A stretch of 64,000 nucleotides of DNA, taken from NCBI RefSeq assembly GCF_022869805.1, contig NZ_CP094974.1:2790001-2854000 (forward strand), read 5' to 3'. Position numbers and translations under genes: made by a program. This document shows, in pieces, positions 1 to 64,000 of the stretch (the first letter of the stretch is position 1; each line of letters starts with the position of its first letter). The stretch is from Halosolutus halophilus (GTDB taxonomy: Archaea > Halobacteriota > Halobacteria > Halobacteriales > Natrialbaceae). The notes below the pieces were generated by a model that did no database searches, was not told the origin of the DNA, and saw nothing but the letters and a program-made list of their open reading frames with translations.

Positions 1-1
1 C

Positions 2-478
2 GTCGACGCGTTCGAACCGACCGCGGAGGTGCTCACCGACGTCCTCGGCTACGAACTCGAGGGCGAGGACGACGGTCGCCGCCGGTATCGGACGCCAGAC
101 GGCGGCCCGGGATCGGCAGTGGACCTCGTCGAGACCGACGCGGACCGTGGCCACATGGGCGTCGGAACCGTCCACCACGTCGCGTTCGAGGCCGCGGACG
201 TCCACGAGCAAGAGCGGTGGCGCGGCGTCTTCCGAGATCACCGACTGGACGTCACGGAGGTCATCGATCGCAAGTACTTCCAGTCGATCTATTCGCGGGA
301 ACCCGGCGGCGTGCTCTTCGAGATCGCGACGACCGGCCCCGGCTTCACCGTCGACGAGGACGTCGACGAACTCGGCTCGACCCTCACCCTCCCCGAGTGG
401 CTCGAGGACGAACGCGAGCGGATCGAAGCTCAGTTGCCCGAGTTCGAGGGCCCGACCGCCGAGACGGGAGGGAACTGA
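2..478 (+). CDS. Ring-cleaving dioxygenase of the VOC/glyoxalase fold, C-terminal part
   Basis: The gene runs in from the left edge; its frame is open from base 2, so about 158 C-terminal codons are seen. The motifs VHHVAFEA and GGVLFEIAT are the strand ends that carry metal ligands in VOC-fold enzymes; the second supplies the last glutamate ligand. The YFQSIYSREPGG segment and the tail LPEWLEDERERIEAQLP resemble the MhqO/ring-cleaving dioxygenase group, which opens hydroquinone- or catechol-type rings. Such proteins are usually about 310 residues in two VOC halves, so roughly half is missing here. The next gene starts 36 bases downstream on the same strand, which suggests an operon. The substrate cannot be read from the sequence. 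Confidence 0.75.
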   Translation, partial: VDAFEPTAEVLTDVLGYELEGEDDGRRRYRTPDGGPGSAVDLVETDADRGHMGVGTVHHVAFEAADVHEQERWRGVFRDHRLDVTEVIDRKYFQSIYSREPGGVLFEIATTGPGFTVDEDVDELGSTLTLPEWLEDERERIEAQLPEFEGPTAETGGN

Positions 479-514
479 CGTGAGCCGGACTGACGAGTTA
501 CGGAGGGGACCCGC

Positions 515-1717
515 GTGAGCCGGCGCGACGGCTTCCGGTTCGAGTACGATCCCGGCGTCCTCCGGTTCGGATCCGGCTCGGTGGACGACCTCGCGGACGA
601 ACTCGCGAGGCAGGGGTTCGATCGGGCACTCCTCGTCTGCGGCTCGACGGTCGGAAACTCGCCCGCGGTGATCGATCCGGTCACCGAGGGACTCGGCGAT
701 CGACTCGGCGGCGTCTTCGCCGAGACGACGACGAAAAAGCGCCTCGCGACGGCGGTCGAGGGGACCGAAGCGATGGACGCCCACGACGCGGACGTCCTCG
801 TCGCACTCGGCGGCGGGAGCAGCCTCGACGTCGCGAAAGTCATCAGCGTCCTCGACGCCGCCGACCGCGATCCCGCGGCGATCGGGCGGGAGTTCGAAGA
901 GCGGGGCACGATCTCGATCCCGTCGGGATCGCTGGCACCGATCGTCGCGATTCCGACGACGCTCGCGGGTGCCGACCTCTCGACCGTCGCCGGCGTGACG
1001 GCGGCACCCGATGGCGGCCTGGTCGACGCGCCGACGAGCGGCGGCGTCGGCGATCCGCGGCTGATGCCCGGCGCGATCGTCTACGACCCCGCGCTCGTCG
1101 CGACGACTCCGAAATCGATCCTCGCGGCCTCCGCGATGAACGGGTTCGACAAGGGGATCGAGACCCTCTACGCCCGAACCGCCACGCCGGTGACGGACGC
1201 GACTGCGATGCGCGGTCTCGGACTCCTGCGGGACGGCCTCCGGCGACTCGGCGACGAGGGCCCGACCGAAGACGTGCTCGAACCGGTACTCGAGGGGACG
1301 ATGGTCGTCCAGTACGGCATCTCCCGCCCCGGCGAGACCACGCTCTCGATCGTCCACGCGTTCGGTCACGGGTTGACCCGATCGTACGACGTGCAACAGG
1401 GTGCCGCCCACGGCGTCGTCGCGCCACACGTCCTCCGGTACCTCTTCGAGGAGGTCGACGGCCGGCGGGACCTCCTCGCGGACGCGCTGGGCGTCGGTGA
1501 CGCGGCCGATCGGGCCGAGGCGATCGTCGACGCCGTCGCGGACGTCCGCGACGCGCTCGATCTGCCGGCGCGGCTCCGGGACGTCGACGGACCCGAACCG
1601 GACGAGTTCCCGGCCGTCGCCGAGGCGATTCTGGAGGACTCGTTCGTGGCGAACGCGCCGGCCGGGCTGGAGCCGACGCAGGAGGCGATCGAGGCCGTGC
1701 TCGAAGACGCGTACTGA
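515..1717 (+). CDS. Iron-containing alcohol dehydrogenase family protein, maleylacetate reductase-like
   Basis: The 400-residue protein has the Fe-ADH fold: an NAD(P)-binding loop GGGSSLDVAK near residue 100, PTTLAGAD near 145, and His281, His285 and His299 in the C-terminal helical half. Ordinary Fe-ADHs bind metal with Asp, His, His, His. Here the Asp position is Asn209 (MNGFDKGIE) and the first His position is Lys213, so two of four ligands are missing. Maleylacetate reductases, from memory, also have Asn at the first position, and the dioxygenase directly upstream fits a ring-cleavage then maleylacetate-reduction route. The GTG start at 515 is chosen because GGAGGGG at 502-508 sits 6 bases upstream. 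Substrate is inferred only. Confidence 0.8.
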   Translation: MSRRDGFRFEYDPGVLRFGSGSVDDLADELARQGFDRALLVCGSTVGNSPAVIDPVTEGLGDRLGGVFAETTTKKRLATAVEGTEAMDAHDADVLVALGGGSSLDVAKVISVLDAADRDPAAIGREFEERGTISIPSGSLAPIVAIPTTLAGADLSTVAGVTAAPDGGLVDAPTSGGVGDPRLMPGAIVYDPALVATTPKSILAASAMNGFDKGIETLYARTATPVTDATAMRGLGLLRDGLRRLGDEGPTEDVLEPVLEGTMVVQYGISRPGETTLSIVHAFGHGLTRSYDVQQGAAHGVVAPHVLRYLFEEVDGRRDLLADALGVGDAADRAEAIVDAVADVRDALDLPARLRDVDGPEPDEFPAVAEAILEDSFVANAPAGLEPTQEAIEAVLEDAY

Positions 1718-1787
1718 CGTCGACGCTGCGATAGTGGCGGAAAATCGATTCCTCACTCGGACTCGACCGGGACGAACCCGGGTCCGT

Positions 1788-2219
1788 CTACAGCCCGAGG
1801 TTCAGCGCGTACGCCCACGACTCGACGCCGAGGGCGAGGACGAGAAAGACGAGTGCGCCGGCGAACAGTTCGACGTTCTTGATGAAGTCGGTCATCTCGG
1901 ACTGCTGCTGATCCTCGGGAACCGCCCAGAAGTCGTGCATGACCGGCGTCACGACGAGGAAGAACGCCGCGAGTAGCCCCGCGGCGATCGCCGGGAAGGC
2001 TCCGAGCGCGATCCCCAGTCCGCCGACGACGAGGACCCCGCCCGAGGCGAGGACGCTCAGCCGGGGAGCGGGGGCTCCCTTCGCCTCCGTGTAGCCGGTC
2101 ATCGCGTCGGCGTTCGCGAAGTGATTGAGTCCCTGGAACGCGAGCAACCCGCCGAAGAGCACTCGAGCGAGCAGGAACGCGATCGCACCGGGGCCAGCGT
2201 CGACGACCATCAGTCCCAC
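1788..2219 (-). CDS. DoxX-family integral membrane protein
   Basis: The 143-residue protein has four hydrophobic segments and the DoxX pattern: an N-terminal helix leading into a helix with FGGLLAFQGLNHF, a middle pair around GGVLVVGGLGIALGAF and ITAGLL-type sequence, and a last helix LFAGALVFLVLALG. DoxX proteins act in the membrane with redox or thiol-stress partners and are often adjacent to quinone-related enzymes. It converges with the Fe-ADH gene and diverges from the GST-like gene 226 bases away, which supports a shared stress role. An in-frame ATG at 2210 is an alternative start. No catalytic residues can be assigned. Confidence 0.8.
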   Translation of the reverse strand: MGLMVVDAGPGAIAFLLARVLFGGLLAFQGLNHFANADAMTGYTEAKGAPAPRLSVLASGGVLVVGGLGIALGAFPAIAAGLLAAFFLVVTPVMHDFWAVPEDQQQSEMTDFIKNVELFAGALVFLVLALGVESWAYALNLGL

Positions 2220-2415
2220 CCCGCCGTGCCGGGTGCGTCGTCTGTGAGTCGGTGCGTGAGCAGTGAGTCGGTATTCAGTATCACTACGTTATCTAGTTCG
2301 TTTTCGAACCCAAATATATCTTATCTGATACGAGGGTTACCAACTATCACGCGTGTTATCTCGTCGGATCAACCGGTCGCACTCTCGACGGCGGTAACAC
2401 GACCGTTAGCGAGCG

Positions 2416-2422
2416 CCTATTT
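2416..2422 (+). promoter_or_regulatory. TATA element for the GST-like gene
   Basis: CTATTTT is centred 27 bases before the ATG at 2446, the spacing expected for a leaderless haloarchaeal transcript. The rest of 2220-2445 is non-coding and includes an AT-rich stretch at about 2309-2335 with no assigned role. Confidence 0.55.
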
Positions 2423-2445
2423 TCCTCCAGTCCGTACTCCGGGGC

Positions 2446-3453
2446 ATGAACATGCTCGTCGACGGCGAGTGGCGCACCGACGCGAACGAATCGACCACCG
2501 ACGAGGGATCGTTCGAGCGACAGCAGACGACGTTCCGGGACTGGATCCGCGACGATCCCGACGCCGAGTTCCAGCCCGAAGCGGGGCGGTATCACCTCTA
2601 CGTCTCCGCCGCCTGCCCCTGGGCCCATCGCACCCTGATCACGCGCGCACTGAAGGGCCTCGAAGACGCCGTCTCCGTCTCGGTCGTCGACCCGTACCGC
2701 GACCAGGACGGCTGGCAGTTCACCCCCGAGAAGGAGGGGTGTACCCGCGATCACGTCCACGACGCGGACTTCCTCCGGGAGCTATACGTCCGGGCTGATC
2801 CCGACGTCACGTGTCGAGTGACAGTCCCCGTGCTCTGGGACGAAGAACGGGACACGATCGTCAACAACGAGTCGAGGGAGATCATGCGAATGCTCGACAC
2901 CGCGTTCGACGGGATCGGAGAGAACGAAGTCGACCTCTACCCCGAGGGGTACCGGGAGGCGGTCGATCGGATCCTCGACGAGATTTACGAACCGATCAAC
3001 AACGGCGTCTACCGGGCCGGGTTCGCGACCGAACAGGAGCCCTACGACGAAGCGATCGACGACCTGTTCTCGGCGCTCGACCACTGGGACGACGTGCTCG
3101 CGGACCAGCGCTATCTGGCCGGCGATCGGCTCACGGAGGCGGATATCGCGATGTTCACGACGCTCGTCCGGTTCGACGAGGTCTATCACACCCACTTCAT
3201 GTGTAACGTCCAGTACGTCCGGGAGTACGACAACCTCTGGCCGTATCTCCGCGACCTGTACGGGACGCCCGGCATCGGCGAGACGGTGAACATGGATCAC
3301 ATCAAAGAACACTACTACACGACGCACCCGGGCGTCAACCCGCACCGCATCGTCGCCCGCGGTCCGGAACTCGCCTTCGACGAGCCACACGATCGGGACG
3401 ACCTTCCCGGAAGTCCGCCGACGGCCCTCGCGGCGGCGAGTGCCGACGACTGA
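2446..3453 (+). CDS. Glutathione S-transferase family protein, glutathionyl-hydroquinone reductase-like (Xi class/ECM4/YqjG)
   Basis: The 335-residue protein has the Xi-class layout: an N-terminal extension, the active-site motif CPWAHR with Cys57, a VPVLWD turn with the cis-Pro of the thioredoxin fold, NNESREIMRML, and an all-helical C-terminal domain with YLAGDRLTEADIAMFTTL. Xi-class enzymes reduce glutathionyl-hydroquinones through the active-site Cys. Haloarchaea use gamma-glutamylcysteine rather than glutathione (known), so the natural thiol is probably that (inference). The length matches the family. A TATA element 27 bases upstream of the ATG supports the start. The neighbouring DoxX and ring-cleaving dioxygenase suggest quinone detoxification. 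Confidence 0.88.
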   Translation: MNMLVDGEWRTDANESTTDEGSFERQQTTFRDWIRDDPDAEFQPEAGRYHLYVSAACPWAHRTLITRALKGLEDAVSVSVVDPYRDQDGWQFTPEKEGCTRDHVHDADFLRELYVRADPDVTCRVTVPVLWDEERDTIVNNESREIMRMLDTAFDGIGENEVDLYPEGYREAVDRILDEIYEPINNGVYRAGFATEQEPYDEAIDDLFSALDHWDDVLADQRYLAGDRLTEADIAMFTTLVRFDEVYHTHFMCNVQYVREYDNLWPYLRDLYGTPGIGETVNMDHIKEHYYTTHPGVNPHRIVARGPELAFDEPHDRDDLPGSPPTALAAASADD

Positions 3454-3499
3454 GGGGCCGTTTCGAACGACGGAACAGAAGAAACGATCTACGAACGCT

Positions 3500-3721
3500 C
3501 TACGTCCCGCTCGGGGGGCGCTGGGATCCCTCCCGCCACGACTCGAAGCTCTCCTCGATCTCCTCGTCCGATCGGAAGACGCGCCAGATGATCCACGCGA
3601 CCGCGAAGACCGGGAGCAGCGGCAATAGCAGGATGACGAGAATCGCCGCCATGATGTAGCCGAAGGCGGACATCTGGAAGTTCTCGGTGTAGCCCGTCGA
3701 CTCCGACACCTTGGTTGACAT
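3500..3721 (-). CDS. Small single-pass membrane protein of unknown function
   Basis: The 73-residue protein has a polar N-terminus, one long hydrophobic segment of about 28 residues beginning at MSAFGYIMAAILVILLL, a positively charged WRVFRS edge and a short acidic tail. It starts 25 bases below a TATA-like GGAATATCGG on the minus strand (about 3741-3750), which supports a leaderless ATG. It resembles small haloarchaeal membrane proteins filed only under DUF numbers. No function can be given. Confidence 0.7.
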   Translation of the reverse strand: MSTKVSESTGYTENFQMSAFGYIMAAILVILLLPLLPVFAVAWIIWRVFRSDEEIEESFESWREGSQRPPSGT

Positions 3722-3856
3722 GTGTAAGCCTACGACCGTTCCGATATTCCGTCTTTCGGTCTCGAGGAACGGCGTCGAAACCGGACGACGGCCTCGGATG
3801 CGACGTCCTTTCGGAACCCGCCTCGATAGGCAAACCGATCGATTCTCGGAATCCCG

Positions 3857-4657
3857 TCACGTCGTCGTCAGTCCGTCTCGCCCGTCGTCCTCGTCGTCGA
3901 GCACCTCGGCCGCGTCGTCCTGCGGCCGATAGTCGAATTCGAGCATCGTCTCCGTCAACGAGAGGAACCGCTCCGAATTCCGGGAGATGCCGTGGGCGAC
4001 CGTCGGCGTCTTCGACAGCGCCCGGGTCGCGACCGCCCGGATCAGCCGCCGGCAGTCGTCCGGACTGAGCCACATCGCGCGGGCGTAGCGCTCCCCGGCG
4101 GCGTCGCGGTCCGCGACCTCCTCCCGGAGTTCGTCCCGGGAGAGGAGCCAGCCGATCCGCAGGTTGACCACGTCCATACCGACCCGGTGTGCGTAATAGG
4201 ACCCCATCGCCTCGCCGAAGACCTTCGTCACGCCGTAGTACGTGTCCGGATCGGGCGCGTCGTCGGGTCGGATGACGGCCGGCGACCCGATCGTCGACTC
4301 CGGGCGAATCGAGGAGACCGCGTTCCCCATGTTGACCGCGTGGTTCGAACTCGCGAAGACGACGCGCTCGACGCCGTGATCCTCGGCCGCCTCGTAGGCG
4401 TTGTAGGCGCCGTCGACGTTCGGACCCGAAACCGCGTCCCACTCGGCTCGCGGACTCGGGTTGGCCGCGAGGTGGATCAGGACGTCCTGGTCCCCCAGCG
4501 CGTCGACGAACGCGTCCCGATCGGAGATTTCGATCGGCGTGGTGTCCAGATCCTCGGTTTCGCTGTGCGAAAAGAGCGTCAGATCCTCGTCCGACAGCGC
4601 CTCGATCGCCTGTCGCCCGACCCGGCCGGACGCGCCGGTGATCGCGATGTCAGTCAT
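3857..4657 (-). CDS. NAD-dependent epimerase/dehydratase family (extended SDR) protein
   Basis: The 266-residue protein starts with the Rossmann motif TGASGRVG (residues 7-14) and has VIHL/AANPSP in the next strand. ASSNHAVNMG is followed by the catalytic pair in YYGVTKVFGEAM (YxxxK). The NHAVN pattern, the short length and LRIGWLL recall uronate dehydrogenase and the haloarchaeal NAD-dependent glucose-6-phosphate dehydrogenase azf group, both small extended SDRs. I cannot choose between these and a general sugar-nucleotide SDR. It is a single gene flanked by divergent or convergent neighbours. Confidence 0.8.
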   Translation of the reverse strand: MTDIAITGASGRVGRQAIEALSDEDLTLFSHSETEDLDTTPIEISDRDAFVDALGDQDVLIHLAANPSPRAEWDAVSGPNVDGAYNAYEAAEDHGVERVVFASSNHAVNMGNAVSSIRPESTIGSPAVIRPDDAPDPDTYYGVTKVFGEAMGSYYAHRVGMDVVNLRIGWLLSRDELREEVADRDAAGERYARAMWLSPDDCRRLIRAVATRALSKTPTVAHGISRNSERFLSLTETMLEFDYRPQDDAAEVLDDEDDGRDGLTTT

Positions 4658-4857
4658 AGGAAGTCGACACCGACCCGACGGAAATAGATCGGGCCAGCGC
4701 GTTCCGGCCGCTCGGTCCGGGATCGAACGACGAGTGCTATCGGAAATGTTCGAGAGACAACATCGAGAACACCCTTTTCAGTCCCACTCGGTGGTTGAAA
4801 GACCGGGAAGGTGACACTCGTTCGTGTCCAGCGCAGACGAACGACGGCCATTCGAGA

Positions 4858-5871
4858 CTACGGCTCGAGGACGAGCTTTCCGACGCTCTCACGGTCCTCC
4901 ATCGCTTCGAAGGCCGTGTTCGTCTCCTCGAGCGGGTACGTCTCGTCGATTTCCGGTTCGAGTTCGCCTTCTGCAACGAGGTCGACGAGTCGACGCAGGT
5001 CGTCCTGTGTTCCCATCGTCGACCCGACGACGCGTTTGTGTTCCAGGAACAGATCCGGGACGTCGATCGACGACGTGTCCCCCGCCGTTCGCCCACAGAT
5101 GGTCATCGTTCCACCGCGTCGCATCACGTCCTGTCCGAGCGCGGTGTACTCACCACCGAGATGGTTGATGACCGCGTCAGGCTCGCCGATCTCCGTCACT
5201 GCCGCGTGGATCTCGTCGGTGTCCGTCGCGCAGATCGCGTGATCGAGGCCGAGTTCCTGCACGCGATCGAGTTTCGCTCCTGACGAGGACGTCCCGATCG
5301 TTCGAGCACCGAGGAGAGACGCGAGCTGGACGGTCGCGACGCCGACACCGCCCGTTGCGCCGGGAACAAAGACGAGGTCGGCCGGGCCAACGTCGGCACG
5401 CCGAAGCATGTGAAATGCCGTGGTGTACGCTGTCGGCAGCGAGGCGGCAGTCGTCGCGCTCACGTCGGCGGCTAACTCGAGGAGTCGATCGGCCCGGACG
5501 CAGGCTGCCTCGGCAAGCCCGCCGTGGTACAGTGAGAACCGCTCGCACATGTTCTCCGGCCCCTCCCTGCAGAATCGGCACGACCTGCACGTCTGGTTCG
5601 GACAGAGGACGACCCTGTCCCCGGGGTCGATTCCGGACACGTCTGTCCCGACCTCGCGGACCACACCAGCGAGATCCAGTCCCGTCACGAACGGGAGATC
5701 GTCGGCGTCGACCATCGCCGAATCCCCTTCGAGGACCCACAGATCGTGTCGATTGATCGAACAGGCTTCGACGTCGACGACGGCCTCGTCGGGGCCGGGG
5801 TCAGGGGACGGCTTGTCGATCACGCTTACCCCATCCGGACCACTCAATTCGGTGAAGGCTGCGGCGCGCAT
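4858..5871 (-). CDS. Zinc-type (MDR) alcohol dehydrogenase/quinone reductase-like oxidoreductase
   Basis: The 337-residue protein starts MRAAAF at 5871; a longer in-frame reading exists but its first 70 residues look like non-coding sequence. It has the MDR GroES-like domain followed by a Rossmann domain with GATGGVGVATVQLA. The structural-zinc lobe is intact (CRSCRFCREGPENMC). The usual catalytic-zinc GHE motif reads GLD (VTGLDLAGVV), so a main catalytic-zinc ligand is absent, as in quinone-oxidoreductase-like MDRs. A minus-strand TATA-like AGTATCTT about 30 bases upstream fits the start. Substrate unknown. Confidence 0.85.
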   Translation of the reverse strand: MRAAAFTELSGPDGVSVIDKPSPDPGPDEAVVDVEACSINRHDLWVLEGDSAMVDADDLPFVTGLDLAGVVREVGTDVSGIDPGDRVVLCPNQTCRSCRFCREGPENMCERFSLYHGGLAEAACVRADRLLELAADVSATTAASLPTAYTTAFHMLRRADVGPADLVFVPGATGGVGVATVQLASLLGARTIGTSSSGAKLDRVQELGLDHAICATDTDEIHAAVTEIGEPDAVINHLGGEYTALGQDVMRRGGTMTICGRTAGDTSSIDVPDLFLEHKRVVGSTMGTQDDLRRLVDLVAEGELEPEIDETYPLEETNTAFEAMEDRESVGKLVLEP

Positions 5872-6500
5872 CGCGTTCTGAATCGACCTCGAGTGCAAAG
5901 ATACTGTGGGAGAGAGCGGCCAGAACGGGTGAGAGGAAGGGGTCTGGTCCCTCGTCCGAAGTGTCTGGTATGTGGATGATGCGACGGCATTCGTGATGAA
6001 CGCCGGGAAACTGGGCGGGAGACCGCCATCGACGCCGGGTTCGATCGCGTCTCCGCCCGCCGTCGTTTCTGTGAGCGTCTCCACCCGCCGTCGTTTCTGT
6101 GAGCGTCTCCACCCGTCGTCGGTTCTACGAGCGCCACCCGTCGCCGATCGTCACTCATTATAAGCGCCACTCGCCGCGAGCGCCTGAGCCTGCCCGCGGA
6201 TCGTTTTTCGGCTGCCCATCCGTGTCCTCGAGCCACACGTGACGGAATCGACGCCGAGGTCGATCACGGCCGTGCGAAACGGTACTACCCCGAAGACGAC
6301 CTGCGTCGCCAGACCGCGATCGGACTGCGTCTTCGCGGTCGAGCAGTACGACGCGATGCTCCAGCATCGCGCCGAGCACGATCAGCCGCCCGACCGATCG
6401 AAACTCGGCTGACCGACGATCGACCCGAACGGCGACGCGGACGCCTGCGGTAGGAACGAGAACTCCGACACACGTCCCGACCGACTCGAGCTACCCCCGA
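5872..6500. other. 629-bp region without an intact gene
   Basis: No convincing gene is present. It contains a short tandem repeat (6061-6126). On the plus strand, a frame from GTG 6240 ends FAVEQYDAMLQHRAEHDQPPD-like and looks like the tail of a real protein, but nothing recognisable precedes it. I read this as a possible decayed gene between the MDR gene and the ABC cluster. Confidence 0.5.
6061..6130 (+). repeat. 28-bp tandem repeat, two copies plus a degenerate third
   Basis: The unit starting CGTCGTTTCTGTGAGCGTCT at 6061 recurs exactly 28 bases later at 6089. A third, diverged copy begins at 6117 (CGTCGGTTCTACGAGCG). The copies are directly adjacent without spacers, so this is not a CRISPR. 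Confidence 0.8.
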
Positions 6501-7742
6501 TCACTCCTCGAGGTGCTCGATTCGGGAGTACCGCCCGGCACGCCAGCCGGTGACGAGCGCGACGAGCGTCCCGACGCCGACGGCGAGGAGGAAGCCGGCG
6601 GCGTAGACTTCGGGGGACGTCCGCAGGAGCCGTTCGAACCCGACGACCGAGGCCGCAAGCCGGTTCAGGGCGGCTGCGATCGGTGGTGTCGCCGCGAGTC
6701 CGACGAGCCCACCCAGCAGGCCGACGACCAGTCCCTGCACGCCGATCGTCCCGGCCAGGAGCCAGCGAGAGAGCCCGAGCGCCCGGAGGGCGGCGAGCTG
6801 TTCGCGTTGCTGGGAGGTCACGAGGACGAACAGATTGGCCGTGAGAACGACGCCACCGACGACGGCGAGGCCGACCAGCGTGAAGCCGCTCGCGAGCACG
6901 ATCGGTCGCTCTTCGATCATCGCTTCGACCTGTTCGTCGCTGGTCCGGACGTCGTACTCCGGATACTCCTCGGCGAGGTCGTCGCGGACGGCGTCCCGAT
7001 CGGCGTCCTCGGTCACGTCGGCGGTGACGAACGTCGCGCGATCCGTCCCTGCCGTGCCTGTGACGACCTGCAGGTCGACGAGGGGGACCGTCACCGCTGG
7101 TGAGCCCAGGTACTGCGAGTGGTGCCCGGAGATTCCGACGACCGTGAACTCCCTCGCCCCTTCCCCCTCGCGGCTCGCGCCGACGTAGATCGTGTCGCCG
7201 ACGCCGACGTCGTGGGACTCGGCGATCCGCGGGTCGATCACGATTTCGCCGCTCGGGACCTCGTCGGGACTGGGGCCACTGGCTGCCTCCACGTCCTCCT
7301 GGTCGAGTTCGAAGCCGCCACCCTCCTCGAAGTCGAACCCGTCGTGGGTTTCGTGGACCCCGACCGCGGATCGACGTTCCAGGTCCGACGGCTCCGTGCC
7401 GACGTAGACCACGTGCATCGCGATCGGGGTCGCAGACTGGATGTCGTCCCGTGCCGTGACCGCTCTCGTGACGCCGTGGGAGTCGGCGATCGGGTTCTCC
7501 GTCCCGCTGGCGGCCGGATCGACGGGCTCGCTCGAGATCCAGATGTCGCGATCCGCGCTGTCGAGGCCGTCCTCCCCCTTCTCGATGACGCCGATTCCGA
7601 GGCCCGCAAGCAGCGTCACCGAGAGCACCGCCAGCGTGACCGCGAGCACGGTGAGCGCGGTCCGACCGGGTGCCCGTCGGAGCTGTGCGACGGCGATCCC
7701 GACGACGGCGCTCGCCCGCACGGCCAGCCCGCCGACGCTCAT
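6501..7742 (-). CDS. ABC transporter permease, FtsX/MacB type
   Basis: The 413-residue protein has an N-terminal membrane segment (residues about 10-50), a large extracellular MacB-core-type domain, and three C-terminal helices with the FtsX pattern QQREQLAALRALGLSRWLL. These permeases pair with a LolD/MacB-type ATPase and act in lipoprotein, peptide or cell-envelope processes rather than classical solute uptake. Its start overlaps the end of the second permease by 4 bases, so the order of translation is ATPase, permease, permease. The cargo cannot be inferred. Confidence 0.88.
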   Translation of the reverse strand: MSVGGLAVRASAVVGIAVAQLRRAPGRTALTVLAVTLAVLSVTLLAGLGIGVIEKGEDGLDSADRDIWISSEPVDPAASGTENPIADSHGVTRAVTARDDIQSATPIAMHVVYVGTEPSDLERRSAVGVHETHDGFDFEEGGGFELDQEDVEAASGPSPDEVPSGEIVIDPRIAESHDVGVGDTIYVGASREGEGAREFTVVGISGHHSQYLGSPAVTVPLVDLQVVTGTAGTDRATFVTADVTEDADRDAVRDDLAEEYPEYDVRTSDEQVEAMIEERPIVLASGFTLVGLAVVGGVVLTANLFVLVTSQQREQLAALRALGLSRWLLAGTIGVQGLVVGLLGGLVGLAATPPIAAALNRLAASVVGFERLLRTSPEVYAAGFLLAVGVGTLVALVTGWRAGRYSRIEHLEE

Positions 7743-9019
7743 CGACTCACCTCCTCGAGGACGGTCGTCCGGGAGGCGACCGCGAGCGGGTAGGGGACGG
7801 CTACCAGCCCGGCCAGCAGTGCAACGCCGATCGCGTACGGCACGAACAGCGGCGTGACGATCGCGACCGTGTCCGAGGCGAGGGTCGCGCTCGCGATCGC
7901 GTTGACGGCAGTGATCCCGAGGACGCCGAGACAGAGCCCCAGGAGTGCGCCACAGAGCGTCGTGATTCCCGTCGTCAGTGCGACGACCGCGAGCCGGCTC
8001 CGGGCCGGAAAGCCGACCGCCTCGAGGACGGCCATCGCACGGCGATCCTGGTCGACGGTCAGTCCCATCGTCGTCGCGACGAAGGCCGCGCAGATCGTCA
8101 CGCCGACGACGAGCGCGAGCAGGCTCGTCGCGAGTGCCAGCCCGTCGCCGAACAGCGTCGACGGATCGCCGCCGGCCGTCGACTCGACCGTGGCGTATGG
8201 GTACGCCTCCTCGGCGGCCGACGCCGCCGCGTCAGGCTCGCCCCACACCAGAAGCTGGGTGGCGAGTTGCCCGTCGTCGGCGCCGGCGACCGCCTGCAGT
8301 TCGTCCAGTCGGACGAGCGCGACGGGAACGTCGCTCTCCGCGTCCGCTCTCGACTCCTCGACGGCCGTGACGGTCAGCGACGGCCCTCCGGATCCCGAAT
8401 AGACGCTCGAGACGGCGACCTCGTCGCCCTGGGACGCGTCGAGGCGGTCCGCGGCCGCGCTGGAGAGGACGATCCCCGCGTCCGACGACCGCCCGTCCCC
8501 GCCGCCGTCGCCCCGCGAATCGACCGGCTCGAGGTCGGTCGTCGGGAGCCCCGCGACGGTCCGCGACTCCCCGTCGGGAGCGACGCCGACCAGGAGCACC
8601 GTTCGCGGCTCGCCCTCGGCGGACTCGAGTCGCACCGTCTCGAGCAGCACCGGGGAGGCGTGATCGACCCCCGACTGCGATCGGATCGTCGCGGCCCGTT
8701 CGTTGGCCATCCCGAGTCGCGGGCCCTCGAGGCCGTCGATGGTCGACAGCGTCCCGCTCTCGTCCGGCGTGATCCGGACGTCCGCGTCGGTCTCCGCCGC
8801 GACCCCGCCCTCGGCGAGCGCCAGTGCGACTCCCGTGATAACCAGCAGGAACGCGATCGTCAGCGCGACCGCGACGATCGTCGACGCGATACGCCCCGTG
8901 ACGGTTCGGGTCGCCCGTTTCCAGAGCCTGGTCGCCGTGAGCCCGACGAGTCCGGCCCACCGCGTCCGTCGCCGTCCGTCCACCTCGCCGGGATCCCGGT
9001 CGGCGGCGTCATCGTCCAT
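7739..9019 (-). CDS. ABC transporter permease, FtsX/MacB type (second)
   Basis: The 426-residue protein shares the layout of its neighbour: one N-terminal helix near residues 40-70, an extracellular domain of about 200 residues, and a C-terminal three-helix FtsX unit with DQDRRAMAVLEAVGFPARSRL. The two differ strongly in sequence, so the exporter is probably a heterodimer. It overlaps the upstream ATPase gene by 11 bases and the downstream permease by 4, which indicates tight translational coupling. Confidence 0.88.
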   Translation of the reverse strand: MDDDAADRDPGEVDGRRRTRWAGLVGLTATRLWKRATRTVTGRIASTIVAVALTIAFLLVITGVALALAEGGVAAETDADVRITPDESGTLSTIDGLEGPRLGMANERAATIRSQSGVDHASPVLLETVRLESAEGEPRTVLLVGVAPDGESRTVAGLPTTDLEPVDSRGDGGGDGRSSDAGIVLSSAAADRLDASQGDEVAVSSVYSGSGGPSLTVTAVEESRADAESDVPVALVRLDELQAVAGADDGQLATQLLVWGEPDAAASAAEEAYPYATVESTAGGDPSTLFGDGLALATSLLALVVGVTICAAFVATTMGLTVDQDRRAMAVLEAVGFPARSRLAVVALTTGITTLCGALLGLCLGVLGITAVNAIASATLASDTVAIVTPLFVPYAIGVALLAGLVAVPYPLAVASRTTVLEEVSR

Positions 9020-9809
9020 CCTCGATCACCCTCCCGTCTCGGAGCGTGACCACCCGATCGGCGACGGCCAGCGTCGAGTTGTCGTGCGAGGCGACCACGA
9101 CCGCCCGATCCCGGCCGATGTCGGTCAGCAACTCGAGGACGTCCGTCCCGGTTCCCGTGTCCAGTTCGCCCGTGGGCTCGTCGGCGACGAGAACGTCCGG
9201 ATCCGTCGACAGCGCCCTGGCGATCGCGACGCGCTGTCGTTCGCCGCCGCTGAGTTCGCCGGGGAGGTGCGAGACGCGGTCCTCGAGTCCGACCTCCTCG
9301 AGCAGCGTCGTCGCCCGCGCTCGTCGGCGGGATCGGGGAACGCCCGCCTGGACGAGCGGCAGGGCGACGTTCGCACGGGCCGAGAGCGACGGCAGGAGGT
9401 GAAACCGCTGGAAGACGATCCCCACGTGCCGACGGCGCAACTGCGTCCGTTCGCGACCCGAAACTGCCGTGAGGTCGGTACCGCACAACTCGATCCGTCC
9501 CTCGGTCGGCACCAGGAGCCCGGTGATCGCGTGCAGGATCGTCGACTTGCCGCTGCCGCTCGGTCCCCGGAGTCCGACGATTTCGCCCTCTCGAACGGTC
9601 ATCGAAACGTCACGAAGCGCGGTCACCGTTCGGGCCTCCCGCGATCGAATGCCCCGGCTGGTCGATCCGTACTCGTGGGAAACGTTCTCGAGGCGGACGA
9701 TCGCCGACCGCGCACGCTCGTCGGCGATCCCGGACGCGTCCGACCGTGCATTCCGGTTGGATACTGTCACGGGGTGGTTCTCGTCTGAACGAACGGCCCG
9801 CCGGCCCAT
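9009..9809 (-). CDS. ABC transporter ATP-binding protein, LolD/MacB type
   Basis: The nucleotide-binding domain is complete: Walker A GPSGSGKST, Q-loop region FQRFHLLPSL, signature LSGGERQR, Walker B DVLVADEPTGELD and the switch His in VVVASHD. The ATG at 9809 is preferred over 9833 because a minus-strand TATA-like AATAAATA at 9842-9849 would begin the transcript near 9820, inside the longer reading. This gives about 266 residues with a polar N-terminal extension of some 40. It heads a three-gene operon with two FtsX-type permeases. Confidence 0.9.
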   Translation of the reverse strand: MGRRAVRSDENHPVTVSNRNARSDASGIADERARSAIVRLENVSHEYGSTSRGIRSREARTVTALRDVSMTVREGEIVGLRGPSGSGKSTILHAITGLLVPTEGRIELCGTDLTAVSGRERTQLRRRHVGIVFQRFHLLPSLSARANVALPLVQAGVPRSRRRARATTLLEEVGLEDRVSHLPGELSGGERQRVAIARALSTDPDVLVADEPTGELDTGTGTDVLELLTDIGRDRAVVVASHDNSTLAVADRVVTLRDGRVIEDGR

Positions 9810-10111
9810 TGTTTCGGTCCGGCTTCCGATCATCAGGGAGGTATTTATTGCCAGTACAGTTCCTCAAAACGGATTTTGTCGATCCTACAACCGTTCGGAT
9901 CGGCCGAGAGAAAATCGGGCAATACGGTTGCAATTCGTGGAAACGGTGCTGTAGTCGCTGGCAAACTCGATCGTCCGAGAACGGCCGACTGGACACGTCA
10001 CAGGCCGTGAAAGACGGGTCGAGCGGACAGTCACGCTGACGACAACTGGGCCCGGCCGGCGTGACTGGACGCGGGACCGGTGACGGCAAGTCACCCGGGT
10101 CGACGCGACTC
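9810..10111. other. Intergenic region upstream of the ABC operon
   Basis: It holds the AT-rich promoter GTATTTATT at 9841-9849 for the ABC operon. Nothing gene-like is seen in the remaining 260 bases up to the convergent end of the next gene. Confidence 0.6.
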
Positions 10112-11401
10112 CTACTCCGGAATCGGAGTCGGTAACGCCCGGTGACGCCGCGGCGGGACCAGATAGTTCGCCCGCCTGCGGACCGTGATGTACTGGAGAA
10201 TGCCGTTGTTGTTGATCGGACCAACCGCACCCGCCGTGAGATCGCTGCCGGTCATCGCCGTCCGGGTTTTCACGAAGTCGGCGATCGATTGCTGGTGTGC
10301 GAGGAAGTGCAGGCCCGCCCGGTCGTCGTCGGTCGAGTTGAAGTCCCGGCGAAGGATGATCGGATCGCCGTCCTCGCGTGCGCGGCCGGCCTTCTGTGCG
10401 TGGCCGACGATACCGGCGTTCCGGGCGTCGTCATCGGCGTCGTCGATACAGCCCTCGACGCCGCTGGCGTCGCCGAGGTTGTGGCCGGCACCCTCGACGC
10501 GGTCCTCGGACGCGTGGGCCGGACAGAACATCTTGGCGACTCGCTGCTCGTGGCTGTCCTGTTCGTACCACTGCTCGAGTCGCAGATCGATCTTCGAGAG
10601 GTGGGTCGTCGTTCCGCCCTCGAACGGGCCCTCCTCGATCGTCACGCGGTCCTCGCTCGCCTGATTGCGCTCGAACCCGCTCTTGAACCCCATGAACAGC
10701 GGCGCGTCCTCCGGAACGGGTTCGGTGTCCGGGATGCCGGTTACACCCTCCTGGTTCTCGGCCGGAAGTCCCTCCCCGATGAACCCCGTTCGGCGATCGG
10801 CCACCTCGAATATTTCCCCGAACGTTCCCTCGACGGGGGTGTCGTTAACCTCGTCGAGGTCGCCGGTGAGCGCCTCCTCCGCGCTCAGGACGACGTGGCC
10901 GTGATCGCTGGCGAGGTGAACGAGCGCGTCGTAGCCGTCGAGTTCGGGGTCCTCGATCGGGGCCAGCGCCTCGGGTTCGGGGAGGTCGACCGACCCGGGG
11001 AGGTCGTCGTCGAACCGGTCGAAGTAGGCGGGTCCGTACCCGATGGTCGACACGAGGCCGTCGTTGCCGTACCGGTAGGCGCGTTCGACGCTCGCGAGCG
11101 CGTCCTCGAGCTGGGCGCGTTCCTGATCTGACGGACCGTCCCCGACGTACTCGAGGCCGAGCAGGAGGTGGTGTTCCGGCGGGCGGACGTTCCCGTGATC
11201 GTCGGTCGCGAGGAACTCGTTCCACGCGTGCTGCCGATCGGGACGCTCGTCGGGGGCGAGGTCGGCCTGTGGCACGTCGGCGTCCTCGCGTCCGAGACAC
11301 GCCGAGAGTGCACTCGCACCGCCGATCGCCACGGCGGTCCGGACGAACGCCCGCCGGGAGAGACCCCGGGGCGAACCGGAACGGGGACCTGACCCTGTCA
11401 T
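10112..11401 (-). CDS. Tat-exported lipoprotein of the Dyp-type peroxidase superfamily
   Basis: The 429-residue protein begins with a twin-arginine signal (SRRAFVRTAVAIGG) followed by the lipobox LSAC, so it is exported folded and lipid-anchored. EHHLLLGLEYVGDG near residue 85 matches the first strand of Dyp-type peroxidases. DPIILRRDFN plus GLHFLAHQQSIADF near the C-terminus matches the family's RR and GLxF region, with a candidate haem-ligand His in VGHAQKAGR. From memory, haloarchaeal members are listed as DUF7405. The ATG at 11401 is chosen because the signal starts just after it; the open frame continues upstream without protein-like sequence. Peroxidase activity is inferred. Confidence 0.78.
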   Translation of the reverse strand: MTGSGPRSGSPRGLSRRAFVRTAVAIGGASALSACLGREDADVPQADLAPDERPDRQHAWNEFLATDDHGNVRPPEHHLLLGLEYVGDGPSDQERAQLEDALASVERAYRYGNDGLVSTIGYGPAYFDRFDDDLPGSVDLPEPEALAPIEDPELDGYDALVHLASDHGHVVLSAEEALTGDLDEVNDTPVEGTFGEIFEVADRRTGFIGEGLPAENQEGVTGIPDTEPVPEDAPLFMGFKSGFERNQASEDRVTIEEGPFEGGTTTHLSKIDLRLEQWYEQDSHEQRVAKMFCPAHASEDRVEGAGHNLGDASGVEGCIDDADDDARNAGIVGHAQKAGRAREDGDPIILRRDFNSTDDDRAGLHFLAHQQSIADFVKTRTAMTGSDLTAGAVGPINNNGILQYITVRRRANYLVPPRRHRALPTPIPE

Positions 11402-11650
11402 TGTCGGTCCTGAGGGCCGAGCGATAAAGGGGGTTTTGGTGCGATCGGGTTCGACGACAGCGCGTAGCGCTCGGACGATACCCGATCGTCGATCCGGTAC
11501 CGTTCGATCATCGCCCCGTTGCCGTCCGATCGTCGACCCTCGACACGGGACCGACTCGATCGGCCGGGCCGTCGCTTTGCCACACCTTCGATTTCGCCGG
11601 TATCGCCACGACCGACACAGGCATCCCCCTCCGCGCTGTAGGTTGTTAGC

Positions 11651-12091
11651 ATGAATCAGGTCGAGGTGTTCGAGGAGATCGACGCCCCGCCGGACGTCGT
11701 CTGGGACGTCCTCCTCGATTTCGAGAGCTATCCCTCGTGGAACCCGTTCATCCGGTCGATCGAGGGCGTTCCGGTGCCGGGCGAACAGCTCCGAATCCGG
11801 ATCGATCCGCCGGAGTCGCGAGCGTTCACGTACAAACCGGAGGTGCTCGCCGTCGAAGAGAACTGGCGGCTCGTCTGGATGGGGCGGCTGGGCGTCCCGT
11901 TCGCCTTCGACGGCTACCACGAGTTTCACCTCGAACCGATCGCGGAGGGTTCGGGAACGCGACTCCTCCAGCGCGAAACCGTCCGCGGCGCGCTCGTCCC
12001 CCTGCTGTTCGACAGGGACGAGATCGCACGCGGATTCCGGGCGATGAACCGCGCGCTCAAGGAGCGCGCCGAGGCTCAGATCGTGGCCTGA
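11651..12091 (+). CDS. SRPBCC (START-like) domain protein
   Basis: The 146-residue protein is a single helix-grip domain. It begins VEVFEEIDAPPDVVWDVLLD, has FESYPSWNPFI typical of polyketide-cyclase/SRPBCC proteins, and ends with a long amphipathic helix (AMNRALKERAEAQI). Such domains bind hydrophobic ligands in a central cavity. Neither ligand nor role can be assigned. It is a single gene with 249 bases of non-coding sequence before it. Confidence 0.82.
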   Translation: MNQVEVFEEIDAPPDVVWDVLLDFESYPSWNPFIRSIEGVPVPGEQLRIRIDPPESRAFTYKPEVLAVEENWRLVWMGRLGVPFAFDGYHEFHLEPIAEGSGTRLLQRETVRGALVPLLFDRDEIARGFRAMNRALKERAEAQIVA

Positions 12092-12176
12092 TGGGGACGT
12101 CTCCATCGCGGCCCGAACGGCACGTCTCCATCGCCGTTTGAACGGGACACCTCTGTCCGTCGGCCGATCCGCCCGC

Positions 12177-12845
12177 CTATCGACCCGCGGTAGGGCCGAC
12201 GAGGTCGGCGATCGTCGCGAGCGATTCGATCTCGTGTTCGGGCTTCGACGACGTCCACTCCGCGTATCCCCTCGCGTGATCGCGCCAGAGATACGCCGAA
12301 TCGATGCCGGCCGCGTCGGCGGCCTCGACGTCGACCCAGCTATCCCCCACGTACAGCGGATTCGTCGCGTCGAGGTCCTCGAGTGCCAGTTCGAGGTAGT
12401 ACGGCGTCGGTTTCTTGCGATCGATCCCCGTGAGCGTCGGCTCGCGGCCGTACCAGACGTCGACCGCGAGGTCGAAGTGATCGAGGATGTTCCCGATCGT
12501 CTCGTGCTGGTTGTTGCTGACGATCGCGTTCGTCGTGGCGAGCGATTCGACGGCGTCGACGTCGTCGTACAGGCGTTTCCTGCCGGCGCGAATCTCCTCG
12601 AGTTGCGTCTCGATCGCCGCGCGTTCGCGGGCGCTCCAGAGGTCGTGGGGGGCGACGTCGTGCTCGGCTGCCATCCGCCGGAGCGAGTCCACGTCGGGAC
12701 GAAGCAGCGTCTCGATGTGCTCGTCCGGCGGATCGTTCACGCCGACCTCGTCGAAGGCGGCGCGGACCGCCTCGACGAGCGCGTCGCGATCCGTCGGTGT
12801 CGTCAGCACGCCGTCGTTGTCGAAAACGATCGCGTCGTAGGCCAT
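12177..12845 (-). CDS. HAD-superfamily hydrolase
   Basis: The 222-residue protein starts MAYDAIVFDNDGVL, HAD motif I (DxD). Motif II is the Ser/Asn in AIVSNNQH, motif III the Lys in IDRKKPTPYYL, and motif IV VGDSWVDVEAA. A helical cap lies between residues 20 and 90, as in phosphoglycolate-phosphatase-like subfamily I enzymes. An ATG four codons upstream (12857) is also possible. The physiological phosphate ester is not predictable. Confidence 0.88.
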   Translation of the reverse strand: MAYDAIVFDNDGVLTTPTDRDALVEAVRAAFDEVGVNDPPDEHIETLLRPDVDSLRRMAAEHDVAPHDLWSARERAAIETQLEEIRAGRKRLYDDVDAVESLATTNAIVSNNQHETIGNILDHFDLAVDVWYGREPTLTGIDRKKPTPYYLELALEDLDATNPLYVGDSWVDVEAADAAGIDSAYLWRDHARGYAEWTSSKPEHEIESLATIADLVGPTAGR

Positions 12846-13038
12846 CCGTGTTCCCATGTGGTCGTCGCTAGAACGCGCAGGGATTTCGGCGTTGTGCCCA
12901 TCAGCATCCTCTCTGCCGGATCGGTCGGCCGACTCCGAAGCAGGAGACCGGAGTTCCCCACCGGTTTCTCGAGATGGGATTTATGAGAAAACACTTATAC
13001 ATCGGCTGACGACTTGGGGTCCATCCGATCGATCCGCT

Positions 13039-14553
13039 ATGACGGCCGCCCCCTCCGAATCGACGTCCAGTAACGGACTGGTGACGCTCGCAGCACTGCG
13101 AGCGGGCGTCCGATCGCGGTTGGGGATCGACCCCCGTGCCCTGGCCGCGTTCCGGATCGGGCTGGCACTCGTCCTCCTCTTCGATCTCCTCGTCTTTCGG
13201 ATACCGGGTCTGGAAACGTTCTACACGGATGGGGGAATCTTCCCGCGATCGGCCCTCGCGGAGGCCTATCCCGGACTGGCGCGGTTGTCACTGCACGCCC
13301 AGTCGGGGTCGCTGTGGGTGCAAACCCTGCTGGTCGGGGTCGCCGTCGCCCTCGCCGCGTGCCTGCTCGTCGGCTACCGATCTCGACTCGCGGCGGCCGG
13401 GTCGGGGCTGCTCCTCGCGTCGCTGCACGCCCGCAACCCGTACCTGGCGAACGGAGGCGATACGATTCTCGTCTCACTGCTGGTCTTCGGAGCGTTCCTG
13501 CCGCTCGACGGGCAGTGGTCGCTGCGCAGTCGCCCCGGAGATCGTCGGTACGGTGTCTCTCGCGGCGACGGCCCTCGCATCCTTTCGGTGGCGACCGCGA
13601 CGATTCTGCTGCACGTCGCGATCATCTACGCGATCAACGCGATCCTCAAGTTCCGGAGCGAGGCCTGGATGAGCGGCGTCGCGGTCCGGCGCATCCTTCA
13701 CCTGGAGGACTTCGTCTTCCTGCTGGGTCCGACCCTTTCCGAGTATCCGACGGCGCTCACCGCGATCAACTGGCTCTGGACCGCGACGCTGTGCGCATCG
13801 GTTCTGCTCGTGTTCGCGACCGGGTGGCTCCGCGTTGCGACCGTCCTCGCGTTCGTCGCCGCACACCTCGGGATGGCGGCGACGATTCGTCTGGGTGCCT
13901 TTCCGTTCGTCATGATCACCGCGCTACTGTTGTACCTCCCACCGCCCGTCTGGGACTCGATCGACCGGCTCGCGGCCGGAACCGAGGTCGTCCGGCGTCC
14001 CGAGCGCGTTGCGCCGCGAGCGATCGAGGACGGCACTGGAGCGTCGGTAGCCGGTCCCGCACGCTCGCCGCCCGTTCGACGTGGAAGTCGGCTCGCCGCG
14101 ACGCTGCTGCTCGCGTACTTTCTCCTCGTGGCGAACTGGCAGGTCGGGGCAGCGGGGCTCGTCGACACCCCGTCGCCGGTAGACGAAGGAGAATTGGAAC
14201 GTGCGAACTGGGCATTCTTCGCACCGAACCCGCCGGACGCCTACAGCTGGTACGTCGTCGAAGCCGAACGCGAGTCCGGGCCGGCCATCGATCTCGTCGA
14301 CGACACGGCGGTCGATTTCGACCGCCCGCCGAACGCCATGGCCCGGTATCCCTCCACGCTCTGGAAGCGGTACGGCACGAAAGTGCGGGGCGCGGGCGAT
14401 TCCCCCCTCGAGCCGGTGGCAGCGTACTTCTGCGAGCGCGCGTCCGACGACGTCGAGTCGGTAACCGTCCATCGCGTCGACCAGCCCGTCGACGCCGACG
14501 GACCGGTCGGCGAACCGATTTCGCGCGATCGGATCACCGTTTCCTGTGGTTGA
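13039..14553 (+). CDS. HTTM-domain multipass membrane protein
   Basis: The 504-residue protein has the horizontally transferred transmembrane (HTTM) domain. Its hallmark region ALAAFRIGLALVLLFDLL then ETFYTDGGIFPR comes first, and at least nine hydrophobic segments follow to residue about 390. A soluble C-terminal tail starts near WAFFAPNPPDAYSWY. HTTM is related to vitamin K-dependent gamma-carboxylase, but the function of archaeal members is unknown. The start is the ATG 17 bases after TTGGGGTCC; the frame is open further upstream but overlaps the HAD promoter and is not protein-like. Confidence 0.82.
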   Translation: MTAAPSESTSSNGLVTLAALRAGVRSRLGIDPRALAAFRIGLALVLLFDLLVFRIPGLETFYTDGGIFPRSALAEAYPGLARLSLHAQSGSLWVQTLLVGVAVALAACLLVGYRSRLAAAGSGLLLASLHARNPYLANGGDTILVSLLVFGAFLPLDGQWSLRSRPGDRRYGVSRGDGPRILSVATATILLHVAIIYAINAILKFRSEAWMSGVAVRRILHLEDFVFLLGPTLSEYPTALTAINWLWTATLCASVLLVFATGWLRVATVLAFVAAHLGMAATIRLGAFPFVMITALLLYLPPPVWDSIDRLAAGTEVVRRPERVAPRAIEDGTGASVAGPARSPPVRRGSRLAATLLLAYFLLVANWQVGAAGLVDTPSPVDEGELERANWAFFAPNPPDAYSWYVVEAERESGPAIDLVDDTAVDFDRPPNAMARYPSTLWKRYGTKVRGAGDSPLEPVAAYFCERASDDVESVTVHRVDQPVDADGPVGEPISRDRITVSCG

Positions 14554-14764
14554 GTGGGTCGTTCGGGGCTCGAAACCGCCAGTCGACGGTCGCCCATCTG
14601 CGGTCGCGATTCCGATCGCGAGACGATCGAACGCATCGCCGAGAATCACCACCTCGTCCGCAGGTTCAAGTACGGACGGGCGACCAGACCCGGCGTGACC
14701 CGTCACACGACACCCCGCTCGAGCGTCGGGCAGCCCAATCCACGCCGTTCCGATCGGGAGGACG

Positions 14765-15325
14765 ATGGGCCATAGAGCGCTCGTCGCCTACCGGCGACCC
14801 GACCACCTCTACGACCTGCGGTACAGCCACTGGGGTGGCGAGGACCTCTCGCTCGCCGGAGCGATCACCGAGGAGACGCCGCTGGCCGACGGCGCGGTCG
14901 CGGCCGACCTGCTCGCGGACGCGATCGCCCGCGATCGGATCCTCGCCGAGCACCTCGATCCTTGCATCCACGAGGCGCTGTACGTCGTCGCCCCCGCAGC
15001 CGAGTACGCGGTCACCTCCTCCCGCGTCTGCTGGCTCGAGTGGGGCGACGGTCGCGACGGCAGCCGGGGTGCGATCGTCGAGGTCAGTCCTGGGTCTGCC
15101 GACCGTGACCTCCGAACGTGGTTTCGCGCAACCAAGACCGTCCTGGGGGACGTCGTCGAGATGGGGGGGCTCTCGAGACGGGCCGCGCTGGCGTACCTCG
15201 AGGCCCGAATCTGTGAAGAACGGGACGGGACGGTCTACACCTACGGCGGGACGATCGGCGGCGCGGGCCGTGGCACGGGCGACGATTCAAGGCCCGACCA
15301 CTGGCCCGAGGACGACCGACGGTGA
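14765..15325 (+). CDS. Conserved haloarchaeal protein (DUF6735-like)
   Basis: The 186-residue soluble protein begins MGHRALVAYRRPDHLYDLRY and has SHWGGEDLSL, WLEWGD and a C-terminal YLEARICEERD before a polar tail. I recall this N-terminus as DUF6735, a haloarchaeal family without known function. No catalytic motif is visible. It converges with the MutS-like gene. Confidence 0.72.
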   Translation: MGHRALVAYRRPDHLYDLRYSHWGGEDLSLAGAITEETPLADGAVAADLLADAIARDRILAEHLDPCIHEALYVVAPAAEYAVTSSRVCWLEWGDGRDGSRGAIVEVSPGSADRDLRTWFRATKTVLGDVVEMGGLSRRAALAYLEARICEERDGTVYTYGGTIGGAGRGTGDDSRPDHWPEDDRR

Positions 15326-15384
15326 CGGTTCGAGCGATCGATCGGTCCCGACTCACCCGCGATCGGTGGCCGACGGCGATCGGG

Positions 15385-17196
15385 TCACTCGCCCCAGCGG
15401 GCGTCGGCCAGCGTCCGCTGGACGACGTCGTTGCCGACCGCCTCGGCCAGCGTCTCGAAGCCCGCGCGCTCGCCCCGATCGGCCGCGTTGGCGACAAGTC
15501 GCGAGACGATGAACTCCGGAGTCGACCGTCCGACGGTGTCGAACCGGGGCTGGTAGTCGACGAGCAGTTCGAGGTCCGGGTTCAGCCCCTCCGCGAAGAT
15601 GCCGTCGACCCGCGCCTCGGGCGGCAGCGGCTCCAGATCGTCCGCGAGGTGCGTGACGAACACGGCCAGCGCGTCCCGATCGACGGCGAGCGTGACCAGC
15701 CCGTGCAGCAGGTCCGCCGCGCTGCCGGGTTCCGTGATCGCCTCGAACTCGTCGACGAGCATCAGGGTGCGCCCGCCCGTCGAGAGCGGCGGCACGATCG
15801 ATCGGAGCGTCGACTCGAGTACGCCCGCGTTGAAACTCGCGTGCCGGCGGTGGAAGACCAGCGAATCGACGGGGGTCACTTCGGCTCGATCGGCGGGGAC
15901 CGGCAGCCCCATCGTCGCGAGCAGCACGACCTGACACAGCGTCTCGAGCAGCGTCGTCTTCCCGCCGCTGTTCGCACCCGTCAGGACCGCGACGCGTTCC
16001 TCGCCGGGGGGCGCTTCGACGCTCTCGGGGATCGACGACACGCCGTGATCGCCGAGGCCGTAGGTGATCGGCTGGACGGACTCGTCCTCGCGGCCGCCTC
16101 CGGCTCGCGCCGCGGAACCATCGTCGTGAGCGGCCAGCGTGAGGTTTCGCGCGTTGACGACGGAAACGGCGGCTTCGTCCCCGTCGACGAAGACCGGTCG
16201 CGTACAGTCGTACTCGAGTGCGAACCGGGCGATCGAGAGGTGAAGTGCGATGTCGTCGACGGCCTCGATCGCCTGATCGACGGCGTCGTGGGCCTCGGCC
16301 AGCGTCTCCTCGAAATCGATCGCGACTGTCTCTTCGCGCTCGTCGATCGCCTCGGTGAGGTCCGATCGGAGCGTCCGCAGGGTTCCGCCGACGAAGTCGG
16401 TCGCATCGGCCGCGTCGGTCGGCATGGCCGCCCGAACCCGGTCGATCGTCACGTCGGTCTCGCTCAGGAGGAGATCCTCGAAAGCCTCGCGGAACCCCTC
16501 GACGTCCCGGACGCCGTCCGATCGGAGGTCCTCGATCAGCTGGAGGGCGTTCGCGTCCAGGTCCTCGACGGTCCCGAGCGCGTCGCGCAGTCGATCGAGT
16601 TCCTCGTCGGCCCCCTCGCACACCCGCCCGCGGTCGCCGTCGAGAGCCGCGAGCGCGTCCGCGGCCTCGGCGACCGTCTCTCGGTCGAGGTCGGCGATCG
16701 CGGAAAACGGACCGGAATCGACCCCGGCGTCGAGCAACGCGAGCGCGGCCTCGACGGCGGCGTGGTCGCTTCCGTCGCGCTCGTCGTAGCGCTCGTACGC
16801 CGCGAGGACGGCCTCCCGATCAACGTCGTCGAGGGCCGCCCACGCGTCGCGTGCCGCGAGAACGTCGTCGAGGCGGTCCGCCATCGCCTCGCGGCTGGTG
16901 AGCGGCGTGAGCACCCGGATTCGATCGGCAGCACGCTGCGTGACTGCGTGCTCGACCGCCAGATTCAACAGGTCCTTGTAGGCCGATCGGGCGTCGCTCG
17001 TCGCCAGAATCTCCATTCCGTCCCCGCCGGTCGCCCGGCGGAGGATCCGCGTCGCCCGACCGCGAGCGAGGCCGGCGTCCGAGAGGGTACGGACGTCTCC
17101 GCTCTCGATGGCCTCGATCGCTCGTTCTCGGCCGAGTTCCTCGACCAGCCGTTCCCGCGTTTTCGGACCGACCCCCCAGTACTCCTCGAGTCGCAT
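15385..17196 (-). CDS. MutS-family ATPase with N-terminal helix-hairpin-helix, MutS5-like
   Basis: The 603-residue protein starts with a helix-hairpin-helix (EEYWGVGPKTRERLVEEL), continues with a long helical core/lever region, and ends with the MutS ATPase domain: Walker A GANSGGKTTLLET, Walker B region RTLMLVDEFEA and AVFVTHLADDL. It lacks the mismatch-recognition domain I of MutS1. Haloarchaea carry MutS5 paralogues with this layout whose role in mismatch repair is unclear. It is divergent from the R2lox gene across 162 bases, so the two may share a regulatory region. Confidence 0.85.
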   Translation of the reverse strand: MRLEEYWGVGPKTRERLVEELGRERAIEAIESGDVRTLSDAGLARGRATRILRRATGGDGMEILATSDARSAYKDLLNLAVEHAVTQRAADRIRVLTPLTSREAMADRLDDVLAARDAWAALDDVDREAVLAAYERYDERDGSDHAAVEAALALLDAGVDSGPFSAIADLDRETVAEAADALAALDGDRGRVCEGADEELDRLRDALGTVEDLDANALQLIEDLRSDGVRDVEGFREAFEDLLLSETDVTIDRVRAAMPTDAADATDFVGGTLRTLRSDLTEAIDEREETVAIDFEETLAEAHDAVDQAIEAVDDIALHLSIARFALEYDCTRPVFVDGDEAAVSVVNARNLTLAAHDDGSAARAGGGREDESVQPITYGLGDHGVSSIPESVEAPPGEERVAVLTGANSGGKTTLLETLCQVVLLATMGLPVPADRAEVTPVDSLVFHRRHASFNAGVLESTLRSIVPPLSTGGRTLMLVDEFEAITEPGSAADLLHGLVTLAVDRDALAVFVTHLADDLEPLPPEARVDGIFAEGLNPDLELLVDYQPRFDTVGRSTPEFIVSRLVANAADRGERAGFETLAEAVGNDVVQRTLADARWGE

Positions 17197-17358
17197 GTCC
17201 TGTGGGTTCGCGTCGATCGTCTTGAAACTGTGTCATCGCGCGGTCCAGGGATACGGATCGGATTTGTGCCATCGGCCGCGAGCCGGCGAGACCGACCACA
17301 TAAAGACACGGTGGAGCTAGTCGACACGGTTTTTTCGCCGCCCTGCAAAGGACGTGAC

Positions 17359-18249
17359 ATGAGCACGGATGGCACGCGCTCGAACCTGGATCACGATCGC
17401 CGATCGTTCCGGTACTATCGCAACGCCGTCGAGCGCCACTGGGACCCCCACGAGATCGATCTCGAGGCCGACCGGGCGGCGATCGAGGACGTTCCCGAGG
17501 ACGCCTTCGACGGGCTTCGCGAGACGCTCGCGCTGTTCGGGGCCGGCGAAGAAGCGGTCGCCGAGGACCTCTCCCCGCTCGCGGTCGTCCTCGACGACGT
17601 CGCCGACCAGCTGTTCGTCACGACCCAGCTCTACGAGGAGGCCAAACACGCCGACTTCTTCGATCGGTACTGGCACACCGTGATCAATCCCGAAGAGAAG
17701 CGACGCGGTCTCGAGCGATCGTCGCCGATGGAGGACCGGTGGTTCAACGAGCCCTACGACGAACTGTTCGAGCGCAACGAGGCGGCGATGCACCGACTGC
17801 TCGTCGACGACACGCCGGAGAATCGCGCGCTCGCGTACTGTCACTATCACATGGCGATCGAGGGGATCCTCGCCCAGACAGGCTACTACGGCGTTCAGAA
17901 CAACTTCAGCGGGGACTACGAGGAACTCCCCCGGCTCCCGGGACTCGTCGAGGGGTTCTCGAGTATCCGGAGCGACGAGGGCCGCCACGTCGGGTTCGGG
18001 ATGTGGAAACTCAAGACGCTGGTCCAAGACGAGGGGGTCGATCCCGATCTCGTCACGAGCACCGTGGGCGAACTCGCCCAGCTCACCCAGCAGATCGTGA
18101 GCTACTCCGCGGAAGACGACGAGACGGGCGTCGACGAAACCGAACTGGTGAGCTACGCCGCCGAGAAACACGGCCAGCGAATGGACCAGATCACCGACGC
18201 CAGCGCGGCGATGCCCGACGTCGACGAACTCGTCGAACTGGAACCCTAG
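17359..18249 (+). CDS. R2-like ligand-binding oxidase (R2lox), ribonucleotide reductase small-subunit homologue
   Basis: The 296-residue ferritin-like protein has all six metal ligands of an R2-type di-metal site: Glu64 (GEEAV), Glu94 and His97 (EAKH), Glu168 (YHMAIEG), Glu207 and His210 (EGRH). R2lox proteins differ from true R2 in a Val-Tyr ether crosslink. Here Val67 lies three residues after the first ligand and Tyr163 five before Glu168, the spacing known for R2lox. No large R1 subunit is nearby, which agrees with an oxidase role rather than nucleotide reduction. Databases often call it ribonucleoside-diphosphate reductase beta chain. The ATG follows GGACGTGAC; a longer open frame upstream is the shadow of the MutS gene. 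Confidence 0.85.
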   Translation: MSTDGTRSNLDHDRRSFRYYRNAVERHWDPHEIDLEADRAAIEDVPEDAFDGLRETLALFGAGEEAVAEDLSPLAVVLDDVADQLFVTTQLYEEAKHADFFDRYWHTVINPEEKRRGLERSSPMEDRWFNEPYDELFERNEAAMHRLLVDDTPENRALAYCHYHMAIEGILAQTGYYGVQNNFSGDYEELPRLPGLVEGFSSIRSDEGRHVGFGMWKLKTLVQDEGVDPDLVTSTVGELAQLTQQIVSYSAEDDETGVDETELVSYAAEKHGQRMDQITDASAAMPDVDELVELEP

Positions 18250-18490
18250 CGGCGATCGGCCGTAGCAGCGATCGGTCGAGATACGCACGGTCGTGGGTTA
18301 CCGCCCCGCTCTCGCGGTCGATCGCGATCCCGAACGGGACGGAGTGGCCCGGCGCCGTCGATCGCGAGCGCAGTCCTCGCGACGGCACTCCGCATACGGG
18401 CGAGTCCCACCCGTCGACGACGGCAGGCATATGCACGGACGTGGATAATTTTCGACGTGAATCGCTGCTTGAGGAGCACAAACACGGGGA

Positions 18491-18498
18491 TTTTTATC
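18491..18498 (+). promoter_or_regulatory. TATA element for purF
   Basis: TTTTTATC is centred 27 bases before the ATG at 18522 and 66 before the ATG at 18561. This supports a leaderless transcript starting at the first ATG. The 270 bases between R2lox and purF contain no other feature I can name. Confidence 0.65.
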
Positions 18499-18521
18499 CG
18501 CTCGGTGCCCTACGGACGAGC

Positions 18522-20033
18522 ATGACTGATGGGCGGGGCGAGACTCCCCGGCGAACAGGGATGACCGAAAAGTGTGGCGTCGTCGGCGTCTCACTGGACG
18601 GTCGAGACGCGGCACGACCGTTGTACTACGCGCTCTACGCACTCCAGCACCGCGGTCAGGAATCCGCGGGCATCATCACCCACGACGGCTTCCAGCAGCA
18701 CAGCCACGTGGAGATGGGGCTCGTGGGCGACGTCTTCGACGAGGACGACCTCGACGTGCTCAACGGTCCGGCCGGAATCGGCCACGTCAGGTATCCGACG
18801 GCCGGGTCGGTCGATTCCTCCTGCGCCCAGCCCTTTTCCGTCTCGTTCAAGAGCGGGTCGCTCGGCCTCTCGCACAACGGGAACCTCGTCAACGCCGACG
18901 AGATCCGCGAGGAACTCGCCGCCGCGGGCCACGCCTTCACCAGCGACGGCGACACCGAGGTCATCGCCCACGACCTCGCGCGGAACCTGCTCGAAGAGGA
19001 CCTCGTTCGGGCCGTCAAACGGACGATGGGACGCATCCACGGCTCCTACGCGCTGACGATCAGCCACGACGATACGATCCTTGGCGTGCGCGACCCGCAG
19101 GGCAATCGCCCGCTCTGTATCGGGGAACTCGAGGACGGCTACATCCTCGCCTCCGAGTCGGCCGCGATCGACACCCTCGACGGGGAACTCGTCCGGGACG
19201 TCCGGCCGGGTGAACTGGTCGTCCTGCAGGAAGACGGCACGGGGTTCGACTCCTACCAGCTGGTCGAGAACGAGCACACGGCTCACTGTTTCTTCGAACA
19301 CGTCTACTTCGCCCGCCCGGACAGCGTCATCGACGAGACGCTCGTCTACGAGGCGCGCCGAAACCTGGGGCGCAAGCTCTGGGAGGAAAGCGGCGTCGAG
19401 ACCGACGTCGTGATGCCGGTCCCCGACTCCGGGCGCGCGTTCGCCTCGGGCTACGCCGACGCCGCGAGCGAGACGACCCCCGACGGCGAGCCTCGCGACC
19501 CGGACGACGAGGGCGTCGAGTTCGCCGAGGGGCTGATGAAGAACCGCTACGTCGGGCGGACGTTCATCATGCCAACCCAGGACGAGCGCGAGCGCGCGGT
19601 GCGGCTAAAGCTCAACCCGATCAAGTCCACGATCGAAGGGAAGACCGTGACGGTCATCGACGACTCGATCGTCCGCGGAACCACCTCGACCCAGCTAGTC
19701 CAGCTTCTCAAGGACTGTGGCGCCGAGGAGGTTCACGTTCGCATCGGCGCGCCGGCGATCGTCGCCCCGTGTTACATGGGGATCGACATGGCCACCCGCG
19801 AGGAACTGATCGCGTCGGACAAGACGACCGCCGAGATCCGCGACGCGATCGACGCCGACAGCCTCGCCTACCTCTCGGCCGACGCCGTGGCCGAGGTCCT
19901 CGGGAACGAGCGAGTGGACCTCTGTCTGGGCTGTGTCACGGGGGAGTATCCCTACGACATAGAAGGCGAAGAGACCGATCGAGACGCGAGTCGGCCCGAT
20001 ATCGGCGGCCAACCGCTCCAGGCGGACGACTGA
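18522..20033 (+). CDS. purF: Amidophosphoribosyltransferase
   Basis: PurF makes phosphoribosylamine from PRPP and glutamine, the first step of de novo purine synthesis, in the cytoplasm. The N-terminal Ntn glutaminase has the nucleophile Cys18 (CGVVGV), LQHRGQESAG, GHVRYPTAG and SHNGNLVNA. The phosphoribosyltransferase half has the PRPP loop VTVIDDSIVRGTTS. Cysteines in AHCFFEHV, APCYMGID and CLGCVTGEYP match the four [4Fe-4S] ligands of the Bacillus-type enzyme. The TATA spacing favours the start at 18522, giving a 17-residue propeptide to be cleaved before Cys18. The alternative ATG 18561 would leave 4 residues. About 503 residues, normal for the family. Confidence 0.96.
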   Translation: MTDGRGETPRRTGMTEKCGVVGVSLDGRDAARPLYYALYALQHRGQESAGIITHDGFQQHSHVEMGLVGDVFDEDDLDVLNGPAGIGHVRYPTAGSVDSSCAQPFSVSFKSGSLGLSHNGNLVNADEIREELAAAGHAFTSDGDTEVIAHDLARNLLEEDLVRAVKRTMGRIHGSYALTISHDDTILGVRDPQGNRPLCIGELEDGYILASESAAIDTLDGELVRDVRPGELVVLQEDGTGFDSYQLVENEHTAHCFFEHVYFARPDSVIDETLVYEARRNLGRKLWEESGVETDVVMPVPDSGRAFASGYADAASETTPDGEPRDPDDEGVEFAEGLMKNRYVGRTFIMPTQDERERAVRLKLNPIKSTIEGKTVTVIDDSIVRGTTSTQLVQLLKDCGAEEVHVRIGAPAIVAPCYMGIDMATREELIASDKTTAEIRDAIDADSLAYLSADAVAEVLGNERVDLCLGCVTGEYPYDIEGEETDRDASRPDIGGQPLQADD

Positions 20034-20050
20034 TTCTCCCGTCGTAATCG

Positions 20051-20614
20051 TCAGTACACGCCGTGCAACAGGAGATAGACCACGATCCCCAGCGAGAACG
20101 AGATCAGCCACAGGCTCGCCGCGATCCGGCCGACGCGGGCGTGGCTGGTTCGCCGGAGATCGTCGATCGGGTAGGCCGCGGCGAGCAACAGCGCGTAGTA
20201 GAGCAGGGGGATGCAGACGATCGCGAGGAAGATGTGGATCGCCAGCACCGGCAGGTAGACGAACTGATAGACGGATTCGGGGCCGGGAAACGGTTGCGGG
20301 CCGCCGGTCGCGACCAGTCGGTAGAGATAGAGCGTGAGAAATACCACGAAGAGCCCGAAGGAGGTCAGCATCGCGAGTCGATGTCTGTCGACCCGGCCGC
20401 GGCGGATCGCCCGCCAGCCGATCGTGATCGTTCCGATCGCGATCGCGCTGATGACGACGTTGACGTGCGGAATCAGTTCGAGGACCCATTCGGGTGCGGT
20501 CGGCACCGTCGAGGACGGGATTCGACCGCCGGCCGCCGCGAAGACGATCGCGAGCGAGACGACGCTCAGGACCGCAGCGAGGGGCCGGACGCGCTCTCGG
20601 GGAACGTATTCCAT
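20051..20614 (-). CDS. DUF420-family multipass membrane protein
   Basis: The 187-residue protein has five membrane helices. It contains ELIPHVNVVISAIAIGTITIGW, HRLAMLTSFGLFVVFLTLYLYR and LAIHIFLAIVCIPLLYYALL, with histidines at the helix edges as in DUF420, a family often encoded near haem-copper oxidases. The role is unknown; no oxidase genes are nearby here. It converges with purF with 17 bases between stops. Confidence 0.85.
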   Translation of the reverse strand: MEYVPRERVRPLAAVLSVVSLAIVFAAAGGRIPSSTVPTAPEWVLELIPHVNVVISAIAIGTITIGWRAIRRGRVDRHRLAMLTSFGLFVVFLTLYLYRLVATGGPQPFPGPESVYQFVYLPVLAIHIFLAIVCIPLLYYALLLAAAYPIDDLRRTSHARVGRIAASLWLISFSLGIVVYLLLHGVY

Positions 20615-20757
20615 AGCTGATCGTTAGCCCGGCGGAGGAAAGGGGTTACTGTCTCGGTGTCGTCCCGGACCGGGCTGACCGCGATCTCGGTCTGGAAGAA
20701 TTCGAGAAGACGAGAGAAGGGAAGTTCTCGGTTCGTGACGAGGACGATACCGAGCAG

Positions 20758-21433
20758 CTATTCGGTCTCGTACTCCGGGTCGAGCGTCACGATGTCTTCC
20801 CTGTTGACGGCGCCCATCCAGCCAGAGGCGTGGGCCCGACCAATCCGGACGGCGTCCTCGATGAGACGAAGGACCGCGTCGTCCTGGAGTGCCTCCTCGA
20901 GGAGTACCTCCGGATCGAGATCGCTGAGGTCGTAAGCGGTGAGATCCTGAACCATCGTCCCTCGCTGCGCCGCCAGTTTGACTGAACGGCGGAAGATTTC
21001 GGTATCGTAGCCCTGAACATCGTCGCGACTTTCGAACTGCCCTCCGGAGTGCCGCCTCGTCGAACTCGAGGCCCTGTTCGCGAAGACGATCGGCGAGTGG
21101 TTCGGCCAGACGGAGCGCTTGCACCTTCGAGAGCGTGTCGTTGTCAGCCCAGCAGCCGATTCGAGCGCAGCTGCGGCAAGTCGTCCGCGGCACGGCCCGA
21201 CCACGCTCACCGTAGGAATCCTGGGACTGGGCCTCGGGCGCCGGATCCATCCCGTCGACGTCCTGCTCGAGTGTTGCGTGTTCGGTGCGGTGGTGGGCCT
21301 CGACGTCGAGCGGTTCGGCACGGCTGCGAACGAGCCGAGTTTCGTCGACGGACTTCACGTGTTCGAAGCAGCCGTTACACACACGAGGATTGTGCCAGAT
21401 GCGCCGATCGAACGCCCGCTGTGAGGGAAACGT
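20758..21433 (-). pseudogene. Broken gene for a Cys-rich haloarchaeal protein: lost start and frameshift
   Basis: The N-terminal reading has TFPSQRAFDRRIWHNPRVCNGCFEHVK with CxxC, then CRSCARIGCW, then QALRLAEPLADRLREQGLEFDEAALRRAV. Near 21025 the sense passes to another frame that continues VQGYDTEIFRRSVKLAAQRG and ends LDPEYETE. The codon where related proteins begin MTFPS is ACG here (21431-21433). Two independent lesions indicate a decaying gene. The paired CxxC motifs suggest a zinc-binding protein of the kind found on haloarchaeal mobile elements (inference). It marks the left side of the accessory island. Confidence 0.7.
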
Positions 21434-21901
21434 GACCGTCCGAGGACGTGGGAGTTGTCGTCGTTGACCTGGGCTGGAGAAAAGCGTCGCTACAGGGCGG
21501 ACGGGTTCATCACCGGCGACGGTAACGTCGCCGACTCGACGCCCCTGTCGCGATCGTATTATTTGCATATATGTCGAGAGAAGTTGATAAGAGTCCGTAC
21601 GAGCGCCATAATGGCGACCGTTGCTTTGAGATGCCGGATTTCGAGGGTCTCAGGATGTTTCGCCTACTTCGTTCTGTTAAAATTCGTTCTCGCGCTTCGG
21701 GAGGAGATCGTTGATACGGTTCGTTCGCTCCTCAGTTGACAGAGATTAACGTATAGAGCGGTTCCGAACCAGTGACACAGTACGTGACAATCAACGCGAG
21801 ATTGTAAGACAGCGCAGCATGAACAGTATGCTGTACGAGGGTACTCTGGAAAATTAGCTCGTGACCGCTCTGACTGGTCTGTCAGCTCATCCTGCCCTCA
21901 G
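21434..21901. other. 468-bp region without a gene
   Basis: AT content rises here relative to the core. I see short hairpins (for example AGCATGAACAGTATGCT near 21815) and no frame with protein-like sequence. Probably decayed accessory DNA. Confidence 0.5.
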
Positions 21902-22183
21902 TTACCAGCGGGTGAGCAGTTGTTTGAGTCGAGCGATCAGTCCGTCCGATTCCGTTGTTTCTTGTTCTATCACGATTTCTTCCTCCGTCTCGGTTTCTTC
22001 CTCCGTCTCGGTTTCTTCCTCCGTCTCGGTTTCTTCCTCCGTCTCGGTTTCTTCCTCCGTCTCGGTTTCTTCCTCCGTCTCGGTTTCTTCCTCCGTCTCG
22101 GTTTCTTCCTCCGTCTCGGTTTCTTCCTCCGTCTCGGTTTCTTCCTCTGTCTCGGCTTCTTGCTCTATCTCTGAATCTGTCAC
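21902..22183 (-). CDS. Acidic TETEEE-repeat protein with C-terminal amphipathic helix
   Basis: The 93-residue product starts at a GTG and has a short acidic head (TDSEIEQEAE), about ten near-perfect copies of the hexapeptide ETEEET, and a basic, hydrophobic tail GLIARLKQLLTRW that could be a membrane- or partner-binding helix. A minus-strand TATA (GTTTAAATAC at 22203-22212) lies 26 bases before the GTG, which argues that it is expressed and leaderless. The repeat is predicted to be highly charged, extended or helical. I know no family with this layout. It is divergent from the HalOD1 gene. Confidence 0.6.
   Translation of the reverse strand: MTDSEIEQEAETEEETETEEETETEEETETEEETETEEETETEEETETEEETETEEETETEEETETEEEIVIEQETTESDGLIARLKQLLTRW
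21976..22155 (-). repeat. 18-bp tandem repeat, about ten copies
   Basis: The unit TTCTTCCTCCGTCTCGGT (plus-strand view) is repeated about ten times with almost no change; only the last copy toward 22155 has substitutions. It lies wholly in frame inside the acidic-repeat gene and encodes ETEEET per unit. Such uniformity points to recent slippage or unequal recombination. Confidence 0.95.
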
Positions 22184-22335
22184 GGATGCCGATCTTTACT
22201 ACTTGTATTTAAACTATGCGACCGTTTTGATGTTTTTGCTATTACATCTAAAATATAGATAGAAGCCACTAGATGGAGTAACAGTGGCTCTCATGGATGA
22301 ACAGAGATTGAACAGTGATGAACGAACGCTACTCG

Positions 22336-22344
22336 TTTATGATA
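22336..22344 (+). promoter_or_regulatory. TATA element for the HalOD1 gene
   Basis: TTTATGATA is centred 25 bases before the ATG at 22365, which fits a leaderless start. Confidence 0.5.
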
Positions 22345-22364
22345 TTGTATATGTGTGATGAACG

Positions 22365-22613
22365 ATGCAGACTGGCATCCAAGGAGGGAATGACGGATCG
22401 GGGACTTGGGACGAACCTGCGACGGGAGTCGTCATGATGGTCGCGGATGCGAAAGATGTTGATCCGATTGACCTTGACTCACTTTTCGAGGTCGTCGATC
22501 CGGACGCGCTTAACGCATTGGTCTCGCGCTCTGAAGGAACGGTTCAAATTGAATTCGAGTACGAGGGATACGTGATCACTGTGCGAAGTGACGGTCACAT
22601 TCACATCGAATAA
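22365..22613 (+). CDS. HalOD1 output-domain protein
   Basis: The 82-residue protein is essentially one HalOD1 domain: VVMMVADAKDVDPIDLDSLFEVVDPDALNAL, then VQIEFEYEGYVITVRSDGHIHI. HalOD1 occurs alone or at the end of haloarchaeal signalling proteins and is predicted to be an output module; its partner is unknown. The leaderless promoter upstream supports the ATG. It lies in the accessory island between the acidic-repeat gene and a small membrane protein. Confidence 0.8.
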   Translation: MQTGIQGGNDGSGTWDEPATGVVMMVADAKDVDPIDLDSLFEVVDPDALNALVSRSEGTVQIEFEYEGYVITVRSDGHIHIE

Positions 22614-22677
22614 CTCCTTTCGGGATTTTTCGAATTTTTGGCTCTGTTGAAACCATCCGATAGTGATGGGCTCAGAA

Positions 22678-22752
22678 TCCTCTGTGGGAAGTACAGAGGA
22701 ACTACTGAGCAGGCTCGGAACGTATATCAGCGTGACCCATCCGAACTGGGTC
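22678..22752. terminator. Pair of hairpins between convergent genes
   Basis: Two inverted repeats occur: TCCTCTGT/ACAGAGGA with a 7-base loop (22678-22700) and GACCCA/TGGGTC with a 7-base loop (22734-22752). They lie between the ends of the HalOD1 and PLDc_N genes and may act as terminators. GGCTCTGTTGAAACC at 22640-22654 resembles the outer end of some haloarchaeal insertion sequences, so they could instead be part of an insertion-sequence remnant. Confidence 0.4.
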
Positions 22753-22779
22753 GGCGTACTCGACCCGCAGCGAAAAACG

Positions 22780-22995
22780 CTATCGGACGTTTCTCCCGAG
22801 CAGGAAATACAAGACGAGTCCTAGCAATGGGGCCATAAAGACGACGAGCGCCCACAAAAACGCCGGGTGGTTGCTGTTACTTTCCGCGTCTACATACACC
22901 CACACAGTCAGGGCAATGAAGGCGAACAAGAAAAGCAAAAAAATCAATGCCGCTGCGCCACCGCCACTCCCTTGCAGGATAATGGTAGGGACCAT
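22780..22995 (-). CDS. Small membrane protein with PLDc_N domain
   Basis: The 71-residue protein has two membrane helices: GGGAAALIFLLFLFAFIALT and a second with HPAFLWALVVFMAPLLGL, ending VLYFLLGRNV. That second half is the phospholipase D/cardiolipin-synthase N-terminal (PLDc_N) signature, here without any catalytic PLD domain. Stand-alone PLDc_N proteins are common in prokaryotes with unknown role. The ATG at 22995 is chosen because upstream in-frame sequence is not membrane- or protein-like. Confidence 0.78.
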   Translation of the reverse strand: MVPTIILQGSGGGAAALIFLLFLFAFIALTVWVYVDAESNSNHPAFLWALVVFMAPLLGLVLYFLLGRNVR

Positions 22996-23591
22996 AGTTG
23001 ATTTGTTAAATTCAAATAGAAAAACTTTCTGATATCGTTGGATTCGAGGGTGAGTCTCACTTTGGCAAAGTGACGACAGCTGACGCTCGTGCCGAATAAT
23101 CAACTCTTCCTGTCGATACGTTCGCACATGTAATGAGCGTGTGTTTCGCGAAAAGACACATCTGAAGAATTAGATTTCAGCAGAGTATTTTTCTGTCTAC
23201 AAATTTGCGGAGAAAATCGGCCGTTGACGCCGTTGCTCATGCATCCAGTTCGTCGGACGGGTGATCAGTGCGCAGATGAACATAACGCTGTCACACATAT
23301 AAGATAATAGTAATGCTCACAGCGGCGTACTGAATACAGGGCGCGAATGTTGCAGGAGATTTGCGTCAAGTTTCGAATATGAGAATCGCTCTGTGCAGAC
23401 CGTGTAATCGCCAAGCGAGAACAAATATGATTATTTCTTGTTGGGTTTCGGACCTGAACTTATGATTTGCCTACGATAATCGGATGAGTATCTATACAAT
23501 TGTTGCCATCACCCACATGCTATTAGCGTATGTTAAATCGTTGTTTTAGTTTGCAGTAACTACTTATCAATCCAACCTGTTGCATCGCCGT
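22996..23591. other. 596-bp AT-rich intergenic region
   Basis: No gene is visible. It carries one copy (23326-23368) of a diverged sequence shared with 26350-26390, and a TATA-like ACTTATC at about 23560-23566 that would serve the PQQ-repeat gene. GC is much lower than in the flanking core genome. Confidence 0.55.
23326..23368. repeat. Copy C of a diverged repeat
   Basis: TACTGAATACAGGGCGCGAATG followed by a GGAGATTT block matches GCTGAATACGAGGCGCGAATG and a TGAGATTT block near 26359-26390. Probably debris of a repetitive mobile element. Confidence 0.45.
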
Positions 23592-25841
23592 ATGCGACGA
23601 AGGACGCTCCTCGTCGGAGCATCTGCCGGGATCGTGGCCCCGTTAACCGGGTGTCTCGGTGACGGCGAAGATCCCGGTAATGACGCTGACGGCACAACAG
23701 ATGGACTGACCGGTGAATGGCAGCAGTTCCAAGCCAACGCCGCCCACACCGGGGCGACGACCGCGGCCGGTCCGGATGGTGGCGGGCGGGTACGGTGGTG
23801 GAGCGACACGACAGGGATCTCCACCAGCCCGGTCATCGAGGGCGGGACGGTATACGTCGGCAGTGGCCTCCGCAACCAGTCCGTCTTGGCGTTCGATCAG
23901 GCCACCGGCGAACGGCAATGGCGAGCACCGATCGGCGACGATATCGAACGTGCGCTCGCGGTCGGGGACGGAACCGTCTATGCATCCGCGAGCGGCGTGT
24001 ACGCGCTTGACGCCGAGTCGGGCGAGCAAGAGTGGATGGACCGCATCGATACGACGCGCGGCGTCGCCCTCGACGGGGACACCGTTTTTGCCTCCGCCGG
24101 TGGAGGGGGCCCGATCGTCGCGCTCGAGGCCGACAGCGGTGAGGAGCGCTGGCGCCGCGACATCCACACTCTGACGGCACCGACCGTGGCCGACGGTCGC
24201 GTCTTCGCAGTCGGAAACGACAACTTGGTCGCGATCGACGCTGAGAGCGGCGACACTGAGTGGGAGGAGACGATCGACCGCGCCGGCAGCCCCCCTACCG
24301 TCGCAGACGGGATGGTCTTCACCGCCACGCGCGGGGATCTATTCGCCTACGACGCCGCGACCGGCGCACGCGAGTGGACGCTCGATGGGAGCTTCCGCGG
24401 AACTGACATCGCGACGATCGATGGGACGATCTACCTTGCGGGCCGGCAACAGGAGGGCGAGGAGTGGATATCGCGGGCACTCGCGGTGGATGCGGCGACA
24501 GGGGACGTCGAATGGAGTCGGGACGACGATGGCCTCGGAGCCGGGAGCGTCGTCGTCACCGGCGAGATCGTCTACGTCGCCACCCGTTACCGCGTGTACG
24601 CCCTCGATCGCGGGACGGGAGATATCGAGTGGTGGCTTCGGTTCCAGTGGCCGGTGGGCAGCCCCGCCGTCGCTAACGGGACCCTGTACGTGAGCGTGGG
24701 CGGCCGTTTGCTGGCGATCGAGTCGGGGGACGGCCGCGCCGGTGTGTGGAAGTCGGATGCAGAGCCGATCCCGGACCGCGACGCTACCCCGCCGGAGCCG
24801 ACCTACGCCGAGAGCGACTTCCCGTTCGGCATGAACGGCTTCGACGTCGATGCGGAGTGGGACGTCTCGGTGGACGAGGACGCCCCCGTAGACATCTCGT
24901 TCGTGATTGAGGGCGATCGGATCGACGCAGACGAGCACGTGTCGGTGACCCTCGCCGTGACGAACGACGGTGACGAGCCGCTGGGGTTCACCACCGGCGC
25001 GCCGGAGCCGTTCGGGATCTTCAGGCTCAGCGACGAGAATCGGGATCACGGCCTCGTCGCGTGGACCTCGGCGTACGAGGAGAGCGGTCACGTGCACACG
25101 ACTCCCCACCGCGGGGTCGGGATGGTGAACAGCATCGCCCTGTCGACCGAGATTCCGCCCGGCGAGACGGTGAGCGAGACCTACACGCTCTCGGACGAGA
25201 CCCACGGCATCCGGCCGGGATCGTACGAATTCTCCGTCGCACAGCTCCTGCGGCCGGCGGAGGGCCGGAACGATCACGACGGATGGGAGTTCGAGGTGAC
25301 GGGAGCGGTCGAACTCGCGGCGTGCGGAACGGACGAGGGCGATATCGTCCACGAGCTTGCGGTCGCGGACGAGGTTGACCTCCCGGAGGCGTTCATGGGC
25401 GAGTTCACGGTCGACGTCCTCGAACCGGTCACCGACACCCACCCGGGCCTGATCGAGATCACGTTCGAGAACGTCACGGACGAGCGGTCGCTGATCGCGT
25501 CGATGCGCCGCTGGCCCTTCGGCTCGTACGTCGGCCTCGGTCCCGGGGGCCGCCGGCTGGTCCTCCTGCCCGCGGAGACATTCGCACCAGGGTTCGTCGA
25601 CCGCACCGACGCCGGCTGGTGGGAGCCCGCCTTCCTCCCACACGAATCGATCGCTCGTGGCGGGAGCACGACGGCGTACGATCCCGGCGAGACGAGTACC
25701 TCGCAGTTTATCGTCACCACCCACCCCGAGACGGACGATCCGCGCGATGGCGACGGATACGCGTTCGAACAGGGGTTCGGCGACGACGACGTCGACGTGA
25801 CGTGGGGGTTCGCGCTGTCGACGCTCGAGCCGGACGGGTAA
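23592..25841 (+). CDS. Lipoprotein with PQQ-like beta-propeller and C-terminal beta-rich domains
   Basis: The 749-residue protein begins MRRRTLLVGASAG and has a lipobox LTGC near residue 22, so it is a Tat-exported lipid-anchored protein. Residues about 40-390 form repeated propeller blades with pairs such as YALDAESGEQEW, FAYDAATGAREW and ALDRGTGDIEW. The last 330 residues contain an Ig-like part (HVSVTLAVTNDGDEPLGF) and a second beta-rich part ending FIVTTHPETDD. The true PQQ-dehydrogenase active-site motifs are absent, so a binding or scaffold role is more likely. GC and codon use are core-like although the flanks are AT-rich. A TATA-like element about 29 bases upstream supports the ATG at 23592 over a TTG at 23580. 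Confidence 0.85.
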   Translation: MRRRTLLVGASAGIVAPLTGCLGDGEDPGNDADGTTDGLTGEWQQFQANAAHTGATTAAGPDGGGRVRWWSDTTGISTSPVIEGGTVYVGSGLRNQSVLAFDQATGERQWRAPIGDDIERALAVGDGTVYASASGVYALDAESGEQEWMDRIDTTRGVALDGDTVFASAGGGGPIVALEADSGEERWRRDIHTLTAPTVADGRVFAVGNDNLVAIDAESGDTEWEETIDRAGSPPTVADGMVFTATRGDLFAYDAATGAREWTLDGSFRGTDIATIDGTIYLAGRQQEGEEWISRALAVDAATGDVEWSRDDDGLGAGSVVVTGEIVYVATRYRVYALDRGTGDIEWWLRFQWPVGSPAVANGTLYVSVGGRLLAIESGDGRAGVWKSDAEPIPDRDATPPEPTYAESDFPFGMNGFDVDAEWDVSVDEDAPVDISFVIEGDRIDADEHVSVTLAVTNDGDEPLGFTTGAPEPFGIFRLSDENRDHGLVAWTSAYEESGHVHTTPHRGVGMVNSIALSTEIPPGETVSETYTLSDETHGIRPGSYEFSVAQLLRPAEGRNDHDGWEFEVTGAVELAACGTDEGDIVHELAVADEVDLPEAFMGEFTVDVLEPVTDTHPGLIEITFENVTDERSLIASMRRWPFGSYVGLGPGGRRLVLLPAETFAPGFVDRTDAGWWEPAFLPHESIARGGSTTAYDPGETSTSQFIVTTHPETDDPRDGDGYAFEQGFGDDDVDVTWGFALSTLEPDG

Positions 25842-26477
25842 CGGATCGATGAAAGGGGCTCACGATTACGTCCGAGCCCCCGACGAACCGCTCGCGGACA
25901 ATGTCTCTCCCCTCCGTTCGCGGTTCGGATACCCGACAAAGAAGCGTTGGTTCTGGAGAAGGCTGTAATCGAGTTCGACGGCAAACGAAGAGATGTCGGC
26001 CAGAATCGGGGTAGGTTTCACCTATCGAATACACACCCGGGTCTACGAGTGAGATCGTTACGTGGTAGAACTTCCAGCGATCAATACGCACGTTCTCAGT
26101 TGGGTGATTCTGGTTCAGTAATGTGAAATAAAAAACTCGCCATGCTGCATACATGCTCTGGGCCGTGTTTAGACGCGGAAACAATCGGCTCTCACACGTT
26201 GTTATCTACATACAAAACTGGACTGTGAGGTGGTCACTACCGTATTCTGGTTAGACGAAAGGACTCCTGATTCGTCCATTCAGGGGCGTCTAAACAAGGC
26301 ATGCTCTCTATCCAGCACGCCGATCTTGACAGTGGTTCGGTAGTTCGATCGAGTCTTGCTGAATACGAGGCGCGAATGGTACATGAGATTTCGCTCGGTC
26401 TGTGAAGGGTGCGAATGCTGCGGCAGTCACTAACACACCCGACGTAGTTTAAAGAATGAGCGCCCAGGAGTCGCCGT
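25842..26477. other. 636-bp region without a gene
   Basis: Open frames here do not look like protein. The right half (26298-26390) carries diverged repeat sequence. GTTTAAAG at about 26448-26455 is the promoter for the GNAT gene. Confidence 0.5.
26298..26390. repeat. Copy A of a diverged repeat, left of the GNAT gene
   Basis: The first part (CTCTCTATCCAGCACGCCGA then CTTGACAG) resembles 27023-27053. The second part (GCTGAATACGAGGCGCGAATG) resembles 23329-23350. Copies A and B flank the GNAT gene in the same orientation. Confidence 0.5.
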
Positions 26478-26945
26478 ATGGAACTCATCGAAGCCACCGT
26501 TGAGGACCTCGACGCACTCGTCAGTCGTTGGTATTCCCTCGCAAAGGCGATGGAAGCGTACGACGAACTGAATGCACTTTCCTACGCGAATATCGACGAA
26601 GTCTCCGATGAGGGCTTCCGTACTCATCTCGACGAAGAGGAAATCGCTGACCACCTTATCGTCCACGAGGACGAGACCATCGGTTTTGTCACACTCCGCG
26701 AGGGCCATCATCCCTCCCGACAGTACTCGCACTATCTCCGCATCGTGAACCTTGCTATCGACGAAGACCACCGGAACCGAGGTCACGGTACAGAAGTCGT
26801 TGAGCGCGTGAAGGAGATGGCCCGCGACCGGGATTGCGACCATCTCAAGGTTTCCTGTGAGTGGCAAAACGAGGACGCACGCCGATTCTACCACGACACG
26901 GGGTTCCGGCCGAAGCAAGTCGACTATGCGCAACCATTAGAGTGA
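26478..26945 (+). CDS. GNAT-family N-acetyltransferase
   Basis: The 155-residue protein is a single GNAT domain. It has the acetyl-CoA loop HRNRGHGTEVVERV (R/QxxGxG/A), preceded by LRIVNLAIDEDH, and the C-terminal motif NEDARRFYHDTGF. GNATs transfer acetyl from acetyl-CoA to amines on small molecules or protein N-termini; the acceptor cannot be told. A TATA (GTTTAAAG) 26 bases upstream fits a leaderless ATG. It sits between two similar repeat fragments, so it may have arrived with a mobile element. Confidence 0.88.
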   Translation: MELIEATVEDLDALVSRWYSLAKAMEAYDELNALSYANIDEVSDEGFRTHLDEEEIADHLIVHEDETIGFVTLREGHHPSRQYSHYLRIVNLAIDEDHRNRGHGTEVVERVKEMARDRDCDHLKVSCEWQNEDARRFYHDTGFRPKQVDYAQPLE

Positions 26946-27010
26946 ATCACGATACGCGTTCGGTACAGACAAAGGGACCCACTACCTAACGACTGTTCCC
27001 TCGCTGGTCT

Positions 27011-27060
27011 TCTGCTGAACATATCCTCTGTCTTCAGCACGCAATTCTTGACAGGAGTTG
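27011..27060. repeat. Copy B of a diverged repeat, right of the GNAT gene
   Basis: CCTCTGTCTTCAGCACGCAA then TTCTTGACAGGAGTTGG resembles CTCTCTATCCAGCACGCCGA then TCTTGACAGTGGTT at 26304-26336. Confidence 0.45.
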
Positions 27061-27124
27061 GGTCGATTCCGATCCGTCGCATTACATTGTTCGCCTGTAC
27101 TGAACGCTGGAGGGTCTATACCTA

Positions 27125-27439
27125 TCACTCTCTGAGTGTATCAACAGAGGCATCGAACTCGATCCGGACGAAACGCAGGTCGTCAGCGTCACGATCGCGA
27201 CGGACTATCCCCACGGATTCGAACCGATCGAGTGCTCGATCGGGCGTCCGATCGGCGAGATCGGTTCGCTCCTGGAGTTGCGACCGGGTGATCGATCCAC
27301 CACTCTCCTCGAGGACGAAGATGACGTACTTGGCACTGGGCGGGAGGTCCGCTGGAACGTCGTCGCGACGGGAGGTGGCGACGTCAGTCACCTCGATCAG
27401 AGGCCGATCGGGGCCAGATTGACGGGTGAGTGTCGCCAC
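27125..27439 (-). CDS. Winged helix-turn-helix (MarR-like) regulator
   Basis: The 104-residue protein starts at GTG 27439. After a polar head it has a compact winged helix: LPPSAKYVIFVLEES, then SITRSQLQERTDLADRTPDRALDRFESVGIVRRDRD. This is the haloarchaeal small MarR-type pattern, a DNA-binding domain without an effector domain. It overlaps the end of the broken mobile-element gene by 56 bases in another frame. Its target is unknown. Confidence 0.72.
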   Translation of the reverse strand: MATLTRQSGPDRPLIEVTDVATSRRDDVPADLPPSAKYVIFVLEESGGSITRSQLQERTDLADRTPDRALDRFESVGIVRRDRDADDLRFVRIEFDASVDTLRE

Positions 27440-28593
27440 TATCCGTCTCAGTCACCTCTCGATCAACGTCACCACCGTCTGCGGGGGTGCGGATCGCCAA
27501 CGCCCACCTACTAGAGTCCCCGTAGGAGGTAGTTGGCGATTCCTGAACGTCCACGAATCCAACGGATGGCAGGCCGGAGTCGCTGTAGAGCGTTGCTCCG
27601 TGTGACCCAGCACCCTCGGCCACGTAGACCGCGGGCTCACCGACCTCGTCGTCGGCCAGTCGCTCGAGTGTCTGGCGGACGTGCTCTTTCGAGCAGCCGA
27701 CAGCGTCGGCGATCCCCCGCGCCGTTCGTGAGTGCTGACTCGAACGGAGTCTCTCGACGATTTCCTCCTGAAGATCGGTGGAGACCCATTCCACCCCAGG
27801 CGTCTGGACATCGGCGAAGCCCGGTGGCATTGCAGCCGTCCGAACGAACACCGTCGCGTTGACGTCGGGATCAGTCGGGTCACGAGCGTAGCGCCCGGCT
27901 GCCTGGGCGATGTGGTTCTCGCGAACACTGGCGAGGATCTCGGCGGCGGTTTCGGCGTCCTCGCCGTCGAACCCACGCCCACGGGTTCGGTACTCTTCGC
28001 CCGTACCGTCGACGGCCGTTTCGGGATGGGCCTCGAGATCGAGTTCGGCCAGCGGGTCGATCACATAGTCGTCGCCGGGATCCATACAGCCGTTGACGTG
28101 CCCGACGCGTTCGTTCGCGAAGTCGTTGCGTGACTTCTCCTCGCCGAAGTGCATCAACTCCGGACGGCGACAGCCGGCCTCCTCCATGAGCTCCTCGAGA
28201 CGATCCTCGACTTGCGCGGTCGTGATCGCGGTGCGGAACTGGGTGCCGTACTCGTCGACGAGATGGTCGAGCAGCGCCTCGAGTTCACCCTCATTGAGCC
28301 ACTCCAGTGCCTTGTCACCCGGACAGCGGCCGGGTCGCGTCGCCAACCTGGACGACGCGAAGCCCGCGTTCGTAGCGCCGCCACAATTGGCGTTCTTCCG
28401 AATCGAGGACTTTGGTAGTCTTGATCCACGGGAGCGTACTCGCTTGCCAGAGCGGTGTCGCGGGATGGGCGTCCAGCCCGACGACTGATCGAGCAGAACC
28501 GAAGTCCGGGACTACGCGAACGGACCGGACGTCGTTGCTCTCGTCGAGGACGACCGAGACTCCCTCGCGGTTCCACTCATCGTCGTCGCTCAC
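27384..28593 (-). pseudogene. Frameshifted mobile-element protein with C-terminal HTH
   Basis: The first frame begins at GTG 28593 (MSDDDEWNREGVSVV) and runs to YERGLRVVQVGDATRP. It then closes, while the sense continues in another frame from about 28335: DKALEWLNEGELEALLDHL, then EEKSRNDFANERVGHVNGC, ENHIAQAAGRYARD, and a helix-turn-helix GIADAVGCSKEHVRQTLERL. Together these read like one protein of about 400 residues of the kind carried on haloarchaeal plasmids and integrated elements (family recalled, name uncertain). One frameshift near 28320-28340 breaks it. The GTG overlaps the stop of an upstream remnant (GTGA). Confidence 0.65.
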
Positions 28594-28826
28594 GCCTGAC
28601 CACCTCCCCAGTCGGAGAGGGTGGTCTGCCCCTCGACATCTGGACGGGCAGCTGACTCTGGTTTCTCGGGATCGGGGACGTTCTCAGCGCGTTCCTCGCC
28701 CCGTGGCTCGGGTTCGGTCGCGTAGAGGGTCCGATCGGCATCCTTCTCGAGTTCGGGACGCTCGGTAATGTACTGGTAAGTCCCGTCGAGTGCGGGCCCC
28801 GAGTACGATCGATCGGGGACTCACGC
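28590..28826 (-). pseudogene. C-terminal fragment of another mobile-element gene
   Basis: The minus-strand frame reads PDRSYSGPALDGTYQYITE, continues with acidic, proline-rich sequence, and ends TTLSDWGGGQA with its TGA inside the next gene's GTGA. It is open for about 78 codons with a stop just before and no start, so it is a truncated tail. Operon-like coupling to the following broken gene shows that both came from the same element. Confidence 0.55.
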
Positions 28827-28941
28827 CGACCACCCCGTGCTTCTGCTGAAGGTCCAGCAGTCGCTATCGCGGTATCTGGTACAACGAGCGCCGCTGCTGG
28901 CGCTCGAGGAGTAGTTCCGTGAGGATGATGCGTGGGTGCAT

Positions 28942-28975
28942 GTCCCTTTATGAAGGGGACCCCCGTTGAAGCGGG
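28942..28975. other. Two short hairpins just downstream of tRNA-Leu
   Basis: GTCCCTTTATGAAGGGGAC (28942-28960) and CCCCGTTGAAGCGGG (28961-28975) form adjacent stem-loops about 23-56 bases beyond the tRNA 3' end. They could be a processing or termination signal for the tRNA transcript, or the end of the decayed IS200/605-type element. Confidence 0.4.
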
Positions 28976-28997
28976 AATATCTGCACCATCAGCGTAG

Positions 28998-29082
<85 letters not shown>

Positions 29083-29140
29083 GCCGCCATCTTTGTCGTC
29101 GGCTTCGTGCCGACTGCAACTGAACGTGGGCGGTGCCCCC

Positions 29141-29148
29141 TTAAATAC
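29141..29148 (-). promoter_or_regulatory. TATA element for tRNA-Leu
   Basis: The minus strand reads GTATTTAA here, centred about 62 bases upstream of the mature tRNA. This gives a 5' leader of roughly 35 bases. Confidence 0.5.
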
Positions 29149-29361
29149 ATCACGATCTTATTCGATTCTGCGTGATCGTACCAATGTATACGTCGTCTGT
29201 ACTGACAGATGTCAATATCAGCAACAAATAGACGCTACCCGAGGTACAAGATCGAGGAAAGGTGTATCTCGCGATTGGTTTTGGACATCTCTCGGCGTGC
29301 CTTTGGAATATAAATCACCTATGAAATTAAAACTATTAATTATAAATCTATAAAACAAGAT

Positions 29362-29700
29362 ATGCGAATGTGGTACAGCTATCGATATCGCACCTATCCG
29401 GACTGGGCGGGCGTAACCGCGGACGCCAAGTACCACATCGATACTCACCGTCAACTCTACAACCACGTGAAATGGGACTACGAGAACAGTCCCGAGAACG
29501 ACAAGACTTCCAGCACAAGCTAACGACGTGGCCGGTCACCGAGTATGACGCGGTGTTCGTCGAGGAGTTGAACGTACAGAAAATGATGCAATCCGCGGAG
29601 AACGCGAAGAACAAGCAGAACGCGGCGTGGCGACAGTTCATCCGACTGCTTGAATACAAAGCGGATCTGTATGGATGCCATGTCGAACATTTCCTTTGGG
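29362..29700 (+). pseudogene. tnpB: Internally deleted IS200/IS605-type TnpB remnant
   Basis: The start MRMWYSYRYRTYPDWAGV and HRQLYNHVKWDYENSPE are the N-terminus of haloarchaeal TnpB (IS1341-type). After DKTS the sense jumps, in another frame, to RQDFQHKLTTWPVTEYDAVF, VEELNVQKMMQ and AAWRQFIRLLEYKADLYGCH, which belong to the RuvC-like middle and C-terminal part. The first catalytic Asp region and the zinc-finger cysteines are gone, so it is inactive. Roughly half of the usual 400 or so codons are missing. It lies immediately beyond tRNA-Leu. Confidence 0.8.
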
Positions 29701-29773
29701 CCGCGCCTGCCCCGAGGTCACACGGAACCGGCCCAAGCGGAGATTTAAAATGCGATAGTTGCCAAAGTCTAAC

Positions 29774-30313
29774 ATGGCCAAGTATTCGACCGGTTCGTCC
29801 TCCGGCGGCGGCGGGACGAACTGTGAACTCTGTGGCGCCGAGAGCAACTCGCTGCGACGTGCCGAGGTCGCCGGAGCCGAACTCGAGGTCTGCCCCGACT
29901 GTGCGCCCCACGACGACAGTCAAACGGGCGGCCGGGGCGGGCAGGGACGCCGGGACCAGAGCGGCGGTTCCGGGAGTTCCGGCGGCTCCCGAGACGAGAC
30001 GAGTCGAAAGAAGAAGGCGGCCCAGAACGTCGCGAAGGCGAATCCGGTCTGGGACGGCGACTCCCAACACTGGGAGAAAGAGGGGACGAACTACGACGAC
30101 GACCCCCTGCCGTACCTCGTCTCCGACTACGGCGAGGTCCTCGTCGAGGCCCGTCGGGAGGCCGGCCTTCAGCGGGAGGAACTCGCGGACGAACTCGGCG
30201 CGCGCGAGAAAGACGTCCTCGCGATCGAGCAGGGACGGGCAACCCAGGCGGGCGTCGGCGGCGGCCTGATCGACGCGCTCGAGGATCGACTCGACGTGGA
30301 ACTCGCCGAGTAG
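29774..30313 (+). CDS. Archaeal multiprotein bridging factor aMBF1-type transcription factor
   Basis: The 179-residue protein has an N-terminal zinc ribbon (CELCG near residue 17, CPDC near 42), a Gly/Ser/Arg-rich linker, and a C-terminal Cro/C1 helix-turn-helix (VEARREAGLQREELADELG, DVLAIEQGRA). This is the layout of archaeal MBF1, which binds the basal transcription machinery or ribosome. TTTAAAA 28 bases upstream supports the ATG at 29774 rather than an ATG five codons earlier. It is the first intact core gene after the island. Confidence 0.88.
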   Translation: MAKYSTGSSSGGGGTNCELCGAESNSLRRAEVAGAELEVCPDCAPHDDSQTGGRGGQGRRDQSGGSGSSGGSRDETSRKKKAAQNVAKANPVWDGDSQHWEKEGTNYDDDPLPYLVSDYGEVLVEARREAGLQREELADELGAREKDVLAIEQGRATQAGVGGGLIDALEDRLDVELAE

Positions 30314-30363
30314 TCGCCGATCGGCGAGCAGACTTTTGGTGGCGGCCGACCGAGTACGCTTCG

Positions 30364-31638
30364 ATGAGTGGGCAACGGGCAGCAGCGGAGCCGTACACGA
30401 CGCGATTCGAGACGGAAGTGACCGCCATCGACGGGCGGACGGTCTGGCTCGAGACGAGTTACTTCTACGGCGAGAGCGGCGGCCAACCCGCCGACCGCGG
30501 AACCATCGACGGCGTCGCGGTCGCGGACGTCCAGCACGTCGACGGCGAACAGGGCCACGTCCTCGCGGAGGAACCGTCGTTCGAGACCGGCCAGCGCGTG
30601 CTGTGTTCGATCGACTGGTCGTTCCGGATGTACTGCATGCGGGCTCACACCGCCAGCCACGTCCTCTACGGCGCCGGAAGACGGCTCCTCGACGACCTCG
30701 GCTACGGCGGGTTCGACATCAGCGACGAAAAGGTCCGGGTCGACCTGGAGACCAGCACCGCTATCGACGACGAGACGCTGATCGAACTGAACGAACTGGT
30801 CAACCGGGCCGTCTGGGAGTCCCGGCCCGTCTCGTGGGAGGACGTGCCCGTCGCGGAGGCGCGCGAGCGCGACGAAATCGCGTTCAACGAGGCGACCGAA
30901 GAGGGCGCGTTCCAGAAGGGCCGCGTCCGGATCGTCACGATAGGGAGCGAGAACGACAACGGGAACGGAGGACGGCCGAACGGGACCACCAGCGGCGACG
31001 CGGGCGACCCGTGGGACGTCGCCGCCTGTGGCGGGACGCACGTCCGGAACACGCGCGAGGTCGGCCCCGTGACGGTGCTCGGTCGATCGAACCCCGGCGA
31101 GGGACTGACGCGGGTCGAACTCGCCGTCGGACCCCGCGCAATCGATCGCCGAACCACCGAGAAACGAACCGCGTACGACGCGAAGGGAACCCTCGGCGTC
31201 GCAATCGGGGACGTCCCCGACGAACTCGATCGGCTCACCGACGAACGCGACGCACTCGCTGCGGACCTCGCGGAGCGAGAGCGATCGCTCGTCGCGGAAC
31301 GGCTCGCGAACGCCGACCCCGTCGATCGTGACGGCGAGACGTGGCTCACGGCGCGGGTCGGTGACCTCCCCACGGACACGGTGAGCGACGTGGTCCGCGA
31401 ACAGGTCGGCTCGATCGCCGAAGGTGGCGACGACGAGGGCGAGGTCGTAGTGGCCGTCGGCGGGACCGACGATGGGCCGCCGTTCGCGGTCGTCGGCGCG
31501 ACTGGATCCCGTTCCGCCGCGGCCGTCCTCGACGACCTCACCGACGAGTTCGGCGGCGGTGGCGGCGGGTCGGAGACGATCGCCCAGGGTGGCGGATTCG
31601 ACGCGACCCCCGACGAACTGCTCGACGCGTTCGAGTAG
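30364..31638 (+). CDS. alaX: Alanyl-tRNA editing protein AlaX-L with DHHA1 domain
   Basis: The 424-residue protein is a free-standing AlaRS editing domain: TSYFYGESGGQPADRG, the zinc/catalytic motif HTASH near residue 98, and CGGTHVRNTREVGPV near residue 222. A C-terminal DHHA1-like domain is rich in Gly (FGGGGGGSETIAQGGG). AlaX hydrolyses Ser- or Gly-tRNA-Ala in trans. A run NDNGNGGRPNGTTSGDAG is inserted just before CGGTH. Length fits the AlaX-L class. Confidence 0.92.
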   Translation: MSGQRAAAEPYTTRFETEVTAIDGRTVWLETSYFYGESGGQPADRGTIDGVAVADVQHVDGEQGHVLAEEPSFETGQRVLCSIDWSFRMYCMRAHTASHVLYGAGRRLLDDLGYGGFDISDEKVRVDLETSTAIDDETLIELNELVNRAVWESRPVSWEDVPVAEARERDEIAFNEATEEGAFQKGRVRIVTIGSENDNGNGGRPNGTTSGDAGDPWDVAACGGTHVRNTREVGPVTVLGRSNPGEGLTRVELAVGPRAIDRRTTEKRTAYDAKGTLGVAIGDVPDELDRLTDERDALAADLAERERSLVAERLANADPVDRDGETWLTARVGDLPTDTVSDVVREQVGSIAEGGDDEGEVVVAVGGTDDGPPFAVVGATGSRSAAAVLDDLTDEFGGGGGGSETIAQGGGFDATPDELLDAFE

Positions 31639-31710
31639 CCGACGCACCGGCACAACCGTCAGGCATCGCCCGGTACAACCTATTACTGCCGTGCGGCCGA
31701 GAGACGACGT

Positions 31711-32949
31711 ATGAGAATCGATTACTCACAGCTTCGCGACCCGAACGCCGAGTACACGATGCGGGACCTCTCGGCGGAGACGATGGGAGTGACGCGAGAG
31801 CGCGGCGGCGACCGGGACGTCGCGATCACGGACGTCCAGACGACGATGGTCGACGGCAACTTCCCGTGGACGCTCGTGCGGATCTATACCGACGCCGGCA
31901 TCGTCGGCACCGGTGAAGCCTACTGGGGCGCGGGTGCACCCGAACTGATCGAGCGCATGACCCCGTTCCTCCAGGGCGAAAACCCGCTCGACATCGATCG
32001 CCTCACGGAGCACCTCGTCCAGAAGATGTCCGGTGAAGGGTCGATCGGCGGCGTCACCGTCACCGCCATCTCGGGCATCGAGGTCGCCCTCCACGACCTC
32101 GCCGGCAAGATCCTCGACGTTCCAGCGTACCAGCTGATGGGCGGGAAGTACCGCGACGAGGTCCGCGTCTACTGCGACTGTCACACTGAAGAAGAGGCGG
32201 ACCCGATCGCCTGCGCCGAGGAAGCCGAACGCGTCGTCGAAGAGTTGGGCTACGACGCGCTGAAGTTCGACCTCGACGTCCCCAGCGGCCACGAGAAAGA
32301 CCGCGCCAACCGCCACCTTCGAGAGCCGGAAATCGCCCACAAGGTGAGCATCGTCGAGGCGGTCACCGAGGCCGTCGGCTCGCGGGCCGACGTCGCCTTC
32401 GACTGCCACTGGTCGTTCTCCGGCGGCAGCGCCAAACGGCTCGCGAGCGCGCTCGAACCCTACGACGTCTGGTGGCTCGAAGACCCCGTCCCGCCGGAGA
32501 ACCACGACGTCCAGCGCGAGGTCACCCAGTCGTCAAGTACACCGATCGCGGCCGGCGAGAACGTCTTCCGCAAGCACGGCCAGCGTCGGCTGATCGAAAA
32601 CCAGGCCGTCGACATCATCGCGCCGGACATGCCCAAGGTCGGCGGCATGCGTGAGACGGCGAAAATCGCGGACAAAGCCGACATGTACTACATGCCGGTG
32701 GCGATGCACAACGTCGCCTCGCCGGTCGCGACGATGGGCAGCGTCCACGTCGGCGCGGCCATCCCGAACTCGCTCGCGGTGGAGTACCACTCCTACGAAC
32801 TCGGCTGGTGGGAGGACCTCGTCGAGGAAGACGTCATCGAGGACGGCTACGTCGAGGTCCCCGAAAAGCCGGGACTGGGCGTCACCCTCGATATGGACGC
32901 CGTCGCGGCGCACATGGTCGAGGGCGAAGAACTCTTCGACGCGGCGTAA
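31711..32949 (+). CDS. gnaD: D-gluconate dehydratase, enolase superfamily (copy 1)
   Basis: The 412-residue protein dehydrates gluconate to 2-keto-3-deoxygluconate in the cytoplasm, the second step of the haloarchaeal Entner-Doudoroff route. It has the enolase-superfamily barrel with KFDLDVPSG, metal-ligand strands VAFDCHW and WWLEDPVPPE, IAAGENVF, and MHNVASP near the C-terminus. It differs from copy 2 (46427-47665) at about 23 of 412 positions, concentrated at the N-terminus and at ASALEP versus AKRLEE. Unlike copy 2 it lacks a visible TrmB-type site. It resembles the characterised haloarchaeal gluconate dehydratase (recalled); a related aldonate such as galactonate or xylonate cannot be excluded. 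Confidence 0.85.
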   Translation: MRIDYSQLRDPNAEYTMRDLSAETMGVTRERGGDRDVAITDVQTTMVDGNFPWTLVRIYTDAGIVGTGEAYWGAGAPELIERMTPFLQGENPLDIDRLTEHLVQKMSGEGSIGGVTVTAISGIEVALHDLAGKILDVPAYQLMGGKYRDEVRVYCDCHTEEEADPIACAEEAERVVEELGYDALKFDLDVPSGHEKDRANRHLREPEIAHKVSIVEAVTEAVGSRADVAFDCHWSFSGGSAKRLASALEPYDVWWLEDPVPPENHDVQREVTQSSSTPIAAGENVFRKHGQRRLIENQAVDIIAPDMPKVGGMRETAKIADKADMYYMPVAMHNVASPVATMGSVHVGAAIPNSLAVEYHSYELGWWEDLVEEDVIEDGYVEVPEKPGLGVTLDMDAVAAHMVEGEELFDAA

Positions 32950-33135
32950 GCCCGTCGAACGGGCACCTATCCGAATTGCGCTGCGTGGCGAAGTATCGCT
33001 TCGTCACGCTCGAGAAAGCCCGGTTTTCGGCGTTCGACGGAGCGTAAATCGCTCGCGTCGGTCCGGAACTCCGACGAGGATTCTGTGACGAACGAGTACA
33101 CCACAGATTTAATCCTCGGCACCGATCGATCCGGT

Positions 33136-35271
33136 ATGACCGATCGATCCGATCCCGAGACGACCGGCCGATCGAACGAACCGACGAGCGACCAGCGATT
33201 CCGGCCCGACGGCGGAGGTCACGAATCGAAGCGGGAGTTCGAGAGCGGTGACGGCTCGCACCATCCGGGACCGCCGCGGTTCGTCACCGTCGACGACGGT
33301 ATCGGCAACCCGAATGGACGCGAGATGGAGACGCGTGACGACCTCGCGCCGTGGAACCCGGACGCCGACGGCGAGTACGAGTGGGCCGTCGTCGACGCGC
33401 CGCTGGGATCCAGCGCAGAGCCGACCGACGAGCCGATCGCGGCGTTCGAACCCGACGTCCCGGGTGAGTACACGCTCGCGCTCGAGGCCCCCGACGGAAC
33501 TCACGAATTGACGGTTCGAGCCTTTCCAGCCGAAGACGAAGCCGATCCCCGACCGCAGGCGTCGCTCGACGCGGCGGTCGAGGGCGATCGGGTCGAACTC
33601 TCGGCGACCGCGACGATCGCCGGCGGCGCCGACGACGACCTCGAGATCGAGTACTACGTCGACGACCGCGACGACGCAGAGATCCGATCGGACGGGACGA
33701 TCGCGATCGAGGACGTGACCGATCGAGTGCGAGTCTACGCCGTCGCGGTCGGCGATCGGCACTCCGTCCCCGACGCGATCGAACTCGTGCCCGCGGACGG
33801 TGACGACGGGCGCAGGAGCGAGGAGAGCGACGCATCGGTTCGCGTCGAGCACCCGTTCGAGCCGCCTGCGTGGGTCGAGGACGCGATCGTCTACGAGATC
33901 TTCACCAGACGGTTCCCCGACCAGGACGAGCCGACCTTCGAGACGATCGCCGATCGGCTCGACCACCTCGATCGGCTCGGGATCGACGTGCTCTGGCTGA
34001 CGCCGTTTCTCGAGGCCGAGAGCGGATTCGGGACGCCCACGGAGCACGGTGGCCCCCACGGCTACAACACGCGGGACTACTTCGGCGTCGACCCGGACCT
34101 CGGGACGATGGCCGACTTCGAGGCGCTGGTCGAGGCCTGTCACGATCGCGACATACGGGTCGTCTTCGACCTCGTGATCAACCACACGGCGGACACCCAC
34201 CCGTTCTACGAGGCCGCCGTCGACGAGTCCCACCCGGACCACGAGCGGTACCGCGACTGGTACCGGTGGGAGGACGTTGAGGCGCGCGATCCGGACACCT
34301 ACTTCGGCTGGGATGGAATTCCGAACCTCGACCACGGCAACCCCGAGGTGCGGGAGTACCTGCTCGACGTCGTCGACTTCTGGGCCGGGACGGTCGACGG
34401 CTTCCGGACGGACGTCGCCTGGGGTGTCCCGTTGAGTTTCTGGACGGAGATTTCCGATCGGCTGACGGGGACGGACGACGAGTTCTTCCTGCTGGACGAG
34501 ACGCTCCCCTCCGACGTCGAGATGGGGGGTCCCCGATTCCACATGCACCACGACGACGTCCTCCACGACACGCTCGAAGCGATCGGCGAGTCGGTAGCCG
34601 GTGTCAGCGGCGACGCTCACGACGACGGTAATCCCAGCGACGGCGAAGAGGACGCCGTCGCGGACGAATTCACGGATTCCGGCGTCGACGTCGACGGGGC
34701 CGAGGCGATCCTCGACGCGATCGACGAGCGGGCACGCCGGGGTTCCCACCCCGACTCGGAGTGGCTGCTGTACGTCGAGAATCACGACACTGTTCGGTAC
34801 CTCGCGGAGTACGGGCGGGACGCACAGCGGGCCGCGGGTGCTGTCACGTTCACCATGCCCGGTTCCCCGATGCTCTACCAGGGTCAGGAGACGGGGCTGG
34901 GAAACCGCCGCGACCCGATGAACTGGGGCGCGTTCGACGAGGAGTTGCTCGCGTTCTACGAGCGATTGCTCGAGATCCGACAGGCGGAGCCGGCACTGCG
35001 ATCCGACGCCGCCCTCGAGCGGATCCCCTACGAGGCCGACACCGATCACGCCGTGGCGTTCGCCCGATCGGCTCCCGGGTCCGGTCGGCGGGTGATCGTC
35101 GCGATCCACTTCGGAGAGGGCGCCGCGTCGGTGGCGATCGAGGAGTCGATCGACGGGACGGATCTGCTGACCGGCGACGCCGTTCTCGATCCCGAAACCG
35201 GTACCATCGTAGTCGACAGCGTCGCGGTCCTCGAAGCCGCACGTCCCGGTCGCGGATCGCGATCCGAGTAA
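33136..35271 (+). CDS. Alpha-amylase family (GH13) glycosidase
   Basis: The 711-residue protein has a GH13 barrel from about residue 250. VVFDLVINH is region I. The nucleophile is Asp426 in GFRTDVAW, the acid/base Glu455 in LLDETLP, and the transition-state Asp551 in VENHD. The N-terminal 240 residues are beta-rich with a disordered acidic head, and an acidic insert precedes region IV. No signal peptide is present, so it acts in the cytoplasm on imported maltodextrins, like cyclomaltodextrinase or neopullulanase-type enzymes. TTTAATC 28 bases upstream supports the ATG at 33136 over a GTG at 33085. Confidence 0.88.
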   Translation: MTDRSDPETTGRSNEPTSDQRFRPDGGGHESKREFESGDGSHHPGPPRFVTVDDGIGNPNGREMETRDDLAPWNPDADGEYEWAVVDAPLGSSAEPTDEPIAAFEPDVPGEYTLALEAPDGTHELTVRAFPAEDEADPRPQASLDAAVEGDRVELSATATIAGGADDDLEIEYYVDDRDDAEIRSDGTIAIEDVTDRVRVYAVAVGDRHSVPDAIELVPADGDDGRRSEESDASVRVEHPFEPPAWVEDAIVYEIFTRRFPDQDEPTFETIADRLDHLDRLGIDVLWLTPFLEAESGFGTPTEHGGPHGYNTRDYFGVDPDLGTMADFEALVEACHDRDIRVVFDLVINHTADTHPFYEAAVDESHPDHERYRDWYRWEDVEARDPDTYFGWDGIPNLDHGNPEVREYLLDVVDFWAGTVDGFRTDVAWGVPLSFWTEISDRLTGTDDEFFLLDETLPSDVEMGGPRFHMHHDDVLHDTLEAIGESVAGVSGDAHDDGNPSDGEEDAVADEFTDSGVDVDGAEAILDAIDERARRGSHPDSEWLLYVENHDTVRYLAEYGRDAQRAAGAVTFTMPGSPMLYQGQETGLGNRRDPMNWGAFDEELLAFYERLLEIRQAEPALRSDAALERIPYEADTDHAVAFARSAPGSGRRVIVAIHFGEGAASVAIEESIDGTDLLTGDAVLDPETGTIVVDSVAVLEAARPGRGSRSE

Positions 35272-35486
35272 CCGGGTCCCGTGCTCCGGTTTCCGACGAG
35301 TCGTCGGAGTTCGAGGACGCCGGGAATTCGAACCCGTATCCGATCGCAGTACGTCCAGAAACGGAATGACCGAGAGACCGACCCGGCCGATCGCCCCGAC
35401 GCCTACGGGAAACTCGCCGACGGATCCGACCGGGAGGAGACGCAAAGCCCGCGAACGGCCACCTCGAACGATCGGGAACGCTTTCG

Positions 35487-35779
35487 TTGCTCCTCGACGT
35501 CGAGGCCAGTCACGTCCTCGATGTGGGCTTCGGGGCCGCCCATCTCACCGGGGAACTGCGGGATCGTAGCGCTCCGGTCGTCGGTCTCGACGTGAGCCGC
35601 GACATGCTGACGTACGCCCGGGAACGGGCCCCCGATGCTGGCTTCGTTCAGGCCGACCTCGGACGCCCCCTTCCGCTCGACGCCGACCGCGGAGTACCGG
35701 CGGGCGAACCCGGAGCGGCACGAGTACGGGGCAATGCATCCGAACGTCCTCCGTCTCCGCTTCGTCGCATCCGCGTGAT
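35487..35779 (+). pseudogene. SAM-dependent methyltransferase with internal deletion
   Basis: The first frame reads HVLDVGFGAAHLTGELRDR, a class I SAM-binding loop with Cys-to-Phe in the usual DVGCG, then VVGLDVSRDMLTYARERAP and FVQADLGRPLPLDA. In another frame there follows directly AEYRRANPERHEYGAMHPN and a stop after RFVASA, which resembles the family's C-terminal tail. The middle 80-100 codons are missing and the frame is broken, so it is a relic. It lies between the GH13 gene and the sugar importer. Confidence 0.65.
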
Positions 35780-35833
35780 CGTCAGATCTTCCGGACGGAC
35801 CCGAAGCCAGAGCCGGAGAAGAGAATCGAGTGC

Positions 35834-36790
35834 TCAGCCTTCCATGCCGCCGAAGGAGAGCCCGCTCTCGACGTACCGCTGGGCGAAGAAGTAGACGATC
35901 GCGACCGGCATCGCGAAGACGATCGCGAACGCCGCGAACTCGGTCCAGGGCGTCTCGTAGCGACCGCTGGTCACGAGCCGGTAGAGTTCGACCGACAGCG
36001 TGTAGTTGTCCGGGCCCAGTAGCGTCTGGGCGATGATGAACTCGTTCCAGCCGGCCAGGAACGTGAAGATCAGCACGACCGCGAGCCCCGGCTTCGAGAG
36101 CGGGAGGATGATCTCGCGGATCGCCTGCCACTGGCTGGCACCGTCGACCATCGCCGCCTCCTCGTAGGAGACGGGGATGTTGTCCATGAAGGTCTTCAGC
36201 AGCCAGGTGTTGAACGGGATCGCACCGGCCGCGTAGAAGAGCCCGAGAATCAACAGGTTGTCCGCGAGACCGAGGTTGACGAACAGGGCGTACAGCGCGA
36301 TCAGCGTGGCGATCGAGAGCCCCGCCCCGACCTGCGTGAACACGACGTAGAAGTACAGGATCTTCTCGCGGCCGACGAACTGGCGTCGCGAGAGCGCGTA
36401 CGCTCCGGGGATGATCACCGACATGGAGACGGTAACCGTCACGAACACGACGGTCAGGCTATTGACGAGTGCGTCCGTGAACTTCGACTCGAGGATGACC
36501 CAGTAGTAGGCGTCGAGGTTGTACGTCGCGGGATCGGCGAAGATTCCGTTCGACGACATCAACGACGAGCCCTGCGAGAGCGAGGCCGTCGCGATCCAGT
36601 ACACCGGGAACATCAGGACCAGCAGCATGCCGATCGCTCCCGACGTCGCCAGAATCGTCTTGGCGACGTCCCACGGGCTCCGACGACCGGTTCGAACCTC
36701 GTGGATCGTGTTCTGTACGGTCGCGACGGCGCGGCTGGGCCAGGTGGCCTTCCGGTGCGCCCAGGACCGAACGTGGTCGCGAACGCTCAT
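35834..36790 (-). CDS. Carbohydrate ABC transporter permease, MalG type
   Basis: The 318-residue membrane protein has six predicted helices and the permease coupling motif EEAAMVDGASQWQAIREIILP (EAA loop, residues about 200-220), with YALSRRQFVGRE in an earlier cytoplasmic loop, as in MalG/CUT1 permeases. The ATG at 36790 overlaps the stop of the MalF-type gene (TGATG). It imports sugar together with the neighbouring MalF, binding protein and MalK-type ATPase; maltodextrin is inferred from the glycosidases around it. Confidence 0.92.
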   Translation of the reverse strand: MSVRDHVRSWAHRKATWPSRAVATVQNTIHEVRTGRRSPWDVAKTILATSGAIGMLLVLMFPVYWIATASLSQGSSLMSSNGIFADPATYNLDAYYWVILESKFTDALVNSLTVVFVTVTVSMSVIIPGAYALSRRQFVGREKILYFYVVFTQVGAGLSIATLIALYALFVNLGLADNLLILGLFYAAGAIPFNTWLLKTFMDNIPVSYEEAAMVDGASQWQAIREIILPLSKPGLAVVLIFTFLAGWNEFIIAQTLLGPDNYTLSVELYRLVTSGRYETPWTEFAAFAIVFAMPVAIVYFFAQRYVESGLSFGGMEG

Positions 36791-37770
36791 CAGTTCACCC
36801 CCTCCGCGAGGCCGCCTTTCTTCACTGCGATCCACATGAACACGCCGATGAACGCGATTGCTGTGACCATGATTGCCGACGCGAACGCGTACTGGTTGAG
36901 CTGGATCGCCTCACGGAACCCGTAGACCAGGATCAGTTCGTTCTGGCGCGCCGGGCCGCCCTGGTTGAACACCCACGGGATCAGGAACTGCTGGAACGAC
37001 GTGGCCGCGGTCAGGATCGACGCGAACATGACCGGGCCCTTGATAGAGGGCAACGTCACGTGCAAAAACCGGTTGAAGAAACCGGCTCCGTCGACCTTCG
37101 CGGCGTCGTGCAACTCGGCGGAGACGTCCTGGAGTGCACTCACGATGATGATCACCATGAACGGGTACGCGAGCCACACTTCCGTGGTCACGTACGCCGC
37201 GAACGCGCTCCAGCGGCCGCTGAGCCACCCGATCGGGACGTCGGCGAGCAACAGTTCCGGGGCACCGAAGGCGCTAACGAAGCGGTTGTAGACGGCGAGG
37301 AACTCGTTGAACGGGCCGAACCGGGCGCCGCTGAACATCCCTCGCCAGACGGCGATGGTGAAGATGGGCGGGAATCCCATCGGGACGATCACGAGCGCCC
37401 GCATGAAGCGTTTGCCGACGACGCGGGCGTGCGTGAGGATCATTGCGATCCCGATTCCGACGACGACCTTGAACACCAGACTCACTGCGAGGAAGATCCA
37501 GGTGGTCCCCATCGACGTCCAGAACTGGCTGTCGGCGAAGAGTTCGGCGTAGTTCTCGAGTCCGACGAACGCCGAGTTACCGCCGATGACGGTCCCCGCG
37601 TGGGTGGCGTCGGTCATCGACAGGTAGACCAGGAAGGCGATGGGGTAGATCATGAACATCGAGAACAGGATCAACCCGGGCAGGACGAGGAACAGACCGA
37701 CGTCTCGTGAGCCGAACGGCAAGTCGCGTTCGACCCACGAGTGGGGTCGGAGAGACGGTAGCGAGGTCAT
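36790..37770 (-). CDS. Carbohydrate ABC transporter permease, MalF type
   Basis: The 326-residue protein has six hydrophobic helices and the EAA-type loop DAAKVDGAGFFNRFLHVTLPSI near residue 220, as in CUT1 MalF permeases, though it lacks the large extra periplasmic loop of E. coli MalF. Its stop overlaps the start of the MalG-type gene by one base. The binding-protein gene ends 25 bases upstream of its start, so the three are co-transcribed. Confidence 0.92.
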   Translation of the reverse strand: MTSLPSLRPHSWVERDLPFGSRDVGLFLVLPGLILFSMFMIYPIAFLVYLSMTDATHAGTVIGGNSAFVGLENYAELFADSQFWTSMGTTWIFLAVSLVFKVVVGIGIAMILTHARVVGKRFMRALVIVPMGFPPIFTIAVWRGMFSGARFGPFNEFLAVYNRFVSAFGAPELLLADVPIGWLSGRWSAFAAYVTTEVWLAYPFMVIIIVSALQDVSAELHDAAKVDGAGFFNRFLHVTLPSIKGPVMFASILTAATSFQQFLIPWVFNQGGPARQNELILVYGFREAIQLNQYAFASAIMVTAIAFIGVFMWIAVKKGGLAEGVN

Positions 37771-37795
37771 GAGGTGGACCTAGTCGATCGGCACG

Positions 37796-39010
37796 TTAGT
37801 CCCAGTTGCCGCGGATCTGCTCGGCGGCGTTCGCTAACGCGTCCTGGGCGGTCGCCTCCTCGTTGAAGACCGACTCGAGGGCCTCTTCGACCGGCACCCA
37901 CACCTGGTCCATTCGCGGATCGGTCGGCATGGGGATCCCCATGTCGACGGTCTCGGCGAACGTCTCGACGTCGTCACCGAGTTCGTCACTGCCGATGTAG
38001 TCCTGATGGACCGGAATAAATCCGTGGCTCTCTGCACTGCCGAGAATGACGTCTTCGTTCGTCGTGTACCATTCGGCCCAGTCGGCCGTCGCCGCTCGCT
38101 CGTTCTCGTCCGCATCGCCGACTTCGGACGTGAAGTACCACATCTGGATGCCGGTGTACGGGGAGGGGTCGTTCCCGTCGGCCGTCGGCAGCGGGGCGAC
38201 TTCGGTGTCGACGCCGCCGTCACGGAAGCCACCGAGTTCCCACGGTCCCTGGATGGCAAACGGTGCGTTGCCGTCGCTGAACACGGCGGTCTGGGACTCG
38301 TAGCCCGGATCGGCCGCCACGTACGGCCAGAAGTTGTCGGCGAGGTACTCGAGACCCTCGACGGTGGCGTCGTCTTCGAGTCCCAGTTCGCCGGTCTCGT
38401 CGTCGAAGTAGTAGCCGCCGAACGCGTGGATCCAGGCGCTGACGAAGTACGGGTCGGTCGACGGGTAGGAAAGCCCGTATCGACCCTGATCCGGATCGTG
38501 GTACTCTTCCATGATGTCGACCATTTCGTCGACCGTCTCCGGCGGTTCGTCGACCATCTCGGCGTTGTACATCAGCGTGACCGTCTCGGCCGCGTAGGGG
38601 AGGCCGTAAACGCCGCCGTCGAACGAAACTGCCTCCGCTGCGGCCTCCGTGTACGTGCTCTCGAGGTCGACCTCGATGTCGTCGGACCCGTCGTAGAGGA
38701 AGTCCTTGTCTTCGAACGCGCCGACCCAGTCGTGCGCCCACGCGAACGAAACCGGCCCCTCTCCGGCGGGGATCCCCGTGTTGAGCTGTTGCTCCAGGTC
38801 CGAGACCGCGTCGGCCTCGAGTTCGGTGTCCCGACCGTCGTTGAACTCCCCGAGGTAGTTCTCGAGATCCTCCTCCTCCGAATCCGCGAAGTCGTGCCAC
38901 AGGACCGGTCCGCGATCGTCACCGCTGAAGACGCCCAGACAGCCGGCCATTCCGAGTGTCGCCGTCGCCCCACCGATACCCTTGAGCAGTGATCTGCGTT
39001 GCATTGACAT
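37796..39010 (-). CDS. Tat-exported sugar-binding lipoprotein of an ABC importer, MalE-like
   Basis: The 404-residue protein starts with a twin-arginine signal (MQRRSLLKGIGGATATLG) and lipobox MAGC, then a cluster 1 solute-binding fold: VLWHDFADSEEEDLENYL, GVYGLPYAAETVTLMYN near residue 130, and FAIQGPWELGGF near 255, which is typical of maltose/trehalose-type binding proteins. It is the first gene of the importer operon and is divergent from the malK-type gene. The ATG at 39004 is also possible. ATTAAATAC at about 39042-39050 (minus-strand sense) is its likely TATA. Confidence 0.9.
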   Translation of the reverse strand: MSMQRRSLLKGIGGATATLGMAGCLGVFSGDDRGPVLWHDFADSEEEDLENYLGEFNDGRDTELEADAVSDLEQQLNTGIPAGEGPVSFAWAHDWVGAFEDKDFLYDGSDDIEVDLESTYTEAAAEAVSFDGGVYGLPYAAETVTLMYNAEMVDEPPETVDEMVDIMEEYHDPDQGRYGLSYPSTDPYFVSAWIHAFGGYYFDDETGELGLEDDATVEGLEYLADNFWPYVAADPGYESQTAVFSDGNAPFAIQGPWELGGFRDGGVDTEVAPLPTADGNDPSPYTGIQMWYFTSEVGDADENERAATADWAEWYTTNEDVILGSAESHGFIPVHQDYIGSDELGDDVETFAETVDMGIPMPTDPRMDQVWVPVEEALESVFNEEATAQDALANAAEQIRGNWD

Positions 39011-39224
39011 GCTGCAATCAGTGAGGAATTATGACTTCACGTATTTAATGATTTGGGTGCATCAGTCATGGGACCGGCTCACCCGCCACGACGGACGGTT
39101 CGCGGCGGTTCCACGCGGTCCCGGCCGAATCCGAACCCCGCGACGCATATTCGAGAAGAAAAATTACTTCCTAAATCGGCTCATTTGAGAAAGGATTTTA
39201 CGTCGGGTCGACAACCGTGGGGTA

Positions 39225-40364
39225 ATGGCACGTGTCAAGATCGAATCGCTCCGCAAGGAGTACGACACAGGGTCGGTCGTCGCCGTCGACGACCTGTCTC
39301 TCGAGATCGTCGACGGCGAGTTCGTCACCGTCGTCGGCCCGTCGGGCTGTGGCAAGACGACCACGCTGCGCATGCTCGCGGGGCTCGAATCCCCGACCTC
39401 GGGGACGATCGAGATCGGAGAGAAGGACGTCACCGACGTCCACGCGAAGAATCGGGACGTCGCGATGGTGTTCCAGAACTACGCGCTGTACCCGCACAAG
39501 ACCGTCTTCGAGAACATGGAGTTCGGGCTCCGGATGAGCACCGATTTGAGCGAGGACGAGCGCGAACGGCGCGTCGTCGACGCCGCCGAGATGATGGACA
39601 TCGACGGCCTGCTCGAGGACAAACCCGACGAACTCTCCGGCGGGCAGAAACAACGCGTCGCGCTCGGGCGGGCGATCGTACGCGAACCCGACCTGTTCCT
39701 GTTCGACGAACCGCTCAGCAACCTCGACGCGAGCCTCCGAACGGAGATGCGCGCGGAGATCCAGCGGCTCCAGAACGAACTCGGGATCACCGCCGTCTAC
39801 GTCACGCACGACCAGGAGGAAGCGATGACGATGGGCGATCGCATGGTCATCCTCGACGAGGGCGTCCTCCAGCAGGCCGGGCCGCCGACCGAGGTCTACG
39901 AGAATCCGGTCAACGAGTTCGTCGGCGGATTCGTCGGTTCGCCGTCGATGAACTTCGTGGACGTCGAGGTGCGACGCGCCGGCGACGGGATTCGCCTGAT
40001 CGAACCCGACGGGACTTTCGAATTCGCGCTCTCGGCAGCGTACGTCGACCGACACGTCGAGGACCTCCAGGAGGACCGGTACACCCTCGGAATCCGGCCC
40101 GAAGACGTCTCGGTCGCTGACCCGGGTGCGAAAAACGCCGTCACCGGTACGGTCGAAGTCGTCGAACCGGTCGGCTCCGACAACTACCTCCACCTCGACG
40201 TCGCGCCGGACTTTATCGCCCGCGTGAACTCGAGCGTCGATCCTAGCCCCGGCGACCAGGTGACGCTCAGGTTCGAGGAAACCGACGTTCACCTGTTCGA
40301 ATCGGGCTCGGGCGACGACGTGTTCGCGACCGGTCACGAGCAGCCGGAAGCCACGACGCCCTGA
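39225..40364 (+). CDS. Carbohydrate ABC transporter ATP-binding protein, MalK/UgpC type
   Basis: The 379-residue protein has Walker A GPSGCGKTTTLR, Q-loop FQNYALYPHKTV, signature LSGGQKQR, Walker B DLFLFDEPLSNLD and switch His VTHDQEEAM. A C-terminal MOP/TOBE-like domain follows from about residue 240 (IRPEDVSV). It is transcribed divergently from the binding-protein gene across 214 bases. ATTTTAC at about 39193-39199 is a plausible TATA with a short leader. Energises the adjacent importer. Confidence 0.93.
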   Translation: MARVKIESLRKEYDTGSVVAVDDLSLEIVDGEFVTVVGPSGCGKTTTLRMLAGLESPTSGTIEIGEKDVTDVHAKNRDVAMVFQNYALYPHKTVFENMEFGLRMSTDLSEDERERRVVDAAEMMDIDGLLEDKPDELSGGQKQRVALGRAIVREPDLFLFDEPLSNLDASLRTEMRAEIQRLQNELGITAVYVTHDQEEAMTMGDRMVILDEGVLQQAGPPTEVYENPVNEFVGGFVGSPSMNFVDVEVRRAGDGIRLIEPDGTFEFALSAAYVDRHVEDLQEDRYTLGIRPEDVSVADPGAKNAVTGTVEVVEPVGSDNYLHLDVAPDFIARVNSSVDPSPGDQVTLRFEETDVHLFESGSGDDVFATGHEQPEATTP

Positions 40365-40377
40365 GGCGGATCGCTCT

Positions 40378-40394
40378 GAGACGGACTCCGTCTC
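40378..40394. terminator. Hairpin terminator after the malK-type gene
   Basis: GAGACGG/CCGTCTC with a 3-base loop begins 14 bases after the stop and is followed by a pyrimidine-rich stretch containing TTTT. The opposing GH15 gene ends 137 bases further on, so it may serve the malK-type transcript. Confidence 0.55.
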
Positions 40395-40530
40395 TCCGTC
40401 ACCGTTTTCCCTCTCTCCCTGTTCTCACTCCGGTCCCGTTCTCGATCCAGTCACGTCTCTCGACGATCGGATGGGGCGCCGAAAACCGACGATCGCCGAT
40501 CGAGCCGGTGCGCCCGGTCCCGAAACGAGA

Positions 40531-42585
40531 CTACTCGTGACCGGTCGCGGGGTCGCTCGCGGGTGCCCCGGCCGGTTCGACGGTGCCGGCCGACGCGAGC
40601 GACCCCGCGGTCGCGAGCCGGATCGCGTGCGGCCAGCCCAGCGGCGTCGCACTGTCTGCCGTTCCGTCGTCGAACACCTGTTCGGGCAGGTAACCGCCCG
40701 GCCGGCGGAGCGATCCGCCGGGAGCGACCAGTGCGAGCAACTCCCGGGCGCGGGTTTCGAACGACTCCCGCTCCGGCCGATCGGTCGCGGCCAGCAGGTG
40801 TGCGAGTTCCGCGGTCGCGTGGGCCCCCCAGGCGGTCGTCACCGTCCAGATCTTGGCCTCGTCCTGGGTCCGGACCCGCCAGGGGTCGCCTTCGAATCGC
40901 GCGAGCCCCTCCACCGGGCCGTCCGGATCGCGGTAGAGTCCGTCGACCGTCGTCTCGACGTGGGAGACGAGCCGATCGAGTCGGGCATCGTCGACGGTCT
41001 CGATCGCGTCGTACTCCCGGTGGGCGGATGCGAGCGCCAGCGTGCTGCCGTCCAGTCGATCGTCGAGGTCGTCGCCGTCGAGACGAAGCGCGTAGATCCC
41101 CCGGTCGGGCACCCAGAGGTCGTCGAGGGCCTCGTAGATCGACCGAGCGTTCCCGCGGGCGCGGGCGGCGACGTCGTCCGGGACCGGTGCCCGGGCGATC
41201 GCCGCGTACGCGTCGAGGTAGGTCGCGGCCGTATGAGTGAACCGGCCGGTCATGTTCTCCCAGGCGTTCTGGACGCGACCAGGCAAGCCGTCGGCCGAAA
41301 GCGTCTCGTCCATCCCGTCGAGCGCCGCCGTCAGCGTCTCCTGGACCCGCTCGTCGCTCGGATCGATCCGGCGAAGGTAGGTCGCGAGAAACGCCGCGAC
41401 GCTCGCGGTCTGGTCCGCCTGGTAGTCCGCGGAACTCCCGTCCTCGAGTCGAGCGTTCGCCCACCCCGGGGCGAGTTCGCCGTTGTGCGGCCAGACGCGA
41501 TGTGGCCAGGTTCCGTCCGGAAGCTGGGTCTCGCAGTGGAACCGGGCGCTCGCCGCGTGCCAGGACTCGAGGTCCAGTCCCGACGCGTGATCCGCCTCGA
41601 GCAGGAACGTGGCGATTTCCCCGTCGTCCCGGAACCAGGTGTAGCCGTAGCCGCCGGAGTAGCGGTAGAACGGGTCGAACTCGGGACCGGCGATCCGCGC
41701 ACCGGTGGGTGCGCGCAAGAGACAGAGCGCGCGCAGGTCCGCGAACCCGTCGTCGATCTCGGTCCCGGAATCGGGGTGAGGGAGTGCTTCCCGGGCCTGT
41801 CGCCGCCCGGCCGCGATCACCGCGTCGCGGTCGTCGTGTGCCGTGGCACCGCTCCGGACGTCCTCGAGCGCGGCCGTGCGCTCACCACCGTCTGTGAGCA
41901 ACGTCGCGACCGTCGCACTCGGCGTCTCGCCGGTTAGCGGGACGCTCGCCCTGGTGATCGGACTGAGTCGGGCTTCCTCGTAGCGGTCGTCGGCGTCCGA
42001 TCGGGGAAACTCGATCGGGTCGGACGCGAGGAGTTCCTCGAACCGTTCGGGAACCTGTCCGGTCACGTCGAGGTCGGTCGAGGTGGCGAGCAAGTCCCGC
42101 TCGCTGTCGTGGTACACCTCTACCGCGTCGTCGTGCTGGAGTTGCCCGATTCGATTCGCCCGGCCGTCAGGTGCGAACCCGAAACACCCCTCCAGCGTCG
42201 GGGACGAGTCGCCGGTCCCGGGAGCCGATTCGAGGACGACGTGGGTCAGGTGGAGGCGATCGAGCGTGAGATCGTACTGGCGACACGCGTGCTCACCGAG
42301 TTCGTGGACGGTTTCGACGACCGCCGTGTCCGGAACGTACCGCTGATCGCCGTCGTCGAACCAGTGGACCGAGCCGTCGAGTTCGAGGCCGAACCGCGAT
42401 CGCTCGATCCCGGAGAGGCCGGAGAGGGGATAGGAGTAGTCCCTGATCGAGCCGTCGGGGGCGACGTGCACGAGTCGGTCGTCGAGACCGGAGAACAGTC
42501 CCGTCGTCGATCGACGTTCGCCGGGGAACAGGTGCGGATCGCCCCGAGAACGTTTGAAGTCGTTGAGAGCGCCGTGCAGTTCCAT
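40531..42585 (-). CDS. Glucan 1,4-alpha-glucosidase-like GH15 enzyme
   Basis: The 684-residue protein has an N-terminal beta-sandwich domain (about 1-250, RDYSYPLSGLSGIERSRF) and an (alpha/alpha)6 GH15 barrel with YGYTWFRDDGE, GTWPHRVWPHNGEL, NAWENMTG (candidate catalytic acid) and TQDEAKIWT near the C-terminal catalytic base region. GH15 enzymes release glucose from non-reducing ends of malto-oligosaccharides. There is no signal peptide, so it acts inside the cell. The ATG at 42585 (MELHGALNDF) matches the usual family start; an ATG at 42612 is also in frame. Confidence 0.88.
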   Translation of the reverse strand: MELHGALNDFKRSRGDPHLFPGERRSTTGLFSGLDDRLVHVAPDGSIRDYSYPLSGLSGIERSRFGLELDGSVHWFDDGDQRYVPDTAVVETVHELGEHACRQYDLTLDRLHLTHVVLESAPGTGDSSPTLEGCFGFAPDGRANRIGQLQHDDAVEVYHDSERDLLATSTDLDVTGQVPERFEELLASDPIEFPRSDADDRYEEARLSPITRASVPLTGETPSATVATLLTDGGERTAALEDVRSGATAHDDRDAVIAAGRRQAREALPHPDSGTEIDDGFADLRALCLLRAPTGARIAGPEFDPFYRYSGGYGYTWFRDDGEIATFLLEADHASGLDLESWHAASARFHCETQLPDGTWPHRVWPHNGELAPGWANARLEDGSSADYQADQTASVAAFLATYLRRIDPSDERVQETLTAALDGMDETLSADGLPGRVQNAWENMTGRFTHTAATYLDAYAAIARAPVPDDVAARARGNARSIYEALDDLWVPDRGIYALRLDGDDLDDRLDGSTLALASAHREYDAIETVDDARLDRLVSHVETTVDGLYRDPDGPVEGLARFEGDPWRVRTQDEAKIWTVTTAWGAHATAELAHLLAATDRPERESFETRARELLALVAPGGSLRRPGGYLPEQVFDDGTADSATPLGWPHAIRLATAGSLASAGTVEPAGAPASDPATGHE

Positions 42586-42759
42586 CGGTGTGACTGTTCG
42601 CCCCCGGGCCATTAAACCTTGTTGAAAAATGTATTCCTACTTTTCGAAACCGAGAAACGGGTCAGTGTTACCCGACTGCCGATGATTCGGTTCCGGACGG
42701 AGGGATCGACCCGGAATCTTTTACTCTCGGCTCGACGATTCGTGAAGTAATACGTATAC

Positions 42760-43821
42760 ATGGACGACGACGATCTCGCCGAACTTCTCGAACGCTTCGG
42801 CCTCTCGGAAAAGGAAATCGACACGTATCTTGCGATCCTCGAACACGGAGAATCGAAAGCCAGTACGATCTCCGATGCGGCCGACGTCTCCAAGCGATAC
42901 GTCTACAGCATCAGCGAAGAACTCGAGAAGCGCGGGTTCGTCGAAGTCGACGATCACTCGGTGCCGACGGTGATCCGTCCCGTCGACCCGGACGAGGTCG
43001 TCGATCGGCTCACGAGCAGCGTCGAGCGGATCGAGCCGGGGATTCGATCGCGATACACGCGCACCGAGCGCACGGGCGAGCAGTTCGAGGTGATCAAGTC
43101 CCGCCAGACGGTACTCAAGCGGATCGAGAGCCTGCTCGCGAACGCCGAGAACGAGGTGACGCTCTCGCTGCCCGCGGCCGTGCTTCCTCAGATTCGATCG
43201 ACGCTCGAGGAGACGGTCGACCGGGGCGTCCTCGTGTTGCTCCTGCTGGGCGCCACCGGCGACGAGGACCAGGACATCGCCTCGCTCGCCGGAACTGCGA
43301 GTACGGTTCGCACGTGGGACGCACTCGTCCCGACGATGCTGACGGTCGATCGCCTGCACGGACTCCTCGCGCCGAGCCAGATGCTCACCAGTTCACAGAG
43401 CGATACCAGGGCGATCGCCCTCTCGCAGGAACAGCTCGCACCGGTCCTCGCCGGCTCCTTCCTCGCGAACTACTGGCCCACGGCCGAAGAGCGGTACGTC
43501 ACCGCACCCAGCGAGTTGCCCCGGACCTACGAGGGGTTCCGGAACGCGGTCTTCCAGATCGCGTTGCATCGCGCCACGGACACCCCGATCGAGGCGACCG
43601 TCGTCGGGTCGCCGGTCGGCAGTACCGACGAACCCGTGGAACTCACCGGCGAAGTCGTCGACGTCCGCCAGAGCCTGGTTCGGCCCGTCACCTCGACCGT
43701 CCCGATCGAGAACGCGTTCACGATCGAGGTCGACGACGACCGGTACACGGTCGGCGGCAGCGGCGCGTTCCTCGAGGACTTCGAGGCGGAGTCGGTCACA
43801 ATCCGCCCCCTCGAATCGTGA
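42760..43821 (+). CDS. TrmB-family sugar-responsive transcriptional regulator
   Basis: The 353-residue protein has an N-terminal TrmB winged helix (LERFGLSEKEIDTYLAIL, ASTISDAADVSKRYVYSI), a linker helix, and a C-terminal sugar-sensing TrmB_C domain from about residue 110 to the end. TrmB regulators in archaea bind DNA at low sugar and release it on binding glucose or maltose. In Halobacterium TrmB controls glycolytic and gluconeogenic genes through TACT-N7/8-GAGTA (recalled). Its position between the GH15 and KDPG aldolase genes makes it the obvious local regulator. TTTTACTC about 39 bases upstream may be its TATA. Confidence 0.92.
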   Translation: MDDDDLAELLERFGLSEKEIDTYLAILEHGESKASTISDAADVSKRYVYSISEELEKRGFVEVDDHSVPTVIRPVDPDEVVDRLTSSVERIEPGIRSRYTRTERTGEQFEVIKSRQTVLKRIESLLANAENEVTLSLPAAVLPQIRSTLEETVDRGVLVLLLLGATGDEDQDIASLAGTASTVRTWDALVPTMLTVDRLHGLLAPSQMLTSSQSDTRAIALSQEQLAPVLAGSFLANYWPTAEERYVTAPSELPRTYEGFRNAVFQIALHRATDTPIEATVVGSPVGSTDEPVELTGEVVDVRQSLVRPVTSTVPIENAFTIEVDDDRYTVGGSGAFLEDFEAESVTIRPLES

Positions 43822-43959
43822 CCGCCGCCCACGGCCGAAGCGGTGAACTGTCGCCTCGAAATGTTGCACCTCGAGTACGAGACCGTAACCGACATCGTCG
43901 CTGATACTTCTTCGACCGTGAGTGAACTTATTTGAGTGGGGGATGAACGCCTCGATACG

Positions 43960-44043
43960 ATGGAACGCGACAGTACCCGACCGACAGTCCGGCGCTCGCC
44001 GACGATCGACCAGCCAGCGAACGGGGGACCCGCCGATGACTGA
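43960..44043 (+). CDS. Possible 27-codon leader ORF overlapping the aldolase start
   Basis: ATG 43960 begins MERDSTRPTVRRSPTIDQPA and its TGA at 44041-44043 lies just inside the aldolase gene (ATGACTGA). CTTATTT at 43927-43933 is centred 30 bases before this ATG, so a leaderless transcript would start at the leader ORF rather than at the aldolase. It could couple translation to the aldolase or be chance. No homologue known to me. Confidence 0.35.
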   Translation: MERDSTRPTVRRSPTIDQPANGGPADD

Positions 44044-44689
44044 CAAAGCGACGATCACGGACCGAATCGTCGAGAACGGCGTCATCGCGGTAATGCGCGG
44101 TATCGACGAGGACGACGTCGTCCCGGTCGCGCGAGCGATGCACGACGCGGGCGTGGGCGCGCTCGAAATCACCGCCGACGAGCCACACGCACGGGACAAG
44201 ATCGCCGCCATCGATCGCGAACTCGCGGACACGGACGCGATCGTCGGCGCGGGCACCGTCCTCGACGCCGCGACCGCCCAGTCGGTAATCGACGCCGGTG
44301 CCGAATTCGTCGTGTCGCCGCACACCGACGCCGACGTCGTCCGGACCTGCAACCGGCACAACGTGCTCGCAGCGCCGGGCGTCATGACGCCGACGGAAGC
44401 CGTCACCGCGATGGAGGCCGGCGCTGACGTCCTGAAGATGTTCCCCGCCTCGACCGTCGGTCCCGGACACATCGGGGCGCTCAGCGGCCCGCTCGGCGAC
44501 GTCGACGTCATCCCGACCGGCGGCGTCTCGCCGGACAACGTCGCCGACTTCTTCGACGCCGGTGCGGTCGCCGTCGGTGCCGGCGGCGCGATCCTGAACG
44601 ACGAGGCGATCGCGAACGGCGACATGGACGGGGTTCGGGAGACTGCGGCCACGTTCGTCGAAGCCGTCGAAGACGCACGGAGCGAGTAA
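44036..44689 (+). CDS. kdgA: 2-keto-3-deoxy-6-phosphogluconate (KDPG) aldolase
   Basis: The 217-residue class I aldolase cleaves KDPG to pyruvate and glyceraldehyde 3-phosphate, the splitting step of the semi-phosphorylative Entner-Doudoroff pathway. It has VIAVMRG, GALEIT with the conserved Glu, VGAGTVLD, VSPHTD, and the Schiff-base Lys in DVLKMFPAS, then PTGGVSPDNV for phosphate binding. The family is 200-220 residues, so the ATG at 44036 is preferred; the frame is open 38 codons further up. Context with glucose dehydrogenase and gluconate dehydratase supports the role. Confidence 0.92.
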   Translation: MTDKATITDRIVENGVIAVMRGIDEDDVVPVARAMHDAGVGALEITADEPHARDKIAAIDRELADTDAIVGAGTVLDAATAQSVIDAGAEFVVSPHTDADVVRTCNRHNVLAAPGVMTPTEAVTAMEAGADVLKMFPASTVGPGHIGALSGPLGDVDVIPTGGVSPDNVADFFDAGAVAVGAGGAILNDEAIANGDMDGVRETAATFVEAVEDARSE

Positions 44690-44904
44690 CCGTCCCCGTC
44701 CTCGACCGCGAGCAGCCGGCGACAGCCGGCGTCATCGACCCAGTGGAACGCCGATCTCGCCGACGCGGCGGCGCCAGAGGCGGCGTCTTCGCGTTTCGTG
44801 ATCTTTTGCCGTCTCCGTCGATCCGGCGTCCAGTAGCGACGATGCGTTCGGGACGCCCACGATGACAACATTACGAGATGTACTGGCGGTAGCCGACCAC
44901 CGTT

Positions 44905-44935
44905 CACGATATTTACTACGGTCGGTGAAAATTGT
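44905..44935 (+). promoter_or_regulatory. Orphan copy of the glucose dehydrogenase operator-promoter
   Basis: GTTCACGATATTTACTACGG here matches GTTCAAATATTTACTACGG at 45190-45208, and both continue with a GGTGAAA/GGGTAAA block. The TACT at 44914 is followed after 7 bases by GTGAA, a weak match to GAGTA. No gene follows it before the real gdh promoter. Confidence 0.5.
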
Positions 44936-45200
44936 TGCCGGAGGGGACGTGCCGGGCGAGTCTCGCTTGCCGGGACCGGTCCGATCGCGAATCCCTCGTC
45001 ACACCGGCCGCTCTAACGGTGGGGTCCTCCGGTTTCGTCGGTCGGTCCTTGCTGACGCCGCTACTGTCCCAGTCCCGTGAATACGGACGAGTTCGATACC
45101 GACTTCGTCTCGTACCCGGGTAGGACGACCCGGGTCCGCGGGACAAACGATCCCGGGGAACCGATAATTATCGGCGGTGCTCGTGCGCTGTTCAAATATT

Positions 45201-45216
45201 TACTACGGATAGGGTA
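45201..45216 (+). promoter_or_regulatory. TrmB-type operator upstream of glucose dehydrogenase
   Basis: TACT-ACGGATA-GGGTA is one mismatch from TACT-N7-GAGTA. It ends just before TTTTAG (45221-45226), the likely TATA centred 27 bases from the ATG. The site therefore sits next to, not on, the TATA. Binding by the local TrmB protein is inferred. Confidence 0.55.
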
Positions 45217-45249
45217 AATCTTTTAGCCCAAGCACCCGTTGGCCGAGAC

Positions 45250-46317
45250 ATGAAAGCGATCGCAGTCGAGCCCGGGGCCGGCGAGCCCGACATCGTCGAG
45301 CGGCCCCGCCCCGATCCCGCTCCCGGTGAGGCCCTCGTTCGGACCCTCCGCGTGGGCGTCGACGGGACGGACCACGAGGTCATCGCGGGCCACCACGGCG
45401 AAGTTCCCGAGGGTGACGATCGGCTGGTCCTCGGCCACGAGGCCGTCGGCGTCGTCGAAGACGCGAACGGCACCGACCTCGAGGAGGGTCAGTACGTCGT
45501 CCCCACGGTCCGACGGCAACCGAACGGCACGAACGAGTACTTCGAACGCGGCGAACCCGACATGGCTCCCGACGGTGAGTACGTCGAGCGCGGCATCGTC
45601 GGTGCTCACGGGTTCATGGCGGAGTACTTCACCAGCCCCGCCGAGTACCTCGTCCCGATCCCCGAGGACCTCGCCCCGCTCGGCTTCCTCGTCGAACCGA
45701 TCAGCATCAGCGAGAAGGCGATCGAACACGCCGTCGCCTCCCGGTCGGCGTTCGACTGGGAACCCGACTCGGCGATCGTACTCGGGAACGGTTCGCTCGG
45801 CCTCGTGACGCTCGCGATGTTCGAGGAAGTGCTCGACATCGACCGGACCTACTGTCTGGGTCGGCGCGATCGGCCCGACCCGTCGATCGACCTCATCGAG
45901 GACCTCGGCGGAACGTACGTCGACTCCCGGAAGACGCCGGTGCCCGAGATTCCCGACGAATACGAGCCCGTCGACCTCGTCTACGAGGCGACCGGCTACG
46001 CGAAACACGCCGTCGAGACGGTCGACGCGCTCGCGCCGAACGGCGTCGGCGTCCTGCTGGGCGTCCCCGAACCCTGGGAGTTCGAGATCGACGGTGGTCG
46101 CCTCCACCGGGAACTGGTGCTCCACAACAAGGCCCTCCTCGGGACGGTGAACTCCCACCGCGGCCACTTCGAGTCCGCCGTCGACAGCCTCGTCCAGCTG
46201 CCCGAGTGGTTCACTGACGACCTCGTCACCGGGGTCTACGGTCTCGACGAATTCCAGACAGCTTTCACCGACGACGACGACGTCATCAAAACGGCTGTCG
46301 AGTTCGCTGCGATCTGA
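45250..46317 (+). CDS. gdh: Glucose 1-dehydrogenase, haloarchaeal MDR type
   Basis: The 355-residue enzyme oxidises glucose to gluconolactone with NAD(P), the first Entner-Doudoroff step. Zinc-site residues match the Haloferax mediterranei enzyme: Asp38 (VGVDGTDHE) in place of the usual Cys, His63-Glu64 (GHEAVG), and Glu149 (LVEPISIS). The nucleotide fold has VLGNGSLGLVTLAM. Its ATG is 27 bases below TTTTAG, with a TrmB-like operator just upstream, so it is probably controlled by the TrmB protein of the cluster. Gluconate dehydratase copy 2 follows 109 bases downstream. Confidence 0.94.
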   Translation: MKAIAVEPGAGEPDIVERPRPDPAPGEALVRTLRVGVDGTDHEVIAGHHGEVPEGDDRLVLGHEAVGVVEDANGTDLEEGQYVVPTVRRQPNGTNEYFERGEPDMAPDGEYVERGIVGAHGFMAEYFTSPAEYLVPIPEDLAPLGFLVEPISISEKAIEHAVASRSAFDWEPDSAIVLGNGSLGLVTLAMFEEVLDIDRTYCLGRRDRPDPSIDLIEDLGGTYVDSRKTPVPEIPDEYEPVDLVYEATGYAKHAVETVDALAPNGVGVLLGVPEPWEFEIDGGRLHRELVLHNKALLGTVNSHRGHFESAVDSLVQLPEWFTDDLVTGVYGLDEFQTAFTDDDDVIKTAVEFAAI

Positions 46318-46398
46318 ACCGACCGTCCCCGACCGGAATCGGTCGGCCCGATCGGCCGGGCGACGTCCTCCGACCTCGATCGCCGAGATAGAAACTAT

Positions 46399-46414
46399 TA
46401 CTATTGTTCGAGTA
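46399..46414 (+). promoter_or_regulatory. TrmB-type operator overlapping the gnaD copy 2 promoter
   Basis: TACT-ATTGTTC-GAGTA is an exact TACT-N7-GAGTA. It overlaps CTATTACT, the best TATA candidate at about 27 bases from the ATG (46427), so occupancy would block initiation. Operator assignment rests on the recalled Halobacterium TrmB consensus and the TrmB gene 3 kb away. Confidence 0.65.
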
Positions 46415-46426
46415 AGTAATTGAGCC

Positions 46427-47665
46427 ATGAGTGTCGACTACACACGGCTACACGACCCGAACGCCGAGTACACGATGCGGGACCTCTCGGCGGAGACGAT
46501 GGGAGTGACGCGAGAGCGCGGCGGTGACCGGGACGTCGCGATCACGGACGTCCAGACGACGATGGTCGACGGCAACTTCCCATGGACGCTCGTTCGAATC
46601 TATACGGACGCCGGCATCGTCGGCACCGGTGAAGCCTACTGGGGCGCGGGTGCACCCGAACTGATCGAGCGCATGACCCCCTTCCTGCAGGGCGAAAACC
46701 CGCTCGACATCGATCGTCTCACGGAGCACCTCGTCCAGAAGATGTCCGGTGAAGGGTCGATCGGCGGCGTCACCGTCACCGCCATCTCGGGCATCGAGGT
46801 CGCCCTCCACGACCTCGCTGGCAAGATCCTCGGCGTTCCAGCGTACCAGTTGCTCGGGGGCAAGTACCGCGACGAGGTTCGCGTCTACTGCGACTGTCAC
46901 ACTGAAGAAGAGGCGGACCCGATCGCCTGCGCCGAGGAAGCCGAACGCGTCGTCGAAGAGTTGGGCTACGACGCGCTGAAGTTCGACCTCGACGTCCCCA
47001 GCGGCCACGAGAAGGACCGCGCCAACCGCCACCTCCGCGAACCCGAGATCGAACACAAGGCCTCGATCGTCGAGGCGGTCACCGAGGCCGTCGGCTCGCG
47101 GGCCGACGTCGCCTTCGACTGCCACTGGACGTTCTCCGGCGGCAGCGCCAAACGGCTCGCCAAGCGCCTGGAGGAATACGACGTCTGGTGGCTCGAAGAC
47201 CCCGTCCCGCCGGAGAACCACGACGTCCAGCGCGAGGTCACCCAGTCGACCAGCACGCCGATCACCGTCGGCGAGAACGTCTACCGCAAACACGGCCAGC
47301 GCCGCCTGCTCGAAGGGCAAGCCGTCGACATCATCGCGCCGGACATGCCCAAGGTCGGCGGTATGCGCGAGACGGCGAAGATCGCCGACCTCGCGGACAT
47401 GTACTACGTGCCGGTGGCGATGCACAACGTCGCCTCGCCGGTCGCGACGATGGGCAGCGTCCACGTCGGCGCGGCCATCCCGAACTCGCTCGCGGTGGAG
47501 TACCACTCCTACGAACTCGGCTGGTGGGAGGACCTCGTCGAGGAAGACGTCATCGAGGACGGCTACATCGAGGTCCCCGAAAAGCCGGGACTGGGCGTCA
47601 CCCTCGACATGGACGCCGTCGCGGCGCACATGGTCGAGGGCGAAGAACTCTTCGATGCGGAATAG
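46427..47665 (+). CDS. gnaD: D-gluconate dehydratase, enolase superfamily (copy 2)
   Basis: The 412-residue protein is the paralogue of the 31711-32949 gene and carries the same barrel motifs (VAFDCHW, WWLEDPVPPE, MHNVASP). It reads ITVGENVYRKHG where copy 1 has IAAGENVFRKHG, and AKRLEE where copy 1 has ASALEP; the rest is nearly identical. From memory the VGEN form and its neighbours are closer to the characterised haloarchaeal gluconate dehydratase. Its place directly after glucose dehydrogenase and behind an exact TrmB-type site makes it the likelier dedicated pathway enzyme. It converges with the GH15-like gene, 18 bases apart. Confidence 0.9.
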   Translation: MSVDYTRLHDPNAEYTMRDLSAETMGVTRERGGDRDVAITDVQTTMVDGNFPWTLVRIYTDAGIVGTGEAYWGAGAPELIERMTPFLQGENPLDIDRLTEHLVQKMSGEGSIGGVTVTAISGIEVALHDLAGKILGVPAYQLLGGKYRDEVRVYCDCHTEEEADPIACAEEAERVVEELGYDALKFDLDVPSGHEKDRANRHLREPEIEHKASIVEAVTEAVGSRADVAFDCHWTFSGGSAKRLAKRLEEYDVWWLEDPVPPENHDVQREVTQSTSTPITVGENVYRKHGQRRLLEGQAVDIIAPDMPKVGGMRETAKIADLADMYYVPVAMHNVASPVATMGSVHVGAAIPNSLAVEYHSYELGWWEDLVEEDVIEDGYIEVPEKPGLGVTLDMDAVAAHMVEGEELFDAE

Positions 47666-47683
47666 GGAATCGGAGCCGCCAGT

Positions 47684-49369
47684 TCACCCATCTCCGCATT
47701 CCGTCTCGTCCGGGGACTCACTGCACCGAAACAACGACTCGTCGTGGTCGGGGTGGACGTCGGTCGGCATCACGTCCCCGTCCGTCTCGATCGCCCGTGC
47801 GAGATACGTCACGCTGTTCAGCAACCCGAGGTGGCTGAACGCCTGCGGGAAGTTGCCCAGCAACTGCCCGTCCCTCGGATCGACCTTCTCCGAGTACAGT
47901 CCGAGGGGACTCGCGTACTCGAGAACGTTCTCGAAGTACTCCCGCGCACGATCGAGTCGGTTCGAGAGGACGAGCGCGTCGATCAGCCAGAACGAACACA
48001 GCAGGAAGGCCGTCCGCTCGTCGCGGCGGACGTCCGTATCGACGAACCGGACCACGAGGCCGTCGTCGGTCGTCAGTCGATCGATCACGGCGTCGATCGT
48101 CGCCTGGACGCGGGCGTCCTCGGGCGGGAGGAACCCGTAGACCGGGATCAAGAGGGCCGTTGCGTCGAGTGCCACGTCGGTTTCGAAGTGCTGGACGAAA
48201 CTGTCGGCCTGCGAGCTGTAGCCGCGGTCCTCGATCGCCTCGCGGACCGCCTCGCGCTCCTCGCGCCACCGTTCGAGGGGGGCTTCGAAGTCGGTCTCGG
48301 TCGCCAGCGCGATCCCCCGGTCGAGCGCGACCCAGCACAGCAACTTCGAGTGCAGGAAGTGGCGGCGTTCGTTCCGGAACTCCCAGATGCCGGCGTCGCG
48401 TTCGTCCCAGTGGGCACGGACGACGTCGACGATAGCGCAGATGGCGTTCCACTCGTCGTCCGTGATGGCCGTCTCCCGATCGAGCTGGATCATCTCGGAC
48501 ACCGCCTGCACGATCGTCCCGTAGATGTCCAGCTGGTACTGGGTCGCGGCGGCGTTTCCGACCCGCACCGGCCCGGTATCGCGGTAGCCCGACAGGTGAT
48601 CGAGTATTCGCTCGTCGATGTCGGTCTCGCCGTGGAGGCCGTAGACCGGCTGGATCGCTTCCGGGTCGGTCCGCGCGATCTCCGAGAACCAGTCGAAGTA
48701 GTGGCGAGCCTCCTCTCGGTGACCCGTATCGTGTAACGCTTCCACGGCGAACTTCGCGTCGCGGACCCAGTTGTATCGGTAATCCCAGCATCGATCGGAC
48801 CCGATCGCCTCGGGGAGCGACGTCGTCGCCGCGGCGGGAATCGCGCCCGTTTCGTGGTGGATCAGCAGCTTCAAGACGAGTTCCGATCGGACGACCATCT
48901 CGTGCCACCGTTCCGGGATCGACCCGGGCGCGCCGTCGCGGTCGCTGACCCACTCGCGCCAGTATCGCTTCGTCTCGTCGAGCGCGACCGCCGGATCGAT
49001 CGACGACAGCGGCTCCCGGCCGCCGTACTGGACGCCGATCCAGCAAGACTCGCCAGCGGCGAGGCTGACTGTCCCCCGGACTACGGCCGACGACGACAGT
49101 TCGAGCCGATCGGCCAGAGCGTCGTCGGCGAACAGAAAGAGTCGTTCGTCGTCGCTAGCCGCGACTACCCCCTCGGCCGACCGTTCGAGCCTCGGCGTCG
49201 TCCGCGCGTAGTCGAACCGCGGTTCGAACTCGACCGTGAACTCCGCACGCGATGGGCCAGAGGAGGACAGTTCGCACGCGACGGGCCGGGGCGAGTCAGA
49301 CGCCGGTGCTGGTGAATGTTTTATCTCGCTCGTCGGGGTGGAACCCCGCGTGACGTCAGACAGACTCAC
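47684..49369 (-). CDS. GH15-like (trehalase/glucoamylase-type) hydrolase, apparently 5'-truncated
   Basis: The catalytic (alpha/alpha)6 barrel is present: CWDYRYNWVRDAKFAVEAL, PVYGLHGETDIDE, IWEFRNERRHFLHSKLLCWVAL, GFLPPEDARVQATIDAVI and LLGNFPQAFSHLGLLNS. Related proteins carry about 100-150 more N-terminal residues with a DYGVIGN-type start that is missing here. The first 40 residues of this reading (TRGSTPTSEIKHSPAPASDS) look like non-coding sequence and overlap the 5' end of the divergent HtrA gene by 20 bases. The real start is unclear, and the gene may be a truncated, inactive or shortened version. Substrate could be trehalose or malto-oligosaccharide. Confidence 0.65.
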   Translation of the reverse strand: MSLSDVTRGSTPTSEIKHSPAPASDSPRPVACELSSSGPSRAEFTVEFEPRFDYARTTPRLERSAEGVVAASDDERLFLFADDALADRLELSSSAVVRGTVSLAAGESCWIGVQYGGREPLSSIDPAVALDETKRYWREWVSDRDGAPGSIPERWHEMVVRSELVLKLLIHHETGAIPAAATTSLPEAIGSDRCWDYRYNWVRDAKFAVEALHDTGHREEARHYFDWFSEIARTDPEAIQPVYGLHGETDIDERILDHLSGYRDTGPVRVGNAAATQYQLDIYGTIVQAVSEMIQLDRETAITDDEWNAICAIVDVVRAHWDERDAGIWEFRNERRHFLHSKLLCWVALDRGIALATETDFEAPLERWREEREAVREAIEDRGYSSQADSFVQHFETDVALDATALLIPVYGFLPPEDARVQATIDAVIDRLTTDDGLVVRFVDTDVRRDERTAFLLCSFWLIDALVLSNRLDRAREYFENVLEYASPLGLYSEKVDPRDGQLLGNFPQAFSHLGLLNSVTYLARAIETDGDVMPTDVHPDHDESLFRCSESPDETECGDG

Positions 49370-50450
49370 TCGACGGGGATTGCTCGGCGCGGCCGGCGCG
49401 ACGCTCGCGGCGAGCGCCGTCGGCGGTTACGGAGCCACCGACGGCGATCGGATCGCCAGCACGACGGCCGCCGCGGGAGCGATCCAGGAGGACGAAGACG
49501 AGGAGTACGCGGCCGTCTATCGGGAGACGATCGACGACGTCGTGCTCGTCAACGTGTTCGGCGAGGGGCCGGAGGGGCCCGGCGGACTCGGCTCCGGGTT
49601 CGTGATCGACGGCGGGTACGTCGTGACCAACGACCACGTCGTCGCCGAGGCAGCCGAGATCGAACTCCAGTTCCGCGACGAGCAGTGGCGGACGGCCTCG
49701 GTGATCGGAACGGACGTCCACAGCGACCTCGCGGTCCTGGACGTCGACGACCTGCCGGACGGCCCCGACGGCCTCTCGTTCGCCGCCGACGACCCGGTGG
49801 TCGGACAGGAAGTGCTCGCACTCGGTAACCCGTTCGGGTTCGACGCCTCGATCTCACAGGGGATCGTCAGCGGGGTCGATCGATCGCTCCCGAGTCCGAC
49901 CGGGTTCTCCATCCCGGCGGCCATTCAGACCGACGCGCCGGTCAACCCCGGCAACAGCGGCGGCCCGCTGGTGACCCTCGACGGGGACGTCCTCGGGGTC
50001 GTCTTCGCTGGCGCGGGCCAGACGATCGGCTTCGCGATTTCGGCCGCGCTCGCCGATCGGGTCGTCCCGGCGCTCGTCGAGGACGGCGAGTACGAACACG
50101 CCTACATGGGCGTCGGAGTGCTCCCGGTCGGTCCGCTGATCGCCGAGGCGAACGCCCTCGAAGAACCACGAGGGGTCCTCGTCGTCGAAACAGACCCGGA
50201 CGGCCCCGCAGACGGCGTTCTCGAGGCCGCCGACGAGACGACGACCGTGGACGACGCGTCGGTTCCCGTCAACGGCGACGCGATCGTGGCCATCGCCGGC
50301 GAAGAGATTCCGAACCAGGACCGGCTGTCGTCGGTGCTCGCGCTCGAAACCTCGCCGGGCGAGACGATCGACGTCGAGATCGTCCGGGACGGTGAGCGCC
50401 AGACGGTCGAGTTGACCCTCGAGCCGCGGCCGGAGGAAGAATCTCCCTGA
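49350..50450 (+). CDS. Tat-exported HtrA/DegP-type serine protease
   Basis: The 366-residue protein starts at GTG with a twin-arginine signal (TRRGLLGAAGATLAAS). It has the trypsin-like S1C triad: His in TNDHVV, Asp in HSDLAVLD, Ser in NPGNSGGPL. A single C-terminal PDZ domain follows (GVLVVETDPDGPA, EEIPNQDRLSSVL). It acts outside the cell in envelope protein quality control. TTTTAT 28 bases upstream fits a leaderless GTG. The promoter is shared with, or has cut into, the divergent GH15-like gene. Confidence 0.92.
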   Translation: MTSDRLTRRGLLGAAGATLAASAVGGYGATDGDRIASTTAAAGAIQEDEDEEYAAVYRETIDDVVLVNVFGEGPEGPGGLGSGFVIDGGYVVTNDHVVAEAAEIELQFRDEQWRTASVIGTDVHSDLAVLDVDDLPDGPDGLSFAADDPVVGQEVLALGNPFGFDASISQGIVSGVDRSLPSPTGFSIPAAIQTDAPVNPGNSGGPLVTLDGDVLGVVFAGAGQTIGFAISAALADRVVPALVEDGEYEHAYMGVGVLPVGPLIAEANALEEPRGVLVVETDPDGPADGVLEAADETTTVDDASVPVNGDAIVAIAGEEIPNQDRLSSVLALETSPGETIDVEIVRDGERQTVELTLEPRPEEESP

Positions 50451-50539
50451 CCAGACCGATGGCACGGAAGCATACGCAAGCCATCCCGGCACCGTCCTCG
50501 GTGAGGACGGCTGTACTGCGCTCGCGCGATCGATCTCGG

Positions 50540-50557
50540 CACCCGGTGCTCCGGGTG
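50540..50557. terminator. Hairpin downstream of the HtrA gene
   Basis: CACCCGG/CCGGGTG with a 4-base loop lies 90 bases after the stop. There is no T-run, so terminator function is uncertain. Confidence 0.35.
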
Positions 50558-50628
50558 GGCGATCGATCCCGATACCCGTTCGAGCGTCGCGTCCGATCGA
50601 CCGTATCCCGATCTTTCACTCCCAAACC

Positions 50629-51582
50629 ATGACACAGCTCGGCCTCAAACTCACCTCCGAACTGCACGGGCCGGACGACCTCGTCGAGTACGCCCAGCTC
50701 GCGGACGAATCGGCCTTCGACTTCGCGATGATTTCCGATCACTACCACCCGTGGACCGCGACCCAGGGCGAGAGCCCGATGGTTTGGAACGTGATCGGCG
50801 CCATCTCGCGAGCGACCGACGACCTGCGGCTGGGAACCGGCGTGACCTGTCCGACGACGCGGATCCACCCGGCGATCGTCGCGCAGGCGGCTGCCACCGC
50901 CGGCGCGCAACTCCCCGGCCGGTTTTTCCTCGGCGTCGGGACCGGCGAGAACCTGAACGAGCACGTCACGGGCGAGCGCTGGCCCGAACACGACGTTCGG
51001 CTGGCGAAACTCGAGGAAGCGATCGACATCGTTCGAACGCTCTGGGAGGGCGAAACGACGAGTTACGACGGCGAGTACTACACCGTCGAGAACGCGCGGC
51101 TCTTTACGCTTCCCGACGAACCGCCGCCGATCCCGATCGCCGCCGACGGCCCGAAGGCGGCCCGTCTCGCCGGCGAGGTCGGCGACGGCCTCATCGGCGT
51201 CAGTCCCGATCCGGAGCTGATCGAAGCGTTCGAAACCGCGGGCGGCGACGAGCCGCGGTACGGGGAAGTCACCGTCTGTTACGACGAGGACACGCAGACG
51301 GCGGTCGAACGGGCGGCCGACCTGTGGCCAGTGGAGGGGCTCCCCGGCGAACTCATGTGGGAACTCCCGACGCCTGCTCACTTCGAACAGGCGACCGAGA
51401 TCGTCTCCGAGGACGACGTCGCGGAACTGATCACCTGCGGTCCCGACCCCGACGAACACGTCGAGACGATCGAGGAGTACGTCGACGCCGGGTACGATCA
51501 CGTCGTGGTCCACCAGATCGGATCGAACCAGGCCGCGTTCGTCGACTTCTACGAAGAATCGGTGCTGCCGGCCCTCAGCTAG
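50629..51582 (+). CDS. F420-dependent LLM-class oxidoreductase, TIGR03557-type
   Basis: The 317-residue protein has the luciferase-like barrel used by F420-dependent glucose-6-phosphate dehydrogenase and its relatives: FDFAMISDHYHPW, LRLGTGVTCPTTRIHPAIVAQAAAT, GRFFLGVGTGENLNEH and PIPIAADGPKAARLAGEVGDG. The GTGENLNEH stretch is typical of the TIGR03557 subgroup. It would use coenzyme F420, which haloarchaea make. The substrate is not predictable. No operon partner. Confidence 0.9.
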   Translation: MTQLGLKLTSELHGPDDLVEYAQLADESAFDFAMISDHYHPWTATQGESPMVWNVIGAISRATDDLRLGTGVTCPTTRIHPAIVAQAAATAGAQLPGRFFLGVGTGENLNEHVTGERWPEHDVRLAKLEEAIDIVRTLWEGETTSYDGEYYTVENARLFTLPDEPPPIPIAADGPKAARLAGEVGDGLIGVSPDPELIEAFETAGGDEPRYGEVTVCYDEDTQTAVERAADLWPVEGLPGELMWELPTPAHFEQATEIVSEDDVAELITCGPDPDEHVETIEEYVDAGYDHVVVHQIGSNQAAFVDFYEESVLPALS

Positions 51583-51612
51583 CCGACGATCGGCGACGGA
51601 CCGCCTCTCGGG

Positions 51613-51816
51613 CTACTCCGGCGCTTCGTGGTCCTCCTCGGCATCCTCGAGGTCCTCGATCTCTTCCTCGTCCTCGCGCGGGGCGTTTTGGGTCCCGAGG
51701 TCGTCGCCGGCGTCGACCTGATCGGGGTCCTGATCGACGCGCTCGAGTTCCTCCTCGATTTCGGCCTCTCGTTCCGCCTCGTACTCGTCTGTCCTGTCGG
51801 TGTCGTCTTCAGCCAT
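51613..51816 (-). CDS. Small very acidic protein of unknown function
   Basis: The 67-residue protein is about half Asp and Glu (AEDDTDRTDEYEAEREAEIEE) with no hydrophobic core, so it is probably disordered. The composition is coding-like and it converges with the LLM gene 31 bases away. CCATACC centred about 27 bases upstream could be its TATA. No function known. Confidence 0.6.
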   Translation of the reverse strand: MAEDDTDRTDEYEAEREAEIEEELERVDQDPDQVDAGDDLGTQNAPREDEEEIEDLEDAEEDHEAPE

Positions 51817-51977
51817 GACGGTCGGAGTTCGGGATCGATCGGTATGGACGCCGTGCCGTCGAGTGCAACGTGGGGCGACTGCGGGGGCCGATCGACGGCG
51901 CTGCTGTCCCGATCGACCGTGACCGTCCGGAAGACACGAAAGACAGATAAAAGACGCCGCGTTGTGAATAGACAGAT

Positions 51978-52154
51978 ATGGACGTTCCGTACGACCTCAC
52001 CTCGTACGTTCGGGTGTTGAAAATGGCGACGACACCCACGACCGAGGAGTTCCTTCAGGTATCGAAAATAGCCGGTGCAGGGATCGTCCTCGTCGGCCTC
52101 ATCGGCTTCCTCATCGGTGCCGTCATGCTGTACCTCCCCGGTGGTGGCGTGTAA
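51978..52154 (+). CDS. secE: Protein translocase subunit SecE/Sec61 gamma
   Basis: The 58-residue protein has the archaeal SecE layout: an amphipathic helix with [20 protein letters not shown], then one membrane helix with [20 protein letters not shown] and a short Gly-rich end. It is part of the SecYE translocon in the membrane. Its TAA overlaps the Spt5 start (TAATG). GATAAAAG 29 bases upstream of the ATG gives a leaderless transcript. Confidence 0.93.
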
Positions 52155-52591
52155 TGGGCATCTTCGCCGTGAAGACGACCGCGAGTCAGGAGCGGACCGT
52201 CGCCGACATGATCATCAACCGCGAGGAGAACGAGATCCACGCCGCGCTCGCGCCGGACTCGCTGACCTCGTACGTCATGGTCGAGGCGGACGGTGACGCG
52301 GTCCTCGAGCGCGTCCTGGAGGACATCCCCCACGCTCGCAGCATCGTCCCCGGCAAGTCGGACATCTCGGAGGTCGAGCACTTCCTGTCGCCGAAACCGG
52401 ACGTCGAGGGGATCGCCGAGGGCGACATCGTCGAACTCATCGCCGGCCCGTTCAAGGGTGAGAAAGCACAGGTCCAGCGTATCGACGAAGGCAAGGACCA
52501 GGTGACGGTCGAACTGTACGAGGCGACGGTTCCGATTCCCGTGACGGTCCGGGGCGATCAGATCCGCGTGCTCGACAGTGACGAGCGCTAA
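52154..52591 (+). CDS. spt5: Transcription elongation factor Spt5 (NusG homologue)
   Basis: The 145-residue protein has the NGN domain ([37 protein letters not shown]) and a C-terminal KOW domain ([21 protein letters not shown]). With Spt4 it binds RNA polymerase and promotes processive elongation. It is co-translated with secE, the conserved archaeal arrangement. Confidence 0.97.
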
Positions 52592-52607
52592 CGCGTTCGT
52601 CAAGCGG

Positions 52608-52656
52608 TCAGTGCGGCGAAGCCGCACTGAATATAGCGACGAACGATAGTTCGTCG
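52608..52656. terminator. Two tandem hairpins after spt5
   Basis: TCAGTGCGGC-GAA-GCCGCACTGA (52608-52630, ten-base stem) starts 17 bases after the stop. CGACGAAC-GATA-GTTCGTCG (52637-52656, eight-base stem) follows 6 bases on. No T-run follows directly. They probably end or stabilise the secE-spt5 transcript. Confidence 0.55.
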
Positions 52657-52763
52657 ACCCGTGCGAACGGCCCGTTCTATCGTACTTCTGGGAGAGGCTG
52701 CTGGAGACGGAACCGTGGAGGCGACGCTCCAGCGACCACGACGGCACGGGGACCCGCCTGCGG

Positions 52764-53051
52764 TTATCGCTTGAGTCGCTTGGCGATCGTCTCCATGTCG
52801 GCGACCTCAGCGATCTCGTCGAGGAGTTCTTCCCGCTCGCGGACCGCTTCGGAGCTGGCGCCGTACGCGCGGACGTACTCGGCACGGCTGTGTTCGGTGA
52901 ACGCGTGACGGATCGCGAGATAACCGTCCGGAACGACGGTTCCACAGACTTTGCACTCGCGGCGTTCGTGCTCCGTCGCCTGATGGACCACCGCCGACTC
53001 GACCTCTTCGAACATCGAACCGCAGCCGCTGATGCCGCATTGCCAGGCCAT
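52764..53051 (-). CDS. Small zinc-finger protein, haloarchaeal DUF7565-like
   Basis: The 95-residue protein has MAWQCGISGCGSMFEEVES, a C2H2-like finger with HQATEH, then CKVCGTVV with HAFTEH, and a charged helical C-terminus (REELLDEIAEVADM). The two C-x-C/H-x-H units suggest two zinc sites. I recall this as a haloarchaeal DUF family without known function. The ATG at 53051 is chosen because upstream in-frame sequence is not conserved-looking. Confidence 0.75.
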   Translation of the reverse strand: MAWQCGISGCGSMFEEVESAVVHQATEHERRECKVCGTVVPDGYLAIRHAFTEHSRAEYVRAYGASSEAVREREELLDEIAEVADMETIAKRLKR

Positions 53052-53304
53052 GCTCTCGGAAAATCGACCGGCCGTCCTAATGGTCTTTTCGCAGCAAACC
53101 TCCGAGGGTATCGACGAGGTCCTCGGGGAGGCATCGCCGATCCTGGTCGGCGACCCTCGCAGAGCCGCGGCCAGCAGGTCGACGCCGTCGTCGTCCGACG
53201 CCGACGGCGACCGACGACCCGATCGTCGACGTGATGAGGAGCGATCGCAACTGGCTGGCGAATCAGAACCCATAACTCACCTCTCTCGAAAGGACACGTT
53301 ACCC

Positions 53305-54069
53305 GTGAGCGATGGAGCGAAGTTCCGAGTCGACTGTCACGTGAAGGTGCTCGACGATCGGGTCGTCGAACGCGCCAGACGTGCCGGCCTCGACGCGATC
53401 GTCTACGCGCCCCACTTCACGCGGCTGCCCGAGATCCGCCGACGGGCGGCCGAGTACTCGAGCGACGACCTGGTGGTCGTCCCCGCTCGGGAGGTATTCA
53501 CCGGGTCGTGGAAGAATCGCAAGCACGTCCTCGCACTGGGACTCGAAGAGCCAGTACCGGACTTCATCTCGCTCGAGGCGGCGATGGACGAGTTCGAACG
53601 CCAGGACGCGACGGTCCTCGCGCCACACCCCGAGTTCGCCAACGTGAGCCTCACCGAGGCCGATATCCACGAGTACGCGGACGCCATCGACGCCGTCGAA
53701 ATTTTCAATCCGAAACACCTCCCCTCGCACAACCGCCGCGCACGCAAACTCACCGATACGCTGTCGCTCCCGCCGTTCACGTCGTCGTACGCCCACCTCC
53801 CGAGTTCCGTGGGGATTTCGTACACCGCGTTCGAGAGCCAGTTCGAAACCGACGCCGAACTGATCGACGCGCTCGCCGACGGCGTCGCTCGGCGGGTCGT
53901 CTACAAGAACGGCCTGGAACGGGTTCGAACGACCGCCACCGAACTCGTCCACCTCGGGTACGAGAACACCTGGAAGAAGGCCGATCGACTCTTCCTCTCG
54001 GGGATCGAGCCCACGCATCCGCGCCACATCGCGTACGACGGCCGGTTCGACGACGTGGCGGTCTACTGA
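53305..54069 (+). CDS. PHP-domain metal-dependent phosphoesterase family protein
   Basis: The 254-residue protein begins RVDCHVKVL, a PHP motif I variant (DxH), then DAIVYAPHFTRL, VVPAREVFTG, VLAPHPEFA and VEIFNPKHLPSHN, with the C-terminal half of PHP-associated type. PHP proteins hydrolyse phosphoesters with a trinuclear metal site. Motif I reads DCH rather than HxH, so activity is uncertain. GTG 53305 lies about 30 bases below CCATAACTC. Confidence 0.8.
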   Translation: MSDGAKFRVDCHVKVLDDRVVERARRAGLDAIVYAPHFTRLPEIRRRAAEYSSDDLVVVPAREVFTGSWKNRKHVLALGLEEPVPDFISLEAAMDEFERQDATVLAPHPEFANVSLTEADIHEYADAIDAVEIFNPKHLPSHNRRARKLTDTLSLPPFTSSYAHLPSSVGISYTAFESQFETDAELIDALADGVARRVVYKNGLERVRTTATELVHLGYENTWKKADRLFLSGIEPTHPRHIAYDGRFDDVAVY

Positions 54070-54097
54070 TCGATCGTTCGTCGCGATCGCGCCGGCG

Positions 54098-54256
54098 TCA
54101 GTCCCCCTCATCTAGCGCGTCCGCGATCCGTTCGAGTTGCAACCCGACGTAACACAGCGCCTGGGTCTGCATGATCGCGGGGTCGTCGCTCCACTCGTTC
54201 GTGATGTAGGCGGCCTGTTTGCCGGCCTCGTCGAGGCGATCGGTATCCTCCGGCAT
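54098..54256 (-). CDS. Small helical protein of unknown function
   Basis: The 52-residue protein (MPEDTDRLDEAGKQAAYITN, then PAIMQTQALCYVGLQLERIADAL) is predicted to be helical and acidic. AAGGTATTC centred about 28 bases upstream on the minus strand supports the ATG at 54256. It lies between the PHP and Mut7-C genes. Function unknown. Confidence 0.65.
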   Translation of the reverse strand: MPEDTDRLDEAGKQAAYITNEWSDDPAIMQTQALCYVGLQLERIADALDEGD

Positions 54257-54342
54257 GTGTCGACTATCGTCGTCCACCCGGAATACCTTCGGGGTGCCAT
54301 CGAACCGTGAGAACGGAACCGACCAGCGAGACGCGCGAGCGA

Positions 54343-54813
54343 TCACGGCGAGTCCGGCTCCCCGTCTCGGTCGATTTCCGACAGCGTTCGCGCCACCCGA
54401 TCCCAGTGGCTCCCGCGCCAGAAGTGCTGGCCGCAGGCCTCACAGTGCCAGACGTCGATCGATCCGGGATCCGGCGCGTAGTCGGGCGTCGAGTCGGTTT
54501 CCGGAACCGGTTCGAGCGGGCCGTTACACCGGCCGCAGAACTCGGGATCGGACGTGAGAGTGAGGTCGAGTCCCGCCGCCGCGAGTTCCGCGAGTTGGGC
54601 GTCGACCTCGCGCGACTCGAGGAGGAGCGACTCGTCGGCGCGGGCTGCGAGGTCGACGTCGCGCGTGATCAGCGTCCGATCCTCGTCGCGGGCGAGCGCG
54701 AGTACCTCGTCGTCTTCCTCGAGACCGCGATCGCCGGCGTAGACGGTGTCGTAGCCACACATTCGCAGGTAGGAGTCTATCCCGCCGCACATGACGTCGA
54801 GAAGCAGGTGCAT
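54343..54813 (-). CDS. Mut7-C RNase-domain protein
   Basis: The 156-residue protein has a PIN-like fold start (HLLLDVMCGGIDSYLRMCGYD), LALARDEDRTLITRDVDLA, and a C-terminal zinc ribbon with CGRC and CEACGQHFWRGSHW. This is the Mut7-C domain, a predicted RNase named after C. elegans mut-7. It precedes polX's end on the same strand by 27 bases, so it may share its transcript. Confidence 0.92.
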   Translation of the reverse strand: MHLLLDVMCGGIDSYLRMCGYDTVYAGDRGLEEDDEVLALARDEDRTLITRDVDLAARADESLLLESREVDAQLAELAAAGLDLTLTSDPEFCGRCNGPLEPVPETDSTPDYAPDPGSIDVWHCEACGQHFWRGSHWDRVARTLSEIDRDGEPDSP

Positions 54814-54840
54814 GAGGATCGATCTGAGGTACCGGGGCGA

Positions 54841-56634
54841 TCAGTGCAGGAACGCCCGCAGTTCCGCGAGTTCCCAGGTGTTGATCACGTCCGCGGGTTC
54901 GGCCCAGCCGCGGCGCGCGGTGTGGACCCCCCAGCGCATGAACTCCAGCGTCGACGGCTGGTGGGCGTCGGTGTTGATCACGATCGAACCACCGGCCTCG
55001 ATCGCGGCCTGGACGGCGCTCCCCCAGAGGTCGAGTCGTCGCGGGTTGCTGTTGACCTCCAGCGCTGTGTCCGAGGCGGCCGCGGCCTCGCCGAGCGCAG
55101 TCGCGTCGAACGTCAGCCCCGATCTGTCGTTGAGCAGGCGACCGCTCGGGTGGCCCAGCACGTCGATCGCGGGATTCTCGATCGCCCGGACGAGTCGCTC
55201 CGTGGCCGTCTCGGCGTCCTGATCGAGCGCGCTGTGGGGCGAGGCGACGATCACGTCCAGTTCCTCGATCACCTCGTCGCCGAGATCGATCTCGCCGCCC
55301 GCGTCGACGTTCGCCTCGATACCGGCGAAGACCTCGACGTCGGCCGCGGCGTCGACCTCGCGGATGGACTCGACCTGTTCGAGGATCTGGGTGTCCGTGA
55401 GTCCCATGTCGCCGACGACGCCCGGCCCCTCGGCGTGGTCCGCGATCCCGAAGTAGTCGTAGCCGCGTGTCTCGGCCGCCTCGACCATCTCCGAGATGGT
55501 GTTGTTGCCGTCCGACCAGCCGGTGTGGGTGTGCAGGTCGCCCCGGACGTCGTCTCGAGTGACCAGGTCCGGCAACTCGCCGCTCGCCGCGGCGTCGATC
55601 TCGCCGCGATCCTCGCGCAGTTCCGGCGGCATCCACTCGAGATCCAGCGCTTCGTACATCCCTTCCTCGGTCTCGCCGGCGACCCGCTCGCCCGCGCGTT
55701 GACCCGCGTCGGGATCGTCGATCTCACCGTCGGACTCCGTCCGACCCCCCGAGGCGCGTCCCGCCTCGCTCACGTCGAACGCGCCGTACTCGTTCAGCTT
55801 CATTCCCCGATCGATCGCGTAGTTGCGCAGGGAGACGTTGTGATCCTTGCTACCGGTGAAGTACTGCAGGGCTGAGCCGAACTCGTCGGGGACGACCACG
55901 CGGAGGTCGACCCGAATCTCGCCGACGCGGACGCTCGCCTTATCGGGGCCGGACTCGATCTCGCTGTCGACCGAATCCCAGTTCACGAACGCGTCGATCA
56001 CGTCCTCGTTCGACTCGGTGCCGACGAGGACGTCCACGTCGCCGATCGTCGCGCGCCACCGGCGGATCGATCCCGCGACCTCGCAGCGATCGACCGCGTC
56101 GATCGACTCGAGGAAGGCGAGCACGTCGTCGGCGAGCGGGCGCGCCTCGCCGAGCAACTGCCGCTGGCCGATCGTCCGGGCGAACTCGAGATTGTCGAGG
56201 ATGTTCCGTTCGGTTTTGGGGCCGAATCCCGAGACCTCCTGGATCTCACCGGCCTCGGCCGCGTCCTCCAGATCGTCGAGCGTCTCGATCCCCAACTCCC
56301 GATAGAGCTTCCCGGCGGTCTTCGGGCCGACGCCCTCGATCCGGGTGATGTCCGCGATGTCGATCGGGAGGTCCGCGCGCAGTTCCTCGAGTTCCTCGAT
56401 CTCGCCGGTCTCGACGTACTCGACGATCTTCGACGCGATGGCGTCCCCGACGCCGTCGATGTCCTCGATCCGGTCGCGGTTGTCGTCTTCGACGTAGTCG
56501 GCGATCGGCGAGGGATGGGCACGGATGTTGTCGGCGGCGCGACGGTACGCGCGGGGTTTGTACTCGACGTCGTCGGCCTCGAGCAGGTCGGCGAACTCCT
56601 CGAAGCGGCCGGCGATCTCGGCGTTCGTCGCCAT
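54841..56634 (-). CDS. polX: PolX-type DNA polymerase/3'-5' exonuclease
   Basis: The 597-residue protein has two helix-hairpin-helix regions (EDIDGVGDAIASKIVEYV, TRIEGVGPKTAGKLYREL), the Pol X nucleotidyltransferase motif GSIRRWRATIGDVDVLV, FTGSKDHNVSLRNYAI in the thumb, and a C-terminal PHP domain (DLHTHTGWSDG, FGIADHAEG, INTDAHQ). PolX enzymes fill small gaps in base excision repair and the PHP domain gives exonuclease activity. An acidic insert of about 60 residues (EAGRASGGRTESDGEIDDP) separates the two parts. Its ATG overlaps the stop of the upstream gene (TGATG). Confidence 0.95.
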   Translation of the reverse strand: MATNAEIAGRFEEFADLLEADDVEYKPRAYRRAADNIRAHPSPIADYVEDDNRDRIEDIDGVGDAIASKIVEYVETGEIEELEELRADLPIDIADITRIEGVGPKTAGKLYRELGIETLDDLEDAAEAGEIQEVSGFGPKTERNILDNLEFARTIGQRQLLGEARPLADDVLAFLESIDAVDRCEVAGSIRRWRATIGDVDVLVGTESNEDVIDAFVNWDSVDSEIESGPDKASVRVGEIRVDLRVVVPDEFGSALQYFTGSKDHNVSLRNYAIDRGMKLNEYGAFDVSEAGRASGGRTESDGEIDDPDAGQRAGERVAGETEEGMYEALDLEWMPPELREDRGEIDAAASGELPDLVTRDDVRGDLHTHTGWSDGNNTISEMVEAAETRGYDYFGIADHAEGPGVVGDMGLTDTQILEQVESIREVDAAADVEVFAGIEANVDAGGEIDLGDEVIEELDVIVASPHSALDQDAETATERLVRAIENPAIDVLGHPSGRLLNDRSGLTFDATALGEAAAASDTALEVNSNPRRLDLWGSAVQAAIEAGGSIVINTDAHQPSTLEFMRWGVHTARRGWAEPADVINTWELAELRAFLH

Positions 56635-57074
56635 CACCGACCCCTCCGTGCGGCGCCCTCGTCCTCCTGCCCGAGCGCCTTCTTCAGGAACGACATCCAG
56701 CGTTTCGTGTCTGCGGCCTGCTGGGCCTGCTGCTCGCGCTCGAGGTCGGTCGGGCCGAGACTCTCGAGTGCGTTCAACGCGCGATCGATCCCGATGACGC
56801 TCTGTGCGAGTTCCTCGCCCTCCTCGCGACTGATCGCGCCCTCTTCGATGCGCTCGAGTCGCTCGATGCGCTCGCGTCGCAGGTTCCGTTTCGCCTGCTC
56901 GACGCGGTCGCGCTCGCCGCGCGGGACCGTCTCGCGGCGCTTGATCTCGAAGACGAACTGCTGGAGATCGATCGCCTCCCCCTGCACCGTGATCGTCTCC
57001 GGGATGTCGGCCCCGACGGTCGCGCCCTCGCGCTCGACGCGCTCGAGCAGTTGCTTGCGCTCGTACGGTTGCAC
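56634..57074 (-). CDS. Coiled-coil protein co-transcribed with polX (DUF5788-like)
   Basis: The 146-residue protein is mostly helical and charged: YERKQLLERVEREGATVGA, then DLQQFVFEIKRRETVPRGER and a long Arg/Glu-rich coil, ending RWMSFLKKALG. I recall the family as DUF5788, haloarchaeal and uncharacterised. GTG 57074 lies 27 bases below TTTTTTTA on the minus strand, so the transcript is leaderless and continues into polX through TGATG. A repair-related role is inferred from this coupling only. Confidence 0.78.
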   Translation of the reverse strand: MQPYERKQLLERVEREGATVGADIPETITVQGEAIDLQQFVFEIKRRETVPRGERDRVEQAKRNLRRERIERLERIEEGAISREEGEELAQSVIGIDRALNALESLGPTDLEREQQAQQAADTKRWMSFLKKALGQEDEGAARRGR

Positions 57075-57197
57075 GGACGGAACTGCGGGCCGCGGCGTAA
57101 AAAAACGTCCGTCGGATCGATCGCGTCCCCGTCGAGTCCCGGTATCGACCGGGGGAAACCCCAACTCCCTTAGCTATGCCACGCATACCCCTCCCCA

Positions 57198-58142
57198 ATG
57201 GCTACGTGCGACGTGTGTGGGAAAGACGAAAGCATGCCGTACAACTGCCGGCATTGCGGGGGAACCTACTGTTCGGAGCACCGGTTGCCGGAGAACCACG
57301 ACTGTACCAGTCTGAACAACTGGAACGATCCGCAGGGCGTCTTCGACAGCGGCTTCGACGACAGCGTCGACTCGGGCGGCAAATCCAAGTCGGCCAGCCT
57401 GGCGGCGAAACTTCCGATCGACACCGGGCCGGGCGGGCCGCTCGGGTACTTCCGGGGGAACATGACGTACACGTTCCTCGCGTTGATGTGGATTACGTAC
57501 GCCGCGCAGTTTTTCACCCTCTACTTGCTCAGATCGCCCGCCTTGCACGAGGCGCTGTTTGTCCTCTCGCCGGGCCAACCGGAATTCGTCTGGACCTGGT
57601 TCACCTCGATCTTCGCCCACGCGCCGTTTCCCAACTTCTTCCACATCGTCGGAAACAGTATCGTGATATTCTTTTTCGGCCCGCTCGTTGAGCGCTACGT
57701 CGGGTCGCGAAACTTCGCGATTCTGTTTCTCGTCAGCGGCGCTCTCGCCGGCCTCGGGCAGATCGGAATCACAGCCGCACAGGGCGGGGCGACCGGCGTC
57801 CTCGGCGCTAGCGGTGCCGCGCTGGCGATTATGGGCGTCCTGACGATCCTCAACCCCGGGCTCAAAGTGTACCTGTACTTCATTCTCCCGATCCCGATCT
57901 GGATTCTCACCGGCGGCTACGCGGTCTTCAGTGTCTTCTTCCTCACCGCAGGCGGCGGCGGGACCGTCGCCCACATGGCCCACCTCGTCGGCCTCGCGAT
58001 CGGCCTGGGATACGGTGAGTACGTCAAGCGGACCCAGAACGTCCGCACGCCGAACCAGTTCCAGCTCGGCGGTGGTCCCGGCGGGCCAGGCGGCCCCGGT
58101 GGGCCGGGCGGACCCGGCGGCCCCGGTCGCGGCCGGTTCTGA
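57198..58142 (+). CDS. Rhomboid intramembrane serine protease with N-terminal AN1-type zinc finger
   Basis: The 314-residue protein starts with an AN1-like finger (CDVCGKDESMPYNCRHCGGTYC, HRLPENHDC, residues 4-35). Then follow a linker and a six-helix rhomboid domain with HAPFPNFFHIVGNSIVIFFFG, the catalytic Ser205 in LGASGAA, and His259/His262 in HMAHLVG. The tail is a low-complexity GGPGGP repeat. Rhomboids cleave membrane proteins within the bilayer. The AN1 fusion occurs in haloarchaeal rhomboids and may recruit substrates. CTTAGCTA about 28 bases upstream may be the TATA. Confidence 0.93.
   Translation: MATCDVCGKDESMPYNCRHCGGTYCSEHRLPENHDCTSLNNWNDPQGVFDSGFDDSVDSGGKSKSASLAAKLPIDTGPGGPLGYFRGNMTYTFLALMWITYAAQFFTLYLLRSPALHEALFVLSPGQPEFVWTWFTSIFAHAPFPNFFHIVGNSIVIFFFGPLVERYVGSRNFAILFLVSGALAGLGQIGITAAQGGATGVLGASGAALAIMGVLTILNPGLKVYLYFILPIPIWILTGGYAVFSVFFLTAGGGGTVAHMAHLVGLAIGLGYGEYVKRTQNVRTPNQFQLGGGPGGPGGPGGPGGPGGPGRGRF
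58070..58138 (+). repeat. GGP-coding low-complexity repeat in the rhomboid tail
   Basis: A run of GGCGGNCCNGGNGGNCC-type units encodes about seven GGP triplets at the C-terminus of the rhomboid. Copies differ at third positions, so this is an older repeat than the 18-bp array. Confidence 0.8.
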
Positions 58143-58209
58143 TCCGTTCGATCGTCCACCCGCCGAACCCCGACACTGATTTTTCCGCGGCCGCTACGCA
58201 CCTCCATCG

Positions 58210-59001
58210 ATGGATCCAGTTCGTCCCGACCTCGTCCCCGACGCCGAGCTATCCCGCGACGAGATGGAGGCTCTCCAGCGCGACATCGCCGCGGCCGCCG
58301 TCTTCACCGACGACGTGCCGATCGATCCCGGGCTCCTCTCGAACCCGCTCGCGGCGGCGGCGAGCGAAGGTGAGCCGCCGATCGTCGCCGGCGTGGACCA
58401 GTCCTTTCTCCAGGACGAGGACGGGACCGAGGATCGCGCCCTGAGCGCCGTCGTCGCGATGCAGGGCGGCGAAGTGATCGAGCGCGTGCACGCGGTGACG
58501 CCCCTCGAAATTCCGTACATCCCCGGTCTCCTCTCCTTTCGCGAGGGACGGCCTATCCTCGCCGCGCTCGAGGAACTGTCCGTCGACCCCGATCTGCTCC
58601 TGTTCGACGGCAGCGGCCGCATCCACTTCCGGCAGGCGGGCATCGCGACCCACATGGGCGTCGTGCTGGACGCGCCGTGTATCGGCGTCGCCAAGAGCCT
58701 CCTCTGTGGCCGGCCGCGATCGGACGTCGAGAATCTGGCGGAGGGGACACGGGTCGCGATCGAGGCGAACGCGAGGGTCGACGCGCCCGAGGGCACGCTG
58801 ATCGGCTACGCCGTCCAGACCCGCCAGTACGACTCGCCCGATCGGTACATCAATCCGCTCTACGTGAGTCCAGGCCACCGCGTCGGCCCCGAGACCGCCG
58901 CGGACGTCGTCCTCGCGCTCACCACGTCGTACAAACTGCCGGAGCCGGTTCGACTGGCGGACAGCTACGCCGACGAGGCGAAGCGGGACGCCCTCGACTG
59001 A
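58210..59001 (+). CDS. nfi: Endonuclease V
   Basis: The 263-residue enzyme nicks DNA (or RNA) one base 3' of deaminated bases such as inosine. It has the metal Asp in IVAGVDQSF, PYIPGLLSFREGRPI, a second Asp in LLFDGSGRIHFRQAGIATHMG, and PCIGVAKSLLCG, the wedge and substrate-binding motifs of the family. With PolX upstream it adds to a DNA-repair neighbourhood. ATG at 58210. Confidence 0.96.
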   Translation: MDPVRPDLVPDAELSRDEMEALQRDIAAAAVFTDDVPIDPGLLSNPLAAAASEGEPPIVAGVDQSFLQDEDGTEDRALSAVVAMQGGEVIERVHAVTPLEIPYIPGLLSFREGRPILAALEELSVDPDLLLFDGSGRIHFRQAGIATHMGVVLDAPCIGVAKSLLCGRPRSDVENLAEGTRVAIEANARVDAPEGTLIGYAVQTRQYDSPDRYINPLYVSPGHRVGPETAADVVLALTTSYKLPEPVRLADSYADEAKRDALD

Positions 59002-59057
59002 GCCGCGGCAGCGCGACGCAGGACAGCGACGTTCCGCCCGGCACGCGAGCGTCGACT

Positions 59058-59243
59058 ATGGGAATCGCTCGCACCTACTGCGGTCGCGACGTCGAGGCCC
59101 AGGACCCGGTGGTCGCGACCGAAGGCCGCGACGCGAGCGAAGGACGGACGAGCCAGTTCTGTAACTACGGCTGCCTCGTCGCACACGTCGACGCCGAAAC
59201 CCTCACCGACGGTGACGCGTGCGAGTGGTCGGCGACGTCGTGA
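59058..59243 (+). CDS. Small Cys-containing (putative zinc-binding) protein
   Basis: The 61-residue protein has YCGRDVEAQDPVV, then SQFCNYGCLVAHVDAETLT and a final CEW. Cys8, Cys35, Cys39 and a nearby His could form a zinc site. It lies 56 bases after endonuclease V on the same strand. Resembles small haloarchaeal zinc-finger proteins; function unknown. Confidence 0.65.
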   Translation: MGIARTYCGRDVEAQDPVVATEGRDASEGRTSQFCNYGCLVAHVDAETLTDGDACEWSATS

Positions 59244-59354
59244 GCCGTCGTTACGTCGCCCCGTCGTCGTGGCGGATCGTGTCCGTCGTCGTGACGGTCC
59301 GGTGAGCGCGACAAACCGTCGCTACTTAGGTATCGCCGCACGAATCACTCGCGC

Positions 59355-60323
59355 ATGGCCATCGCTGAGGACGCCGAGGAAGCGGAGACCGACGACGGGG
59401 GCCGCGCCGTCGACGCTCGCGATCCAGACACGACGAGCACGCCCGACGACGACCGCGGCCGCGAGACGACCAGGGCGGACGACGATCGCTACACGCGCAA
59501 GCAGAGCGTCCTGATCACCGGCTGTTCGTCCGGGATCGGCCGTGCGACCGCCGAGGCCTTCCTCGCGGAGAACTGGCAGGTGATCGCGACCGCGCGAAAC
59601 GCCGACGACATCGCGGAACTCGCCGACGCGGGCTGTACGACGCTCGAACTCGACGTCACCGATCCGGACCAGGTCGCGAGCGTCGTCGAGGAGACCGTCG
59701 ACCGCGGCGGCGCGATCGACTGTCTCGTGAACAACGCCGGCTACGCCCAGATGGGTCCGATCGAGGACGTCTCGACGGTCGATCTCCACCGGCAGTTCGA
59801 CGTCAACGTCTACGGCCCCCACCGTCTCGCACGCGCCGCCCTGCCGCACATGCGCGCCCAGGGCGAGGGCCGGATCGTCAACGTCTCGAGCGTCGCCGGC
59901 CGCGTCTCGCTCCCGGGATCGGGCGCGTACTCGGGCTCGAAACACGCCCTCGAAGCGATGAGCGACGCGCTGCGCAGCGAAGTCGAAGAATTCGGGATCG
60001 ACGTCGTCCTGGTCGAACCCGGGCCGGTCGAGACGAACTTCTCCGATCGGGCCGACGAGGAACTCCCGGAGGCCGATCGGACGCCGGCCTACGAGAAACT
60101 GTACGAGATCTACGACGACGCACAGCTGATCGGCGGCGGAAGGGGCGGACCCTTCGCATCCACGCCCGAGGACGTCGCCGCGGCGATCCTCGAGGCCGGT
60201 ACCTGTCCCGAGCCGCCGGCGCGGTACCCGGTCGGGCCGCTCGGCCAGTTCGGCGTCTACGCCCGGTACCTTCCCGATCGGTTCCGTGATGCGGGGTACG
60301 GACTGCTCCGGAAGCTGGTCTAA
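59355..60323 (+). CDS. Short-chain dehydrogenase/reductase
   Basis: The 322-residue classical SDR has TGCSSGIG (TGxxxGxG) near residue 57, NNAGYAQMG, a catalytic Ser in VNVSSVAG and the Tyr-Lys pair in YSGSKHALEAM. The first 45 residues are a disordered acidic extension (EDAEEAETDDGGRAVDARDP). The C-terminus reads VGPLGQFGVYARYLPDRF. Substrate unknown. Glycerate kinase starts 12 bases after its stop, so they are likely co-transcribed. Confidence 0.9.
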   Translation: MAIAEDAEEAETDDGGRAVDARDPDTTSTPDDDRGRETTRADDDRYTRKQSVLITGCSSGIGRATAEAFLAENWQVIATARNADDIAELADAGCTTLELDVTDPDQVASVVEETVDRGGAIDCLVNNAGYAQMGPIEDVSTVDLHRQFDVNVYGPHRLARAALPHMRAQGEGRIVNVSSVAGRVSLPGSGAYSGSKHALEAMSDALRSEVEEFGIDVVLVEPGPVETNFSDRADEELPEADRTPAYEKLYEIYDDAQLIGGGRGGPFASTPEDVAAAILEAGTCPEPPARYPVGPLGQFGVYARYLPDRFRDAGYGLLRKLV

Positions 60324-60334
60324 GAGGACACGAC

Positions 60335-61696
60335 ATGTTCCACCACCGCGAACGACGTGCGAGGACGCCAGCACACGAGACCGCCCTGGATTGTCTCGAG
60401 GCTGGCATCACAGCCGCGTTGCCAAAGGAAGTGGTTTCCTCCACCGTCGATCTCGACGGCAAGACGTTCGCGGTCGGTGACGCGGCCTACGATCTCGACG
60501 AGTACGACCGACTCCTCGTCCTCGGCGGCGGCAAGGCGTCCGGCGGGTTCGCCGCGGCGCTCGCCGATCGGCTCGGGTCCCGTCTCGACGGCGGCGCCGT
60601 CGTCACGACGAACGTCGACACGGCCGCCGCCGGTCCGATCGACGTTCGCGAGGGCGATCACCCGACCCCCACGGAGCGGAACGTCCAGGCGACGGCGGAG
60701 ATTCTCGAACGCGCCGGGTCCGCCACCGGTGAGACGCTCGTGCTCGCGATCGTTACGGGCGGTGCGAGCGCGCTGTGGTGTGCGCCCGCCACCGACCTCA
60801 CGCTGTCCGACCTGCAGCGGACGACCGACGCGCTGCTCGCGTCCGGTGCCTCGATCGACGAGATCAACGCCGTCCGCAAGCACTGTTCGGCGATCAAGGG
60901 CGGGCAACTGGCACGCGCGGCCGCTCCCGCGACCGTCGTCACGCTCGCGATCAGCGACGTCGTCGGCGACGATCCGTCCGTGATCGGAAGCGGGCCGACG
61001 GTGCCCGACGCGAGCACGTTCGGCGACGCGCTCGCCGTGCTCGATCGCTACGACATCCGTGACTCCGTGCCGGAATCGGTGGTCGATCGACTCGAACGAG
61101 GTGCAGACGGTGAACTGGCCGAGACCCCCGACGAGAACGACCCGGCCGTCGCCGAGAACGAGGGCGACTGGCACTGCCTCGCGAACGGCCGGACGGCGAT
61201 CGACGCCGCCCGCGACGTCGCCCGAGAGCGTGGCTACGAACCGCTCGTGCTCTCCAGTCGACTCGGCGGCGAGGCAAGCGAGGTCGGACGCGTCCACGCC
61301 GGCGTCGCCGCCGAAATCGCGGCCGGCGGCGATCCCGTCGAGCGACCGGCGATCGTCCTCTCCGGCGGCGAGGTAACCGTCACCGTCGACGGCGACGGCA
61401 CCGGCGGGCCGAACCAGGAACTCGCGCTGGCGACGGCGCTCGAACTCGCCGATACCGGGACCGACGCAATCCTCGCGAGCGTCGATACCGACGGCATCGA
61501 CGGCCCGACGGACGCCGCCGGTGCGATCGTCGATCGGGAGTCGATCCCGCCCGACGAGTCCGAAACTGCGCGACGCGCACTCGCCGAGAACGACGTCTAC
61601 GACGCGCTCGACGACCGATCGGCGCTCCTCCGGACCGGATACACGGGCACGAACGTGAACGACCTTCGCGTCCTCGTCGTCCCGGCGGCCGACTGA
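60335..61696 (+). CDS. gck: Glycerate 2-kinase (MOFRL family)
   Basis: The 453-residue protein has the DUF4147/MOFRL layout: ALDCLEAGITAALP, LLVLGGGKASGGFAAAL, DHPTPTERNVQATAEIL, LAIVTGGASALWCAPA, AVRKHCSAIKGGQLARAA, and a C-terminal MOFRL domain with LSGGEVTVTVDGDGTGGPNQELALA. It phosphorylates glycerate to 2-phosphoglycerate. Haloarchaeal paralogues could act on related acids. Confidence 0.92.
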   Translation: MFHHRERRARTPAHETALDCLEAGITAALPKEVVSSTVDLDGKTFAVGDAAYDLDEYDRLLVLGGGKASGGFAAALADRLGSRLDGGAVVTTNVDTAAAGPIDVREGDHPTPTERNVQATAEILERAGSATGETLVLAIVTGGASALWCAPATDLTLSDLQRTTDALLASGASIDEINAVRKHCSAIKGGQLARAAAPATVVTLAISDVVGDDPSVIGSGPTVPDASTFGDALAVLDRYDIRDSVPESVVDRLERGADGELAETPDENDPAVAENEGDWHCLANGRTAIDAARDVARERGYEPLVLSSRLGGEASEVGRVHAGVAAEIAAGGDPVERPAIVLSGGEVTVTVDGDGTGGPNQELALATALELADTGTDAILASVDTDGIDGPTDAAGAIVDRESIPPDESETARRALAENDVYDALDDRSALLRTGYTGTNVNDLRVLVVPAAD

Positions 61697-61853
61697 GTCC
61701 GCGAGAGCCGGTACCTGTCCGGGGCAGTCGATCGACCACCGGCGAGTGTCCGGTCGACGTCACGAGACGAACACGGCACTCGAACTGCCGCCCCCCGATT
61801 TCGACGATCGTTGTAACAAGCATTTATTATCGTCGATGATAGAGTCGCGATCG

Positions 61854-62096
61854 ATGACAGTCACCACGGATGATCTCGAACGGACGGATACAGAGGTTCG
61901 CATTCCACCAGCCGTCGATGCTCCGCGAGCGAAACTCGTCTACCTCTGTCTCGACCTGCTCGGCGGGCAGACGGTCGACGACCTCCATCGAGTGACGAAC
62001 GTCCCGAAACTGAGTCTCTACAGCATCCTTCGGCTGCTCGAACGGGAGAACCTGGTTCGAAAACAGGGGGAGGAATACCGAATTTCGGACGCGTGA
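61854..62096 (+). CDS. Small winged-helix protein
   Basis: The 80-residue protein has a short acidic head and one HTH: RAKLVYLCLDLLGGQTVDDL, HRVTNVPKLSLYSILRLLER, ENLVRKQGEEYRIS. ATTTATTATC centred about 29 bases before ATG 61854 argues for this start over two upstream ATGs. Probably a transcription regulator without an effector domain. Confidence 0.8.
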   Translation: MTVTTDDLERTDTEVRIPPAVDAPRAKLVYLCLDLLGGQTVDDLHRVTNVPKLSLYSILRLLERENLVRKQGEEYRISDA

Positions 62097-62248
62097 CGGG
62101 CGTCTCACGACAGTTCGTCGCTCCTTCCGAAATCGCCAGTCTGAGCTGAAGAACCAGTTTCGGGACGGAACCAGTTACGGGGCAGTCGGGCAGCCAGGAC
62201 GAACCCTCGGAGATGGGCACCCGGGTCCGGACTCCGGGCCCGGAGCTC

Positions 62249-62470
62249 TCAATCGGCTGCCGTTCCGTCGGTCCGGACGCCCTCGGAGAGCGTGTACGCT
62301 CCACCGGTACACTGCCGGATCTCGCCGTCCTGCTGGAGCGTATAACAGTGGCGCTCGACCGTGACCGGGTGCTCATCGAGGGAGGCTGCAAGGTCCGGAA
62401 TCGTCGCTGGTTGGGACTCGTCGAGAACGTCGAGGATCAGTTCCCGGTCGATCGTGTCGGTGTCTCCCAT
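62249..62470 (-). CDS. Small winged-helix protein
   Basis: The 73-residue protein MGDTDTIDRELILDVLDESQ continues with TIPDLAASLDEHPVTVERHCYTLQQDGEIRQCTGGAYTL, a compact winged helix. The frame is open upstream but not protein-like. It converges with the other small wHTH gene, with 152 bases between. Likely DNA-binding; target unknown. Confidence 0.75.
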   Translation of the reverse strand: MGDTDTIDRELILDVLDESQPATIPDLAASLDEHPVTVERHCYTLQQDGEIRQCTGGAYTLSEGVRTDGTAAD

Positions 62471-62618
62471 AGGGGTCTCGTTCGAGAGTTCTCGAACACG
62501 ATCATCAACCGTTCGCCGCATTCCCAGTTGTCGAGAACGGTCCCGTAGTGAGTCGTCGAGAGCGGTTACCCCCTGTCGTCGTCGATCGACGAGGACGAGG
62601 CGATCACGTCCCGGCCCG

Positions 62619-63779
62619 CTACCGGAGACAGGCCGCGACGACCTCGAGCATCCCCTCGCCGCGGACTTCGTCCGCGAACAGCGGGACGCGCCGAACGTCG
62701 GTCCCACGGAAGAGTTCCTGCGCTTCGGCGAGTGCGGTTTGCTGGACGTCCCAGCGTCGCTGGCAAAACTCGCAGTCGTCGAGGTTCGGCTGCAGGAACT
62801 CGCCCTCGACGTCGTCGGTGACGTTCGAGAGCGGTTCCATGACCCGATTGACGACGACCGTCCCGACCGGAATGTCGAACTCCCGGAGTTGCTGGCGCAG
62901 GCGCTTCGACTCGACGACGCTCATCTCCTCGGGGACCATGACGATCCGGAAGTCGGTCCGGGCCGGGTCCCGTAACGCGGCCCGCAACCGTTCGATCCGC
63001 TCGCGCAACTCCTGGAGATCCTCGAGATCGGCCTCCTCCTCGGGCGGTTCCTGCCCGCCGAACATCCCCTTCATCCCCTCGATCATTCCGCCGATTCGCT
63101 GGCGAAACTGAAGGATCCGGCCCATCATCGAGTCCATCATCTCGGGAAGTCGGAGCAGGCGAAGCGTGTGACCCGTCGGCGCCGTGTCGACGATCACCCG
63201 ATCGAACCGGGGGTCGTCCATGTACTCGAGCAGTAGTTGCATCGCGGCCGCTTCGTCCGCACCGGGCATCGCGCCGCCGAAGACCGCGTCCATCGGCGAC
63301 TCCTCGCCGAGCATCTCGCCGAGTCCACCGAGGGCCTCCTCGCCCTGCGCGGCGAAGGCCGCTTTCCCTTGCTCCATCGCGTGCTCGGGATCGATCTCGG
63401 CACCGTAGAGCGGGACGTCCTCGCGAATGCGGCCCGGTTCGGCGGGGACGTCGGTCTCGAACGTATCGGACAGCGAGTGTGCTGGATCCGTCGAGACGAC
63501 GAGCGTGCGAGTGCCGCCGCGGGCGCTGTCCAGCGCCGTCGCGGCCGCCATCGTGGTCTTCCCGACGCCGCCCTTCCCGCCGTAGAGTACGTACTCGGGC
63601 CCGTCGATCGGCTCGTCCGATGGCTCGACGTCGATTCGTTCGCGGTCCTCCGTTCCCTCGACGGCGTCCGTCGGCGTCACCTCGATCGTGTGCGCACCGT
63701 CGTCCGCGTCGGTCTCGCCATCGTCTCGCGTCTCGTCCGAACCTTCCTCGTCGACCGGCTCGACGTCGATTCCACTCAT
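62619..63779 (-). CDS. Get3/ArsA-family (TRC40) ATPase
   Basis: The 386-residue protein has a deviant Walker A YGGKGGVGKTT near residue 66, switch regions STDPAHSLSD and VIVDTAPTGHTLRLL, a Met-rich helical region (PEMMDSMMGRILQ, GGMIEGMKGMFGG) and the zinc CxxC in CEFCQRRW, features of Get3 proteins that deliver tail-anchored membrane proteins. The first 60 residues are a very acidic extension. No ars genes are nearby, so targeting rather than arsenite export is favoured. Confidence 0.92.
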   Translation of the reverse strand: MSGIDVEPVDEEGSDETRDDGETDADDGAHTIEVTPTDAVEGTEDRERIDVEPSDEPIDGPEYVLYGGKGGVGKTTMAAATALDSARGGTRTLVVSTDPAHSLSDTFETDVPAEPGRIREDVPLYGAEIDPEHAMEQGKAAFAAQGEEALGGLGEMLGEESPMDAVFGGAMPGADEAAAMQLLLEYMDDPRFDRVIVDTAPTGHTLRLLRLPEMMDSMMGRILQFRQRIGGMIEGMKGMFGGQEPPEEEADLEDLQELRERIERLRAALRDPARTDFRIVMVPEEMSVVESKRLRQQLREFDIPVGTVVVNRVMEPLSNVTDDVEGEFLQPNLDDCEFCQRRWDVQQTALAEAQELFRGTDVRRVPLFADEVRGEGMLEVVAACLR

Positions 63780-63946
63780 ACGGGCCGATTCCCGGTCCGG
63801 ACAGGAGTATTCGTCGGTCTTTCCCCGATCGATCGGACCGTGAACCGCTGACGATCCTGACCTATGATACCCTTATACACTGAGTCTAACTATTATATTG
63901 CCTTACCCATTAATGTGTTTAAGAGCTAACCTTATTCGCGTGGAGC
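63780..63946. promoter_or_regulatory. AT-rich intergenic region with promoter for the last gene
   Basis: TTTAAG at 63918-63923 is centred 27 bases before GTG 63947. A minus-strand promoter for the Get3 gene should also lie here, but I cannot pinpoint it. Confidence 0.5.
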
Positions 63947-64000
63947 GTGTCGATCGACGTGAAGACCGCCGACCACGATTTCGTCGATATCCCCCTTACA
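63947..64000 (+). CDS. Start of an unidentified gene, cut by the right edge
   Basis: GTG 63947 opens VSIDVKTADHDFVDIPLT, 18 codons to the edge, and sits 27 bases below TTTAAG, the leaderless spacing. Too short to identify. Confidence 0.45.
   Translation, partial: MSIDVKTADHDFVDIPLT

Follow-up and report, generated by a model that had tools for sequence, protein, structure and literature searches.

The window, i.e. the whole analysed stretch of 64,000 nucleotides (C1:2790001-2854000 of a 5.06-Mb genome), contains the glucose dehydrogenase gene gdh (45250..46317, + strand; Pfam Glu_dehyd_C, 7.9e-95) together with two copies of its control region, of which only the second is followed by the gene. 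The question is which role, if any, is played by the first copy, here called copy 1. An earlier note had described it as a duplicated operator-promoter and proposed a promoter that had survived the loss of its Entner-Doudoroff gene, a decoy TrmB site or a promoter for an unannotated RNA. The neighbourhood on the + strand includes kdgA, encoding a KDPG/KHG aldolase (44036..44689; Pfam Aldolase, 1.8e-44), and, two genes upstream of copy 1, the gene of a TrmB-family sugar-sensing regulator (42760..43821; Pfam Regulator_TrmB, 1.4e-57), which with 148.6 bits stays below the 500-bit NCBIfam cut-off for haloarchaeal TrmB. The genome is that of a haloarchaeon of the Natrialbaceae, to which the relatives from Natronorubrum, Natrialba and Natronococcus also belong. 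Among the corresponding loci of relatives, a second gnaD copy was observed upstream of kdgA in L037, L046 and L048, and two gdh matches (G112:C1:2245180 and G140:C7:78193) have one internal TGA each and are possible pseudogenes.

Two copies of the gdh control region

The duplication is most easily recognized as a direct repeat of 24 nt (44909-44932 and 45196-45219), 79% identical and 287 bp apart. The pattern derived from this repeat matches the window twice against 0.02 expected matches, and if up to 3 mismatches are permitted, three matches are found in the entire 5.06-Mb genome, namely both copies and one site with 3 mismatches. The copied sequence is confirmed and extends further to the left than the earlier note had claimed, starting at 44881 and 45169, respectively. 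Over the 40-bp gdh upstream unit (45169-45208), 30 of 40 positions agree with 44881-44921 in an alignment with one 1-nt insertion, whereas the next-best site for this unit in the 64-kb window reaches 25 of 40; the duplication of the gdh control region is thus real. An HMM built from the gdh upstream regions of relatives found copy 1 with an E-value of 8.8e-6 and the counterpart of copy 1 in the closest relative (L034) with 1.9e-4. Moreover, copy 1 (44881-44946) aligns with the gdh promoter of Natronorubrum texcoconense (-81 to -16) over 67 bp with 77.6% identity (E-value 1e-5). A DNA search of the own genome with 90 bp of copy 1 returned no further convincing copy.

Copy 1 is made up of a 27-bp element, TACTG-N17-TTCA, which we call E, and then TTTACTAC. 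In front of gdh, the proximal E (45169..45195, + strand) is followed by the gdh operator TTTACTAC-N6-GGTAAA (45199..45218, + strand), a TrmB-like box at a position conserved in the relatives, and by a TATA-like block (about 45220..45226, + strand), which lies downstream of the operator and not within it. When the gdh upstream regions of relatives are placed side by side, the operator is found approximately 52 bp and a T-rich block approximately 30 bp before the ATG; the distance of about 27 bp between the TATA-like block of gdh and the ATG would be consistent with a leaderless transcript. In copy 1, the distal E (44881..44907, + strand) is followed by an operator-like stretch (44912..44931, + strand), in which the left half TTTACTAC is identical to that of the gdh operator, whereas the right half is degenerate and stands 2 nt nearer (N4 instead of N6). 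At the offset of the gdh TATA-like block, copy 1 has no TATA (score -1.8 compared to 11.4 for copy 2; window rank 2e-2). The earlier note was therefore right that a control region had been copied, but with this right operator half and TATA position copy 1 is not an operator-promoter.

In the nearer relatives of the window the operator also reads TTTACTAC-N6-GGTAAA, and in most other haloarchaea compared it combines TTTACTC with a second half resembling GAATAAA or GAGTAAA. The shift from TTTACTC...GAATAAA-like to TTTACTAC-N6-GGTAAA is seen in part of the Natrialbaceae (upstream regions L034-L160), which might reflect a joint change of the operator and its regulator. When compared to TACT-N7-GAGTA (also given as TACT-N7-8-GAGTA), which we take to be the TrmB box consensus, the gdh operator shows 1 mismatch (45201-45216), and an exact match is located at 46399-46414, 12 bp before the start codon of gnaD, a gluconate-dehydratase-like gene (46427-47665). 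Both sites are present among the 8 window matches to this presumed consensus with at most 1 mismatch, and copy 1 is absent from them. In Haloarcula hispanica, a TrmB study reports the gdh promoter as ChIP peak HAH_4332 and an overlap of the motifs of TrmB-repressed genes with the BRE (PMC10817205). According to the same study (PMC10817205), TrmB does not directly repress glycolytic enzymes in this species, so that gdh could be regulated in either direction.

Distribution and conservation of element E

In many Natrialbaceae, TACTG-N17-TTCA immediately precedes the operator and TATA box of gdh. In the genus of the window the proximal E is partly decayed, with TATC in place of TACT. A PWM of E, trained exclusively on proximal sites (17 distinct ones), gives the highest score in the window to the distal E (27.9) and the second highest to the proximal E (23.2), i.e. 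the distal E is nearer to the consensus; the next site in the 64 kb scores 11.1. Away from the upstream zone of gdh, the background reaches at most 19.0 in 3.36 million positions. This maximum disregards the proximal site of L091, which scores 26.9 by the PWM and was taken as the source of an unmasked background value of 26.9. Palindromy of E is not significant (584 of 2000 permutations), so the idea of an inverted repeat was dropped.

The distal zone was defined as -430 to -110 of gdh and could be scored in 101 of 103 distinct loci, the other two having too little upstream DNA. A distal E with a score above 20 was found in 13 of the 101 testable loci, always on the + strand and with scores of 20.0-30.4. 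These loci belong to four generic groups: the genus of the window (the window and L034), Halopiger (L046, L052), the Natrialba group (L053, L057, L061, L062, L064, L065 and L100, with the assignment of L057 and L065 resting on the gdh protein tree) and Natronorubrum (L083, L084). Weaker distal sites exist in L040 (15.4) and in L037 (6.1, decayed), and G001, a further member of the genus of the window, lacks both E sites. L064 and L065 carry a proximal E with an 18-nt spacer, to which the rigid PWM assigns a low score. The two E sites are 281-299 bp apart, except for 202 and 227 bp in the two Halopiger loci, and their spacing shows no constant helical phase. The other genera retain E at the distal site, without TTTACTAC at the place it has in copy 1. 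Mapped onto a 51-row tree of gdh proteins, the distal E falls into two groups, one formed by the window and L034 and the other by Halopiger, Natrialba and Natronorubrum; this demands a minimum of 3 changes on a tree with weakly supported deep branches. In G002, the genome of L034, the distal E is flanked by a perfect 10-bp inverted repeat (GATTTTTACC / GGTAAAAATC; -371 to -315 from gdh).

The presence of the distal E goes along with the length of the gap between kdgA and gdh. Among L036-L073, ten loci, including L064 and L065, have a gap of more than 300 bp; the distal E scores above 20 in 8 of these, 15.4 in one and 6.1 in one. None of the 8 loci that combine a proximal E above 15 with a gap of 201-276 bp has a distal E, and it is missing wherever the gap is short. 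Furthermore, E seems to be specific for gdh: it was not found in 40 further upstream stretches including those of gdh paralogs (best score 6.2), and a genome-wide pattern search of 9 genomes returned 19 sites outside gdh, all scoring 13.4 or less. Because E has no convincing score away from gdh in these 9 genomes, no regulon supports a regulator. In titles and abstracts of the open-licence literature searched, an element like E is undescribed.

The distal E and the DNA between both sites differ clearly in their conservation. Of 14 locus pairs, both within and between genera, 13 show an alignment of the distal E that scores better than 300 of 300 shuffles, the exception being the window and L053, where 88 of 300 shuffles reach the score. 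For the spacers, the local-alignment scores of 5 between-genus pairs were reached by 158, 154, 8, 32 and 40 of 300 shuffles; spacers align within a genus, but between genera their alignment is poor or absent. These alignments were scored against shuffles, because with permissive gap costs shuffled sequence already reaches an identity of 0.72. Between the window and G002, identity amounts to 0.64 for the distal E (33 bp), 0.78 for the 4-fold sites of gdh and 0.82 for the proximal E; the 4-fold sites of the window are 0.53 identical to L061 and 0.60 to L084. In a simulation of neutral decay, the chance that a score above 20 is kept was 0.065-0.115 per lineage at an identity of 0.53-0.58, a value that applies to lineages which are not all independent and to a site that was first seen and then looked for. 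Since this chance is low, the persistence of the distal E in several, partly dependent lineages suggests that it has been kept through function.

Possible roles of the distal copy

The best explanation, which we consider an even bet, is that gdh is controlled from two sites, with copy 1 as the distal one and a candidate auxiliary site. According to this proposal, an early duplication in this part of the family would have placed a copy of the gdh upstream block, consisting of E, operator and TATA, about 285 bp further upstream, where the core promoter decayed and the E half was retained. E would be the putative binding site of a sugar-responsive regulator. The proximal E adjoins the TrmB-like operator and TATA on their upstream side, which would be the usual place of archaeal upstream activating sites, and the distal E may act as an auxiliary site that raises the local occupancy of the regulator or contacts the proximal complex. 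Looping between the E sites is possible, with no support from helical phase. Against the auxiliary site we count that the window and G002 agree less in the distal E than in the 4-fold sites of gdh (0.64 vs 0.78), that G001 has neither E site, that the distal E is absent at short gaps, that phase is not constant, and that the genomes searched revealed no regulon of E. Only tentatively we go further and propose that E is a 27-bp element specific to gdh, present in two working copies about 285 bp from each other and predicted to bind a sugar regulator that acts at a distance in Natrialbaceae, and that the distal site was kept across genera while the intervening DNA was not.

Several other readings start from the same observations. 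Copy 1 could be a neutral relic, that is, an old duplicate of the gdh promoter which decays and has no present role, and the loss of TATA and of the right operator half, the decayed site of L037, the absence of the distal E from G001 and its lower identity than that of the 4-fold sites between the window and G002 would all fit. A relic would hardly be expected, however, to retain scores of 20.0-30.4 and a near-constant distance in 13 loci from several genera with diverged DNA in between, which is also unlikely under the neutral simulation, and we regard this reading as unlikely, albeit worth keeping in mind. It is improbable that copy 1 drives an unannotated RNA of up to approximately 230 nt between copy 1 and gdh that is co-controlled with gdh. 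E and TTTACTAC do have the orientation of gdh in copy 1, and a TrmB-dependent unannotated intergenic transcript of about 200 nt is known from Haloarcula hispanica (PMC10817205), but that study reports no such transcript at the gdh peak HAH_4332, and the TATA position of copy 1 is not TATA-like. Moreover, the spacer (44932..45168, + strand) shows little or nothing of the conservation across genera in sequence or structure expected from a small RNA, with alignment scores at shuffle level or weak; it has no Rfam match and its folding, calculated from the window sequence alone, is not unusual (z -0.77). The RNA promoter of the earlier note thus found no positive support. The statement that no gene follows copy 1 was confirmed, as the four small ORFs tested match neither Pfam nor NCBIfam and no conserved gene was found in the spacer. 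A conserved small protein was also considered and rejected: 127 frames gave 105 between-group hits at E-values up to 1 compared to 44-56 in 8 mononucleotide-shuffled sets, yet the best hits (0.001-0.01) were matched by some shuffles and shared no common frame or position. Likewise, a duplicated remnant of the gdh 5' coding sequence behind copy 1 did not rise above shuffles (169 of 500 and 86 of 500). Taken together, divergence, folding, Rfam and ORF results speak against the view that copy 1 is followed by a conserved gene, be it for an RNA or a protein; a transcript confined to this species may exist.

The remaining two readings tie copy 1 to TrmB or to a vanished neighbour. An auxiliary or decoy operator that titrates or loops a TrmB-family repressor appears quite improbable to us: copy 1 shares the left half TTTACTAC with the gdh operator and a TrmB-family gene is close by, but the degenerate right half, the spacing that is 2 nt short and more than 1 mismatch to the presumed consensus speak against it, as does the distal site of other genera, which has E and not TTTACTAC here. 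The decoy proposal of the earlier note is thereby weakened, the gdh and gnaD sites being among the 8 consensus matches in the window and copy 1 not. Very little speaks for the upstream region of a lost gene. Of the 40 loci of relatives surveyed, 27 have kdgA as the gene next to gdh on its upstream side, 146-612 bp away; in the other 13, which are partly annotated, kdgA is separated from gdh, located elsewhere, lost at the end of a contig or not found. No Entner-Doudoroff gene occurs in the kdgA-gdh gap of any relative examined, and a lost sugar kinase, e.g. KDG kinase, was rejected because the gaps are too short and no checked locus has one. The expectation that relatives would have a gene at this place was borne out in G002, albeit with a CARDB-domain gene of about 1,229 codons on the opposite strand (L034, 5856-9524, - strand), which faces in the direction opposite to gdh and does not belong to the Entner-Doudoroff genes. 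G001 (L035) has a CARDB homologue of approximately 756 codons upstream of gdh, also on the opposite strand. Since the genome of the window contains paralogs of this gene elsewhere and none at gdh, it was probably lost in the lineage of the window, judged by parsimony on three genomes; a remnant in the gap of the window was sought by tblastn without a convincing match. The distal E looks older than the CARDB gene at this place, because it is present in genera without it.

Comparison with known control systems

With the proposed two-site control of gdh, haloarchaea that use sugars would have E as a second conserved element in the control region of this gene, besides the known TrmB box. Its 27 bp represent a small target for finding the putative regulator, and if the distal copy works, it would provide a testable archaeal case in which a conserved site regulates a gene from afar.

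In bacteria, repressor systems such as lac and ara use auxiliary operators, in which a second copy of the control site lies a few hundred bp away. The gdh locus resembles them in this arrangement and differs in that the spacing of the E sites keeps no constant helical phase and the sequence gives no evidence of looping. Copy 2 resembles the haloarchaeal TrmB operator, known from the gdh promoter peak HAH_4332 of Haloarcula hispanica (PMC10817205), in that it carries the box with 1 mismatch and lies at the gdh promoter; in contrast, copy 1 fails the box, and E is a different sequence located upstream of it. In archaea, activator sites lie upstream of the BRE, and primary sites are aided by auxiliary ones further up, as described in PMC7408454. 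The proximal E corresponds to such upstream activating sites as a conserved element that adjoins operator and core promoter on their upstream side, and a second site follows further up; unlike in these systems, the second E is about 285 bp away, and an activator role is here putative.
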